A stretch of DNA of 54,171 bases from Acidobacteriota bacterium (GTDB lineage Bacteria; Acidobacteriota; Vicinamibacteria; Vicinamibacterales; SCN-69-37), in NCBI GenBank assembly GCA_013203475.1, contig JABMNV010000058.1, forward strand, positions 1 through 54,171. Direction: 5' to 3'. This document shows positions 1 to 54,171 of the stretch, in pieces. The stretch's first letter is position 1. Every line of letters begins with the position of its first letter. The position numbers and the translations under genes are program-made. The notes beneath the pieces were generated by a model. The model made no database searches, was not told the origin of the DNA, and worked only from the letters and a program-made list of their open reading frames with translations.

Positions 1-1
1 A

Positions 2-1699
2 TGGCGCCCTCAGCGGTTTGAGGATGTGATCGGCCAACGTGGTGTCGTCGACACGCTTCGCAATGCCATCGCCTCGGGTCGCCTCGCACAATCGTTCATT
101 TTTGCCGGGCCTCGCGGGGTCGGCAAAACCACCACGGCGCGCATTCTGGCCCGTGCACTCAATTGCGTCAACGGGCCCACCCCCGACCCCTGTGGCGAGT
201 GTGACGCCTGCCGCGAGATCGCCGAAGGCCGCGATGTGGACGTGATGGAAATCGACGGGGCCACCTACACCGGCATCGACGCGGTCCGTGAGGTCATCGT
301 CGAACCTCTGTCGATCGCACCGATGCGCGATCGCTACAAGGTGTTCATCATCGATGAGGTCCATCGACTCTCGAAGAACGCCTTCGACGCGCTGCTCAAG
401 TCCGTCGAGGAACCGCCGCCTTACGTCAAGTTCATGATGGCCACCACCGAGCTCAATGCGGTGCCCGATACCATCCAGTCCCGGTCGCAGGTGTTTGAAC
501 TCAAGGCGTTGCCGTTTGCGTCCATCCGCGACCAACTGCGCGGCGTGACGATGCGCGAAGAGGTGCAGGTCGAGGAGGCGGCACTGGCGTTGGTGGCGCG
601 TGCGGCTGAAGGCAGCATGCGAGACGCGCTGAGCGCACTCGATCAGGTGCTGGCGTTCACCAGCACCAATGTCACCGCGGCCGATGTCAGCACCGTGCTC
701 GGCGTGATCGGGCGGGACGTGCAGTTCGACGTCGCCGAGATGGTGGCTCGTGAAGATGCCAGCGCCGTCTTTGCGCAGGCCGGCGCCATTGTGGAGTCAG
801 GATTTGACCTGCGGACGGTCTGCCGGGAACTCGCCCGGTTGATGCGGGACCTGATGGTGATTCGAATCGATGTCAGTCGGCTGGCAGACCCCGAGATCGC
901 GTCTGAAGGCGAACGGGAACGCATGCAGGCCCTAGCCGAGCACTATTCTCGCGAAGACTTGATGCGGTCCTTCGACCTGTTGTCGAGCGCCGAGCGCGAT
1001 ATTCGCACTTCATCTCAGCCGCGTCACACGTTTGAGATGGCGTTGCTCAAGTGGATCCACTTGAGAAAACTGACGCCTATCGAGGACCTCCTCGCGGGGA
1101 CGGCCGGCCCTCCACCCAGGGCTGCCGCAGCTCCATCGCGCCGCGCGACGTCGGCACCATCCACGTCGGCACCATCCACGTCGGCACCATCCACGTCGGC
1201 ACCATCCACGTCGGCACCACCCAGGCAGGCTCCATCCAGGCCGCCGGCTGCGCCAGTCGATCGCCCACGGTCTGGCAGCGGCAGCGCCGCCGCCGTCGCC
1301 GCACCGGCGTCTGTGAAGCAATCGCTGCTGGCTTCGATTCGTGAGTCCAACAAGATCTTTTTTGCGATGGTCATTGCGCAGGTACAAACGGTGGAGGTCG
1401 CTGCGGACCAGGTCGTGTTTACGTTCGCTCCGGCGCACAAGAATCTGCGTGGACAGTTGGAGGCCAAGCGGGCATGGATTGAAGGCCTCGCGAAGAATCT
1501 TACTGGTCGGACGATGACGGTCGTGGTGAAAGAAGCGGCAGCAGCGGGGGAATCGCGCTCGCCCGGGGCAGCCCAGACGTCGGCCGACAGTACCGGACGA
1601 CAGGCCGATTTGCGCGCCCGTGCCAAGGCAGAACCGGCCGTGCAGAATGTCCTCGACGTCTTTGGCGGCGATATTGAGGATGTAGAGGAAATCCAGTGA
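2..1699 (+). CDS. dnaX: DNA polymerase III subunit gamma/tau (5' end outside window)
   Basis: Clamp-loader ATPase that loads the sliding clamp and links the replicative polymerases. The frame is open from base 2 and reads WRPQRFEDVIGQR, the conserved DnaX N-terminus, so the true start lies just upstream and the methionine at base 26 is internal. Visible are the Walker A motif GPRGVGKTTT, the zinc-type cysteines (CVNGPTPDPCGECDAC), the Walker B-like IIDEVHRLS and the SRS-like sensor region (IQSRSQ). A Pro/Ala/Ser-rich linker with a tandem repeat separates the ATPase part from a tau-like C-terminal domain. The stop overlaps the GTG start of the next gene, as expected for the dnaX-ybaB-recR cluster. 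Identity is secure. Confidence 0.97.
   Translation, partial: WRPQRFEDVIGQRGVVDTLRNAIASGRLAQSFIFAGPRGVGKTTTARILARALNCVNGPTPDPCGECDACREIAEGRDVDVMEIDGATYTGIDAVREVIVEPLSIAPMRDRYKVFIIDEVHRLSKNAFDALLKSVEEPPPYVKFMMATTELNAVPDTIQSRSQVFELKALPFASIRDQLRGVTMREEVQVEEAALALVARAAEGSMRDALSALDQVLAFTSTNVTAADVSTVLGVIGRDVQFDVAEMVAREDASAVFAQAGAIVESGFDLRTVCRELARLMRDLMVIRIDVSRLADPEIASEGERERMQALAEHYSREDLMRSFDLLSSAERDIRTSSQPRHTFEMALLKWIHLRKLTPIEDLLAGTAGPPPRAAAAPSRRATSAPSTSAPSTSAPSTSAPSTSAPPRQAPSRPPAAPVDRPRSGSGSAAAVAAPASVKQSLLASIRESNKIFFAMVIAQVQTVEVAADQVVFTFAPAHKNLRGQLEAKRAWIEGLAKNLTGRTMTVVVKEAAAAGESRSPGAAQTSADSTGRQADLRARAKAEPAVQNVLDVFGGDIEDVEEIQ
1151..1219 (+). repeat. 15-bp tandem repeat inside dnaX linker
   Basis: Four exact copies of tcggcaccatccacg occupy 1151-1210 and a partial fifth copy follows. 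The unit is five codons long, so the repeat stays in frame and encodes repeated Ser-Ala-Pro-Ser-Thr in the flexible linker between the ATPase and C-terminal domains. Copy-number change would alter linker length without breaking the gene. Confidence 0.95.
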
Positions 1700-1995
1700 A
1701 TATCCAGGACATGATGAAGCAGGCTCAGCAGATGCAAGAGCGTTTGCAGCAGCAAATGGTCGAGATGCGCATGGACGCCACGGCCGGTGGCGGCATGGTG
1801 ACGGTGACCGTCAACGGCAACAAGCAACTCCTGTCGATTCGACTCGATCCCGAAGTGGTATCAAAAGATGACGTGGAGATGCTGCAGGATCTGATCGTGG
1901 CCGCCACCAATGACGCCCACCGGAAGGTGGACGAAGCGCTGGCGGGCCAGATGCAAGGCATGATGGGCGGCATGGGCCTGCCAGGCCTCAGTTGA
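1696..1995 (+). CDS. YbaB/EbfC-family nucleoid-associated protein
   Basis: Small DNA-binding protein of the YbaB/EbfC family, which forms dimers on the nucleoid. The 99-residue product starts [18 protein letters not shown], the family's typical N-terminal helix, has a central segment like [20 protein letters not shown], and ends in a Met/Gly-rich tail ([13 protein letters not shown]). The start is GTG overlapping the dnaX stop, and the stop overlaps the recR start, so the three genes are very probably translationally coupled. Length and context match the family. Confidence 0.95.
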
Positions 1996-2588
1996 TGTCC
2001 GGCGACCCGTTGGCCGGGCTGGTCACCGCGCTCCAGCGTCTGCCCGGCATCGGAGCCAAGAGTGCTCAGCGTCTGGCTTTTCACCTGCTCAAGACGCCCC
2101 GCGAAGACGTCGATGCCCTGTGTGCGGCGATGCTATCGGTCAAGGATCGAGTCACCTACTGTTCGACCTGCAGCAACATCACAGATACGGATCCCTGCCG
2201 TTATTGCACCGATCCTCAGCGCGACCGCCGGGTGATTTGTGTGGTGGAACAGCCCGAGAACGTCTGGGCCGTCGAACGCACGCGCGGATTTCGTGGCCGA
2301 TACCACGTGTTGATGGGGACGATCGCTCCGCTTCAGGGCATCGGTCCGGACGACCTCAAGATCAAGGGACTCTTGGCGCGCGTGGGTGAAGGTGGCGTGG
2401 AAGAGATCATCGTCGCGACCAATCCCACGGTCGAGGGTGAAGCAACAGCACTCTATCTCGCGAAGTTGCTTAAGCCCATCGGCGTACGCGTGAGCCGTAT
2501 TGCGATGGGGGTGCCGGTGGGATCGGATCTGGATTACACCGATGAATTCACCATGTCGAAAGCGATGGAAGGCCGCCGCGACATGTAG
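1995..2588 (+). CDS. recR: Recombination protein RecR
   Basis: RecR works with RecF and RecO to load RecA at single-strand gaps. The product (197 residues from the ATG at 1995; a TTG three bases earlier is also possible) has the N-terminal helix-hairpin-helix ([20 protein letters not shown]), a four-cysteine zinc finger (YCSTC and PCRYC) and the Toprim domain beginning [15 protein letters not shown]. The C-terminal [14 protein letters not shown] segment is also typical. The start overlaps the ybaB stop (TGATG). Third gene of the dnaX cluster. Confidence 0.97.
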
Positions 2589-2627
2589 TGAAGGACAGTT
2601 CTTGCAGATGGGCTAAGATGGCCACCA

Positions 2628-3341
2628 GTGTCCACTGTTATCGCGATCCTGACCCGTTCCTCTGCCGATCCAGGCATGAAGGCGCGACTCGCACCAGTGT
2701 TGACAGATGTTGACAGCCGTCGGGAAGTGGCCCTGGCGTTTCTCGACGATCTGGTTGCCAAAGTGGCCACGCTTGCCGATGTGTCTCTCAGGGTGGCGGT
2801 CACGCCACCAGTCGATGGATTTCGCATGGATCGTCCGTCCATCCTCTGGCATCAGTTGCTCCCTCAGCGCGGCACGTCGTTGGGAGAGCGCCTGCAACAT
2901 GTGATTGAAGACCTGGTGTCGGCCTGATTTTCGCGGGTCATCCTGCTTGGAGCCGATGTGCCGGATTTGCCGACGAGTTGTCTGGAAGAAGCCGTACGAC
3001 TGATTCGCGAGAATCCACAATCGGTGGTGACGGGCCCCTCTGGCGACGGGAGTTTCTATCTCATCGGCCTGACAGCGCAGTCGGGTCGGGTGCCGCGCTT
3101 GTTCGCAGACGTGCGTTGGGGGACTCAGAACGCGCTCGACGATGTGGAGGCGGGCGTGCGTGCATTCGAGTTCGCCGTGCATCGCGTGGCTGAGTGGCAC
3201 GACGTGGATACACCGGATGACCTGGCGGCCCTCGCTGAGCGATTGAGGCACGACCCCACTTCAGCCACGTGCACCACCGATGCCCTTAGGCGCGCCGGTG
3301 TGATCAACGACCCGAAAGCATCTTCTCGACTGCGTCCCTGA
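2628..3341 (+). pseudogene. TIGR04282/DUF2064-type glycosyltransferase-like gene split by one in-frame TGA
   Basis: Two pieces in the same frame form one protein of about 236 codons: 2628-2924 and 2928-3341, separated only by TGA at 2925-2927. The N-terminal part has AILTRSSADPGMKARLAPVL, the usual opening of this nucleotide-diphospho-sugar-transferase-like family. The second part resumes FSRVILLGADVPDLPT, the family's central motif, then GPSGDGSFYLIGL and DVDTPDDLAAL. A Gly codon is usual just before this segment, so GGA to TGA would explain the stop. The GTG start at 2628 has no convincing ribosome site. Either a recent nonsense mutation or a base-call error. Confidence 0.8.
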
Positions 3342-3651
3342 TCACGGCCGGGCGCATGGGTTTTTGCAGAAACATGGCGGGCTGGGCCAAGGGCATATCA
3401 GCGTCTGGTAGGTAACCCGACATCAGGATCAAAGGCAGGTCCGGTCGCCCGCTGCGCAGGTGGTCGATCAGTTGCTGGCCGTTCATGTCCGGCAAGACGT
3501 AATCCGTCAGGAGCAAGTCAAACGGCTCTGTCACGGCGATCGCAGACGCCCCGTCGGCGCACGCGATGACGCGGTGTCCAGCCAGTTCGAGGATCCGCAC
3601 CGTCAAGGCTCTAATCGCGGGTTCATCCTCAGCCACCAGTATTGTCGCCAT
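3304..3651 (-). CDS. Single-domain response regulator (receiver domain)
   Basis: A stand-alone CheY-like receiver of 115 residues starting MATILVAEDEPAIRAL. The acidic pair (EDE near residue 8), the phospho-acceptor Asp in LLLTDYVLPDMNG, the Ser/Thr position (LILMSGYLP) and the conserved Lys (FLQKPM) are all present. It has no output domain, so it probably passes phosphate on or binds a partner. The reading frame extends further upstream, but that extension lacks family similarity, so the ATG at 3651 is preferred. It lies just downstream of the membrane-protein gene on the same strand. Its 3' end overlaps the end of the broken glycosyltransferase gene. Confidence 0.88.
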   Translation of the reverse strand: MATILVAEDEPAIRALTVRILELAGHRVIACADGASAIAVTEPFDLLLTDYVLPDMNGQQLIDHLRSGRPDLPLILMSGYLPDADMPLAQPAMFLQKPMRPAVIRDAVEKMLSGR

Positions 3652-3685
3652 TCGCCTAGAGTATCCGGTCTGGGCGGCCTGAGTG

Positions 3686-4660
3686 TCAGCGAGACATCGC
3701 GCGGCGGCCGACAAGGGCAAGACCAACACCGGCCCAGACCAGTAGCCTCGCCTTCCGAACGAGCGCCATTGTCAGGCCCGCGGCCGAGCCAAGGCCCAAC
3801 ATTTCGGCAAACCCGGACGTGGTGAACTCATCCACGCCCACACGCATGGGGACTGCTCGAAACACGACGTTGATGAAACGGTTGACCGTGTCGAGCAGAA
3901 ACGCATTCACGAACGTCGATGAGCCCGTGAGCATCCAGACCGTCAGCCAGGCTTCCGCGATGCTGGCGACGTGAAATGCCGTCTCGCATGCCAGCACAAC
4001 GCCCAGTCGCCAGGGACTCGACGAGAGGGCCAGGTACGTCTGGCTCTCGACGTCCTGGGCCTTGGTCAGCCAGCGGTCCAGGCGTCCGCCTGAGGTGCGG
4101 ACGAGCCAGGTGCGTATGCGCGCGCTTAGCGCGGGCCGACGATAGGCCACCCACGCCGCGACGGCGAGCACGCTCAACATGACCGCCATAGAGAACCAGA
4201 CGGCGGCGCGTAGCGCGTCGGGCAACACAAACCTTGCAAGCAGTGTGATCGTGCCCCCGAGAATCACGCACGCGACCGAGACGCTGTAGAAAAAGTTCTC
4301 GGCCGTCAGCGCGGCAAACGCCGCGGCGGTGGGCGCGTGTCGTGTGATGTAGAGCGCCTTGGCCGGCTCCGACACGAGCAGCGACAGGAATGAGAGATTG
4401 CCGAGTGCGTCTCCGCTGATCGTGGCTGCCGTGGCGCTCCGCAAGGGCACCGGGTGTCCGATCAAGGTAATCCAGGCCAGAGAGCGCGCCGCAAAACGAA
4501 ACAGCGACAAGGCGAGAATGGCCGCGAAGCCCTGCCACCCGACCGCGCGAAATCCGCTGCCAATCTGGTCGAGACCTACCAGCCGGACTTGCCAGACCAG
4601 CAGCGCCAGTCCAGCGGTAGCGAGCAGGGCTCCAGTCAGTGAGGGACGAGGCGTCGGCAC
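3686..4660 (-). CDS. Integral membrane protein, LPG synthase TM-region/UPF0104 (YbhN-like) family
   Basis: A 324-residue protein with about eight hydrophobic segments, for example ALLATAGLALLVWQVRLVGL near the N-terminus. Segments such as FRFAARSLAWITLIG, GDALGNLSFLSLLVSEPAKA and NRFINVVFRAVPMRVGVDE resemble the membrane part of lysylphosphatidylglycerol synthetase and the YbhN/AglD-type flippase-like family. No catalytic acyl- or amino-acyltransferase domain is attached, so a lipid-related transport role is only an inference. The gene runs with the downstream response regulator after a gap of about 35 bp. Confidence 0.75.
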   Translation of the reverse strand: MPTPRPSLTGALLATAGLALLVWQVRLVGLDQIGSGFRAVGWQGFAAILALSLFRFAARSLAWITLIGHPVPLRSATAATISGDALGNLSFLSLLVSEPAKALYITRHAPTAAAFAALTAENFFYSVSVACVILGGTITLLARFVLPDALRAAVWFSMAVMLSVLAVAAWVAYRRPALSARIRTWLVRTSGGRLDRWLTKAQDVESQTYLALSSSPWRLGVVLACETAFHVASIAEAWLTVWMLTGSSTFVNAFLLDTVNRFINVVFRAVPMRVGVDEFTTSGFAEMLGLGSAAGLTMALVRKARLLVWAGVGLALVGRRAMSR

Positions 4661-4717
4661 GCAGCATCATCCCACACGCGACACGGGAGACGACTGATTC
4701 ACCCCTATAATCAACGG

Positions 4718-5347
4718 ATGATTCCGGCGTCGTACGCCATCCCAACGGCAGCCATTCTTGTGATCAGCGGTGCTGTGGCCTGTTTCGCGGGCTACCGGCT
4801 GTTCAGGATCGTGCTCGGCGTCTACGGGTTCATCCTCGGTGCGGTGGTGACCTCATCGGTGATGGGCACGGCCAACGTCTGGGCCTTGGCGATGGCAGCG
4901 GCTGTTGGTGGCCTCATTGGCGCCGGGTTGATGATCGCCGCCTATTTCATCGGGGTGGGGCTGGTTGGCGCGGGCCTCGCGTCGCTGGCCGTCCATCTGA
5001 TTTGGCGCGGCGTCGGCGGCGATCCACCCACGATCCTGCTGGTCATCATGGCCGTGGTTGGTGCCTTGGGCGCCCTGAAGGTGGCGCGGTATGTCGTCGT
5101 CATCGGCACCGCCTTGGCCGGATCGTGGACGCTGATTGTTGGCGGACTGGCCCTGGCAGGCGATCGGGTCAGCGCAGTGCTGATCACGCCTGAGAACATC
5201 TGGGCGGTGTATGCAGCGGGCCCGCTACCAGGAAACTGGTCGATCATAGGCGGATGGGTGGTTCTGGCAATGGTCGGGGCCGCGGTACAGTTGGCGACCA
5301 CATCGAAGAGTGGTCGGTCAAAAGCAGTCGGCGGCCGACGTCGATAG
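4718..5347 (+). CDS. DUF4203/TMEM198-like membrane protein
   Basis: A 209-residue protein with about seven hydrophobic helices rich in Gly and Ala, opening MIPASYAIPTAAILVISGAV. The pattern of a short N-terminus, a YRLFRIVLGVYGFILGA segment and repeated Gly-rich helices fits DUF4203 (TMEM198-like) proteins, whose function is not established. The C-terminus is basic (KSGRSKAVGGRRR) and probably cytoplasmic. It is divergent from the preceding membrane-protein gene, with about 57 bp between them. Confidence 0.72.
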   Translation: MIPASYAIPTAAILVISGAVACFAGYRLFRIVLGVYGFILGAVVTSSVMGTANVWALAMAAAVGGLIGAGLMIAAYFIGVGLVGAGLASLAVHLIWRGVGGDPPTILLVIMAVVGALGALKVARYVVVIGTALAGSWTLIVGGLALAGDRVSAVLITPENIWAVYAAGPLPGNWSIIGGWVVLAMVGAAVQLATTSKSGRSKAVGGRRR

Positions 5348-5374
5348 GCAATTTACGAATACAAGGGAGAGTGC

Positions 5375-5812
5375 ATGGAGTTTTCGCGTCACGTCACTAT
5401 TAATTGGGCTGGTCCGATCATGGAAGGGTCGGGGACGGTTGCGGCCGGATCCGGTGCCTTTTCGTTACCCGTCACGTTTCCTCGCCGCATTGGTGAACCG
5501 GAGGGCGTGACGAGCCCCGAAGAGTTGATGGCGGCGGCGCACGCAGCCTGTTTCGCGATGGCGCTCAACGCCACGGTTGGCCGCAAGGGCGGAGCGATTG
5601 CCAAGACCGAAATCTCCTGCAAGGTGACGGCGGACAAGGGCGAGTCGGGCATCAAGATCACCACCTCAGCTCTGTCGGTGATTGCTGAAGGCCTGACCGG
5701 CATCGCGGCTGAAGACTTTGCCGAGGTGGCCAAGGCCGCTGAGGCCGGTTGTCCCGTCTCGAATGCCTACCGCGGTTCGATGACCGTCACGCTCGAGACG
5801 ACGGTCAAGTAG
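5375..5812 (+). CDS. OsmC-family peroxiredoxin
   Basis: OsmC/Ohr-type thiol peroxidase that reduces organic hydroperoxides. The 145-residue product has the two conserved cysteines in their usual settings, HAACFAMAL and AGCPVSNAY, and the SPEELMAAAHAACFAMAL helix typical of OsmC. The ATG at 5375 follows a gggaga ribosome-site-like sequence. A strong intrinsic terminator lies 30 bp after the stop, so the gene ends its own transcript. It starts 28 bp after the upstream membrane-protein gene. Confidence 0.92.
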   Translation: MEFSRHVTINWAGPIMEGSGTVAAGSGAFSLPVTFPRRIGEPEGVTSPEELMAAAHAACFAMALNATVGRKGGAIAKTEISCKVTADKGESGIKITTSALSVIAEGLTGIAAEDFAEVAKAAEAGCPVSNAYRGSMTVTLETTVK

Positions 5813-5841
5813 GGGTCCAGGGGTCCTGGGGTTCATGGTGA

Positions 5842-5873
5842 GGGCCGGAGGATGACCTCCGGCCCTTTCTTCT
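5842..5873 (+). terminator. Rho-independent terminator after osmC-like gene
   Basis: A perfect 10-bp stem (gggccggagg / cctccggccc, 5842-5851 and 5856-5865) with a four-base loop is followed by tttcttcttt. It sits 30 bp past the OsmC-family stop codon and before tRNA-Asn. Confidence 0.93.
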
Positions 5874-5981
5874 TTGGGGCTTTTTTGGCCCTGGCCGACC
5901 GCATTGCTTGCGCGCGCGGCGGGTGGCGTTCTAGAATCGAGGTTCGTCGCTGCAGGTACGGTCTTTCCTGTGCGCTCTCGT

Positions 5982-6056
5982 TCCTCGGTAGCTCAACGGT
6001 AGAGCATCCGGCTGTTAACCGGAGGGTTGCTGGTTCAAATCCAGCCCGAGGAGCCA
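5982..6056 (+). tRNA. tRNA-Asn (GTT)
   Basis: A full cloverleaf can be drawn. The acceptor stem is tcctcgg/ccgagga, the anticodon stem tccgg/ccgga encloses loop ctgttaa with anticodon GTT at 6014-6016, and the T arm is gctgg-ttcaaat-ccagc. The discriminator is G and CCA is encoded. The last 13 bases plus 5 bases downstream recur exactly at 15816-15833, which suggests that this gene was used as an integration site. Confidence 0.98.
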
Positions 6057-6061
6057 AATTC
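6044..6061 (+). repeat. Direct repeat copy 1 (tRNA-Asn 3' end; att-like)
   Basis: gcccgaggagccaaattc covers the last 13 bases of tRNA-Asn, including CCA, and 5 bases beyond. The identical sequence in the same orientation is at 15816-15833. Confidence 0.9.
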
Positions 6062-6150
6062 GAGTTCCTGTAAATGATACGCGCACGCCAACCACGCGTG
6101 CTATGCGGAGCCAGACTGGTGACGGGCGGCCCGCCCCAGCGGCACCCCGG

Positions 6151-8553
6151 CTACTTGATCTTGCTCACGTCGATGGCCCACATCCCGCGGCCGTGCGTCC
6201 CAATCACGAGCATCCGGTCGCGCGGGTGCACGACGAAGTCCATCACGGCCACCGATGGCAGATTGCCACCGAGCACGTCCCAGCGCTGGCCACCGTTCGT
6301 CGTCACATACAGGCCGAAGTCGTTTGCGGCGTAGAGCACGTTGGGACTCACGGGATCTTCGCGAATCATGTTCATCGGCCCGCCCGGGATGTTGCCGGCG
6401 ATGCTCGTGAACGTCTTGCCGTAGTCGGTGGACTTGTAGAGACGTGCGGCGAAATCCTCGTCGTAACGGCCCTGCTGGGCGACGTAGACCGTGGCCTCGT
6501 CGTGCTGCGAGGCCACGACCTTCCCGATCCATTGCCGCTTGGGCAGGTTGGCCGTCAACTCGCTGAACTCCTGGCCGTCATCAATTGACACCCACAGGCG
6601 TCCGTCGTCAGTGCCGGTGTAGAGCAGGCCCTTCTTCTTGGGCGACTCTGAGATCGTGATGACGAGCTGGTGCGGGACGTCACCGATCCGGGCGGGGTCG
6701 CCGTAGCTCATGTCGTCCGACAGACGCTCCCACGTCTCACCGCGATCGCTCGAGCGGTACAGATACTGGGTACCGAAGTAGAGGGTATCGGGGTCGTGCG
6801 GCGAGAGCTGGATTGGTGCCAGCACCTGCATGCGCAGTGGATCCTCGTCGGCCGTGATCGAGGGACGGATATCAGTGGTGCGCTGTGGGCCGGTCGGTGC
6901 TTCGCCGCCGCCTCGTCCGCCGCCGCGTCCGGCGTCGGCCGCGTCGGCCACACTGTAGTCGGTGCGTGTCAGCTTGCCCGAATACACGATGTTCGGGTTT
7001 CTGGGGTCGATGGCATGCTGCGTGTACTCACCACCAGGCGCTCGTTCCCACGGCATCGGGGTCAAGTTGTCGCCGTCGATGGCGGCGCGAAAGCTGCCGT
7101 GATCCTGCACCGACGCATACACGCGGAACGGCGTGTCCATGTCGGAGCTCGTGCTGAAGACTGTCTGCACCGGCAGTTCGGCCCTTCGCCACGTCTGGCC
7201 ACCGTCACTCGACGTCCGAAAGCCGCTGTCGTTGCCCAGGACGATGAAGTGGGGGTTCTCGGGATCGATCCACATGGCGTGGTTGTCGCCGCCTGAGCTG
7301 CTCGAGCCGGTGCCCGCCGGCGGTCCGTCAGGCCAGGGCTCGCCGAGCCGTGCCCACGTCGTGCCGCCGTCTCGCGACACGGTGACGCGAAGTGCCAGCG
7401 AATAGATCGTGTCCTCGTCGGTCGGATCGACACGGATGTTGCCGAAGACCCACGCATACGAGGCGCCCATCATCTTGACGAACTGGCGTTGTTCTTCGGT
7501 TTGCCCGCTGACGCGTGTCCAGGTCACGCCCTTGTCGTTGGACCGATAGACCTCGTTTCCTTTGATGCTGCAGGCCGCCGCGCTGCCGCCCGGGTTCTGG
7601 CCCCGTCCGCCAGATTCCACCGTCGCGTCGCATGCGTAGTTGTCGATGTAGCCATACACGACGTCCGGATTCGACGCCGCCACGGCAAGGCCGATGCGAC
7701 CCAGCACGTTCGACGGGGGCAGGCCGTTGGTGAGCGGGGCCCACGTCCGGCCCCCGTCGGTCGTCTTGAAGATGCCGCCTTCGCCGAAGCCCGCCTCGAC
7801 GCGCGGGTCGTTCCACTTGCGGCGTTGCCGCTGCCACGCGCCCGCGTACAGCGTGTTCGGGTCACTGGGGTCCATCACCAGGTCATTGACGCCGGTCTTC
7901 GGGCTGATCTCGAGCGAGTGTGTCCACGTCTGGCCGCCGTCGGTTGTCTTGAACACGCCGCGCATCTCATTCTCGACCCACTCCTGGCCGGCGGATGCGA
8001 CGTAGACGATGTTCGGATCGGTCGGGTGAATCACGATGCGGCCGATCGTGCCCGTGTCGATCAGACCCATGTGCTGGAACGATCCTGCATTGTCGGTGGA
8101 CTTGTACACGCCCACGCCGGTGTAGGAACTGCGGAAGATGTTCGACTCACCGGTGCCGACCCAGACGATGTCCGGGTTGGATGGCGCGACCGCCAACGCA
8201 CCGATGGCCGTCGACGCTTCTTTGTCGAAGACCGGCTTCCACGTCTCGCCGAGATCGTCCGACGCCCACACACCGCCGCAACAACTGCCGGCATACAGAC
8301 GCCGCGACGACTCACGGTCGGCGACCGCGACGTCGGCGATCCGGCCGCTGATGTTGGTCATCCCCACGTACGACCAGTTCATCGTCCGATAGGGCGAGGA
8401 CTGCGTCATCGCCTCGTGCGCATCCCAGGCCCTGAGATGGGCGGCGTGATCGCCGTCGGCTGGTGCCTGCGCACCAGAAACTGCGAGGCTGAGAATCAGA
8501 ACAGCCGCGGATACTGCGATCAGCGACAGATAGCGTGCGGTGTGATGGCGCAT
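6151..8553 (-). CDS. Exported Asp-box (BNR/sortilin-like) beta-propeller protein
   Basis: An 800-residue exported protein with a signal peptide ending near SLAVSGAQA. About ten Asp-box repeats are visible, for example SDDLGETWKP, TTDGGQTWT, SNDKGVTWT, SRDGGTTWA, SSDGGQTWR and STDYGKTFT. This fits the VPS10/sortilin-like or glycosyl-hydrolase BNR propeller group. Asp boxes are structural, so they do not prove sialidase or glucanase activity. Around residues 536-551 is a Gly/Arg-rich insert (AGRGGGRGGGEAPTG) between propeller parts. The first gene past the tRNA-Asn end, it reads toward the tRNA. No partner gene is evident. Confidence 0.88.
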   Translation of the reverse strand: MRHHTARYLSLIAVSAAVLILSLAVSGAQAPADGDHAAHLRAWDAHEAMTQSSPYRTMNWSYVGMTNISGRIADVAVADRESSRRLYAGSCCGGVWASDDLGETWKPVFDKEASTAIGALAVAPSNPDIVWVGTGESNIFRSSYTGVGVYKSTDNAGSFQHMGLIDTGTIGRIVIHPTDPNIVYVASAGQEWVENEMRGVFKTTDGGQTWTHSLEISPKTGVNDLVMDPSDPNTLYAGAWQRQRRKWNDPRVEAGFGEGGIFKTTDGGRTWAPLTNGLPPSNVLGRIGLAVAASNPDVVYGYIDNYACDATVESGGRGQNPGGSAAACSIKGNEVYRSNDKGVTWTRVSGQTEEQRQFVKMMGASYAWVFGNIRVDPTDEDTIYSLALRVTVSRDGGTTWARLGEPWPDGPPAGTGSSSSGGDNHAMWIDPENPHFIVLGNDSGFRTSSDGGQTWRRAELPVQTVFSTSSDMDTPFRVYASVQDHGSFRAAIDGDNLTPMPWERAPGGEYTQHAIDPRNPNIVYSGKLTRTDYSVADAADAGRGGGRGGGEAPTGPQRTTDIRPSITADEDPLRMQVLAPIQLSPHDPDTLYFGTQYLYRSSDRGETWERLSDDMSYGDPARIGDVPHQLVITISESPKKKGLLYTGTDDGRLWVSIDDGQEFSELTANLPKRQWIGKVVASQHDEATVYVAQQGRYDEDFAARLYKSTDYGKTFTSIAGNIPGGPMNMIREDPVSPNVLYAANDFGLYVTTNGGQRWDVLGGNLPSVAVMDFVVHPRDRMLVIGTHGRGMWAIDVSKIK

Positions 8554-8585
8554 AGGTTAGCCCTCCGAGAATGGACCGATGTTAA

Positions 8586-8820
8586 CACCTGCACAGGGCG
8601 ATCAGCGTGTTGGTCGCCAGCACCTCGACGCGTGGGCCCATCCGCACGACCACGACGTTCTCTTTCCTCGGTGGTCTTCATGGGTTCCACCACCATGGCC
8701 TCGGGCACAAACGGCATGTTCTTGAGTTCACCCGTGTTGTGCACCTTGACCAGCGACCCGCCTGGCGAGCGCTGAATGCCAATGCGAGACACCCCGACAA
8801 ACGGACCATCGACGACCTGA
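8586..8820 (-). pseudogene. Degenerate stretch, possible beta-propeller C-terminal relic
   Basis: No intact gene is seen here. On the minus strand, 8586-8646 reads ENVVVVRMGPRVEVLATNTL before a stop, which resembles the last blade of PQQ-like propeller proteins. A different minus frame upstream gives GGSLVKVHNTGELKNMPF. The frames do not connect. This is a weak call, reported because it lies in a stretch of over 500 bp without an intact gene. Confidence 0.25.
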
Positions 8821-9048
8821 GTGGCAGCACATGGGGAAAGTGGAGTCGGCACGCCCGAGCACTTGTTCGACGCCGCGGGGTATGTGGGTTTCATCAGCGG
8901 CGCGCCGCAGTCGTGGTTCGACGTCACGGCCGATGGCCAGCGCTTCCTGATGCTCCGGCCGGTGGAGGCCAGTTCGTCCACGACGCCGCAACTCGTCCTC
9001 GTCCAGAACTGGTTCGAAGAACTCACGCGTCTGGTACCGGTGAAGTGA
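8821..9048 (+). pseudogene. C-terminal remnant of a kinase-propeller (STPK-PD40) gene
   Basis: Seventy-five codons read ESGVGTPEHLFDAAGYVGF, then SWFDVTADGQRFLMLRP, then QLVLVQNWFEELTRLVPVK and a stop. This is the usual ending of acidobacterial Ser/Thr kinases with a C-terminal WD40-like/TolB propeller. No kinase domain or earlier blades precede it in this frame. The intact kinase-propeller gene starts 57 bp downstream but ends differently (GDIWLVELGEMPSG), so this tail is not a simple repeat of it. Probably the leftover of a related gene removed by deletion or replacement. Confidence 0.65.
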
Positions 9049-9105
9049 CGATGGCCCTTTCCGGCGGCGCGCGCATCGACTTGCACCCCGGACTGCTAGG
9101 GTAAG

Positions 9106-11778
9106 ATGGGCCCACTCGAACCAATGATCGGCACCACACTCGGCCACTATCGGATTCTGCGTCTGGTCGGCAAAGGCGGAATAGGCGAGGTGTATGCCGC
9201 CGAAGACCTGACGCTGGATCGGACGGTGGCCCTCAAGGTGCTGCCCGACTCGGTTGCGGTCACCGACGACGACCTCGACCGCTTCGAGCGGGAAGCCAAG
9301 GCGGTGGCCTCCCTCAATCACCCGGGCATCGTGACGCTGCACTCGTTCGAGAAGGAAGGCGACACCCGCTTCATCACCATGGAGTTGGTCGAGGGCGACC
9401 CGCTGTCGTCGAAGATTCCCTCGGGCGGCTTCCCGTTCGACACGTTGCTCGGGATGGCGGTCGAAATCGCGGATGCGGTCAGTACGGCGCACGAACGCGG
9501 CATTACCCATCGCGACTTGAAGCCCGCCAATGTGCTCGTGACGCCGCAAGGCCACGTGAAGATCCTCGACTTCGGTTTGGCCAAGCTCCACGAACCCGAG
9601 GGACTCGCCGACGAGCAGCCCACGCGGCAACTCACGGGCGAAGGCAGAATCGTGGGCACGGTGGCCTACATGTCGCCCGAGCAGGCCGAAGGCCGGGCGG
9701 TTGACTATCGAACAGACATCTTTTCGCTTGGCATGATGCTCTATGAGATGAGCACGGGCCAGCGGCCGTTTCAGAGCGACACCAGCTTGTCGGTGTTGTC
9801 GGCCGTACTCAGGGATCAGCCTCAGCCAGCCACCGAACTCAATCCGGCCCTGCCTGGCGCGTTCGCCAGACTCATCAAGACCTGTCTGCGCAAAGACCCG
9901 GAACGCCGCTACCAGAGCGCCAAGGATCTGCGGAATGAACTCCAGACGTTGAAGGAAGAACTGGACTCGGGTGAACTCGCCCGCCCGGCGTTTGTCCTGG
10001 CCTCCTCATCGCACGGCCGCTGGCCCTTCATCGTCGGGGGACTGGGCCTTGTCGCCATCGTCGCCATTGTTGCCGCCCTCTGGCGCCCGAACTCCACCGT
10101 TGCCCCCCTGCCAACGCTGCAGCATCTCCAGCTCACGTCGGCGTGTGGCGTCGAAAACGAGCCGTCGCTGTCTCCCGATGGCAGGTGGTTCGTCTTTGTG
10201 TCTTCCGCAGACGGAAATAAGGACATCCAACTGCAGAGTGTGGGTGGACAGACGAGGATCAACCTCACCAGCGACTCGCCTGCAGCAGACACCGCACCGG
10301 CATTTTTGCCCGATGGTGAGCACATCGCCTTTCGTTCGGAGCGCGACGGCGGCGGCATTTTCATCATGGGACGGACGGGCGAAGCACCCAGGCGGATCAC
10401 ATCAAAAGGCTTCAACCCGGCCTGGTCGCCGGACGGCAGCCAACTGGTGTTCGACACAGCCACGTTCGGCATCGCAACGAGCCGAGGTAGCCTCAGCGAA
10501 CTGCGGCTCGTCCAGATTGACACCGGACAGGTGACGACCCTGACAGAGCTGGACGCGTCGAATCCGGCCTGGTCTCCGAATGGGCGCTTTGTCGCGTTCT
10601 GGGGCATGGGCCGGACTCCAAGTGGAACCGAGACGTCGAGTATCAGAGACCTGTGGGTGATACCGGCGTCAGGCGGCGAACCGTGGCGTGTCACCGACGA
10701 TCCGGCCGTCGATTGGAGTCCGATGTGGAACACGGACGGTTCGTTCCTGTATTTCGTCAGCGACCGGGGGGGCAGCATGAACCTCTGGCGTCTGCCGATG
10801 CATGCCGACACGGGATTACCGGCGGGCAGCGCCCAGCCCGTGACGACCCCGGCCGGCTACGCCGGCCGCGCCCACATGTCTGCGACTGGCACGCACGTGG
10901 TCTACGAATCGCTGTCAGCAAGCGGAAACATTTACCGCGCGGCATTCGACGCGGCACGCGCGACCATTGGACCTCCCACCGCGGTCACGACTGGATCGCG
11001 AGCCTTCCGATTCGTCGATCCCTCGCCTGATAGCAAACTGCTGATCCTTGGCACGGGCTTCCTGCAACAGGAAGATCTGTTCATCAGCGCCGTCGATGGG
11101 GCCGGACTGCAGCAACTGACCACCGACGGTTTCTATGATCGCTGGCCCCACTGGTCACCCGACAGCGCAGCGGTGGCGTTCTATTCGAATCGAAGTGGGA
11201 AGTACGAAATCTGGACCACGACGACGGGCGGGCAGCTCAGCCAGATCACTGACGTGGCAGACTTTTCTCCTCTGTACCCACGCTGGTCCACGGATGGAAC
11301 GCGGATGACGTTTACCGACGTCACCAATCGCCGGGCCGTTGTCATGTTCGACCCCCGAACACCCTGGAAGGACCAGACCCAGGACATCCTTCCGACCCCG
11401 GCCGACGACGGCTCCTATCTGGCTGGCCCCGGCGTGCAATGGTCACCCGACGGAACCAAACTTGCTGGGTCTGTCAACGGAATTGTGACCATCTACGACA
11501 CGGTCAGTCGGCAGTATCAGTCCTTCGGCGACGTGCAGGGGGCGGTCTTCGCATGGCTGCGGGATGGGCGTCTGTTCATCGGTCCGTCGGAGGCGCCCCG
11601 CCTGCTGGATCCGGCGACAGGCGCGGTGCGCGCGCTGGCCGGGTCACCGTTCAGCTCCGGCGGCGGACAGCAATACTTCCGGCTCAGTCACGATGAGCGC
11701 TCCGTGTACTTCCCGGTGTCGCGGGACGAGGGCGACATCTGGCTCGTGGAACTGGGGGAAATGCCGTCCGGGCGTTAG
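9106..11778 (+). CDS. Membrane Ser/Thr protein kinase with C-terminal WD40-like (PD40/TolB) propeller
   Basis: An 890-residue Hanks-type kinase. The Gly loop GKGGIGEVY, ATP-binding Lys44 (VALKVL), catalytic HRDLKPANV (Asp137), DFGLAK (Asp155) and GTVAYMSPEQAEG are intact, so the kinase should be active. A single transmembrane helix lies at about residues 306-327. After it come PD40/TolB-like blades such as SLSPDGRWFVFVSS, PAWSPDGSQLVF, PHWSPDSAAVAFYS and VQWSPDGTKLAG, predicted outside the membrane as a sensor. Translation may start at the ATG at 9106 or at 9124 (MIGTTLGHYRIL). The sulfatase gene follows after only 6 bp, suggesting co-transcription. Confidence 0.93.
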   Translation: MGPLEPMIGTTLGHYRILRLVGKGGIGEVYAAEDLTLDRTVALKVLPDSVAVTDDDLDRFEREAKAVASLNHPGIVTLHSFEKEGDTRFITMELVEGDPLSSKIPSGGFPFDTLLGMAVEIADAVSTAHERGITHRDLKPANVLVTPQGHVKILDFGLAKLHEPEGLADEQPTRQLTGEGRIVGTVAYMSPEQAEGRAVDYRTDIFSLGMMLYEMSTGQRPFQSDTSLSVLSAVLRDQPQPATELNPALPGAFARLIKTCLRKDPERRYQSAKDLRNELQTLKEELDSGELARPAFVLASSSHGRWPFIVGGLGLVAIVAIVAALWRPNSTVAPLPTLQHLQLTSACGVENEPSLSPDGRWFVFVSSADGNKDIQLQSVGGQTRINLTSDSPAADTAPAFLPDGEHIAFRSERDGGGIFIMGRTGEAPRRITSKGFNPAWSPDGSQLVFDTATFGIATSRGSLSELRLVQIDTGQVTTLTELDASNPAWSPNGRFVAFWGMGRTPSGTETSSIRDLWVIPASGGEPWRVTDDPAVDWSPMWNTDGSFLYFVSDRGGSMNLWRLPMHADTGLPAGSAQPVTTPAGYAGRAHMSATGTHVVYESLSASGNIYRAAFDAARATIGPPTAVTTGSRAFRFVDPSPDSKLLILGTGFLQQEDLFISAVDGAGLQQLTTDGFYDRWPHWSPDSAAVAFYSNRSGKYEIWTTTTGGQLSQITDVADFSPLYPRWSTDGTRMTFTDVTNRRAVVMFDPRTPWKDQTQDILPTPADDGSYLAGPGVQWSPDGTKLAGSVNGIVTIYDTVSRQYQSFGDVQGAVFAWLRDGRLFIGPSEAPRLLDPATGAVRALAGSPFSSGGGQQYFRLSHDERSVYFPVSRDEGDIWLVELGEMPSGR

Positions 11779-11784
11779 TGGTCG

Positions 11785-13290
11785 ATGCCGCACACGACAC
11801 CCCGACGCGACTTTCTGAGATGCCTGGGTCTGGCCGGCGCCGGGTTGGCCCTGCCAAGGTGGAACACGGCCGCCGCCTATTCACGACAACGACCACCGAA
11901 CTTCGTCGTCATCTACATGGACGACATGGGCTACGCCGACCCGGCCATCTACGGCGGGGCGCCCGGCACGACCCCCCACATCGATCAGTTGGCCGCCGAC
12001 GGCATGCGGTTCACCAACTTCTATGTGACCCAAGCCGTGTGCAGTGCGTCGCGCGCGGCCCTGCTCACCGGCTGCTACTCGAATCGCGTTGGCGTGCTCG
12101 GCGCCCTTGGTCCAAACGCCTCGACCGGTCTCGACCCTGACGAAGACACGATCGCCGACGTGCTCAAACGCCGGGGCTACGCCTGCGGGGCCTTCGGCAA
12201 GTGGCACCTTGGCGCCCATCAGCCCTACCTGCCACTGCAGCAGGGCTTCGACGAATACTTCGGTCTGCCGTACTCAAACGACATGTGGCCTGTCGATCAC
12301 GACGGCACGCCCATCACGCCAAACATGCAGCGCGATCCTGATGACACGCGCATCCATCGGGGCTACTGGCCCCCGATGCACTTGATTGAGGGCAACGAGA
12401 AGGCGCAGGAAGTGAAAGACTTCTCCGACCAGGACTCGCTAACGACGCTCTATACCGAACGCGCCGTTCGCTTCATCAACACCCACAAAGACGAACCGTT
12501 CTTCCTCTACGTGCCACACAGCATGGTGCATGTGCCACTCGGAGTATCGGACAGATTCCGAGGCAAGAGCGGACGGGGCATGTTCGCAGACGTGATGATG
12601 GAGATCGACTGGTCGGTGGGCCAGATTCTCGAGACCTTGAAATCCCATAACCTCGAAGACGACACGGTCGTCATCTTCACGTCAGACAACGGCCCATGGC
12701 TGAACTTCGGCAATCACGCCGGCAGCGCAGGGCCTCTTCGCGAAGGCAAGGGAACGATGTGGGAGGGTGGATGCCGCGTGCCCGCCATCGTCCGATGGCC
12801 CGGTCAGATTCCTGCAGGAACCGTGTGCGATCGAATCGCCTCGACGATCGACATCCTGCCAACCATTGCCGCCATCGCCGACGCGCCGCTGCCCGAGCGC
12901 CGTATCGACGGCGTGAACATTCTTCCGCTGCTGCAGGGCGACCCCGATGCGAATCCGCGTGACGTCTTCTGGATGTACTACGGACAAACGCTCACGGGCG
13001 TCCGTCAGGGGCCGTGGAAACTGCAACTCCCCCACAACGCGCGGACCTACGAGGGGCATACGCCGGGTTGGGATGGCATTCCCGGGAGAACTGGAACGCT
13101 GAAAGTCGAGCTGGGTCTGTACAACCTCGAAGACGACATTGGCGAGACCATCAATCTGGTGAACGAGCATCCCGACATCGTCGAGCGTCTGCAGCGCATT
13201 GCCGATGAGGCCAGGGCCGATCTGGGTGACACCGGCGCACCGGGACCGGGAGTGCGGCCACCGCGCCGGGTCCCGCCGCCCGGCAGATAG
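11785..13290 (+). CDS. Exported Cys-type sulfatase
   Basis: A 501-residue sulfatase (alkaline-phosphatase superfamily). It has a twin-arginine-type N-terminus (RRDFLRCLGLAGAGLALP), the metal-binding start NFVVIYMDDMGYADP and the signature CSASRAALLTGCY with Cys86 as the residue converted to formylglycine. GKWHLG and FTSDNGPW are further family motifs. The Cys-type site needs a maturase, and the next gene is an anaerobic-type maturase that is truncated. The substrate is unknown; similarity is to the arylsulfatase A-like group. It follows the kinase-propeller gene after 6 bp. Confidence 0.93.
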   Translation: MPHTTPRRDFLRCLGLAGAGLALPRWNTAAAYSRQRPPNFVVIYMDDMGYADPAIYGGAPGTTPHIDQLAADGMRFTNFYVTQAVCSASRAALLTGCYSNRVGVLGALGPNASTGLDPDEDTIADVLKRRGYACGAFGKWHLGAHQPYLPLQQGFDEYFGLPYSNDMWPVDHDGTPITPNMQRDPDDTRIHRGYWPPMHLIEGNEKAQEVKDFSDQDSLTTLYTERAVRFINTHKDEPFFLYVPHSMVHVPLGVSDRFRGKSGRGMFADVMMEIDWSVGQILETLKSHNLEDDTVVIFTSDNGPWLNFGNHAGSAGPLREGKGTMWEGGCRVPAIVRWPGQIPAGTVCDRIASTIDILPTIAAIADAPLPERRIDGVNILPLLQGDPDANPRDVFWMYYGQTLTGVRQGPWKLQLPHNARTYEGHTPGWDGIPGRTGTLKVELGLYNLEDDIGETINLVNEHPDIVERLQRIADEARADLGDTGAPGPGVRPPRRVPPPGR

Positions 13291-13321
13291 ATGGCATACT
13301 GCGGCCGTTCAGCCGTTTCAC

Positions 13322-13951
13322 ATGATGACCAAGCCGTCCGGGCCGCTCTGCAACTTGGACTGCAAGTACTGCTTCTACCTTGAGAAGGAACGGCTGTATC
13401 CCGGCACCACCGACTGGGGTATGTCAGACGAAGTGCTCGAGTCGTTCATCCGGCAGCACATCGAAGCCCATGCGCAGCTACCCGTCGTCTCATTCGCATG
13501 GCAGGGCGGAGAGCCGACGCTGCGTGGCGTTGAGTTCTTCGAACGCGTTGTCGCCCTTCAGCAGCAGTATGCCGAAGGCCGAGAGATCGAGAATGCCATT
13601 CAGACCAACGGTATTCTGATCGACGACGAGTGTCGCACGTTCCTGGCGGAGCACAAGTTCCTGGTCGGTCTGTCAATCGATGGTCCCGAGGCCCTGCACG
13701 ACCGCTATCGCGTGGATCGTGGTGGCCAGCCGACGTTTCGTGACGTCATGCGCGCGCTCGAACTCTTGAAGAAGCACAAGGTGGCGTTCAACACGCTGAC
13801 GGTCGTCAATCAGGAGAACGTTAAACACCCACTTGAGGTCTATCGCTTCCTTCGCGAGACCGGAAGCGGGTTCATCCAGTTCATCCCCGTCGTGGAACGC
13901 GCAGCCGAAGTGCCGTCGCCGATAGGTCGTATTGCGTGGCTGTTCCGGTGA
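13322..13951 (+). pseudogene. Truncated radical-SAM sulfatase maturase (anSME type)
   Basis: The frame from ATG 13322 reads MMTKPSGPLCNLDCKYCFYL, with the radical-SAM cluster motif CNLDCKYC, then FAWQGGEPTL, AIQTNG and VGLSIDGPEALHDRYR, all typical of anaerobic sulfatase-maturating enzymes that convert Cys to formylglycine. The match continues to GFIQFIPVVER and then breaks off into an unrelated tail, giving about 209 residues against roughly 370-430 for the family. The C-terminal SPASM cluster domain is missing. It lies 31 bp after the sulfatase. An IS30-like fragment begins 59 bp after the stop, so insertion and decay are the likely cause. Confidence 0.82.
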
Positions 13952-14010
13952 CATAACGGAGGCGTACTCAATGGGTCGCTGCACCGTGACAGGAGGAGAA
14001 GAGGTCACCG

Positions 14011-14178
14011 ATGCAGCGATCCGCATTGACCGCCAGTGAAGAAACCGAGTTCTGGATCCGATGGAAGCGCGGCGAGTCGGTCCCGGCGATTGGGCGTCCC
14101 GGCTCCACTGGCGGCGGTTCCTCCTATGTGGACCCGGCCGCGACCGGTGTCACACATGCGCAGGGCGTCAAATCCTGA
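14011..14178 (+). pseudogene. IS30-family transposase N-terminal remnant
   Basis: A 55-codon frame begins after an aggaggag ribosome site and reads LTASEETEFWIRWKRGESV then PAIGR, which resembles the N-terminal helix-turn-helix of IS30-family transposases. Similarity becomes blurred after the GR and the frame stops at 14178. The DDE catalytic domain is absent and no terminal inverted repeats were found. It directly follows the broken sulfatase maturase. Confidence 0.55.
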
Positions 14179-14295
14179 AACGGCCAGGTCGTCCTCGTGT
14201 GGGTTGCGCCAATCTAAGTCAACCCTAGTGGGCCGCTGAGGGCCCAGACATCTCTAAATATCCCGGCACGCAATCGCGCCACCATGACCTCGTAG

Positions 14296-14460
14296 AAGTG
14301 TGGCACCCCTCGCACGCTCGGCATCACCGGACTGTTCGTCGTTCTGACGTGGCTCATGACGTGGCCTATCAGTTTCCATCCCGCCAGCTTCCAGATGGCC
14401 GGAGGCACTGATGCCAGCCTCTACATGTGGACGATCGGCCGCCTCGCCCCTCCAGCACGC
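14296..14460 (+). pseudogene. N-terminal remnant of a polytopic membrane protein (GT39/ArnT-like style)
   Basis: After a stop at 14293, the frame reads ITGLFVVLTWLMTWPISFHP then GGTDASLYMWTIGRL. This hydrophobic helix plus Asp-containing loop looks like the N-terminus of bacterial dolichyl-phosphate-mannose/ArnT-type membrane glycosyltransferases. No ATG precedes the segment in frame and similarity ends near 14450. The rest of 13952-14563 contains nothing I can identify besides this and the IS30 remnant. Confidence 0.4.
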
Positions 14461-14563
14461 CCCGCGTTCGGGCCTGACGACGGTACCAGCCAAGGACCGG
14501 TTGAACCCAAGGACGTTATGTCTTGCGGCAGCCCCTTCATACGGCCTATCGACGTCCTGGCCG

Positions 14564-15685
14564 TTAAGCTTTTGTCGACTTCAGATGCCCCGGCACCCAG
14601 GGCGTCGTCGTTCGTTTGGCCCACCAGGCCGCGGCCCAGTACAGCATGGCGGTAAACGCCACGTAGGCCAGGCTCCATTCTTCGATAGTCATCGAACGCT
14701 TCCAGGCCGTACTGAAGAATCCATAGGCCAGTTCCACGTGTATCCAATACACGAACAGCGACGTGCGGCCGAAGGTGAGGACCGGCCCCCACCACCGAGT
14801 CATCCTTTGGGCGCCTGGCGTCTCTAGCAGCCACCAGGTCGCGGCAAGCGCGACCATCATTATTCCGTTTCGACTGACAAAGTAGGAGAACGTTGACCCG
14901 CCTTGCGACGCTGGAGTCAGTGACGGCAGAGACGAGCCGAGGAATCCGGCGGCGATAACACCCAACCCGGCGAGCGCCAGGAGCGCATGAAATAGAGGCT
15001 CCCGACTGGCCGCGCGAGGTTGCACAAGCCAGACGCCTACGGCGGCCCCGACCAGCACGTAGGCCAACCAGGGAAAAATGGTAAACACGCCCCACCCGCC
15101 GTTCGGCCGGATGTAGGCCTCAAGTCGCAGGTGCGGCATTGTGGGCCACCCCCACTCGCGTGAGAGCGGCGTCAGCAGCACAATGGCGCCGGCGGGAAGC
15201 AGGAGCCAAGCGAGCCGTCGCGTCAGCCGTGCTGAACGGCCCCAACACCACGCGGCGACCACCAGCCCCAGGCCGAGAATGTTCAGGATGTCGGGTTTGA
15301 AGATGCTGTCGATCCGGGCCCACGGGTTCAAGATGAAGGACTGCAGACGGAACAGGTGGGCGATCACGAAGATCTGCCAGCCACGTTTCTGGAGCGCCCA
15401 CGCAGCCTCGCGGCTTGAGCGCCCTTTTCTGGCGTGTGAGGCAGCTGCCAGAGGCACCGCGACACCGGCCAGGAACAGAAAGAGCGGCGCTGCCCATCCT
15501 CCGATGTATGCCAGCGTGGCAAAGACGGTGCGGGCGCGTTCGGGGTCGGCGTTCCAGGCATCGACCGTGTGCCATTCGATCATGAAAAGCACGGCGATGC
15601 CGCGGAGCCAGTCTATGTAGGCGCGGCGTATGGGGGCCGGCTGTCCGGGTGTGGGAAACTCGCGGGAGTCAAGCGAGTTTTCCAT
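14564..15685 (-). CDS. DUF1624/heparan-alpha-glucosaminide N-acetyltransferase-like membrane protein
   Basis: A 373-residue polytopic membrane protein with about ten hydrophobic helices. The opening RRAYIDWLRGIAVLFMIEWH has the conserved Arg-Asp and His of the DUF1624/HGSNAT-like acyltransferases, which move acyl groups across membranes onto sugars. APLFLFLAGVAVPLA and HVELAYGF are further matches. The substrate is unknown. It is the last gene before the right-hand 18-bp repeat and is read toward the relic zone. Its start ATG at 15685 lies in a 164-bp gap that holds that repeat. Confidence 0.8.
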   Translation of the reverse strand: MENSLDSREFPTPGQPAPIRRAYIDWLRGIAVLFMIEWHTVDAWNADPERARTVFATLAYIGGWAAPLFLFLAGVAVPLAAASHARKGRSSREAAWALQKRGWQIFVIAHLFRLQSFILNPWARIDSIFKPDILNILGLGLVVAAWCWGRSARLTRRLAWLLLPAGAIVLLTPLSREWGWPTMPHLRLEAYIRPNGGWGVFTIFPWLAYVLVGAAVGVWLVQPRAASREPLFHALLALAGLGVIAAGFLGSSLPSLTPASQGGSTFSYFVSRNGIMMVALAATWWLLETPGAQRMTRWWGPVLTFGRTSLFVYWIHVELAYGFFSTAWKRSMTIEEWSLAYVAFTAMLYWAAAWWAKRTTTPWVPGHLKSTKA

Positions 15686-15815
15686 AACCCGACACCCAGC
15701 CCCTTATTTGGCGATCGTAAACGATGTCACGAAGTCGAGGGACCAAGACATGGAGGTGCCATCTTACATTGATGATGGGGGATGGGGGATTGAGGTGCCG
15801 CCACGTCGTGGGCCT

Positions 15816-15833
15816 GCCCGAGGAGCCAAATTC
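15816..15833 (+). repeat. Direct repeat copy 2 (att-like copy of tRNA-Asn end)
   Basis: gcccgaggagccaaattc is identical to 6044-6061 at the tRNA-Asn 3' end and has the same orientation. The bases on both sides differ from the tRNA locus and no tRNA body is present. It lies 17 bp outside the end of the amidohydrolase gene. Confidence 0.9.
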
Positions 15834-15849
15834 CGCCAAAACGACAAGC

Positions 15850-17265
15850 CTAGCGGACCAGGGCGTCCAGCTCTCCGCGATCCAGGAAGTTACCCTTCGA
15901 CACCACCGCCACGACCGTGCGTGAGTTCGTGATGTCGTCAAGCGGGTTGGCGGACAGCAGCACCAAGTCCGCGAGGTAGCCCTCGGCCACCGCACCCATC
16001 TCCGACTCAAGGCCGAAGAACTGGGCTGGCCGGACCGTAGCGGCTTCCAGGGCCTCAAGCGGCGTCAGGCCAGCCCGCACGAGCATCTCCAACTCGCTGT
16101 GAAGACTGTAGCCGGGCGCGGCGAAGCCGATGGGCGTGTCGGTGCCGGCACCGATTGGCACGCCGGCCCTGTGCATCAGCTGCACCAGGTGGAGGCTCCA
16201 GACACCGAAGGTGTCGTCGCCCGGCGATGCCCCTCGTCGCTGTTCCGTTGTCGCGCGCCATTCGGCCTGCACGTCGGCGGGCAGCTTGTTCAGGAGGGCA
16301 TCCCAGTCTGGCCGGTCGAAGGGTGGCTGCAGCGCGGTCGCGTTCAACCGCAGTGTCGGCACCTGAATGGTCGACGACATCGACGCGATGACGGACGCGC
16401 ACTCGGCCTCGTCGTAGGCGGCGACGGCCGCGAGCCGCTGAAGACTGTGAAGTCGCGATCGCAGATTCGCGCCGGGACTGCCATCGGGGTTCGTCAACAG
16501 GCGACGACGTTCTGCCAAGAGGGCCTCGGGGTTCGCGGCGCAGTCCATTTCGATGTTGCGAAGGTGTTCGAGAGACTGGACACGCGGTCCCACGTCACGG
16601 GCCCGCATCGAGAGCGGAACGTGGCCGTCCATGGGAAGACCACGCGCCTCGGCTTCCTCGACCAGGGCCTCGAAGACGTCGGGCGTGACCATCTCGTAGA
16701 TCTTCAGAAAGTCCACGCCGCTGTCGGCCAACCGAGCGACGCTTGCGCGCGCGGTCTCCACATCCGGATTCGCGATCCCCAGGAGCGGTCGGTTCTGCCC
16801 GTCGTAGACGACGTCCTTCCCGTCGAGGAGTGGGCCGGCGAAGAAGACGCGCGGCGCGGTCGCGCCCTGGGCGCGCATGGGCTCAACTGCAGCGAGGACT
16901 TGATCGAGGGGCCCTCCGGTGTCCCGGATGCTCGTGATGCCGTGGTTAAGGAAGAGACCCGGCATCGCGTCCGTCAAGCGCGCGTCGTAGGTCAGGTGCG
17001 CGTGGAAGTCCCAGAGTCCAGGGATGAGGTATCGACCCGTTCCGTCGACGTTCTCAGTCGCCTCGACGACTTCGTCTGAATCGACCACGGCCGTGATTCT
17101 GCCGTCGCGCACGAGCACGGTCCGACCCTCGCGGACGCCCGTGGCCGCATCGATCACGGTCACATTGCGGATGGCCAGATCGGCCGTCTGGCCGTCGGCG
17201 CTGCAGGCAGAGAGCGAGCAGACAACAGCGAGTGTCAGAGCGAGCGAGGTCGATCGTGTGGTCAT
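15850..17265 (-). CDS. Exported lipoprotein amidohydrolase
   Basis: A metal-dependent hydrolase of the amidohydrolase superfamily, 471 residues from ATG 17265. The N-terminus MTTRSTSLALTLAVVCSLSA is followed by Cys, a lipobox (LSAC), so it is probably a membrane-anchored lipoprotein. Metal-site motifs are visible: DFHAHL, DFLKIYE (candidate carboxylated Lys), DGHVPLS, SLEHLRN and GAGTDTP. The C-terminal GYLADLVLLSANPLDDI is the usual closing strand of this group. Similar proteins are often imidazolonepropionase- or prolidase-like peptidases, but the substrate cannot be told. A longer frame start at 17298 is possible but less likely given the signal. Confidence 0.9.
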   Translation of the reverse strand: MTTRSTSLALTLAVVCSLSACSADGQTADLAIRNVTVIDAATGVREGRTVLVRDGRITAVVDSDEVVEATENVDGTGRYLIPGLWDFHAHLTYDARLTDAMPGLFLNHGITSIRDTGGPLDQVLAAVEPMRAQGATAPRVFFAGPLLDGKDVVYDGQNRPLLGIANPDVETARASVARLADSGVDFLKIYEMVTPDVFEALVEEAEARGLPMDGHVPLSMRARDVGPRVQSLEHLRNIEMDCAANPEALLAERRRLLTNPDGSPGANLRSRLHSLQRLAAVAAYDEAECASVIASMSSTIQVPTLRLNATALQPPFDRPDWDALLNKLPADVQAEWRATTEQRRGASPGDDTFGVWSLHLVQLMHRAGVPIGAGTDTPIGFAAPGYSLHSELEMLVRAGLTPLEALEAATVRPAQFFGLESEMGAVAEGYLADLVLLSANPLDDITNSRTVVAVVSKGNFLDRGELDALVR

Positions 17266-17327
17266 GGTCGAGCACCTCAGGAGGAAGGGACGGCTCAACC
17301 TACGGGAATGCGAATACGGAATGCAAG

Positions 17328-17348
17328 TGACGCGAGTGTCTCGCGTCA
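17328..17348. promoter_or_regulatory. Perfect palindrome in divergent promoter region
   Basis: The arms tgacgcgag and ctcgcgtca (17328-17336 and 17340-17348) are exact inverted repeats around tgt. The site lies between the divergent amidohydrolase and the 17423 gene, so a regulator-binding operator is more likely than a terminator. No T-run follows in either direction. Confidence 0.55.
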
Positions 17349-17422
17349 GACGTTTGCCAGCATATTTCGAAGCGCGGCGCTCACGTCAGCGATAGTTTTC
17401 CGCCCTCGCCGCTTCTGCCGTC

Positions 17423-18037
17423 GTGATGCTCGCAGTCACCGTGGCGTCAGGCCATGCCCAAACCGTCGATGAGATCGTAGCCAAGCACTACGTCACCAAA
17501 GGCGGGCCGGAAAAATGGAAGTCGATACAAACACTGAAGATCACGGGCTCGGCCACAGGCCAGGGCTCCTTCACGATGGTCAGCATGTTCGACGGAACAA
17601 AGGCCTGGGCGATGAATCCGATGTCCGGGTCGGACGCGCTTCAGGAAGTGGTCGGCGTCGAGGGTGCAGCGATCAAGGACCAGGCTGAATTCGATGAGTC
17701 GATCCTTGACTACCGCGCCAAGGGGCACACCGTTGAGCTTGTCGGCATGGAAAGCGTTGGCGGCACACAGGCACATCACCTGAAAGTCATGCGGAAGGGC
17801 CAGGCGGTCCAGCACTACTACCTCGACGCGAACACCGGGCTCGCCTTGAAGATCACCACCGAGGCGGAAGCTGGTCTGGCTGTCGTTCAAGAGTTGTCCG
17901 ACTACAGGACCGTGGATGGCGTGCAGGTGGCGCACCTGGTTCGACTCACACAGAACGGGGCACTCGTCGGCGAACTTCGCATCGCCACAATCGAGTTCAA
18001 CGTGCCTATGGACGACGCCTGGTTCAAAGGCCGGTAG
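17423..18037 (+). CDS. Exported protein of outer-membrane-lipoprotein-sorting (LolA-like) type
   Basis: A protein of about 204 residues with a hydrophobic start MMLAVTVASGHAQT, then ending VPMDDAWFKGR. Its pattern (VAKHYVTKGGPEKWKSIQTL, HHLKVMRKGQ, HYYLDANTGLALK, MDDAWF) resembles acidobacterial periplasmic proteins of LolA/DUF4292 type that may carry lipids or lipoproteins. The available starts, GTG 17423 and ATG 17426, give a short signal peptide. The codons directly upstream, 17396-17422, read FSALAASAV and continue the hydrophobic signal, but no start codon lies between them and the TAG at 17393. The start region may be damaged. Confidence 0.68.
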   Translation: MMLAVTVASGHAQTVDEIVAKHYVTKGGPEKWKSIQTLKITGSATGQGSFTMVSMFDGTKAWAMNPMSGSDALQEVVGVEGAAIKDQAEFDESILDYRAKGHTVELVGMESVGGTQAHHLKVMRKGQAVQHYYLDANTGLALKITTEAEAGLAVVQELSDYRTVDGVQVAHLVRLTQNGALVGELRIATIEFNVPMDDAWFKGR

Positions 18038-18142
18038 CGGAGACCACGGGAGATCGTGTCAAGAACGGCTCAGTCGGTGCGATGATGGTGCCGTGCGTGT
18101 CCGTTCGGCTCCAGGCCGACGGCGTTTCTCAGGAGAGTTTCG

Positions 18143-18571
18143 ATGTACGACGTGTGGCTCATGCTTCATTTCATCGGTCTGGCGCTTGGCGTCGGCACCG
18201 GATTCGCGATGTTCACATTGGGATTGGCGGCGGCCGATATGGCGCCTGCCGACCGAGGCGCGTTCATGCGACGCGCGTTTGCGCTGAGCCGGAACGCCAG
18301 CATCGGCCTGACACTGCTCGTCGTTTCGGGCGTTGGCCTGGTGATGAGTCTGGGCGTGTCAGCCGCGCTGGCATTGGGTGGACCGATGTTCCACATCAAG
18401 CTCACGCTCGTCGTCGTGATGATTGGCCTGTTCGGCTACATGCAGGTGCTGATCAAGAAGGCAAAATTACCGGATGGCGCCGCCAGCATGGCGCGCCTCC
18501 CGATGATCAGCCGTGTCATGCTGCTGCTCGGCATCGCAGTCATCATCTCAGCCGTGCTCGCATTTCACTAG
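18143..18571 (+). CDS. Small integral membrane protein (DUF2269/CopD-like, tentative)
   Basis: A 142-residue protein with four hydrophobic helices and a start MYDVWLMLHFIGLALGVGTG. The His in the first helix, the loop with FMRRAFALSRNASIGL and the helices LLVVSGVGLVM and FHIKLTLVVVMIGL resemble DUF2269 or CopD-like membrane proteins, whose role is not settled. An agagtttcg segment lies ahead of the ATG, but the ribosome site is weak. A large hairpin follows the stop. Function is unknown. Confidence 0.7.
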   Translation: MYDVWLMLHFIGLALGVGTGFAMFTLGLAAADMAPADRGAFMRRAFALSRNASIGLTLLVVSGVGLVMSLGVSAALALGGPMFHIKLTLVVVMIGLFGYMQVLIKKAKLPDGAASMARLPMISRVMLLLGIAVIISAVLAFH

Positions 18572-18576
18572 TAAAG

Positions 18577-18645
18577 AGGTGGGGAAGTGGGGAAGTGAGG
18601 AGTTGGGGAACTTCCCAATCTCCCCATCTCCCCACTTCCCCACCT
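18577..18645. terminator. Long GA-rich inverted repeat between convergent genes
   Basis: The outer arms aggtggggaagtgggga (18577-18593) and its exact complement (18629-18645) form 17 perfect base pairs. The inner part is imperfect and rich in ggggaagt repeats. It fills the gap between two convergent genes, so a bidirectional terminator is plausible, although no T-run is present. It may also be an intergenic repeat element. Confidence 0.7.
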
Positions 18646-18647
18646 AG

Positions 18648-19490
18648 CTATCTGCCTCGTCGCACGACCACCTTGAACCAGCCACTGTTGTCGTTGAACG
18701 AGCTGTCGTTCACGCCCAGGTACAGACGACCGTTGCCCGGCATCCTGATGGCCCGTGGAGCGGAGCCGATTGAGAACGGCTGTCCATTCTGCACTTTGCC
18801 GATCAAGCCGCCCACGGGCAGCGACGGTACGGGCAGTCCGCGGATGACCGCTCGGCGATTCCCGCCCGCAAACCCGTCGGCGGGCGCGACGTCATTCTGG
18901 CCCGGCCCGAACTTGATCTCCCCTGAAACCACGAAGGTCAGAAACTCTCCGGTACGCACCATGAGGTTGCCGTCGCTCCACGGCTGGTTGGCAAACACGG
19001 CAATTGACCCGTCTTCCATTGCCCCCGCCATGCCCGGCTGATCGCCGCTGCTGTTGGATCGGCCCTCGTCTCGTGGTCTGACCAGGTAGATTCGGGCCAC
19101 CTCTGACGCCGAGATCTCCCGCTCGCCGCGTCCGGTATTGAACCGCAGAATCAGTGGCGATGTGCCGCCAACGTCCACCCATTCGGTCAGTAAAGTGTCG
19201 CCATTCTTGAACACCACGAGGTGATCGAGCGCCGTCATGTCCCTGAACCACGACTGATCAACCCTGACGTTACCGCCAAAGTCGACCATGGCCACCTGGT
19301 CTTTCGGAATCATCCGGTCGCCACCGCGCACGGTGACTTCGAATCCGCCAGCCTTGAGGTCAACCAGCATGACCGGGAGCGTATCCCCTGAGCGGAGGGT
19401 CAGTGTGACCGACGCCTGGGCTGCCAATACGGTGCTGATTCCAGCCGCCACAACGATCGCACTCACGGCTAATTTCCAACGAATAGACAT
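18648..19490 (-). CDS. Exported protein with C-terminal LecA/PA-IL-like sugar-binding-style domain
   Basis: A 280-residue protein with a signal peptide (AIVVAAGISTVLAAQA). The N-terminal part has short beta-rich repeats (LRSGDTLPVMLVDL, MIPKDQVAMVDFGG, VVFKNGDTLLTEW) like proteins that bind small barrels. The C-terminal part, from about LPVGGLIGKV to LYLGVNDSSFNDNSGWFKVV, has the GxLIGKI...GxNDxxxxDNSGxF pattern of PA-IL-like (LecA) galactose-binding domains. The ligand is unknown. It is read away from the cupin gene; the two start within about 60 bp of one another, so they share a control region. Confidence 0.72.
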   Translation of the reverse strand: MSIRWKLAVSAIVVAAGISTVLAAQASVTLTLRSGDTLPVMLVDLKAGGFEVTVRGGDRMIPKDQVAMVDFGGNVRVDQSWFRDMTALDHLVVFKNGDTLLTEWVDVGGTSPLILRFNTGRGEREISASEVARIYLVRPRDEGRSNSSGDQPGMAGAMEDGSIAVFANQPWSDGNLMVRTGEFLTFVVSGEIKFGPGQNDVAPADGFAGGNRRAVIRGLPVPSLPVGGLIGKVQNGQPFSIGSAPRAIRMPGNGRLYLGVNDSSFNDNSGWFKVVVRRGR

Positions 19491-19550
19491 ATGTTCTCCT
19501 TCCGAAAACGATCTACAGGTATTCTAATCACTGCAAAAGGGAGGGCCAAC

Positions 19551-19916
19551 GTGCAAAAAGTGACGTTTTACCGCTGGAATGACATGCCGAAGGAGAATTT
19601 GACACCTCTTCTGGACCGTCGGCTGATTACGGGCGACCGGATGATGCTGGCCCATGTCTACTTGAAGAAGGGCTGCGTGGTGCCCCGGCATCACCACGAA
19701 AACGAGCAGCTGACTTATGTGCTCGAAGGGGCCCTCCACTTCTGGATCGGTGAGGATGAGTCGGAAGAAATCACCATCCGTTCCGGGGAAGTGCTCCATA
19801 TTCCGTCGAACGTCTGGCACAAGGCCGAGGCGCTTGAGGACACGCTTGATGTGGACATCTTCAGTCCGCCTCGCGCCGACTGGCTCGCCAAGACTGATGA
19901 CTACCTGAGGAAATAG
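19551..19916 (+). CDS. Cupin-domain protein
   Basis: A small single-cupin protein of 121 residues. The two cupin motifs are visible: PRHHHENEQLTYVLEG with the metal His/Glu set, and GEVLHIPSNVWHKAEA with the third His. I chose the GTG at 19551 because a gggagg ribosome site lies 6-11 bp before it; a longer frame begins at 19491 but its start has no such site. The SDR gene begins 2 bp after the stop, so the two are an operon pair. Substrate unknown; related cupins bind metals and small organic acids. Confidence 0.82.
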   Translation: MQKVTFYRWNDMPKENLTPLLDRRLITGDRMMLAHVYLKKGCVVPRHHHENEQLTYVLEGALHFWIGEDESEEITIRSGEVLHIPSNVWHKAEALEDTLDVDIFSPPRADWLAKTDDYLRK

Positions 19917-19918
19917 CC

Positions 19919-20707
19919 ATGGATCTGGGCCTTCGTGATCGTGTGGCCGTGGTCGCGGCCGGCAGCAAGGGACTGGGTCGTGCGGTGGCCGGAGCATTGG
20001 TTGCCGAAGGCGCGAAGGTGGTGCTCTGCGCGCGGGGGCAGGAGGCTCTCGCCCAGGCGTGTCGGGAGTTGACTGATGCCGGGGGACGATGCCACACCGT
20101 GGTGGCGGACGTCGCCTTGCCCTCTGATGTGGCCAGAGTGATTGACGAGGCCCAGCGGGTGTTCGGACCCGTCGAGATTCTGGTGACCAACTCGGGCGGC
20201 CCGAAGGCCGGTCGCTTTGAGACCCTGACCCCGGAAGACTGGGACGCGGCCACGCGCGTGTTGCTGACGAGCGTCGTGAATTTTGTTCACGCGGTCCTGC
20301 CCTCGATGCGTGTGAACAAGTGGGGACGCATTCTCAATGTGACCTCGATTGCGGCCAAACAGCCCGTTGACGGCCTGATGCTCAGCAATAGCCTGAGAGC
20401 GGGAGTCACGGCGTTTGCCAGGACGCTGGCCAGTGAAGTGGCCGCTGAGGGGATCACGGTCAATAACCTCATGCCGGGTTACACGCGAACCGAGCGCGTT
20501 GTGGATTTGGCCGACCAGATGGCCGCCGCGTCGGGCACCACGCCCGCAGAGATTGTCACCCGCTGGGAGGCTGAAATCCCGATGCGAAGACTGGGCGAAC
20601 CTCACGAGTTCGGGGCATTGGCCGCGTTTCTCGCCTCAGACCAAGCGGCGTATATCACCGGGCAGTCGATCGCCGTCGATGGGGGCTGGATTCGTGGCAC
20701 GTTCTAG
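19919..20707 (+). CDS. Short-chain dehydrogenase/reductase-like protein lacking the Tyr/Lys pair
   Basis: A 262-residue Rossmann-fold SDR. The cofactor motif AAGSKGLG and the NSGG segment are present. Ser143 (VTSIAAKQP) is in place, but the usual Tyr-x3-Lys is Ser156-x3-Arg160 (LSNSLRAG). This belongs to an SDR subgroup with KQP...LSN that lacks the classic catalytic pair, so either catalysis differs or the protein has another role. The C-terminal AYITGQSIAVDGGW is normal. It lies 2 bp after the cupin gene, suggesting a shared pathway. NADPH use and substrate are unknown. Confidence 0.85.
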   Translation: MDLGLRDRVAVVAAGSKGLGRAVAGALVAEGAKVVLCARGQEALAQACRELTDAGGRCHTVVADVALPSDVARVIDEAQRVFGPVEILVTNSGGPKAGRFETLTPEDWDAATRVLLTSVVNFVHAVLPSMRVNKWGRILNVTSIAAKQPVDGLMLSNSLRAGVTAFARTLASEVAAEGITVNNLMPGYTRTERVVDLADQMAAASGTTPAEIVTRWEAEIPMRRLGEPHEFGALAAFLASDQAAYITGQSIAVDGGWIRGTF

Positions 20708-20755
20708 TCGTCAGCACTCCCATTCATCTTCTGTTACTCTTTTGCGCGGACGTTA

Positions 20756-21823
20756 TTGGTGTTACCTCTTGAACTTGCACTGAATATCACCCCGCGGGCT
20801 CGCTTGGACGTCGTTGACGTCAGAGCCCGCACGGCAGAGCTTCACGGCGATGCGCTGAACGGGTTTCGACGACACTTCTACGCATCTGAGCATTCCACCG
20901 CCGGGTTTCTGCCGCAGAGTCTGGCCGCTCGTCTGATTTCGCGATTCGGTGGCATCGGTCCCTACCTGGACGTGTTCCGTACCGTGTTCCCCGAGGGCGC
21001 CGGGTATCGGCACGACCAGTTCGAACTGCGCGATGAACTCGCTCCCGAGCAAAAGGCGATCGAGCCCACCAATGCTGATTCTCATCTCGCCTTCATGGGC
21101 GGCGGACTCCGCGCGTGTGTGACCGACGACGCGCTGCGCGAGGCGCCGGTATATTTTGTCGACTTCGACGGCGTCTACCGCGATGTGCCACGCAAACGTA
21201 TGGCGCGTGTTGTGGGCTTTAATCAGGAGGAAGTGGTGGCGCGGGCCACCATCAGCGTGCCGGTATCTGGCCATCCGATCGATGCCGTGAACTTACGTGA
21301 GGCACGGCTCGGACTGTTTGCTCAGGTGGAGGACCTCATCCAGTCGCACGGGGTTACCAAGGGATGCGTGCGTCTCGAACTGGCGACCAGCGAGCAGTTC
21401 GCCAGCCTGACCGTCAACGAATACGAAACGCTGTTGATGAAGCACGATCTGGCTGAGGTGCTGCAGAACCCCCTTCGATTCGCTGCAGAAAAGGTGCGCC
21501 ATGCGTGGAACGATCCACGTGCCGTGCCCGCCAAGGCGCTTGGCTACGCTCAATATGACCTCGTGCGGGCCCTCAATAAGTTGCTCGATTCCCTGGGACT
21601 GCACACCTCACGAGTAGAGCGACTCGTGGCGCGGAGCCTGGAGGCTCCGGCGTCCCGTTTCCTGCGCATGCGCCGCTCCGTTGACCTGATGGTGTCCGAT
21701 GCCAAGACCGAGGGCCGCGGTGAACTTGTCCAGGGACTCTACCAGTCGCCGATCCTGGTGCAGTGGCGTCCAGCGCGTGGCGAGACGCGCACGCTTGACG
21801 TCGCCCTGACGCGATTTCGGTGA
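20756..21823 (+). CDS. Conserved-looking hypothetical protein, 355 residues
   Basis: I do not recognise this gene. It can start at TTG 20756 or GTG 20759 without an obvious ribosome site. The product has no signal peptide or membrane segment. It mixes acidic and basic stretches and reads like a soluble alpha/beta protein: FLPQSLAARLISRFGGIG, LAFMGGGLRACVT, APVYFVDFDGVYRD, CVRLELATSEQFASL and SPILVQWRPARGETRTL. The central YFVDFDGVYRD segment has an Asp-x-Asp that could bind metal, but this is weak. Codon use is like its neighbours. The SEC-C gene follows after 12 bp and may be co-transcribed. Confidence 0.75.
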   Translation: MVLPLELALNITPRARLDVVDVRARTAELHGDALNGFRRHFYASEHSTAGFLPQSLAARLISRFGGIGPYLDVFRTVFPEGAGYRHDQFELRDELAPEQKAIEPTNADSHLAFMGGGLRACVTDDALREAPVYFVDFDGVYRDVPRKRMARVVGFNQEEVVARATISVPVSGHPIDAVNLREARLGLFAQVEDLIQSHGVTKGCVRLELATSEQFASLTVNEYETLLMKHDLAEVLQNPLRFAAEKVRHAWNDPRAVPAKALGYAQYDLVRALNKLLDSLGLHTSRVERLVARSLEAPASRFLRMRRSVDLMVSDAKTEGRGELVQGLYQSPILVQWRPARGETRTLDVALTRFR

Positions 21824-21835
21824 AAGGACACGTCT

Positions 21836-22075
21836 ATGGCCAACGCCGTTAAGATCGGTCGCAACGACGAGTGCACGTGCGGCAGTGGGAAAAAGTACAA
21901 GAAGTGCTGCGAGCTCAAGCAAGAACGCAGCGGTGGCACCGTGGCGATGCTGGTGCTCATCGGGGCGCTGGCGCTGGCCGGACTGTTGGCCGGGATTTCG
22001 ACCTTCTCGACTGATACCACCCACGCCGGACAACCCACCGGCGTCTGGTCAGCAGAGCACGGTCACTACCACTAA
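21836..22075 (+). CDS. SEC-C motif membrane protein
   Basis: A 79-residue protein with an N-terminal SEC-C zinc motif, [13 protein letters not shown], as found at the end of SecA and in stand-alone proteins, followed by one transmembrane helix ([19 protein letters not shown]). The motif together with the helix suggests a membrane-tethered zinc knuckle. The stop is followed by a short spacer and the converging argG end. Its partner is not known. Confidence 0.85.
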
Positions 22076-22123
22076 CGGTCACTACCATTCAACGCAGCGC
22101 GGCCCGGGGCTCAACCCCGCGCC

Positions 22124-23650
<1,527 letters not shown>

Positions 23651-23652
23651 TT

Positions 23653-23805
23653 ATGCCATCTACACCCGATCACGACAGTCCCATCGAGTTCGAGCATCCA
23701 CGCGGAACATTTGCCATTGTGTTTATTTTTGGCGCCCTGTTCGCTCTGGGTTGGTTCGCCATGTATGTGTTCGAGTTCATGGCCCGCGGCGTACCCCAGC
23801 ACTAA
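23653..23805 (+). CDS. Cytochrome ba3-type oxidase subunit IIa-like small protein
   Basis: A 50-codon gene (ATG 23653, TAA 23803) just before subunit II, easily missed because it is short. It encodes one hydrophobic helix (TFAIVFIFGALFALGWFAMY) with a charged N-terminus and ends VPQH. Its position ahead of subunits II and I matches the small subunit IIa of Thermus-type ba3 oxidases, which packs on subunit II. The product runs MPSTPDHDSPIEFEHPRG then the helix. The homology is positional and structural; a profile search is needed. Confidence 0.7.
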   Translation: MPSTPDHDSPIEFEHPRGTFAIVFIFGALFALGWFAMYVFEFMARGVPQH

Positions 23806-23819
23806 CCGAGGAGTCATTC

Positions 23820-24299
23820 ATGAGCGTGAATGTGTATGAACGTATCTGGATGTGGGGGGCCGGGGGCCTGATCGTCCTGTTTCTGGCCGCCATTGGCATT
23901 ACCGCAGTGGCGCAGGCCGTGCAACCGCCCAGTCACATTGAGACCATCAACCCAGCGACGTTGGATGAACATCCTGAGTTTGGCGATCCACAGGTGGTGG
24001 TGGCCGAGGACGGCCGGGTCATTGTGTCGGTGGTGGCCGAGATGTTTCAGTTCCGACCCGATCCCATCGAGGTGCCCGTCAATACGCCGATTACGTTCCG
24101 CATCACGAGCGCAGATGTGGTGCACGGCTTTCAGATTGTCGGCACCAATGCGAACGCGATGGCCGTGCCCGGTTACGTCAGCCAGTTCACGGTGACGTTT
24201 GACAAGGCGGGCGACTACGACATCGCCTGCAACGAATACTGCGGCATGATGCATCACGTCATGGTCGGCAAAATCACGGTGAAGGGAGAACGTCCATGA
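23820..24299 (+). CDS. Cytochrome c oxidase subunit II (ba3 type, CuA-binding)
   Basis: Subunit II of a heme-copper oxidase, 159 residues from ATG 23820, starting after gaggag. An N-terminal anchor helix (GGLIVLFLAAIGITAVAQAV) is followed by a cupredoxin domain. The CuA ligands are His102 (VVHGFQ), Cys137, Cys141, His145 and Met148, with the motif CNEYCGMMHHVM. It overlaps the subunit I start by 4 bp (ATGA), so the two are translationally coupled. The short form without a heme-c domain is typical of the B family (ba3). Confidence 0.94.
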   Translation: MSVNVYERIWMWGAGGLIVLFLAAIGITAVAQAVQPPSHIETINPATLDEHPEFGDPQVVVAEDGRVIVSVVAEMFQFRPDPIEVPVNTPITFRITSADVVHGFQIVGTNANAMAVPGYVSQFTVTFDKAGDYDIACNEYCGMMHHVMVGKITVKGERP

Positions 24300-25936
24300 G
24301 TGCGCCCACTCCGTCGTTCGCCGGCACGCCACAGGCGCGCCTCGCCCTGAGTCACATCGGTGTGGCGATCGCCGCCTTCGCGGTGGCGGCGTGCATGGGC
24401 GTTTTGCAGGGCCTGTCGATCGCCGACGTTGAGTTCCCGATGCGGGACGAGTCGCTCTACTACATGTTCGTCACTGCGCACGGCGTCTTGATGGCACTGG
24501 TGTTTACGACGTTTTTCATCATGGGCCTTGGCTATACGCTCACCCAGGCTCAGTTGGGAAGAATCGTCGGCCAGAAAACCGCGTGGTTCGGATTTTGGTT
24601 GGCCCTGGTGGGAACCGTCGCCGCGGCGTACACGATTCTCATGGGCCAGAGCACCGTGCTCTACACGTTTTACCCGCCGCTACAGGCGCATCCGCTGTTT
24701 TATATCGGCGCCACGATGCTCGTGATCGGCTCATGGTTGTGGGGCGGCGTTGTGATTGCCAGTTTCCGGTCCTGGAAGCGCGACCATCCGGGCGCCCCAG
24801 CCCCGATGGCCGTCCACGGCATACTCGCCACCATCATCGTCTGGTACCTGGCCACCACTGGGCTCGCGATTGAAATGATCTTCATGCTCATCCCGTGGTC
24901 GCTGGGATGGGTTGAGACGATCGATCCCGTGATCGCCAGAACGCTGTTCTGGTGGTTCGGTCATCCGTTGGTGTATTTCTGGTTGTTACCGGCGTATGTG
25001 CTTTGGTACACCGTGATGCCGCGCATCGCCGGAGGACGACTGTTCAGCGACCGTCTGGCGCGCATGGTGTTTATCCTCTTTGTCGTGCTGTCGACGCCGG
25101 TCGGGTTCCACCATCAGTTCGCGGATCCCGGCATCAGTGCCAATTGGAAGTTCGTTCACACGATTACGACGTTCGCCATTCTGTTTCCGAGCTTCGTGAC
25201 CGCGTTCACCGTGATTGCCTCGCTGGAGATCGCCGGCCGACTCAAAGGCGCGAAGGGGCTGTTCGACTGGATTCCAACACTGCCCTGGAAGGACCCGTTC
25301 TTTCTGGCCATGGCGCTCGCCATGCTGTCGTTCACATTTGGTGGTTTCGGCGGCGCGATCAACGCGGCGTATGGCATGAACTCGATGGTGCACAACACGG
25401 CGTGGATCATGGGGCACTTCCACGTCACGCTGGGCACCACATCCGCGCTGACGTTTATGGGGGCGACGTACTGGCTGTTGCCCCGGTTGTTGGGGCGTGA
25501 CCTCAAGTTCAAGGGCCTCGCCGTCATTCAGCCGTGGTTGTGGTTCATCGGCATGGCCATTTTCAGCACCAGTTTCCACATTGCCGGCATCCGCGGATTG
25601 CCGCGTCGCGTCTTCAGTGCCTCTCTGGCCGGCGACCAGGGTGGGGCGTGGGCCGGGTTGGCGCAACTGGGCGCCATTGGCGGGGTCGTGCTGTTTCTGA
25701 GCGCCATCGCGTTCGTCGTAGTCGTGGTGGCGACGTGGACAGCCGGGCGGAAGATCGAGGCGCCCCCATTCGAGTTCGCCGTGCCGCTCGAACCCGTGAC
25801 CAGCGCGGGCCTCTGGGATCGGTTCGGTCTCTGGACCATCGTGGCCGTGATCATGGTGGCGCTGGCGTACGGATATCCGCTCATCAGCCTCTTCCTGACG
25901 CCTCGCTTTGGCTCACCACCATTCCAGCCATTCTGA
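24296..25936 (+). CDS. Cytochrome c oxidase subunit I (ba3/B type)
   Basis: A 546-residue heme-copper oxidase catalytic subunit with about 13 transmembrane helices. Conserved segments include WWFGHPLVYFWLLPAY, which holds the His-Tyr pair of the active site, HHQFADPG with the CuB histidines, and NTAWIMGHFHVTLG with heme ligands. The overall form is the B-type (ba3) family, associated with high-affinity oxygen use. No separate subunit III gene follows, as is usual for this type. Start ATGA is shared with the subunit II stop. Confidence 0.95.
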   Translation: MSAPTPSFAGTPQARLALSHIGVAIAAFAVAACMGVLQGLSIADVEFPMRDESLYYMFVTAHGVLMALVFTTFFIMGLGYTLTQAQLGRIVGQKTAWFGFWLALVGTVAAAYTILMGQSTVLYTFYPPLQAHPLFYIGATMLVIGSWLWGGVVIASFRSWKRDHPGAPAPMAVHGILATIIVWYLATTGLAIEMIFMLIPWSLGWVETIDPVIARTLFWWFGHPLVYFWLLPAYVLWYTVMPRIAGGRLFSDRLARMVFILFVVLSTPVGFHHQFADPGISANWKFVHTITTFAILFPSFVTAFTVIASLEIAGRLKGAKGLFDWIPTLPWKDPFFLAMALAMLSFTFGGFGGAINAAYGMNSMVHNTAWIMGHFHVTLGTTSALTFMGATYWLLPRLLGRDLKFKGLAVIQPWLWFIGMAIFSTSFHIAGIRGLPRRVFSASLAGDQGGAWAGLAQLGAIGGVVLFLSAIAFVVVVVATWTAGRKIEAPPFEFAVPLEPVTSAGLWDRFGLWTIVAVIMVALAYGYPLISLFLTPRFGSPPFQPF

Positions 25937-26032
25937 TGGTCTTGACCGACCTCGGTGTTGCCTGTGACCCACTGCGGCCACTAGAAATGGGTGTCCGCCT
26001 TCGTGCAGGACACTGGTGCTAGACTGCGACGT

Positions 26033-26381
26033 ATGCGGGCCCACCACAATGAACGCGAGTTGGCGGAGTTCATCCGGACCGGCGCTGAGCGTCGTCCCGA
26101 CCAGGCCTTCGGCGAGTACTACACGGGCAAGAGCGCGTCCTGCGCCTTGGGCGCCGCCTACGAAGCGATGTATCGGCTTGCCTGCCGATCCAGGCAAGTC
26201 GCATCCGACGCGCGATCTTGACTGGTTCTTCGACTGCCTCGACCGCGTCAAGCCGTGCCGCTTCGATGGCTGCAAGAAGCGAATTTCTCTCGACGCACTC
26301 CTGGTGCATCTCAACGACGATCATCGGTGGTCGCGTGAAGAGATTGCCGTATGGCTCGAGTCTCAGACGGTTAGCGCGTAG
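26033..26381 (+). pseudogene. Frameshifted small conserved-looking gene
   Basis: The first frame from ATG 26033 reads ELAEFIRTGAERRPDQAFGE then SCALGAAYEAMYR. The second frame continues LPADPGKSHPTRDLDWFFDC then GCKKRISLDALLVHLNDDHR and WSREEIAVWLE. The two join if one extra base near 26177-26190 is removed, giving about 115 residues. It looks like a small acidobacterial hypothetical with a Cys pair and an HLNDDH motif. The break lies at an 8-bp stem hairpin (cttgcctg / caggcaag), a natural indel site. Function unknown. Confidence 0.65.
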
Positions 26382-26456
26382 CGCCCTGCGACCATCTGTC
26401 CGCCAAGAGTTCCCTGTCGGTTTTTCGGTGGCGCCTCTTCGTGGCACAAGCCCACA

Positions 26457-27578
26457 ATGACGCCCATGGACGCCACTGAGTTTCCCCTGCTTGAAGGTCT
26501 TCCGCTGCCGCCCCGGAAAGAGATGGAGCGCGCATTCCTGCGCGGCGACGCCTCGTACGACGGGGTCTTCTACACCGGCGTCACGACGACGGGCATCTTC
26601 TGTCGGCCGTCGTGTTCCGCCAGAAAACCGAAGCGTGAGAATGTGGAGTTCTTCGGCACTGTCAAACAGGCCGTCTTCTCCGGGTATCGCGCCTGCCTGC
26701 GGTGCCGGCCCCTGGAGAGTCGCGACGACCATCCGCCGTGGCTGGCAGACTTGATGGCGCGACTCGAGACCGAACCAGGTGAGCGGATTCGTGAGTCTGA
26801 CCTGGTCAAGATGCAGCTCGACCCGGCGAGGGTGCGCCGATACTTCGCCAGTCGATACGGGCTGACCTTTAATGCGTACTGCCGCGCCCGGCGACTGGCC
26901 GTGGCGCTCGATGCCATCAAACACGGTGCGCGAGTCGACGACGCGGTGTTCGATGCGGGGTATGAATCACACTCAGGCTTTCGTGAAGCGTTTGGAAAAG
27001 CCTTTGGTGCGACGCCCGGATCCACGACCCAGCCAGGCGTCATCCATCTGGGGTGGATCGATACGCCACTCGGGCCGATGATTGCCGGGGCCTGTGATGC
27101 CGGTGTCGTCTTGCTCGAGTTCACCGACCGACGCATGCTGGAGGTTCAGTTTGCGGCTGTCCGACGCCGGTTTTCTTCCGGGCTGGTGCCCGCTGATCAT
27201 CAGCACCTCCGCGCGCTCAAGGCAGAACTGGCCGCGTACTTTGAGGGGACGTTGACAGAGTTCGCTGTGCCCGTTGTCGTGCCCGGCACGCCGTTTGAGG
27301 AGCGCGTGTGGGCCGAACTCCTCAAGATTCCCTACGGCGAGACGCGTTCCTACCAAGATGTGGCCGTCGCCCTCGGCAGCAAAGCTGCCGTACGAGCCGT
27401 CGGTCGTGCCAATGGCATGAATCGCATCGCCATCGTCGTGCCGTGTCACCGGGTGGTGAACAAGAGCGGCGAACTGGGCGGATACGGCGGCGGCCTCTGG
27501 CGCAAGCGACGTCTGCTGCATCTGGAAGTCTCGGCCCGACGCCGGAGCAGGTCGGCCAGTACCGCAACCGCGAGATAG
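26457..27578 (+). CDS. ada: Ada-type bifunctional methyl-responsive regulator and alkyltransferase
   Basis: A 373-residue Ada protein. The N-terminal zinc domain has Cys49, Cys53, Cys80 and Cys83 (CRPSC and CLRC), of which the first normally accepts methyl groups from DNA phosphotriesters. An AraC-type helix-turn-helix follows (LARRYFASRYG-like region, then AVFDAGYESHSGFREAFGK). The C-terminal O6-alkylguanine transferase domain has the active-site PCHRVV with Cys330 and an EERVWAELLKIPYGE segment. ATG 26457 or 26463 can serve as start. Likely self-activated by methylated DNA, as in E. coli. Confidence 0.94.
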   Translation: MTPMDATEFPLLEGLPLPPRKEMERAFLRGDASYDGVFYTGVTTTGIFCRPSCSARKPKRENVEFFGTVKQAVFSGYRACLRCRPLESRDDHPPWLADLMARLETEPGERIRESDLVKMQLDPARVRRYFASRYGLTFNAYCRARRLAVALDAIKHGARVDDAVFDAGYESHSGFREAFGKAFGATPGSTTQPGVIHLGWIDTPLGPMIAGACDAGVVLLEFTDRRMLEVQFAAVRRRFSSGLVPADHQHLRALKAELAAYFEGTLTEFAVPVVVPGTPFEERVWAELLKIPYGETRSYQDVAVALGSKAAVRAVGRANGMNRIAIVVPCHRVVNKSGELGGYGGGLWRKRRLLHLEVSARRRSRSASTATAR

Positions 27579-27599
27579 GAACCGGGCTCAAATGCCGGC

Positions 27600-28043
27600 T
27601 TACGGCTCAGCCGTGATCGGGTCAATCGGGTCAAGAAACGTGAAGCGGTGGAAATCTGTGTCGCGGGTGCAGATGCGCCGGATGCCGTGCTCGCGCATCA
27701 GCACCGCCGTGTGCGTGTCGTGCAGGATGTTGCCGGACAGCCCGGGGACCTCCGCGATCACGTCGGCCAGCACGACGGCGTGCCGGTCCGTCGGCACCAG
27801 GATGCTGAAGCCAGGCGCGGCCTGCAGCGCCGCCAGGTAGCGCGCGCCGTCAGCCACCGTCCAGGGATGACGCATCACGCGGGGATGAGTCACCACCCGC
27901 AGGAACTCATAGCAGATCCCCCAGGTGACGTACCAGGCGCCGTTGCGGCGTCGCCATCCTTCCACGAGTGCGCGGCAGCGCGCGTGTTCCTGAGCGCTCT
28001 CATCGGCTGCGTAGACCAGCACGTTGGTGTCGACGACGAACAT
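27600..28043 (-). CDS. PIN-domain toxin (VapC type)
   Basis: A 147-residue PIN-domain ribonuclease. It opens MFVVDTNVLVYAADE with the first catalytic Asp and has the later acidic residues in ICYEFLRVV and LHDTHTAVL and RDTDFHRF. PIN toxins of VapBC systems cleave tRNA or rRNA, but the target here cannot be told. The start overlaps the antitoxin stop by one base within ATGA. A possible antitoxin and operator are upstream, so this is a complete type II toxin-antitoxin locus. Confidence 0.9.
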   Translation of the reverse strand: MFVVDTNVLVYAADESAQEHARCRALVEGWRRRNGAWYVTWGICYEFLRVVTHPRVMRHPWTVADGARYLAALQAAPGFSILVPTDRHAVVLADVIAEVPGLSGNILHDTHTAVLMREHGIRRICTRDTDFHRFTFLDPIDPITAEP

Positions 28044-28270
28044 CAGCGCCCTTCCATGGCTTGATAGAGGGCCTCGCGATCCGCGATGTCCACGAGCGCG
28101 CCACCACTCGTGAACGATGGCAGCGGCGGCAGATCGACCGGATCGGGCTTTGTCTGGAGAAGCCGGCGCAGCGCAATTTCCACCAACTCTGACATCGTGC
28201 GGCCGGTCCGGGCAGACTCGCGCTTGAGGCGGGCCATGACGGTGTCATCGATGGTCAGCGTCGTCTTCAT
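28043..28270 (-). CDS. Ribbon-helix-helix antitoxin (VapB-like)
   Basis: A 75-residue antitoxin starting MKTTLTIDDTVMARLKRESA, a ribbon-helix-helix DNA-binding fold, with RTMSELVEIALRRLL as the second helix. The C-terminal part (LPSFTSGGALVDIADREAL) would wrap the toxin. I prefer the start at 28270 because it begins the fold and sits directly downstream of the operator; the frame extends to 28354 without a matching start. The gene overlaps vapC as ATGA. Confidence 0.88.
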   Translation of the reverse strand: MKTTLTIDDTVMARLKRESARTGRTMSELVEIALRRLLQTKPDPVDLPPLPSFTSGGALVDIADREALYQAMEGR

Positions 28271-28306
28271 ATGGATAAACATATCATCGATATGGTGATC
28301 CATATC
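28269..28306. promoter_or_regulatory. Operator cluster of the toxin-antitoxin locus
   Basis: Three half-sites of catatc/gatatg occur at 28280-28285, 28289-28294 and 28301-28306. The first two are inverted around atc, and the second and third are inverted around gtgatc. A further inverted repeat, atatggat (28269-28276) and atccatat (28298-28305), overlaps them. The site begins at the antitoxin start, as expected for autorepression by a ribbon-helix-helix protein. Confidence 0.65.
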
Positions 28307-28435
28307 AAGCTGATAGGATGAGGCCTTGTGGCTGGCCCATGCTTTCGGACGCACGCTGGTTGACGCGGCGCCGGCGCGTAGGTCGCGGCCGCTGGAGTCC
28401 GCCTCATTCTCCTCATCGGAATCCTGGCGCTACTT

Positions 28436-29029
28436 GTGGTCAGGGGCGGTCTGGACTTGTGGGCGAATCACCGAATCACTGTGGAGGTCGCGCGCCTCGA
28501 GGCACAGTACGGCAGCCTCGCCGAGAGCACGCCGGGTGTACCCCCGGTATCAGAGAGCGACAACCGCGCGCGGGCCGTCCGTGCGGCGGCCGCGCTGACC
28601 GCCTTCGCGCCGAGTCAGAAGCTGTCAGAGGTGCGCAGGGCGCTCGGCCTTCTCGTGAAATTGCCGGCGTCGACTCCAGTGCCGGACGATTTGCGGGCCT
28701 TCGTCGAGGCCAACCGGGACGCGATCTGCCTGGCGGTTTTCGCTTCGCTGCGTCAGGAACCCATCCTGATTGCTCAACTCATCAGAGCCGCGATCGGGAT
28801 ACAGCACTTCGAGGCGGTTCAGCGGTTGGTGACCCAGGCCGAGCCGTCGAAAGCCTCGCTCAAAGAGCTGGCCCGGCGCTTAGTCGAAAGCCGGACGCCG
28901 GAACTGGTGCACACGGGGCTCCTGGGCGAATTGAAGCGCTTCAACGCGGCCTTCCGGCTGTGCGCGCGACCAGGAACGAGCGTCTCCAGTTTGGCGGAGT
29001 CGGCTCTCGAGTGGAACGTGCCGAAGTAG
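28436..29029 (+). CDS. Hypothetical membrane-anchored helical protein, N-terminus doubtful
   Basis: I do not recognise the family. The GTG frame from 28436 encodes 197 residues, mostly helical and Ala/Leu-rich (ARAVRAAAALTAFAPSQKLS, LIRAAIGIQHFEAVQRLV). In the same frame, upstream of 28436, the codons 28397-28435 read VRLILLIGILALL, a transmembrane helix, but no start codon lies in that stretch before the TAG at 28379. A plausible start, ATG 28339 in another frame, reads MLSDARWLTRRRRV and would join it if one base near 28378 were missing. It is either shortened at the start or frameshifted. Confidence 0.6.
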   Translation: MVRGGLDLWANHRITVEVARLEAQYGSLAESTPGVPPVSESDNRARAVRAAAALTAFAPSQKLSEVRRALGLLVKLPASTPVPDDLRAFVEANRDAICLAVFASLRQEPILIAQLIRAAIGIQHFEAVQRLVTQAEPSKASLKELARRLVESRTPELVHTGLLGELKRFNAAFRLCARPGTSVSSLAESALEWNVPK

Positions 29030-29085
29030 CACCGCCGCATTCTTGTCGCCGGGCTTCTTTTCGTGTCCGGCGATAGAATCGGGAC

Positions 29086-29307
29086 GTGGTTTCACGGATC
29101 TTCGTTATCGTGCTGGCGCTGGCGGCAGCCACCTACCGGTTTTCCACCGGAGCTGTACTCGAGGCCATCGGTCTGCTGGGGCTGGCTTCAGGCCTCGCGT
29201 TCCTGCGCGCGGCCGAGAGCCGACCTGCGCTTCGACGATACGCGTACCTGAGCTTCCTCACGACCGCCGTGATTGTCGCTTACGTGATGTATCGCAACTC
29301 GCGCTGA
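29086..29307 (+). CDS. Small hypothetical membrane protein
   Basis: A 73-residue protein with a GTG start at 29086. It has two or three hydrophobic helices (IFVIVLALAAATYRF, AVLEAIGLLGLASGLAFL and YLSFLTTAVIVAYVMY) and a short basic tail. No family is recognised. It precedes the repeat and the riboswitch region on the same strand. Confidence 0.6.
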   Translation: MVSRIFVIVLALAAATYRFSTGAVLEAIGLLGLASGLAFLRAAESRPALRRYAYLSFLTTAVIVAYVMYRNSR

Positions 29308-29309
29308 CC

Positions 29310-29358
29310 TCCACCCCCAGCCCCCAGCACTCAGCACCGAGCACTCAGCCCCCAGTGC
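29310..29358. repeat. Gap repeat, copy A (cagcccccagcactcag type)
   Basis: Intergenic low-complexity stretch of cccagcccccagcactcag-type units. Its complement shares gctgagtgctgggg with 32826-32840 in the opposite orientation. It lies just before the riboswitch promoter. Confidence 0.75.
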
Positions 29359-29369
29359 TAATCTATATA

Positions 29370-29398
29370 TTGACATCCATGGATAATGGTTGTATTCT
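29370..29398 (+). promoter_or_regulatory. Sigma-70-type promoter for the methionine operon
   Basis: TTGACA at 29370-29375 and TATTCT at 29393-29398 are spaced by 17 bp. Transcription would begin near 29405, about 20 bp before the SAM riboswitch. Confidence 0.8.
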
Positions 29399-29423
29399 CC
29401 CTCTGCCTGCACGTGCTGCAGGC

Positions 29424-29523
29424 CTTTATCGCGAGTGGTTGAGGGATCAGGCCCTGTGACACCACAGCAACCAGGCGGCAATCGCCAAGGTGCTAATTCC
29501 TGCCCGAGACCGGGGTAGATAAA
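29424..29523 (+). ncRNA. SAM-I (S-box) riboswitch
   Basis: The sequence fits the SAM-I consensus: tttatcgcgagtggttgagg leads into ggcc and ctgtgac, then accacagcaacc, ccaaggtgctaattcctgcc, and gataaa at 29518-29523 pairing with tttatc at 29425-29430 to close P1. SAM-bound RNA would turn off the downstream genes. I could not resolve the expression platform: a terminator or a blocked ribosome site is expected between 29524 and 29658. Downstream are methionine-pathway genes, which supports the call. Confidence 0.9.
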
Positions 29524-29657
29524 ACGAGGCTGGGCGCATATCCGCGCACAGCGAACACCACTCGTTTCCACGTCGTCTTGTGTCAGTCGCGCTGAAGCAG
29601 TCGCCTGCTGTCGTTCTCCGTCGTTTTTGACGAGGCCGACGCGGGGTAGGGGGATGT

Positions 29658-30926
29658 GTGTCTGTAAGTGTGCCAACTGGCGAGTGCGTGAGAGAGATAC
29701 GAATAGGTCTTCTAGGATTTGGCAGCGTTGGGCAGGCAGTGGCTCGGGCCATCTCATCGTCTGGTGGTCGACTCGCCGAAGCAGGCCTTCGCGCGATGTG
29801 TACCGCAGCGCTGGTGCGTGATGAGGCTGCCCCGCGTGCCAGCACTGGCGTGCCGGTCACGGCGGACCGAGACGTGTGGCGCCGGCAGTCGTATGACGTG
29901 GTCGTTGAGGTGCTTGGCGGCATCGAGCCCGCGCGGACGCTGGTGGCTGCCGCGCTCAGCGCCGGCATTCCCGTGGTCACGGCGAACAAGTCTCTGGTGG
30001 CTGCCCACGGCGTGGAACTGCAGCGCCTGGCCGCATCGCGGGGCACCGCGCTCTATTTCGAAGCCGCCGTGCTGGCAGGAGTCCCGTGCGTGAACACGCT
30101 GGCCCGGCGTCCACTGGCGTCTGGCAGTGGCGCCTGGGCGGGCATCGTCAACGGTACGTCGAACTTCATCCTGACCCAGATGTCTCGCGGTCAGACGCTT
30201 GAGGACGCGCTTGTTGACGCTGTCGCGCGTGGGTATGCCGAACCGACCAGCGGGGCTGACGTGAGTGGCCAGGACGCTGCGGAGAAGCTCACCATCTTGC
30301 TGCAACTCGCCGGTCATCTCGATGTGGCGACGAGCGACCTCACGTACCGCGGCATCGATGCCCTGGAGCCCTGGCACTTTGCCATGGCCCGTCGCCTGGG
30401 CGGCGTCATCAAGCCCGTGGCACTGGCCGACACCGGTGTCGGAGGCGGTGCGTGGGTGGGGCCAGCCTTCGTGCCCGCGTCGCATGCATTCGCACGGATC
30501 GACGGTGTGACCAACGTACTGGCAGTCGGCCGTGGCGACTCGATCGTGTGGTTCTCCGGGCCAGGCGCCGGTCCGGATGTCACGGCGGCCACGGTGCTCG
30601 ACGACGTGGTGGAAGCGGCAGCGGGGCAAGGCCGAGGCGTCATGGCTCCGGTCGCGGCAACGCTGCCCGTAGCGGCACGCCTTCGATCGCCAAAGCCAGG
30701 CACCTGGTTTCTGGCGCTGGAGAATGTTTCTTCATCTGACGGCGAACTTGCCGAGTTTCTTGCCGGCCACCATCTGCCGGCCGTCATGCTCGTGAGCGAG
30801 GGCCACCGACGGGGGGTCATCGCAGCATCGGCGCCCATTGGCCCGCTGCTCGCGACGGTGGACGCCCTCGAGTCCACGGGCGTTCGCGCGGCCTGGTGGC
30901 CGGTACTGGAGGTGGCTCGTGTCTGA
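29658..30926 (+). CDS. hom: Homoserine dehydrogenase
   Basis: Converts aspartate semialdehyde to homoserine. The 422-residue product has the Rossmann motif LLGFGSVGQAVARAI, the VTANKSLVAAHG segment, NGTSNFILTQM and the domain YAEPTSGADVSGQDAAEKL, all conserved in this family. The C-terminal segment (WFLALENVSSSDGELAEF then VALLSE-like turns) looks like a degenerate ACT regulatory domain. GTG 29658 is the annotated start; GTG 29688 (VREIRIGLLGFG) is also possible. The gene is 135 bp after the riboswitch and overlaps the next start by 8 bp. Confidence 0.92.
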   Translation: MSVSVPTGECVREIRIGLLGFGSVGQAVARAISSSGGRLAEAGLRAMCTAALVRDEAAPRASTGVPVTADRDVWRRQSYDVVVEVLGGIEPARTLVAAALSAGIPVVTANKSLVAAHGVELQRLAASRGTALYFEAAVLAGVPCVNTLARRPLASGSGAWAGIVNGTSNFILTQMSRGQTLEDALVDAVARGYAEPTSGADVSGQDAAEKLTILLQLAGHLDVATSDLTYRGIDALEPWHFAMARRLGGVIKPVALADTGVGGGAWVGPAFVPASHAFARIDGVTNVLAVGRGDSIVWFSGPGAGPDVTAATVLDDVVEAAAGQGRGVMAPVAATLPVAARLRSPKPGTWFLALENVSSSDGELAEFLAGHHLPAVMLVSEGHRRGVIAASAPIGPLLATVDALESTGVRAAWWPVLEVARV

Positions 30927-31644
30927 CCTCGCTGTCTTGAAACTCGGTGGATCGATCCTTCGCGACCTGCAGGCGTATGGGCGCGTCGCAGCATTTGTGC
31001 GCGACGAGATCGTCCGCACGCACGCGCACATTGTCGTCGTGGTTTCCGCGGAGTGTGGACACACAGACCGTCTGTGGGCCGAGGTGCTGGCTGTCGCCGA
31101 TGTGGTGGATGACGATGCCAGGGATTTGCTGTGGTCGACGGGAGAGCTGCGGTCCGTGGCGTTGTTGACGACGGCGCTGCGCGCGTGTGGTGTGTCGGCG
31201 ACGGGCCTGAACGCACACGAGACCGGGTTGCGAGTGCAGTCGCGGTCGTCCGCCCACGTGGACGGCTTGGTCCTCAATCCAGTGCCCTTGCGCGCCGCGT
31301 TGGGCCGACACCAGGTGGTTGTCGTTCCCGGCTCTCTCGCCACCTGTCGACAGCAGATCGTGACGCTCGGCCGGGGTGGGTCTGACTGGTCGGCCGTGGC
31401 GCTGGCAGCCAGTCTCGATGCGACCCGGTGTGAACTCATCAAGGACGTCCCCGGTTACTTCACTGACGATCCCCATACCAATCCCGCCGCTGTGTTGATC
31501 GAAGCGATCGGATACGCCGCGGCCCTTGACATGGCCGACGCCGGCTGCCCCCTCGTGCAGCGACAGGCCATTGGACACGCCCTTCGTTTTCACCTGCCGC
31601 TCGTCGTCCGGAGCCTCGACAGCCTCGGCACACGCGTGGCCTAA
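30919..31644 (+). CDS. Short aspartokinase-type amino acid kinase
   Basis: A 241-residue amino-acid-kinase-fold protein. LAVLKLGGSIL, LLWSTGELRSVALLTTALRA and GRGGSDWSAVALAASL match the catalytic domain of aspartate kinase, including the STGE and GRGGSD motifs. The usual C-terminal ACT domains are absent, so feedback by lysine or threonine is unlikely, which fits a SAM-controlled operon. It starts at GTG 30919, overlapping hom by 8 bp, so the pair is coupled. It would make aspartyl phosphate for this branch. Aspartate semialdehyde dehydrogenase must be encoded elsewhere. Confidence 0.82.
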   Translation: MSDLAVLKLGGSILRDLQAYGRVAAFVRDEIVRTHAHIVVVVSAECGHTDRLWAEVLAVADVVDDDARDLLWSTGELRSVALLTTALRACGVSATGLNAHETGLRVQSRSSAHVDGLVLNPVPLRAALGRHQVVVVPGSLATCRQQIVTLGRGGSDWSAVALAASLDATRCELIKDVPGYFTDDPHTNPAAVLIEAIGYAAALDMADAGCPLVQRQAIGHALRFHLPLVVRSLDSLGTRVA

Positions 31645-31670
31645 CCCTTGTAATCATCAGGAGACAGCAG

Positions 31671-32828
31671 ATGGAATTTGGAACACGTACGATTCATGCA
31701 GGACAGCCTTCAGAACCCAACACCGGTGCCGTCGTGGCACCCATTTTTCAGACGACGACCTATCAGCAGATTGCGCCCGGCGAACATCACGGGTTCGATT
31801 ACACGCGCACGTCGAACCCCACTCGGAAGCGACTGGAGACCGTGTTGGCCGATCTCGAAGGTGGCAGGCACTGTGCCGTATTTGGGTCGGGTCTTGCTGC
31901 AGAGAACGCGATCCTCCAGGCGTACCTCAAGCCGGGCGATGTGATCGTGGTGCCCGTGGACGTGTACGGCGGCACGTTCCGGTTGCTTCACAAGGTGTTC
32001 GAGCCCCTCGGAGCCGTAGTCCGTCGAGTGGACTTCAGCGACCTGTCGGCGCTCGAACAGGCGGTGGCCGAGAGGCCGAAGTTGGTCTGGTTGGAGTCGC
32101 CGACCAATCCCCGGCTGTTGGTCTATGACATCGAAGCCGTCACGCGCGTGGCCCACGCGGCTGGGGCCATTGTCGTGGTGGACAACACGTTCGCCACGCC
32201 GTACTTCCAGCAACCACTGGCTCTTGGGGCGGACCTTGTGGTCCAAAGTGTGACCAAGTATCTGGCCGGGCACCTGGACGTCATTCAGGGTGCCGTGATC
32301 GCCAACGACCGAGCCGTATTCGAGCCGGTCGGATTTCTGCAGAATGCGCTGGGTGGGGTCCCGAGTCCATTCGACTGCTGGCTGACGTTGCGGGGCGTCA
32401 AGACCTTGGAACTCCGGATGGAGCGGCACGCACAGAATGCGGCGGCGATTGCGGACGCACTGCAGCGGCACCCAAAGGTCAAGCGGGTGTACTACCCGGG
32501 GCTGCCCAGCCACCCAGGCCATGCTGTGGCCAAGCGCCAGATGACGGGGTTTGGTGGCATGGTGTCCTTCGAACTGGATGGCACGCCCGAGGAGGCCTCA
32601 CAGTTCGTCTCGTCGCTGACTTACTTCGCGTTGGGCGAAAGCCTCGGCGGCGTGCGCTCGCTGGTCTGCCTGCCATGCAAGATGACCCATGCGGCGATTC
32701 CGGCAGAAACCCGTGCCGAGCTTGGCTTGTCAGACACCCTGATCCGACTCTCTCCAGGGATCGAACATCCACGAGACCTGGTCGGTGACCTGGAAGCGAG
32801 TCTCGACCGGGTGGGGGCTCGGGGCTGA
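31671..32828 (+). CDS. Cys/Met-metabolism PLP enzyme (cystathionine gamma-synthase/lyase type)
   Basis: A 385-residue trans-sulfuration family enzyme. The family start TRTIHAGQPSEPNTGAVVAP, the substrate loop YTRTSNPTRKRLE, LVWLESPTNP, the PLP-binding Lys in SVTKYLAGH and the late SLGGVRSLVCLP are all present. Given the SAM riboswitch and homoserine dehydrogenase ahead, cystathionine gamma-synthase or an O-acylhomoserine sulfhydrylase is likelier than a lyase, but sequence alone does not decide. The final codons run into the GC-rich intergenic repeat. It follows the kinase after 26 bp. Confidence 0.88.
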   Translation: MEFGTRTIHAGQPSEPNTGAVVAPIFQTTTYQQIAPGEHHGFDYTRTSNPTRKRLETVLADLEGGRHCAVFGSGLAAENAILQAYLKPGDVIVVPVDVYGGTFRLLHKVFEPLGAVVRRVDFSDLSALEQAVAERPKLVWLESPTNPRLLVYDIEAVTRVAHAAGAIVVVDNTFATPYFQQPLALGADLVVQSVTKYLAGHLDVIQGAVIANDRAVFEPVGFLQNALGGVPSPFDCWLTLRGVKTLELRMERHAQNAAAIADALQRHPKVKRVYYPGLPSHPGHAVAKRQMTGFGGMVSFELDGTPEEASQFVSSLTYFALGESLGGVRSLVCLPCKMTHAAIPAETRAELGLSDTLIRLSPGIEHPRDLVGDLEASLDRVGARG

Positions 32829-32862
32829 GTGCTGGGGCTGGGTGCTGGGTGCTGGAGCCGAC
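32811..32862. repeat. Gap repeat, copy B (inverted relative to copy A)
   Basis: gctgagtgctgggg and nearby ctgggtgctggg units are the complement of the pattern at 29310-29358. It overlaps the last codons and stop of the trans-sulfuration enzyme. Copies A and B therefore bracket the methionine operon as imperfect inverted repeats. Confidence 0.7.
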
Positions 32863-32928
32863 GCCGTGCTGGCGTCCAAAGCGGCAGAGCTTCGCAAGCT
32901 CCTGACGGGGAAGGTACAATAACGACCT

Positions 32929-33453
32929 ATGTTGACTCCCGGCATGTATGCCAAGTTTGAAACCACCCTCGGCAATTTCACCGTCGAACTCTTCACCGAG
33001 AAGGTTCCCGAGACCGTCGCCGTCTTTGCCGGCCTGGTCCAGGGCAAGAAAACGTGGAAACACCCCAAGACGGGAGAGACCCACACCGACACGCCCTACT
33101 ATGACGGCATCATCTTCCACCGCGTGATCGAAGGCTTCATGATCCAGGGTGGCGACCCGCTCGGTCTGGGCCACGGCGGCCCTGGCTTCCAGTTCGGAGA
33201 TGAGTTTCATCCCGACCTGCGACATGACCAGGCGGGCATCCTCTCAATGGCCAACGCGGGGCCGAACACCAACGGAAGCCAGTTTTTCATCACACTCGCC
33301 GCCACGCCGCACCTCGACCGTCGTCACTCTGTGTTCGGCAAGGTGGTGGAGGGGCTCGACGTCATTCACGCGATCGGCCGCGTGGAGACCGACGGTCAAG
33401 ACCGGCCCAAGACGCCGATCGTGATGACCAAGGTCACGGTTGATCGAGTCTAG
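32929..33453 (+). CDS. Peptidyl-prolyl cis-trans isomerase (cyclophilin)
   Basis: A 174-residue cytoplasmic cyclophilin with no signal peptide. Typical segments are [64 protein letters not shown] and [18 protein letters not shown]. Active-site Arg and Phe/Gln residues (FHRV and FMIQGGD) are present. It assists folding at proline bonds. A strong terminator follows, so it ends a transcript of its own or of the preceding operon. Confidence 0.95.
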
Positions 33454-33485
33454 GAGCGCGCTTTACGAGCTTCACCGGCTTCACA

Positions 33486-33517
33486 AGGGCGGACCCCAGG
33501 GTCCGCCCTCTTTTTTA
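33486..33517 (+). terminator. Rho-independent terminator after the cyclophilin gene
   Basis: A perfect 10-bp stem (agggcggacc / ggtccgccct, 33486-33495 and 33500-33509) with loop ccag is followed by c and seven-base T-rich tail. It separates the cyclophilin from the BlaI promoter. Confidence 0.93.
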
Positions 33518-33520
33518 GGC

Positions 33521-33567
33521 ACATCTACGAAGTTTTTCTTTGACATCTACGAACAAGTTCGTATGAT
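33521..33567 (+). promoter_or_regulatory. BlaI-type operator and promoter
   Basis: TTGACA (33540-33545) and TATGAT (33562-33567) are spaced 16 bp. Between them lies a perfect inverted repeat, tacgaac-aa-gttcgta (33548-33563), so BlaI would block polymerase. A second acatctacgaa copy is at 33521-33531, 22 bp before its twin at 33543-33553, about two helical turns away. Only six bases separate the -10 box from the ATG. Confidence 0.8.
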
Positions 33568-33573
33568 GTTTGT

Positions 33574-33984
33574 ATGGTTCAAATCAAGGCCCGACCGACT
33601 GACGCCGAGCTGGCCATCCTGCAGGTGTTGTGGAACCGCGGCCCCTCTACCGTGCGCCACGTGTTCGAGGCGCTGGCTGACGAGCGGGAGACCGGCTACA
33701 CCACCACGCTAAAACTGATGCAGATCATGGCCGACAAGGGCCTGGTCACGCGTGATGAGTCTGCCCGCACTCACATCTACACGGCCCACGCCTCGCGCGA
33801 CCTGACGCAGCGGCGTCTGGTCACCGACTTGCTCAACCGAGCGTTTGGAGGCTCAGCCGCGGCGCTCGTCATGCAGGCGCTCAGCACTCACCCTTTGTCC
33901 GCCGAAGAACTTCGCGACATCGAACAGTTGATCGCCGACTACAAGAAGGAGCTCGAGGCGAGCACCGGGAGGCTGCAGTCATGA
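33574..33984 (+). CDS. BlaI/MecI-type transcriptional repressor
   Basis: A 136-residue winged-helix repressor starting MVQIKARPTDAELAILQVLW. VRHVFEALADERETGYTTTLKLMQIM is the recognition region, and the C-terminal helices ending in LRDIEQLIADYKKELE form the dimer. Its own promoter carries a fitting operator, so it is self-repressed until cleaved by the partner peptidase. The -10 box is so close that transcription should start at or next to the ATG, so the mRNA is probably leaderless. The partner M56 gene overlaps the stop by 4 bp but is broken. Confidence 0.93.
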   Translation: MVQIKARPTDAELAILQVLWNRGPSTVRHVFEALADERETGYTTTLKLMQIMADKGLVTRDESARTHIYTAHASRDLTQRRLVTDLLNRAFGGSAAALVMQALSTHPLSAEELRDIEQLIADYKKELEASTGRLQS

Positions 33985-36036
33985 AGGACGCATTGGCGCT
34001 GGCCCTCGTGCATTTCCTTTGGCAAGGCGCCGTACTGACCCTGGTTGACATCGGGCTGATGCGCTTGGCGCGCACGTCGGCTACTGCGCGCTACGCCATC
34101 GGCGTGGGCACGCTGTGCGCCATGATCCTGGCACCGGTGGTGACGACCACGTAGCTGTACCAGTCCACGCCAGTGACCATCATCGTTGCGGCCGACGATG
34201 CCGATCTGTCGCGTGTGGTGCCGGTCGCTACAGCGTTGGAGAACGCCTTCGGACCGGAGGGAGCCAGCCTGTTCGCAGCGCCGACTGAAGAGGTCACGGC
34301 GTCGTTCCGGTACGCGGCGACGGTGCTGATGCTGTGGGCCGTCGGCGTCGTGTTGTTTGCCGCACGACTCGCGGGTGGCTGGCTCATCGCCCGTCGGCTG
34401 GCGACACGTGCCGTGACGCCCGTGGCCGCTGAGCTTGAGATCGTTGCCCGGCGTCTGGCCACACGTCTGCGCCTGTCGAGGCCCGTGCGCATTCTTCAGT
34501 CGTCAGCCGTCGCGGTGCCGGTGATGATCGGGTGGCTCAAGCCGGTCGTGCTGTTGCCGACTGCGGCGCTTTCGGGACTCGCGCCTGACCAGCTTGAGGC
34601 GCTATTGGCGCATGAACTCGCCCACGTCCGGCGGCATGACTACGTGGTCAATCTGCTGCAGTCGATGGTGGAGACGACGCTGTTTTATCACCCGGGCGTG
34701 TGGTGGGTATCGCACCGCGTGCGCGTCGAGCGCGAACACTGTTGCGACGACTTGGCCGTGCGCGTCACCGAGCGACTTACGTGACGGCCCTGTCGCACGT
34801 GGCGGCGTTAACCGCGCCCGGCGTCGCGCTGGCGGCGTCAGACGGGTCGCTGCGCGGCCGTGTGCGCCGGCTCCTGGGGCCCGAGCGCGAGCGTCGCTCC
34901 GGCGGCGTCTGGCTTGCATTGCTCCCGATCGTTGTCGTGGCCGCCGCAGCCGCGCCGATGGCCGGCGCGCCCCCAGTCGTGGTGGCGACGCCGTTGGGCC
35001 AGACAGCGTTGGCTTTGAACGTCAGCGTGCCGCCGCCGCAGTCGCTCCCGGGCGCTTCAACATCGATCTTCTTCGTTGGCCGAGGCGTGTCGTTGGCGCT
35101 GACACCAGCGCCTCCGATCGTGATCTCGCCGGGCCAGCGACGCCCCAGCCGAGCCAGGGGCGGGGTGGGTTCCCTGGCACCTACATCGTTCCGCCGATCA
35201 AACTGCCGACTAAATCGAAGACCGAGCCTGAACAAGAGCCCGCCTCTTCGACCCGTCGCTTTTACCGGATCGGGCCAGGCGACGTGCTGCGGGTTCGGTT
35301 TTCTGGCATCGCGGCTACGGACGAGCAAGGTCTGAATGGCGACTACGCAGTCAAGGCAAACGGTGCCATCGATGTGTTCTACGTCGGCGAAGTCAGAGTC
35401 GCCGGGCTTACTACTGACGAAGTGCAAGAGACGCTGGTGTCCCAGCTCGAGTATCAGGGCTTCTACAGCAAGGGTCGTATCACCGCGACCGCGGACGTCG
35501 CCACGTTCGCGAAGAAGGAAATTGTCGTCACTGGTGAAGTGCGATATCCGGGCATCATTCAAGTCACCAGTGATGGCACGGTGAGCCAGGCGATTGCGGC
35601 AACTGGTGGGTTCACGTCCGGCGCAGGACACCTGGTTGAGATCATCAGGTCTTCAGGCGCAGGAGTGCCCGATGAAGTCATCACGGTCACCAGGACCCAA
35701 GTCAAGGCGGGCCTCGACCTTCCGTTGCGCGGAGGCGACAGGGTTCGAGTGACGGTCCAGGGCGACTTCCCAAACGCGATACAGCAGACCTTCGTCGTTC
35801 TGGGCGAGGTAGCGGAGTCGGGCTCGCAGACATGGTCTGCCGGCATGACCGTCGAAAAGGCCCTTACTTTGGCGGGTGGGCAGACCGAAGATTTTTCGCT
35901 GGCGCGTTCTCAAATCAGACGCGGTGTGAAGGACGCCGAGGGGCGAATCATCAAGTACGTCGTGATCAAGAACCTGAAGCTTGATACCGTCATTCAGCCC
36001 GACGATGAGTTCACCGCTGGTCGGCGCTGGAAGTAA
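33981..36036 (+). pseudogene. M56 (BlaR1-like) sensor peptidase with polysaccharide-export/SLBB domain, broken
   Basis: Starts at ATG 33981, overlapping blaI. The frame reads MKDALALALVHFLWQGAVLT with membrane helices, then stops at TAG 34152. It resumes in the same frame: the M56 zinc motif HELAH is in LLAHELAHVRRHDY, and the CCDDLAV segment follows. A frameshift near 34780 moves into a second frame (YVTALSHVAALTAPG), and another near 35110-35160 into a third. That third frame encodes RFYRIGPGDVLRVRFSGIA, YVGEVRVAGLTTDEVQETL and IVVTGEVRYPGIIQVTSDGT, the Wza-like export and SLBB signature. The whole looks like one former fusion. Function is probably lost. Confidence 0.72.
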
Positions 36037-36080
36037 CATTCGAAGCCATCCGAATGGCCCGTTCGTGCGTCTAATTGACT

Positions 36081-37973
36081 ATGCTTGCGACACAGGTGGG
36101 CGCGACCAGAACTATTTTGCTTTGGGCAACAGTCGCCGTGGTTACCGTGACGGGTTCCCTGTCGGCCCAGGTATTTCCAGGCCAACAGGCACGCGATAGC
36201 CAGGTCACCTCAACAGACCCCAGCACCGCGCTCATCATGGGCACAGTCGTGGTGGCCGGAACCGGACTGCCCGCTGACGGTGTGCGTGTCACGCTCTCTG
36301 GCGGCGGGATTAGAGGGTCACGTTCGACACTCACAGATGATGATGGGCGGTTTGCGTTCCTGGCGCTGCCAGGCGGTACCTTCACACTCCGCGGGGCCAA
36401 GACGGGCTACGTCAGTGCGACCTATGGCCAGAAGGCGCCTGGGAGGCCTGGCACGCCCATCGTGCTGGTGGCAGGACAACAGCTCAAGGATGTCTCGCTC
36501 GACCTCCCCAAGGGCGGTGTGATCGCGGGCGTGATCTACGACGAGAAAAATCGACCGTCTGTGAGCATCCCTGTCCGAGTGCTGCGCTGGACGATGCAGA
36601 CTGGCGAGCGTACGCTCCTCTCGTCGGGCACTGCCAACACCGATGACCGCGGAATGTATCGCGTGTTCGGCCTCTCGCCAGGCCAGTACGTGGTGTCAGC
36701 CGTGCCACGCAACACGTCAACGACTATTGTGACGACCGAGGACATGACGAGTCTCGGCGTGATGCAGGACCTGCTTCGAGCGGAAGCGTTACAGGTTGAA
36801 CTCCTCGCGTCCTGACGAGCCGGACAACCCGGTGCGTTTGCGGTTGACCTGAGCGACCTCGCAGGCGCCAACACGCCCAAGGAACCTGTGTCCGGATACG
36901 CGCCGGTCTACTATCCAGGCACCGCGCAGCCGGACACTGCGCGCGAAATTACCCTGGGCGCCAGTGAAGAACAGTTAGGCCTCGACTTTCAGCTTCAACG
37001 AGTGGCTCTGTCACGTGTCGCCGGGCAGGTGATGACTCCTCCAGGTGTGACGACCTCCAGCGTTCGGCTTCGCTTGCTCAGTCGTGGCCAGGTCGCACCC
37101 GGAGTCCAGACCCTGAGCGCGACGGCCAAACGCGATGGCACGTTTGCGTTTGTCGCGGTGCCGCCTGGCCAGTACGACTTAATCGCCACCGCGTCGGTGG
37201 CTCGTCCCCGACCACAGTTGAACGTCGGCATGGCCCCGGCGGAGATGGAACGGGCCGGCCCCACGAAGTTGTGGGCCACAGCCGACGTGTTCGTGGGCGG
37301 CGGGTTCCAACCCGATCTCATCCTGACGATGCAGAGCGGGATGACCGTCTCGGGATCTCTGGCATTTGCCGGCGCCGCCGCGTTGCCCTCGAACCTCCAA
37401 CGCGTGCGGGTCACACTGGGGCCCTATGGCAAGGAGATGAGCGCCGCCGGTATCGGGTCGACCAACGCGAACGCGGACGAGGATGAGCGCTTCACGTTCC
37501 AAGGCATCGTGCCCGGGCGATACCGGGTTCGCGCGTCCGGGGCTTCGGGCTGGTCGCTCAAGACCGTGATGGTCGAAGGTCAGGATGTGCTCGACTTCTG
37601 GCTTGAGGTGAAACCCGGCGAAGACGTCTCCAACGCGACGGTCGGGTTCGGCGACACCGTCACTGATCTGAAGGGCACACTCCAGAGCCAGCTCGGCGAA
37701 CCGACCGCCGACTACACGGTGATCATCTTTCCATCAGATCGCAAGTATTGGGTCCCGCTCGCCCGGCGCATGCGCTCCACCCGCCCGTCGACGGACGGAC
37801 GCTTCGGCTTCACCGGTCTCCCCCCGGGTGACTACCGGTTGGCGACCGTGACCGACGTGGAATCAGGTGCCTGGTTCGATCCCGCACTCCTCGAACAGCT
37901 GCAGGCGGCGTCTGTCGCCGTGCGCCTGATCGAGGGACAGCCCGTCGTGCAGGACCTCCGCGTCAATCGATAG
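36081..37973 (+). pseudogene. Exported carboxypeptidase-regulatory-like (Ig-type) protein interrupted by TGA
   Basis: From ATG 36081 a signal peptide (LLWATVAVVTVTGSLSAQ) is followed by repeated Ig-like or carboxypeptidase-regulatory units: VTLSGGGIRGSRSTLTDDDG with FAFLALPGGTFTLRGAKTGY, and later FVAVPPGQYDLIATASV and GFTGLPPGDYRLATVTD. The frame is open except for TGA at 36813-36815, after which it continues RAGQPGAFAVDLSDLAG to 37973. Codon use and domain pattern are the same on both sides, so one gene has been cut by a single change. Beta-sandwich exported proteins like this are common in Acidobacteriota; role unknown. Confidence 0.75.
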
Positions 37974-37989
37974 CCCTTGCACCGGGCGG

Positions 37990-39750
37990 CTAGTACGCCA
38001 TCGGCGGATGGCGATCCTTCCACTCGGTCGCCTGTTCATAGGCGTGGGCAATACGGCAGATCGTGCCTTCGTCATACAACCGTCCGGTCACCATCAACGG
38101 CTGCGGCAGGTCGTTGACGAAGCCGCACTTGAGCGCGATGGCTGGATGTCCCGTCAAATTGGTGGCGCCCAAGCCCGAGCCATTCGACGAAATGAACGCG
38201 TCGTATTTGTCCATGAACGTGTCCCATTCGCGCATCAGCAGCGTGCGAATACGTTGCGCGCGGATGTACTCGACCGCCGGCACAAACCTGGCAGACCGGA
38301 ACGTGGCGCCCCACGTGCTGTTACTTGCGGTCATCAGGTCCGTCCCGCGAGACCTGGTCAATTCGTCGAACGCCGACGCGGCCTCAACACTCAGGACAAA
38401 GCTCAACGCGTTGGACGGGTAGTCCGGTAGTTCGACTGGCTCGAGGTTGGCGCCGAGTTTCTGCAGCACCTCCATGGAGTTCTGAAGGTTCGTCAGGCGC
38501 GCGCTGGCCGCTGCCTGCTGCTCGGCGGCATTGGCTCCACCTCGACCACCACGGCCACCACCACCACGGCCACCGCCCGCAGATGCCTCAAAGTCACTGC
38601 GGACGTAACCGATCTTGTAACCCGACAGCGGGGCGTCCGGGTTCCACGTAAACGCCGCATCGGCCACGCTCTCGTCGCGGCCGTCGGGGCCATAGATCGC
38701 GTTGAGCACAAGGACGCAGTCTTCCACGCTGCGGCACATGGGACCCACCTTGTCCATGGTCCACGACAACTCCATCGCGCCGAAGCGGCTCACACGACCG
38801 TACGTCGGCCGGAGTCCGACGATGCCGTTGACGGAGGTCGGCGAGATGATCGACCCGCGGGTCTCAGTGCCGATCGCGAAGCCGACGCATCCGGCGGCTG
38901 TGGCAGAGCCGGGACCGGCGGACGACCCACTTGAGCCCGACGCGGGATTCCACGGGTTACGCGTGCGGCCACCGAACCATTGGTCGCCCTGCGCCAGGGC
39001 ACCCATCGTGAGTTTGGCCACGAGAACGGCACCCGCGTCACGCAGGCGTTCGATGATCGTGGCGTCGTAGTCGGGCACTTGATCCATGTAGGGTTCGGCG
39101 CCCCACGTGGTGGCAATGCCCTTGGTGGCAAATAAATCTTTGGCGCCCCAGGGAATCCCGTGCAGGGGCCCCTTGTACTTGCCCGAGGCGATCGCCTTGT
39201 CGGCGTCGGCCGCTTGTTGCAGCGCCAAGTCTTCTGTGAGTGTGACGAAGAAGTTCAACGTTGGCTGATAGCGCTTCAGGCGCGTCAGGTACATCTGCGT
39301 CAGTTCAGTTGACGTGACCAGCCGTCGTTCGACCAGAACTGCCAGTTTGGTGACCGGCCAGAACGCCACGTCTTCGAGGTTGGCCGGGCGCGCGATCGAC
39401 GACGCGGCGGGCTTGCTGTAGCGAATCGCCCGACCGGGCGTGGCTGGCCCTTTCGGCTTCTCTCCCGGCAGGTACGGCCTGAAGTCCAGGGCGACCGAGG
39501 TGTCGTGTGGGATGTCGATTTCCCGGAGCTGCTGGTAGGTGGACAGATTGCCGTTCAGGCTCCGCGCGATGGCGTCCTCCTCGGCATCATGGAAGTCCAG
39601 TCCAGTGATGGTCTCCGCGCAGTCGACGGTGGCGGACGTGACGGGTCCGCCGCCACGCTGTTGGGCAAATGTGTTGGTGGCCACGGCACCGACCACGGCG
39701 ACCGGGACGGCTTTCAGAAACGCGCGCCGACTCTTCTTGTTCTCGCTCAT
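37990..39750 (-). CDS. Exported amidase (amidase signature family)
   Basis: A 586-residue amidase of the signature family, with a twin-arginine-type start SRRAFLKAVPVAVVGA. The catalytic Lys is in GIPWGAKDLFATKG and the Ser pair in GSSGSSAGPGSATAAG, with FAIGTETRGSII next. The family hydrolyses amide bonds, and members include the GatA subunit, but the export signal indicates an extracytoplasmic role. A Gly/Arg-rich insert (GGGRGGGGRGGRGGANAA) lies near the middle, at 38539-38582. The frame extends to 39816, but ATG 39750 begins the signal peptide. Substrate unknown. Confidence 0.9.
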   Translation of the reverse strand: MSENKKSRRAFLKAVPVAVVGAVATNTFAQQRGGGPVTSATVDCAETITGLDFHDAEEDAIARSLNGNLSTYQQLREIDIPHDTSVALDFRPYLPGEKPKGPATPGRAIRYSKPAASSIARPANLEDVAFWPVTKLAVLVERRLVTSTELTQMYLTRLKRYQPTLNFFVTLTEDLALQQAADADKAIASGKYKGPLHGIPWGAKDLFATKGIATTWGAEPYMDQVPDYDATIIERLRDAGAVLVAKLTMGALAQGDQWFGGRTRNPWNPASGSSGSSAGPGSATAAGCVGFAIGTETRGSIISPTSVNGIVGLRPTYGRVSRFGAMELSWTMDKVGPMCRSVEDCVLVLNAIYGPDGRDESVADAAFTWNPDAPLSGYKIGYVRSDFEASAGGGRGGGGRGGRGGANAAEQQAAASARLTNLQNSMEVLQKLGANLEPVELPDYPSNALSFVLSVEAASAFDELTRSRGTDLMTASNSTWGATFRSARFVPAVEYIRAQRIRTLLMREWDTFMDKYDAFISSNGSGLGATNLTGHPAIALKCGFVNDLPQPLMVTGRLYDEGTICRIAHAYEQATEWKDRHPPMAY

Positions 39751-39903
39751 GCACACTCCTCCTACGACGACTTCTTCAACGTGAACCCTGCCGGAATGGG
39801 GACATCGGCACGGCATTACGGCTCGCGGCCGACAAACCTACCAGTACAATCGCAGCACAAGACATGGCTCGAGACACGACGGTCTTCCTGAGACGGCTAT
39901 TCT

Positions 39904-41241
39904 ATGGCAACTGAAGGCCGCTCCATGATCAACCTGGCGGTGCCCGTGGTGCTGGCTGAAATGGGCTGGTTCGCCATGAGCATCGTCGACACGATGATGG
40001 TGGGACCGCTGGGGCCCGCCGCCATTGGCGCCGTTGGCATGGGCGGCATCCTCTTCATGACGCTGATGGTGTTCGGTCTGGGCACCCTCCTGGCGCTCGA
40101 TACCTTCGTGTCACAGAATTTCGGAGCTGGCCGAATCGACGAGTGTCACCGCTGGCTGTTTGCGGGGCTGCAGTTGGCCGCAGTGCTGTCAGTCGCGCTG
40201 ATGGTCGTCGCCGTTGTCGGGGTCGCTCTTCTGCCATCGTTCGGTTTTCATCCGGAGATTCTCGCCGAATTGGTGCCGTATACGAAGCATCTGGTGTGGT
40301 CGGCTCCGCCCTTGATGGCCTATGTCGTCTTCCGTCGTTATTTGCAGGCCATGAACCTGGTGCGTCCAGTCATGTTTGCCCTGGTGGCGGCGAACGTCAT
40401 CAATGCCCTCGTCAACTGGGTGCTGATCTTCGGTCATCTGGGTTTGCCCGCGTTCGGGGTTGTCGGCGCGGCGTACGCCACGGTGGCATCACGTCTGGTG
40501 CTGGCCGTGAGTCTGTTCGCGATCATCCTGTACAACGAGCGCGACCGTCCCTCGGGGCTGCATGATGTGCCATTTGATTGGGAGTGGGACCGCGTGTGGC
40601 GACTGTTCCGTTTGGGGTGGCCTGCGGCCCTGCAAATCACTCTCGAGGTGGGTGTGTTTGCGGCCGCCTCCGCGCTGGCCGGCCGCATCGGTCCCCTGGC
40701 GTCGGCGGCCAATCAGGTCGTGCTCAATATCGCCGGCTTCATTTTCATGATTCCGTTCGGGATCGGATCGGCTGCGGCCGTTCGGGTGGGGCAGGCGGTT
40801 GGACGTCAGGACGCAGTCGGTGTGCGACGAGCTGGATGGGCAGCACTTGGGTTGGCGTCTGGGGTGATGGTCCTGTCGGCGATCATGTTCTTCACCATCC
40901 CGGTCACTCTCATCCGTGTCTACACGTCGGACCCGAGCGTGATCGAGATGGGCATCGTGCTGCTCTTTATTTGTTCGGTGTTCCAGTTGTTTGATGGACT
41001 GCAGACGGTGGCGACGGGCGCCCTGCGCGGTCTGGGCGACACGCGTACGGCGATGGCGTTCAACCTTGTCGGCCACTGGATGATTGGTCTGCCCATCGGA
41101 TACTGGCTGTGTTTCAGTGGTGGATGGGGGGTGGCTGGCCTCTGGACAGGACTGTCGATAGGCCTCATTCTTATTGGAGCGTCGCTGCTGGTGGTGTGGC
41201 ATCTCAAGAGCCGCGTCTCAGTGTTTGTGGAGGCCTCATGA
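39904..41241 (+). CDS. MATE-family efflux transporter
   Basis: A 445-residue transporter with 12 hydrophobic helices. VVLAEMGWFAMSIVDTMMVG and GPAAIGAVGMGGILFMTLMV are the conserved start, and LASAANQVVLNIAGFIFMIPFG-like segments are the second-half equivalent, so both halves of the MATE fold are present. It exports drugs or other cations in exchange for ions. The stop overlaps the M2 peptidase start (ATGA), suggesting a coupled pair with no obvious functional link. Confidence 0.92.
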   Translation: MATEGRSMINLAVPVVLAEMGWFAMSIVDTMMVGPLGPAAIGAVGMGGILFMTLMVFGLGTLLALDTFVSQNFGAGRIDECHRWLFAGLQLAAVLSVALMVVAVVGVALLPSFGFHPEILAELVPYTKHLVWSAPPLMAYVVFRRYLQAMNLVRPVMFALVAANVINALVNWVLIFGHLGLPAFGVVGAAYATVASRLVLAVSLFAIILYNERDRPSGLHDVPFDWEWDRVWRLFRLGWPAALQITLEVGVFAAASALAGRIGPLASAANQVVLNIAGFIFMIPFGIGSAAAVRVGQAVGRQDAVGVRRAGWAALGLASGVMVLSAIMFFTIPVTLIRVYTSDPSVIEMGIVLLFICSVFQLFDGLQTVATGALRGLGDTRTAMAFNLVGHWMIGLPIGYWLCFSGGWGVAGLWTGLSIGLILIGASLLVVWHLKSRVSVFVEAS

Positions 41242-43067
41242 AGCGAAGATTCTGGATTCCCCTCGTCGTACTTGTGGCGTTCGCCGTTTCGACTGGCGCG
41301 TGCTCCGCGGTGCCGTCGTCGGACATCGAATACCCGGCCACGGCCGCCGGTGCCGACGCCTTTCTCAAGGACATGAACGAGACGATGCTCAAGGTGGGAC
41401 TCACCGCCGGGCAGGCGGGCTGGGTGTATTCCACGTACATTACTGATGACACCGAGGCCATCAACGCCCGTGCCAATCAGGAGTACATCGAGACAATCGT
41501 CGAGTATGCCAAAGGCGCCGCCACATTCAATGGCGTTGATGTGTCGCCAGACGCACGGCGTCAACTTGAGATGTTGAAGCTGGCGCTGGTACTGGTCACG
41601 CCGGCCGATAGCGATGATGCGGCAGAGTTGACGTCCATCGTGGCTGGCCTGGAGGGCACCTATGGCAAAGGCAAGTGGTGCGCCGACCCTGCCAAGCCTG
41701 ATCAGTGTCTGGACATTGAGCAAATCACCGAAATCATGGCCACGTCGCGCGATGAAGGCCGCCTGCGCGAGGTCTGGGAGGGGTGGCACACCATCTCTGT
41801 GCCGATGCGCGAAGACTACGCACGATTCGTCGAACTTGGAAACGTCGGTGCGCGTGAATTGGGATTTGCGGATACCGGTGCGCTGTGGCGACTGAAGTAC
41901 GACATGCCGGCCGACGATTTTACGGCAGAGCTCGACCGTCTGTGGGAACAAGTGCGCCCTTTGTATGAATCGCTGCACGCCTACGTGCGAATGAAGCTGC
42001 ACGACAAGTACGGCGACGTGGTGCCCGCCGACGGCCCGATTTCCGCGCACCTGCTTGGCAATATCTGGGCGCAGGATTGGTCCAACGTCTACCCACTGGT
42101 TTCACCTGGCCGCGCGGATGCCGGCTATTCACTGACCGACATTCTGGCCCACCGAAAGACGTCGGCCATCGACATGGTCAAGATGGGGGAGCGGTTCTAC
42201 AGCTCGCTGGGACTGGCTCCACTGCCCGAGTCGTTTTGGCAGCGTTCCATGTTCACCAAACCGCGGGACCGCGACGTGGTCTGCCACGCCAGCGCCTGGA
42301 ACCTGGACTACGAAGACGACGTGCGCATCAAGATGTGCATTGATGCCACCGCAGAAGATTTCTCGACCATTCATCACGAACTTGGGCACAACTACTACCA
42401 GCGCGCGTACAAAGCGCTGCCGACGATTTATCGTGACAGCGCCAACGATGGATTCCACGAAGCCATTGGCGACACCATTGCGCTGTCGGTCACGCCGGAG
42501 TACCTCGTGAAAATCGGACTACTGGACAAGGCTCCGGACGCGTCCAGGGATCTGGGCCTGTTGATGGAACGTGCGCTGGAAAAGGTTGCATTCTTGCCGT
42601 TCAGCCTGCTGGTGGATCAGTGGCGATGGCAGGTGTTCTCTGGCCAGATCACCCCGGCCGACTACAACAAGGCGTGGTGGGCGCTTCGACTGAAATATCA
42701 GGGTGTGGCCCCCTCGTCGGAACGCGGTGAGCAGTTCTTTGATCCGGGGGCGAAATACCACGTGCCTGGTAATACGCCATACACGCGATACTTCCTGGCA
42801 ACCATTCTTCAGTTCCAGTTTCATCGCGAACTGTCAAAGATCGCCAACTGCGAGTCTCCGCTGCATCGGTGCTCGATCTACGGCAGCGCCGAGGCTGGTC
42901 AGCGTCTCAGTGCGATGTTGGACATGGGGGCATCCAGACCTTGGCCTGAGGCGCTAGATGCGCTGACCGGCTCGACCCAGATGGACGCCACAGCCATGGT
43001 CGACTACTTCGCGCCCCTCAAAATCTGGCTCGACGAACAGCTGAAGGATCAGCCCCGAGGCTGGTAA
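41238..43067 (+). CDS. Exported M2-family peptidyl-dipeptidase (ACE-like)
   Basis: A 609-residue zinc peptidase with a lipoprotein-like N-terminus (VVLVAFAVSTGACS). The zinc motif HELGH has His380, Glu381 and His384, in FSTIHHELGHNYYQRAY, and the third ligand Glu lies in FHEAIGDTIALS. These match the M2 angiotensin-converting-enzyme family, which removes C-terminal dipeptides. Bacterial M2 enzymes are often about 600 residues, as here. It starts in an ATGA overlap with the MATE gene. Probably acts outside the cytoplasmic membrane. Confidence 0.93.
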   Translation: MKRRFWIPLVVLVAFAVSTGACSAVPSSDIEYPATAAGADAFLKDMNETMLKVGLTAGQAGWVYSTYITDDTEAINARANQEYIETIVEYAKGAATFNGVDVSPDARRQLEMLKLALVLVTPADSDDAAELTSIVAGLEGTYGKGKWCADPAKPDQCLDIEQITEIMATSRDEGRLREVWEGWHTISVPMREDYARFVELGNVGARELGFADTGALWRLKYDMPADDFTAELDRLWEQVRPLYESLHAYVRMKLHDKYGDVVPADGPISAHLLGNIWAQDWSNVYPLVSPGRADAGYSLTDILAHRKTSAIDMVKMGERFYSSLGLAPLPESFWQRSMFTKPRDRDVVCHASAWNLDYEDDVRIKMCIDATAEDFSTIHHELGHNYYQRAYKALPTIYRDSANDGFHEAIGDTIALSVTPEYLVKIGLLDKAPDASRDLGLLMERALEKVAFLPFSLLVDQWRWQVFSGQITPADYNKAWWALRLKYQGVAPSSERGEQFFDPGAKYHVPGNTPYTRYFLATILQFQFHRELSKIANCESPLHRCSIYGSAEAGQRLSAMLDMGASRPWPEALDALTGSTQMDATAMVDYFAPLKIWLDEQLKDQPRGW

Positions 43068-43108
43068 GAAAAGCGCTGGTAAGAAGACAACTGTCAAAGG
43101 AGTATGTG

Positions 43109-43636
43109 ATGGATGACGCGCTGAGGTACCCCACCGGGAAGTGGGTCAAGGTTGACGGACTTGATGCGGCAGGTCGCGCCGGTCTGATCGAACATATTGC
43201 GGCAGTGCCGACGTGCCTCCGTGCCGCCATCGCCGGCCTGGATAACACCCAGTTGGACACGCCATACCGGTCAGGAGGCTGGACTCCTCGCCAGATCGTG
43301 CATCACCTGGCTGACAGTCACCTCAACGCGTTTGCGCGCGTCAAACTCGGCGTGACTGAGGATAACCCCACGATCAAGGCGTACGACGAAAAGGCCTGGG
43401 CAGAAACGCCGGACGCCCGTCTGGCACCAGCAGAGCTTTCGCTATCGATCCTAGATGGCGTACATGCCCGCTGGGCGCTGTTGCTGTCTGCGCTCGATGA
43501 CGCGACCTTTGAGCGAACCGTGGAACACCCTGAACAAGGAACGATGACCTTGGGAGATGTGTTGCAACTGTACGCGTGGCATGGCCGCCACCACACCGTG
43601 CAGATCACGGCACTGCGTTCGCGAATGGGCTGGTAG
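43109..43636 (+). CDS. YfiT/DinB-family putative metal-dependent protein
   Basis: A 175-residue four-helix protein of the DinB/YfiT type. The conserved His set is visible in QIVHHLADSHLN and in YAWHGRHHTVQITAL. An aaagga ribosome site precedes the start; GTG 43106 is an alternative. Related proteins include bacillithiol S-transferases, but the substrate here is unknown. A second, less close DinB-like protein is encoded at 49108. Confidence 0.88.
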   Translation: MDDALRYPTGKWVKVDGLDAAGRAGLIEHIAAVPTCLRAAIAGLDNTQLDTPYRSGGWTPRQIVHHLADSHLNAFARVKLGVTEDNPTIKAYDEKAWAETPDARLAPAELSLSILDGVHARWALLLSALDDATFERTVEHPEQGTMTLGDVLQLYAWHGRHHTVQITALRSRMGW

Positions 43637-43637
43637 G

Positions 43638-43916
43638 CTATTTCTTCATCGGTGATCCCTTTGCCGCCAGCGCCTTTCGGCGGGCCCAGTACTTCCTCAT
43701 GCCCTCACTGATGGCCTTCTTGCCTCGGGCCGAAAAATTCCGCTTTTTCGTGTCGGCTCCGGCGGTCGTCCCCTTGGTCGAGACACGTGGGCCTTTGCGC
43801 AACTCCGGGAACGCGCGGTAAATTTCCGAAATTTCTCCCTGGATTTCGCGCAGACGGACCGACGCTCCCGCGAGCGCCCACTGTCGATGGAGATCCTTAT
43901 TGGTAGCCACAGTCAT
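43638..43916 (-). CDS. Small basic hypothetical protein
   Basis: A 92-residue protein whose second half is very basic (KKRNFSARGKKAISEGMRKY, then WARRKALAAKG). No domain is recognised with confidence; the ISEGMRKYWA segment resembles short nucleic-acid-binding repeats seen in unrelated small proteins. Good in-frame length and a plausible start (MTVATNKDLHRQW) support a real gene, between two larger genes. Confidence 0.55.
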   Translation of the reverse strand: MTVATNKDLHRQWALAGASVRLREIQGEISEIYRAFPELRKGPRVSTKGTTAGADTKKRNFSARGKKAISEGMRKYWARRKALAAKGSPMKK

Positions 43917-43961
43917 TCTCCGTTCAAGAAAATATCCTAAAAGTGTAGCACGACTCGTCGT

Positions 43962-46826
43962 TCAGTCTCGCCCCGGACGCTGCAGGGCAGACACGCCAGC
44001 CGTGACCCATTCCGGAGCAGATTCGCCTCTCAGATAGTGTGCGAACCACGCGCGAATCCTGCGGTGATAGTCGATCTGGTTCTTCTCGACGCGCAGGCCG
44101 TGGTCTTCGTTGTTGTAGACCAGCATCACGACGTTCTTCTTGGCGCGACGGGCAATGTTGTACAGCTCGACCGATTGGTGCCAGTACACCGTGCCGTCGT
44201 TGTCTCCTGTCATCAGCAGCAGCGGCGTGGTCATCGTGGATACGCCGAAGACGGCCGAGTTGCGGATATACGCTGGCAGGTCCTCGTAGAGAGGTACGAC
44301 CATGCGCTGTTGACCCGTTTCGATGTGGTCGGTCTCGGCGATGCCGGAGCTCCAGTGATGGTTGCCATAGTTGCTAATGAGATTTGAGATGCCGGCACCT
44401 GACACCGCCGCTGCAAACAGAGTCGAATGCGTGGCGAGGTACATGGCGTCAAATCCGCCCCACGAGTGCCCCATGACGCCCACTTTCGAGGCGTCCACGA
44501 CTCCCAGTTCGATGACACGCTTGACCGCCGCGGTCACACACTCCACCACTGACACACCCGGTTCGCGTGGTTGAAAAACAATGTCTGGCTGGAAGAAGAA
44601 GTAGCCCTGCTGGGTCAGCGTCGTGCCGTTGTAGTAGTCGGTTTCGTCAGGTGGGGTAAACCGATGGAAGTCATCCGACAACTGTTCATAGAGGTAGACC
44701 ACCATCGGATACTTGCGGCCCGGGTCGTAATTGGCTGGGTAGTACAGAGAACCCTGCAGCGTCATCTTGGGCTGGCCCTTGGGCTGCACGGTGTACTCCA
44801 CCAGTTCGGAGCGTCCCCAGGCATAGTTGGCCAGGAATGGATTGGTGGCCGTGACTTGTGTCTCCGTCGTCAGTTGCGCGCCAGCCGTGAACAGGTCAGG
44901 TGAATCGTCCGCGCCCTGCACGGTGTACGCGAACACGTCCGTGTCTTCGGCCTTGAACAGACCGTTGACGCTCTTGTCGAGCCAGACCAGACGCGTCGCG
45001 CCCGTGGACGCCAATTGTCCGTACCCAGACTTCTTGCTCCGGTCGCCAAAGAGACTGACGTAGCCGTGATCCACATCCACCGGCGTCACGTCTGGATTGA
45101 GGTGCACGTACCGGTGCCGGACCTGCTCGGCGGCACCCTGCGTCAGACGTGTCGCCGCAGAGCCGTCTGGCGCGAGGCGCCAGAGGTCGTAGGCGTCGTA
45201 CGCCACGACAGCGCGGTCTTCCGCCGTCCAGCCCGCGAGACCAAACATTGGCTTCTCTGGTGCCGTGCTGTCTGACTTCGTATCCACAAACGACGTGCGC
45301 ACCTTGGCCGTGATGTTTGTCACCGCCTTGGTCGCCAGATTGATCGTCCAGTAGTGTCCATCCTGTCCGTAGATCACATGGGTTCCAGCCGGACTGACGG
45401 ACGGACGGCCCGTGACCGCGGCTTTGAGAAGCGTCCGGTCACCCGTTGACAGATCGGCGAGCCAGAGGTCGGCGGCCGACCGTCCAATGGACCGATCCAT
45501 CAGGTAGGGGGTGTACTCGGACACTAGGGCCATCGTCGTGTGCTCAATGGGAGAGACCTGTTCGTCGAAGGAACGCCCCACGACGACCAGTCGATTGTCG
45601 GTCAAATGCCAGACCGCTGGCTGATTGCGTCGGCGGTCGGCCTCGACCGTCTGCTTCTGGCGTGACATCACCACCGTGTCGGTCCAATGCCAGACGTCGA
45701 CGTCCGCGGTCTCGGGCTCCGGTGTCGACGCCGGCGCCTCTTCATCCTCATCCTCATTCTTGGAGGGCGCCTCGGGCTTGGCCTCCCAGTCAGCGACGCC
45801 AAGCATGATCATCGAATCGCGTCCCGCGCCGACATCAAGCCATGTGGGACGACGGAACGTGACCAGGCGCTGAGTCGTCGCAAGCGCGCCCAGCGTGGCA
45901 TCGAGGACGTGTGCCGCTTCTGTCGGTTGGCTCAACGACGTCCAGGCCAGCGCCACTTGTGTGGGCCCGCTGTGCGTGTCGCTGTTCTTGGATCGCAGCG
46001 CGGCCAGATCCGCCGAGTTTTTTCGCCAGGCAAGCGTGGCGTAGTCTGCTTCGGATGATGCCAGTACTCGGAGGACCGACGTGGCCGTGTCGAAGAGGTG
46101 AATGCCGTTACCGGCCTTGCCGTCCGCGCTGATCACCATCGCCAGCCGGCGGCCAACTGGGTCGTCCTGCCACGCATACTCGCTGACGTTGCCAAACGTC
46201 ATGTCGAGCCCCGACGCGAGCGCACGCACGACAAGGGTTGTGCCGAGGCGACCGGCCTCCGGAGCACCCGCACCCCCGCCTCTTCCTCCACCCACGCCGC
46301 CACCAGCACGCCCAGCCGGTGCTGCTGCCGCAGCACCAGCGGCAACGGGCGCGTAGCGCTTCATCGCGAGAGACTGGCCGGTGGCATCAAATGCGAATGA
46401 CTCCACATCGTCGATCCGAGTTTCTTTGAGTGTGGGCAGATGCAACAGCCCCAACGCACGGTGAATCGGTCGTCGCGCGCGCCGCAATCGATCCTGCTCG
46501 GCTTCAGACTGACCAATGGCGTAGGCCAGCCATTCCGACGTCTGGCTAAAGACCGCCTGCGTGCCGAACGGAACGACGTGCGGTTCTGGCGTTGCTGCGC
46601 CAGCCACAGGGACGCTGACGACGCGCAGTTCGTTGTTGCCCCCAACACGGGAGAGGCCGTACGCCAGCCACTGGCCGTTGGGAGACAGCCAGCTTCCCCG
46701 GGACAAACTCTCGAACTGACCATAGTCGGCCGGCGTGACCGTGGGCTTGAGCTGGGCTGATGGAGAGACCACCACGGTGAGCATCATCGCGGTAACCGAG
46801 ATCGCAAAGATTGTGAATCGACGCAT
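43962..46826 (-). CDS. Exported S9-family (prolyl-oligopeptidase-like) serine peptidase
   Basis: A large peptidase, 954 residues from ATG 46826, with signal peptide (RRFTIFAISVTAMMLTVVVS). The C-terminal alpha/beta-hydrolase domain has the nucleophile motif GHSWGGFDAMYL, a candidate Asp in MTGDNDGTVYWHQSV and the His in YNNEDHGLRVEK. Ahead lies a propeller-like region. A Gly/Arg/Ala-rich insert (GGGVGGGRGGGAGAPE) interrupts the N-terminal region at about 46258-46350. Acts on exported peptides. The frame extends to 46880, but MRRFTIF begins the signal. Confidence 0.9.
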   Translation of the reverse strand: MRRFTIFAISVTAMMLTVVVSPSAQLKPTVTPADYGQFESLSRGSWLSPNGQWLAYGLSRVGGNNELRVVSVPVAGAATPEPHVVPFGTQAVFSQTSEWLAYAIGQSEAEQDRLRRARRPIHRALGLLHLPTLKETRIDDVESFAFDATGQSLAMKRYAPVAAGAAAAAPAGRAGGGVGGGRGGGAGAPEAGRLGTTLVVRALASGLDMTFGNVSEYAWQDDPVGRRLAMVISADGKAGNGIHLFDTATSVLRVLASSEADYATLAWRKNSADLAALRSKNSDTHSGPTQVALAWTSLSQPTEAAHVLDATLGALATTQRLVTFRRPTWLDVGAGRDSMIMLGVADWEAKPEAPSKNEDEDEEAPASTPEPETADVDVWHWTDTVVMSRQKQTVEADRRRNQPAVWHLTDNRLVVVGRSFDEQVSPIEHTTMALVSEYTPYLMDRSIGRSAADLWLADLSTGDRTLLKAAVTGRPSVSPAGTHVIYGQDGHYWTINLATKAVTNITAKVRTSFVDTKSDSTAPEKPMFGLAGWTAEDRAVVAYDAYDLWRLAPDGSAATRLTQGAAEQVRHRYVHLNPDVTPVDVDHGYVSLFGDRSKKSGYGQLASTGATRLVWLDKSVNGLFKAEDTDVFAYTVQGADDSPDLFTAGAQLTTETQVTATNPFLANYAWGRSELVEYTVQPKGQPKMTLQGSLYYPANYDPGRKYPMVVYLYEQLSDDFHRFTPPDETDYYNGTTLTQQGYFFFQPDIVFQPREPGVSVVECVTAAVKRVIELGVVDASKVGVMGHSWGGFDAMYLATHSTLFAAAVSGAGISNLISNYGNHHWSSGIAETDHIETGQQRMVVPLYEDLPAYIRNSAVFGVSTMTTPLLLMTGDNDGTVYWHQSVELYNIARRAKKNVVMLVYNNEDHGLRVEKNQIDYHRRIRAWFAHYLRGESAPEWVTAGVSALQRPGRD

Positions 46827-46876
46827 GGAGCTCCTCAAGACAAAGGGCGGCGAAAGGACGAAGAGAAAACGGCTCA

Positions 46877-48106
46877 TCACGTGGTCGGATAGTGGTCAGC
46901 GACGTAGGCGTCGACTAACGCTTGGAACGCAGCGGCGAGCTCGTCGTAATTGCCGCGTAAGGTTGTGGTGTGTTGGCCGTCGACGTACACCGGACAGTTT
47001 GGCGACTCTCCCGTGCCTGGCAGGGAAATGCCAATGTTGGAGGCCTTAGATTCGCCCGGGCCATTGACCACGCAGCCCATTACCGCCACCGTCATGGATT
47101 CCACGCCCGGGTGACGGGTCTTCCAGACGGGCATCATCTCGCGGACGTAGCCCTGGATGCGCTCGGCCAGTTCCTGGAAAGTACTCGACGTCGTTCGGCC
47201 ACAGCCCGGGCAGGCCGTGATCGCTGGCGAGAAGGCACGCAGACCGAGCGCCTGGAGGATTTCGCACGACGCGTACACCTCATCGCGCCGATCGCCGCCT
47301 GGACGTGGCGTCAGCGACACGCGAATGGTGTCGCCGATGCCCTCGGTCAAGAGGACGCCGAGGGCGGCGGCCGACCACGCAATGCCCTTGATACCCATGC
47401 CGGCCTCCGTCAGGCCCAGATGCAGCGGCTGGTGAGTCTTGCGCGCCAGATCGCGGTAGACCGTGATGAGGTCGCGCGGGCGCGAGACTTTGCACGAGAT
47501 GATGATCTGGTCGGTACGCAAGCCGCAGTCCAGTGCCAACTCCGTCGACTGCAACGCCGAGAGCACCATACAGTCACTGAGGATCTCCTCCGAAGACTTG
47601 CCGAGATCGCGGTCCGTGTTCTCCTGCATCTTGGCCATCACGAGGTCCTGATTCAAGGACCCGCCGTTGACGCCGATGCGGACAGGTTTCTGATGATCGA
47701 CGGCCACTTGGCAGATCGTGGAAAACTGCTCGTCGCGGCGCCGGCCTGTGCCCACGTTGCCGGGATTGATCCGATATTTGTCGAGCGCGGCCGCGGCCGC
47801 CGGGTGCCGTGTCAGCAGCAGGTGGCCGTTGTAATGAAAGTCGCCAATCAGGGGAACGGTGCAGCCGGCATCGGTCATGCGCTTCTTGATTTCGGGCACC
47901 GCGGCTGCGGCCTCGGTCGTATTGACCGTGATCCGGACCATTTCTGACCCGGCTTCTGCCAATTCCACACACTGGCGGGCCGTGGCCTCCACATCACTGG
48001 TGTCGGTCATCGTCATGCTCTGGACCACGACCGGAGCGCCGCCGCCCACCTGCACCTGGCCCACGCGCACACCGAACGTCTGATGAAGTCGTACCGGAAC
48101 GGCCAT
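46877..48106 (-). CDS. ispG: 4-hydroxy-3-methylbut-2-enyl-diphosphate synthase
   Basis: Second-to-last step of the non-mevalonate isoprenoid pathway, an iron-sulfur enzyme. The 409-residue product has the start [18 protein letters not shown], the segment [19 protein letters not shown] and the cluster region [18 protein letters not shown] with [11 protein letters not shown]. Length and motifs match the bacterial family. It lies upstream of the S9 peptidase, with about 50 bp between their coding regions, so they could share a transcript, though no functional link is evident. Confidence 0.97.
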
Positions 48107-48222
48107 ATCCTGTGATCATACGACGGCCAGCGTGCCGAAATAGGAGTCACAATGATTGGCGGGGCCCGGACGTGTGGAGTGGACCGTTCGTGGTGCCGAT
48201 AAACCGGCCGGGAGTGGTGTGT

Positions 48223-49101
48223 ATGCGCAGTATGCGAATCGTGATGTGGGGCGTGTTGGTGGTGGCCATGTCGGCGTCGGCGTCGGCTCAGGTGGCCGTC
48301 ACTGCGGCTGATTTAGGGCGCCTGGATGTGGACGCGGCGGCTGCGGGAGCCCAGGCCGCCAGGTTGAGGGCTTCAGACCCCACACTGGTAGCCGAGATCG
48401 AGCAGTCATTGACGTTGCTCAAGGAAGAGATCATCTATCTTCGTGTGCGCCTGCGCCGCGAAGGGGCCGTGCCGCGGGCTGACTATACGGACCTTCGAGA
48501 CCGAATTGAGACCCTGCGTGTCAAGGCCGCCGGAGAAAAAGTCACGGCCCAGCCGTACATGACGGCCGAACCCACAAAGGACGAACTGATGAGGACGGAT
48601 CGTGTCTGGATCCTCCCCGTGGGCACCGAGATGGACGTGCGTCTGCAGACGGCTCTGAACTCGGCGACGGCGAAGGTTGAGCAGCGCTTTGAGGCCACCA
48701 CGATAGTCGACCTCAAAATGGGGGGGACGGAGGTCGTCTTGCCGGCCGGAACGGTCGTTCGCGGATTCGTTGGATCAGTGCGAGCAGCGGGTCGGGTGGA
48801 CCGCAAGGGCAGCCTGACGCTTTCATTTGACGAGATCCTGCCCAAGAGCGGTCCCACGCGCCTGCGCGCCTCAGTGACGAAGGCACTCGATGGAAGGATG
48901 TCTGAAGACGCAGGCCGTATCGGCACCGGCGCGGTGCTGGGTGCCATTGTTGGCGGCATCCTCGGCGGAGGCAAGGGCATGATGGTCGGCGTCCTCGTCG
49001 GCGGCGGAGGGACGATTGCGGCCACTGACGGCTCAGATGTTGACCTTCCCGCGGGCACGATTTTTCGCGTGCGCATCGATTCTCCGCTGGAGATTCGATA
49101 A
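48223..49101 (+). CDS. Exported hypothetical protein with glycine-zipper segment
   Basis: A 292-residue protein with a signal peptide (VLVVAMSASASAQ) from ATG 48223. The start region of the frame extends upstream, but a gggagtgg ribosome site precedes 48223. The middle has a helical stretch (EQSLTLLKEEIIYLRVRLRR) and a strand block (LPAGTVVRGFVGSVRAAGRV) that resembles the TrbI/VirB10-type fold. A Gly-rich segment (GAVLGAIVGGILGGGKG) could span or coat a membrane. The function is not known. Confidence 0.65.
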   Translation: MRSMRIVMWGVLVVAMSASASAQVAVTAADLGRLDVDAAAAGAQAARLRASDPTLVAEIEQSLTLLKEEIIYLRVRLRREGAVPRADYTDLRDRIETLRVKAAGEKVTAQPYMTAEPTKDELMRTDRVWILPVGTEMDVRLQTALNSATAKVEQRFEATTIVDLKMGGTEVVLPAGTVVRGFVGSVRAAGRVDRKGSLTLSFDEILPKSGPTRLRASVTKALDGRMSEDAGRIGTGAVLGAIVGGILGGGKGMMVGVLVGGGGTIAATDGSDVDLPAGTIFRVRIDSPLEIR

Positions 49102-49107
49102 GCTCCA

Positions 49108-49629
49108 ATGATGACTGAACACACCACCCACGACCACCGCATCGTTGCAACCGTGGCCGCCTTTGAGGCGGCCATGGAACGATTCCTGGCCCGCATCGAG
49201 GCGGCGCCAGCTGCCGCGGTCGAGCACGCCCCGGTTGATGGCGGATGGTCGGCGGCCGGTGTCACGTGGCATGTGGCGGTCACCAACGAGGCCTTCGCCG
49301 GACTGGTGGACGGGTCGGTGCCACTGGCCACGGCACCTGAGCCTGATTTTGCGGAGGTGCCGTTCAGTGAGCTCGCGGCAATGGTGCCAGAACAACTTGA
49401 GGCGCCGGAAAAATTTCATCCGCCAGCCGGCCTGACTCAGCACGAGGCGCTTGGGCGGGCGAAGGCCTCCCAGAGTCGCCTCGTTGATGCGCTGCGGGCC
49501 ATGCCGGAATCCAAAGGCCTGTGGAACGTCAAGTCCATCCTGGGCAACCTCAGCCTTTATCAGGTAGGCGAGTGGGCCGTGGCCCACGTGGCTCGGCACA
49601 ACGCACAAGCAAAACGGGCCATCGGCTGA
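49108..49629 (+). CDS. DinB-superfamily protein
   Basis: A 173-residue four-helix protein. The pattern VDGGWSAAGVTWHVAVTNEA and the ending WAVAHVARHNAQAKRAIG give the usual three metal-His positions of DinB-like proteins. It begins 6 bp after the previous stop. Role unknown; similar proteins act on thiols or nucleophiles. It is the second DinB-type gene in the window. Confidence 0.75.
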   Translation: MMTEHTTHDHRIVATVAAFEAAMERFLARIEAAPAAAVEHAPVDGGWSAAGVTWHVAVTNEAFAGLVDGSVPLATAPEPDFAEVPFSELAAMVPEQLEAPEKFHPPAGLTQHEALGRAKASQSRLVDALRAMPESKGLWNVKSILGNLSLYQVGEWAVAHVARHNAQAKRAIG

Positions 49630-49685
49630 CATCAGGTCATATCGGGGCTACAATCCCTTCACGTCGAAAGGGAGGCTCTCCCAAT

Positions 49686-51155
49686 ATGTCCGTACGCACA
49701 ATCAGCACCAGCGCCGCGTTGGCGTTCGTCGCCGCCGCTCTCACTGCCACCGTGTCGCCCGTGGGAGCACAATCATCCACATCTGCGGCGCTACTGGCGC
49801 GCGCCCGTGGGATTCACGACCGTGTCATCACGCTCGACACCCACAACGACATCAGCCCCAGAAATTTCCGTGACGACTGCAACTACACCATGCGTTTGAG
49901 AACGCAGGTCAATTTGCCCAAGATGATAGAGGGTGGGTTGGACGTGTCGTTCATGATCGCCTACGTCGGACAAGGCGAGCTGACCGAGGATGGCTACGCC
50001 CGCGCCTACCAACAGGTGAGCGAAAAGTTCGATGCCGTGCATCGACTGACTGACCAGATTGCGCCAAACCAGATTGAGCTCGCGCTCACGCCGGCGGACG
50101 TGGTTCGCATCGCCAAGAGTGGCAAGAAGGTGGCCGTCATCGGCATCGAGAACGGCTATGGCGTCGGCACCGACCTCGAACGCGTGAAGGAGTTCTGGAC
50201 GCGCGGCGGCCGGTACATGTCGCTGGCGCACAACGGCAACAGCCAACTGGCAGACTCCAACAGCACGGAGGAGACCGAGGTTGGTGGCATTCATGGTGGG
50301 CTCAGCCCGCTGGGCAAACAGGTGATCGCTGAGATGAACAAGTGGGGAATCATGGTCGATATTTCCCATCCGTCTAAGCAGGCCAACCTGCAGGCGATGG
50401 CCTTGTCACGCGCGCCCGTGATTGCCTCGCACTCGGGGGTGCGTGCGCTAGGGAACCACACGCGGAACCTCGACGATGAGATGCTGCTAGCGCTCAAGAA
50501 GAACGGCGGAGTCATACAGACTGTGGCATTCGCGTCCTACGTCACCGTGAATGATCCCGACGGCGCACGCGGGGATGCGATCGAGGCTCTGAATACGGAG
50601 TTCGGCATCGCGCCGCCCGCACGCGGCGGCGGTGCCGGCCGTGGTGGCGGTCGAGGTGCTGGTGCTCGCGCGGGAGGGGCCGGTCGCGGGCAAGGTGCGG
50701 CACCTGAACCTCCGCCATGCAATATTGAAGATCCCAACGCTGCTGCCGCCCCGGCCCGCGGCGGCGGTGGTGGTGGTGGTGGAGGACGTGGCGGCAATCA
50801 GGCCGCGCTTGACGGACTGTCAGCGGCACGCCGCGCGGAGTACGACGCGAAGCTGGAGGCTGTTCAGGTGGTGTATCCGGTGCCGGACCGCGCGACTGTG
50901 GCCGACTTTGTCAATCACATTGATTACGCGGTGAAACTGATTGGTATCGATCACGTCGGCATCTCGTCAGACTTCGATGGCGGCGGTGGCGTGGTTGGCT
51001 GGAACAGCGCGGCCGAGTCGTTCAACGTGACCCTGGAACTGGTCAAGCGCGGGTACACCGAAGAGCAGATTGGGAAGCTCTGGAGTGGAAACCTGCTGCG
51101 GGTCTGGGCCGAAGTCGAAAAGGTGGCCAAGCAGATTCAGGCTGACGGCAAGTAG
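49686..51155 (+). CDS. Exported M19 membrane-dipeptidase-type peptidase with Gly-rich insert
   Basis: A 489-residue renal-dipeptidase-family enzyme with a signal peptide (AALAFVAAALTATVSPVGAQ). The metal ligands start with ITLDTHNDISP and the substrate region includes VISHSGVRALGNHTRNLDD-like segments and HVGISSDFDGGGGVVGW. The region 50618-50802 encodes a long Gly/Arg/Ala/Pro-rich insert (RGGGAGRGGGRGAGARAGGA then a run of Gly) between two parts of the barrel. M19 enzymes normally lack this. A ggagg ribosome site precedes ATG 49686. Confidence 0.88.
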   Translation: MSVRTISTSAALAFVAAALTATVSPVGAQSSTSAALLARARGIHDRVITLDTHNDISPRNFRDDCNYTMRLRTQVNLPKMIEGGLDVSFMIAYVGQGELTEDGYARAYQQVSEKFDAVHRLTDQIAPNQIELALTPADVVRIAKSGKKVAVIGIENGYGVGTDLERVKEFWTRGGRYMSLAHNGNSQLADSNSTEETEVGGIHGGLSPLGKQVIAEMNKWGIMVDISHPSKQANLQAMALSRAPVIASHSGVRALGNHTRNLDDEMLLALKKNGGVIQTVAFASYVTVNDPDGARGDAIEALNTEFGIAPPARGGGAGRGGGRGAGARAGGAGRGQGAAPEPPPCNIEDPNAAAAPARGGGGGGGGGRGGNQAALDGLSAARRAEYDAKLEAVQVVYPVPDRATVADFVNHIDYAVKLIGIDHVGISSDFDGGGGVVGWNSAAESFNVTLELVKRGYTEEQIGKLWSGNLLRVWAEVEKVAKQIQADGK

Positions 51156-51175
51156 GCACGTCGCACGCGAGACCG

Positions 51176-51204
51176 TGAGCGCGGGGCCGCAGGCTCCGCG
51201 CTCA
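51176..51204. terminator. Weak convergent hairpin
   Basis: The arms tgagcgcgg (51176-51184) and ccgcgctca (51196-51204) pair over nine bases around an ggccgcaggct loop. It lies between the M19 gene and the 3' end of the sigma-54 regulator, whose former stop codon falls in the right arm. A T-run begins about 12 bases further on in the plus direction, so its strength is doubtful. Confidence 0.45.
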
Positions 51205-51339
51205 GTTCAAGCCAAGTTTTTTTCTCTTGAGGAAGAGCCCCTTCCTCGAAATCCCCAACAGTTTTGCCGCATCGGAGACCCGCCCGCGGGTCTGTTCAAG
51301 CGCGCGCGCCACAAACGCCCGCTCCACGTCGTCGATCGC
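51202..51339 (-). pseudogene. Fis-type helix-turn-helix cut off from the sigma-54 activator
   Basis: In the same frame as the upstream sigma-54 activator, but beyond its TAG at 51340-51342, the minus strand reads AIDDVERAFVARALEQTRGR then VSDAAKLLGISRKGLFLKRK and stops at 51202. This is the Fis-type DNA-binding C-terminus normally joined to the AAA+ domain. It has no start of its own, so it would be lost unless the stop is read through. Confidence 0.8.
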
Positions 51340-53838
51340 CTAGTCGAGCGGTTGGTCGAGTTCCACCTGTAAAGAGGGACCAGTTGGGCGATCTGGAAAT
51401 GCCTGATGTTGCGCCATCCAACCCTTCGTGATTTCCGGAGACAGGTCCCGAGCCGACAACGTGGCGCCGTCCTCGGCCAACGCCACCACGCGTCTGACTT
51501 CGTTCGCCATCTGCCGAATGTTGCCGGGCCAGTCGTGCAACAACAGAGCGGCGATAAAGTCGTCGCCCACCCGCAGTCCGTGTCGCCCTGCTTCGACACA
51601 CGCCTTGCGGACAAAGAGCGCCGCCAACGCTGGAATTTCATCCTTTCGCGATCGCAGAGGAGGCAGCGAAAGAGTGGCGATGCAGAGTCGATATAACAGG
51701 TCGCTTCGGAATCGCCCCTGGCTGACCAGGGACTCCAACTCTGCGTTGGTGGCCGCGACGACGCGGACGCGTGTCTGAATGGGCCGACTTTCTCCCACAG
51801 GATGAATCTCGCCAGACTCCAGAAAACGCAGGAACTTCGGCTGCACGGTGGGGTCGAGATCGCCGATCTCGTCGAGGAACAGTGTGCCCTGCTCGGCGGC
51901 ACGGATGACACCACCCGAGGGGTCGGTCGCACCGGTGAACGCCCCACGGCGATGACCAAACATTTGACTTTCGACCAATTCGCGTTGAATGGCCGCCGCG
52001 TTGAATGGCACGAAGGGGCCACGAGCCCACTTGCTGTTGGCGTGGATGAGCCGGGCAATCACTTCTTTGCCCGTGCCTGTCTCGCCCGTGATCAGGATGG
52101 GAAGTTCTGTCGCCGCGAGCTTCATCGCGATCCGCAGAAACTCCTGCATGTGAGGCGACCAGAAGACTGCGTCGCTGCCGCTCGGCAGTGTCACTTGTGG
52201 CCACAGCACATCATCGTCCTGTCGGTGCGCGTCGCCGGAACGACTGACGGCGGCCTTGGCAATTTCGACCAGATGTCGCACCAGCGATACGTCCTCGAGC
52301 GAGTGGACCTCTCGCAGGCGAAGGCTAATGCGCCGGTCGGTATCTGCAAGCACGATGCGATGGACGCCGTCGCTGGATGTATTCCAGGTGACTGGCGGAA
52401 GCGACTCTGTGTCTGTGACGGGTTCGGTGGCGACGTCCAGTCGTGAGCGCAGGGACGTGGTGGCGACCACGGCGGCCAGGCGCTGTGCCATCACATCGAT
52501 CGAGTGGCCAGCACCCAGAGTGGCCACCACGTCTGCGAGGATCAGGTTGGTTTCTTCCGTGTCGGCGTGGCGACGTTTGTCAACGTTGGCTGTGGGAGCG
52601 TTCAGTCCTGGAAGGCTTGCCCGTTCACGAGTGACGGCCCATTCCTGAAAGCGGTGTGAGATCGCTTCGCAGGCGCGGAGTGCACGATCGAAGTGGCGGT
52701 GGCCTCGGCCTGTGTCCCCGCGAAGCGCCAGGCACGTGCCCGTGGCCGCTTCCACCGTGATCAATGGGTCCACGGCACCGCGCGGACACCGGCGCAAAGC
52801 GGCGAGCAGTGCAGCGTCGGCCGCGTCGTGCTGGCTCAGTCGTGCGTGAGCTTTGGCTTTGGCACTCAACAAGGACACGTGCCACACACGAAGTTGCCGT
52901 CGCTCCAGCTCAGGATGGGCCGCATCGACAGTTGCGATGATCCCCTCCCAGTCCTCCAGATGGCTCAGATACAGACAGCGAGTAATTTGATGGGCGAGGT
53001 CGTACCATGAGCGCGCTGGCACACGCTGAGCGGCGATCAAAGACTGCGCCTGGTCGAGGTAGCGGCGACACTCGTCGAGTTGGCCTTCGTAGAGCGCAAC
53101 GTTTGCCAGACTGTCGGCTAGTGCCAACTGAACAAACGACAGTTCACCGGCGGCCTTCTGCCCTTCCGTGAGATACCCGCGGGCGCGCACTGGGTCTCCT
53201 GCGCAGAGGGCCAGTAGACCCAAATTCGCCAAAGAACCCGCCAGAGGCATCCTAAGCTGAGAAGCGGTCGCAATGTCGAAGCTCCGCACGGCAGCTCGCG
53301 TGGCACCGGCAAGATTGCCAGCGTACATGTCCAGCGTTGCAGCAATCAAATCGACGGAGGACCTAGTTGACGCCGAGTCGCCACCGTCCGCCAGCCGTCT
53401 GGCAATGTCGACATGTGTCTGTGCATCGAGAAACGATCCGCGAAGCGCTTCGATTTTCGCGACTGCGAGGTGGAGGCCCGATAGCGAACACGAGTCTCCA
53501 ATCGCTGTTGCTAGTTGCCGCAGTGATGCCAATTTTGATGCGTTCGCAGTCGCCGGCATATAGGCAGACTCGCGAGTAAAACGGATGAACTCAGATTCGA
53601 ACCGGAGCTCGGAGGACATCGAGATTCGGAGTGCACACACTCTCACGAGCATGTCTAGGGCAGCGCAAACGTCCCCTCGCTCAAACAGTGCTACTGCGTG
53701 AACAAGTTGGACGGCGTCGTCTGATGAGCCAAGGTCCTCGAATACGGAGACGGCCTCCGACAGGCGTCCGTCCTGACACAGGGCCAAGCCTCGCTCGATT
53801 TCTGCCGCGACCTCGCCTCGACCTCGGTCATGGGCCAT
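51340..53838 (-). CDS. Sigma-54-dependent activator (TPR-like N-terminus, AAA+), C-terminal HTH missing
   Basis: An 832-residue bacterial enhancer-binding-type protein. The AAA+ domain carries Walker A (GETGTGKEVIARLIH), the sigma-54 contact loop GAFTGA, Walker B (GTLFLDEIGDLDP) and arginine-finger region (RFRSDLLYRLCI). The long N-terminal part is helical with TPR-like repeats (ALCAGDPVRARGYLTEGQKA, LADSLANVALYEGQLDECRR), so it may sense a ligand or partner instead of a phosphate. The protein ends at TAG 51340 before the Fis-type helix-turn-helix, which is found in frame just beyond. Without it, specific DNA binding is unlikely. Confidence 0.9.
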   Translation of the reverse strand: MAHDRGRGEVAAEIERGLALCQDGRLSEAVSVFEDLGSSDDAVQLVHAVALFERGDVCAALDMLVRVCALRISMSSELRFESEFIRFTRESAYMPATANASKLASLRQLATAIGDSCSLSGLHLAVAKIEALRGSFLDAQTHVDIARRLADGGDSASTRSSVDLIAATLDMYAGNLAGATRAAVRSFDIATASQLRMPLAGSLANLGLLALCAGDPVRARGYLTEGQKAAGELSFVQLALADSLANVALYEGQLDECRRYLDQAQSLIAAQRVPARSWYDLAHQITRCLYLSHLEDWEGIIATVDAAHPELERRQLRVWHVSLLSAKAKAHARLSQHDAADAALLAALRRCPRGAVDPLITVEAATGTCLALRGDTGRGHRHFDRALRACEAISHRFQEWAVTRERASLPGLNAPTANVDKRRHADTEETNLILADVVATLGAGHSIDVMAQRLAAVVATTSLRSRLDVATEPVTDTESLPPVTWNTSSDGVHRIVLADTDRRISLRLREVHSLEDVSLVRHLVEIAKAAVSRSGDAHRQDDDVLWPQVTLPSGSDAVFWSPHMQEFLRIAMKLAATELPILITGETGTGKEVIARLIHANSKWARGPFVPFNAAAIQRELVESQMFGHRRGAFTGATDPSGGVIRAAEQGTLFLDEIGDLDPTVQPKFLRFLESGEIHPVGESRPIQTRVRVVAATNAELESLVSQGRFRSDLLYRLCIATLSLPPLRSRKDEIPALAALFVRKACVEAGRHGLRVGDDFIAALLLHDWPGNIRQMANEVRRVVALAEDGATLSARDLSPEITKGWMAQHQAFPDRPTGPSLQVELDQPLD

Positions 53839-54134
53839 CGCGGCAACATAACAGATTACTGGATGCCTTGTATCGAAGATGCGCTCCTATCGGTATTTTT
53901 GTGTACCAGCCAACAATTGGCCTGCTGATCTGCCGAGGTTTAGCTCGGCGGCTTCGTCTCAGCTCCTGCTGACCGTCCTAGTGAATCTTCCGTTCGCGGC
54001 CAACCGAGTCGCTGTCGGTTCTCGCTGCGTGGATGTCCCAATAATTGTTGACATTTGAAGCGGCGGCTCCCGCTGCTCGTGCTACCACGAGTGGTGTCTA
54101 AGCCCGAGGCCGAGGCCCCACAGAAGGAGCCGCC
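53839..54134. other. Intergenic region upstream of the activator and of a new gene
   Basis: I see no gene of convincing length here. A -35-like TTGACA is at 54047-54052 with no good -10 partner identified, and a short inverted repeat (ctcgtg / cacgag) lies near 54080. It holds the divergent control region between the activator and a gene that begins at 54135. Confidence 0.4.
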
Positions 54135-54171
54135 ATGAAACGCAAGTCTTGCACAGTCATTCCGCCGCGCC
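54135..54171 (+). CDS. Start of an unidentified gene (3' end outside window)
   Basis: ATG 54135 follows an aaggag ribosome site at 54124-54129. The first residues read MKRKSCTVIPPR and the window then ends. It could be a target of the neighbouring sigma-54 activator, but nothing more can be said. Confidence 0.45.
   Translation, partial: MKRKSCTVIPPR

Follow-up and report, generated by a model that had tools for sequence, protein, structure and literature searches.

The locus at positions 33981–36036 of the window (the whole 54,171-nucleotide stretch of DNA analysed, which is contig C13 in a 264-contig assembly, 95.8% complete) is best read, with a probability of about two in three, as a receptor operon of the BlaI/BlaR1 type, now a decaying remnant, in which the penicillin-binding ectodomain has been replaced by a captured OPX (Poly_export-SLBB) domain. 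Read from sequence were the parts and their order, the operator, the breaks, the intact fusions found elsewhere and, on the OPX tree, capture in two lineages. The M56-OPX fusion is real, four other genomes having M56 and Poly_export within a single unbroken frame. The window genome is referred to throughout as G000, a genome of its genus as G005, and one of its family as G008.

Organisation of the window locus

The gene order begins with a PLP enzyme (+) upstream of a cyclophilin-type PPIase (32929–33453, +; PF00160, 169.5 bits), which forms the syntenic upstream flank and occupies the equivalent place in G005, G008, G001, G003, G004 and G006. In each of these six genomes the PPIase is separated from the PLP enzyme by a lipoprotein-like gene of 510 aa, which was not found in the window at 32826–32928. 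An intact BlaI-type repressor of 136 aa follows (33574–33984, +; PF03965, 92.6 bits), its stop overlapping (ATGA) the start, at 33981, of a BlaR1-type M56 peptidase. The first part of the latter, read in frame 33981 (33981–34778, +), was confirmed as a member of the M56 family by a PF05569 score of 100.2 bits within 34155–34778 (cut-off 31) and by the HExxH motif, present as HELAH at ~34611–34625, with EREHCCDD following at ~34728 in the same frame. An in-frame TAG interrupts this part at 34152.

Per-frame codon scores and a 7-state frame segmentation placed a first frame change, from 33981 to 33983, at 34770–34785 (+), after which the end of the M56 region, its last transmembrane segment (34907–34963) and the start of a linker are read in frame 33983 (34781–35135, +), a segment 53% identical over 62 aa to the G005 fusion. 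A second change, from 33983 to 33982, lies in the linker near 35135, and was placed by the same means only to the range 35100–35180 (+). Thereafter a Wza-like class 3 OPX segment in frame 33982 (35203–36036, +; PF02563, PF10531 and PF22461) comprises Poly_export at 35257–35469 followed by SLBB repeats, and ends in a TAA at 36034–36036. Pfam searches of 35203–36033 returned 59.1 bits for Poly_export and 62.6 bits for SLBB, and the segment matched E. coli Wza (2W8H) with an E value of 2.8e-08. No base was restored in the window, its pieces being searched separately. The earlier note on this DNA had described an M56 peptidase followed by a polysaccharide-export/SLBB part, to be joined by correcting one stop and two shifts: both parts are present in that order, and the TAG together with the frame changes near 34775 and 35135 agree with the positions that it gave (34152, 34780 and 35110–35160).

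Downstream, and in the same direction as the blaI-M56 operon, lies a gene for a secreted CarboxypepD_reg-repeat protein (36081–37973, +) with PF13620 in both halves, which is broken by a TGA at 36813. The syntenic downstream flank is an amidase (37990–39816, −; PF01425) that is 84–85% identical to the G005 copy.

The join between the M56 and OPX parts

A separate OPX start at the join was considered and rejected. In the OPX frame no ATG, GTG or TTG occurs between 34950 and 35260, the single CTG being at 35203, which upholds the previous claim that the second part has no start of its own; the frame is open further 5', with a TTG at 34594, but only within the M56 coding region. The segment also has no signal peptide or hydrophobic leader (best 19-residue window 0.18) of the Sec or lipoprotein type that class 3 OPX proteins usually carry, and strong hydrophobicity is seen only at 34907, in the transmembrane segment of M56 that is read in frame 33983 (hydropathy 2.27).

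These features bear on the rather improbable alternative that a stand-alone exporter gene lay beside that of an M56 receptor, and that the two only seem fused through the decay of both. The join itself holds a frame change, as that explanation would have it, and the nearest relatives of the window OPX are indeed stand-alone genes (G002, 47%; G003, 41%). However, a hydrophobic leader was found in all four stand-alone OPX relatives examined, whereas the window segment has neither start codon nor signal peptide; the exporter cluster is located elsewhere (in G003 on contig C22, with the locus amidase on C11); and intact single-frame fusions occupy this same locus in G005 and G008. Because both frame changes precede the OPX part, the window copy is not demonstrable as a former single frame, and as assembled the window genome cannot produce the receptor as one protein.

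Intact fusions in relatives

Homologues of the OPX and M56 pieces were detected in 44 and 51 of 60 relatives, respectively. Twenty regions around M56 or SLBB matches were taken, plus 20 more around SLBB matches, and all reading frames were scanned with two local HMMs at 164 loci, later at 80 named loci and then at 90 more, many of which overlap or repeat one place. M56 and Poly_export were found within one open frame in four other genomes, each confirmed by Pfam: G005 (locus L066, 642 aa; M56 91.6 and Poly_export 60.8 bits), at the syntenic locus in the genus of the window; G008 (L065, 968 aa; M56 104.6, Poly_export 83.3 and SLBB_2 46 bits), at the syntenic locus in its family; G091 (L118, ~668 aa); and the MAG CTSoil_012 (L166, ~653 aa). 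The proposal of an M56 peptidase fused to a Wza/SLBB-type domain is thereby borne out by intact single frames, with SLBB in G008, and the contrary expectation that relatives would always have two separate genes fails. The order of parts in G008 is M56, a Wzc-like coil, a Poly_export and then a complete Poly_export-SLBB (OPX) unit, the coil matching a Wzc-like protein (GNVR plus ATPase domains) of the sister genome G011 at 36% identity over 136 aa.

When 396 genomes sampled across the phylum were searched with the Poly_export piece of L166 (E 1e-5), matches were obtained in 66; among the matches listed, only G487, which appears from an identical 100% match to be CTSoil_012, and G005 lie within an M56 fusion frame, while three other frames of 753–934 aa are without M56, all further rows being assessed on the length of the frame alone. 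Since this search does not find fusions like those of G008 or the window, absence of the fusion from the phylum sample counts for little. A local-HMM profile scan of relatives' contigs, covering 80 of 566 confirmed relatives, found Poly_export in two of the 80, one of them G005 again.

Domain modelling, which the earlier note had advised, gave for the G005 fusion a BlaR1-like core and a Wza-like domain (AlphaFold, mean pLDDT 77, with linker residues 334–429 under 50). Residues 5–283 of this model align to BlaR1 8EXS (Z 18.9, rmsd 4.4), whereas residues 562–638 match both OPX 9N9A (Z 12.4) and, with an rmsd of 1.7, Wza 2J58 (Z 11.3). The coiled coil resembles adaptor hairpins such as those of HlyD and EmrA at Z 9–10, scores often obtained by chance with long helices. 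The G008 fusion likewise matched both BlaR1 and Wza chains. A single-sequence AlphaFold model of the window OPX segment (pLDDT 32) was discarded.

Probable decay of the locus

The damage extends beyond the M56-OPX region into the next gene, the CarboxypepD_reg gene with its TGA at 36813, whose counterpart at the equivalent place in G005 is an open frame of 632 aa. Within the genus the locus is intact in G005 and interrupted in the window; in G004 (L362:5658-7317) there is no blaI-M56 and the CarboxypepD_reg copy is frameshifted; in G003 (L361:9002-9262) the CarboxypepD_reg gene is reduced to its last 87 codons; and in G001 and G006 the PPIase is directly followed by the amidase, with nothing recognised between them. 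The window frame is interrupted, intact in relatives and independently lost nearby, as a pseudogene would be. The claim that the gene is broken holds, and gains strength from the state of the locus in sister species.

That the stop and shifts are instead sequencing or assembly errors, the gene being intact in the organism, is on balance somewhat unlikely. Elsewhere in the window a DUF2064 gene (2628–3341, +) has an in-frame TGA at 2925, its two halves matching consecutive parts of the profile, and this interruption of an unrelated gene, together with an assembly in 264 contigs, would be in keeping with error. So would the low pairwise dN/dS of the M56 (0.21) and OPX (0.27, against G002) pieces, although these values also fit recent decay. 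Against error, four of the five interruptions found fall in 34152–36813, the DUF2064 stop being the only one found elsewhere by segmentation plus Pfam, a combination that could miss small breaks, and in G001, G003, G004 and G006 the operon has likewise been broken or deleted. It is this repeated loss at the exact same place in the genus that makes decay the better reading, and the breaks appear to reflect genuine decay. The ratios for blaI (0.11 against G005) and for the CarboxypepD_reg halves (0.14 and 0.17) are also low, and, read with synonymous sites near saturation in several pairs, the low values fit long constraint with recent breaks. Codon recoding in the form of TAG readthrough was rejected, as only one of the in-frame stops is TAG, the other two being TGA, and TAG ends 19 of the 40 genes listed.

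Origin of the exporter part

The closest OPX relatives in G002, G003, G011 and G013 are stand-alone genes with a leader and an adjoining beta-barrel-porin-like gene (BBP2_2, 24.3 bits in G011, over the cut-off, and 19.3 bits in G002, under it), and further members of the export cluster in G002 are glycosyltransferases, a flippase and a carbamoyltransferase. An OPX tree of 43 rows grouped the window OPX with stand-alone G002 (98/88) and then G003 (100/99), and the fused OPX of G008 with stand-alone G011 (100/96). The closeness of the window OPX to stand-alone exporter genes points to the fusion as a secondary capture, and because the window and G008 OPX parts each pair with a stand-alone gene of their own genus, this 43-row tree suggests that the exporter was captured twice, independently; an old fusion with later splits is the alternative, and one for which formal room is left. 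A simple deletion of a neighbouring export cluster as the route to fusion is unsupported in G003, where cluster and locus amidase lie on different contigs.

A porin homologue was found in eight of 14 family genomes, comprising none of the three with the fusion and eight of the 11 without it (hypergeometric 20/364; small numbers). A full or near-full-length Wzc was present in seven of the 14. Neither Wzc of this kind nor the porin partner that is usual, if not universal, for class 3 OPX was found in the incomplete assemblies of G000, G005 and G008, where the only coil match of G008 sits inside the fusion. The fused copy is the only Poly_export found in G000, both G008 copies lie within the fusion, and G005 has one further SLBB protein of 861 aa. 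Such absences are not special to fusion genomes, as G001, G004 and G006 are also without Poly_export, porin and Wzc.

Two explanations turn on this missing machinery. According to the first, the OPX on M56 is debris, the 3' end of the gene having run on into what was left of an export cluster since lost, and it has no sensory role even in intact fusions; with no porin or full Wzc detected in G000, G005 and G008 the exporter itself, it may be argued, cannot work there, and the C-terminal parts of this M56 family do change rapidly. This explanation is nevertheless unlikely, given that frames of 642–968 codons stay open in four genomes, that several lineages within a single M56 cluster carry Poly_export, and that the fused OPX of G008 is constrained (dN/dS 0.29 against G011, at close to 1 substitution per synonymous site). 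In a quick M56 tree of 105 rows all five Poly_export-bearing rows fell in one nine-row cluster, which also holds a TonB_C version (G011), with two label changes against a shuffled mean of 4.9 and none of 500 shuffles as low. The second explanation, that the fused OPX still exports polysaccharide while M56 regulates by cutting, could draw on the finding that G000 and G008 yielded no Poly_export gene apart from the fused OPX, but is very improbable: the porin partner and full Wzc were not found in G000, G005 and G008, and anchoring by inner-membrane helices is unlike any OPX described in the consulted passages of PMC9603273.

Relation to known systems and to the wider M56 family

In BlaR1, according to PMC9834060, the metalloprotease faces the cytoplasm and is activated when the outer sensor becomes acylated, whereupon it cleaves BlaI directly. 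The present locus resembles the BlaR1/MecR1-BlaI/MecI systems of Staphylococcus and Bacillus in having an M56 peptidase with HExxH, a transmembrane core matching 8EXS, a BlaI-type repressor in the operon with an overlapping start, and a dyad operator over the promoter; the M56 domain with HExxH and the repressor with its dyad operator place it among BlaR1/M56 receptors. It differs in that an OPX/Wza-like domain stands in place of the penicillin-binding sensor: no match to a penicillin-binding transpeptidase-like sensor was obtained in the window pieces or the four intact fusions, as would be needed for BlaR1 proper. NCBIfam blaR1_generic scored 87.4 bits with the 208-aa window piece and 80.1–91.9 bits with three intact fusions (cut-off 400), and no beta-lactamase gene was recognised next to the window locus.

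With class 3 OPX proteins such as M. xanthus WzaB, as outlined in PMC9603273, the window segment shares the order of Poly_export and then SLBB, and neither Wza_C nor GfcC was found in it at E values up to 1; unlike them it is without its own start or signal peptide and is joined to a membrane protease, in a genome where porin and Wzc were not found. The G008 coil is akin to Wzc-type co-polymerases (GNVR/Wzz) through its G011 match, but has no kinase domain, lies inside an M56 protein, and is not in the window copy.

The plan of a BlaI-M56 operon with an exchangeable C-terminal module is shared with other M56 proteins, whose C-terminal parts include TonB_C, transpeptidase, HEAT-like repeats, secretin-like sequence and weak GNVR matches; here, unlike those with TonB_C, transpeptidase or HEAT-like repeats, the module comes from a polysaccharide exporter. 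Several further frames were recorded. In a Pyrinomonadaceae MAG, L188:4138-6234 (+) joins M56 to a penicillin-binding transpeptidase (143.8 bits), near the classical BlaR1 plan. The M56 frame at L201:4938-7784 (+) carries secretin domains and that at L200:4782-7211 (+) a weak GNVR/Wzz match, both of them again modules of the export type, and long SDYE/SSYD-type repeat arrays lie C-terminal to M56 in L067, L068, L069, L071 and L073, those of L067 and L069 giving no Pfam match. In G020 an open frame of ~1314 aa (L081:6425-10369, +) combines M56 with additional membrane and TonB-dependent-receptor-like sequence, its domains having been assessed by eye, and may be either a genuine multi-domain receptor or an assembly join.

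Operator and proposed mechanism

Upstream of blaI, a sigma-70-like promoter (TTGACA-N16-TATGAT, 33540–33567, +) matches the consensus at 11 of 12 positions, with 0.1 such sites expected per shuffle, and is identified by consensus match only. It is overlapped by a sequence match to a BlaI-type operator dyad, TACGAA-N4-TTCGTA (33548–33563). Of 98 loci, 93 had a BlaI match and 84 of these a distinct usable upstream sequence; the dyad was found 5' of blaI exactly in 49 of the 84, in 67 at up to one mismatch and in 75 at up to two, and in none of 84 shuffled controls at each level. The exact dyad occurs at one site per genome in G000, G005 and G008, for which reason the system looks like a self-regulated single-locus one, and its regulated output would be very small, a point that counts against the receptor reading. 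The CarboxypepD_reg gene was not found adjoining the operon in G008 and G011.

In a mechanism modelled on BlaR1, from which the ligand, signalling, repressor cleavage and topology beyond homology are all extrapolated, the intact receptor would be a zinc protease of the M56 type in the inner membrane, with a class 3 OPX derived from an exopolysaccharide export cluster as its C-terminal ectodomain. Binding of a periplasmic glycan, the first candidate ligand, or of another envelope component, by the OPX/SLBB ectodomain would release the cytosolic protease to cut the BlaI-type repressor; the cut repressor would leave the TACGAA-N4-TTCGTA operator, allowing expression of blaI, the receptor and, in the genus of the window, the secreted CarboxypepD_reg protein.

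Implications

What is new in such a receptor is the ectodomain, its chassis being of a familiar kind; no description of an M56-polysaccharide-export/SLBB fusion was found among the titles and abstract openings of the open-access literature. It is proposed, tentatively and at slightly less than even confidence, that an exporter was dismantled and its periplasmic pieces reused at least twice at the syntenic BlaI-M56 locus as the ectodomain of an envelope-glycan sensor signalling by repressor proteolysis, the window holding one such receptor in the course of being lost. In G008 neither a Wzc-like coil nor a Poly_export unit was found outside that receptor. BlaR1-type receptors are familiar as sensors of beta-lactams; the locus shows that the place of the sensor on this protease-repressor chassis can be taken by polysaccharide-exporter parts, apparently on more than one occasion, and in genomes where the rest of the exporter was not found. 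The locus offers a concrete case of a secretion part becoming a likely sensor, with intact copies available in G005, G008, G091 and CTSoil_012.
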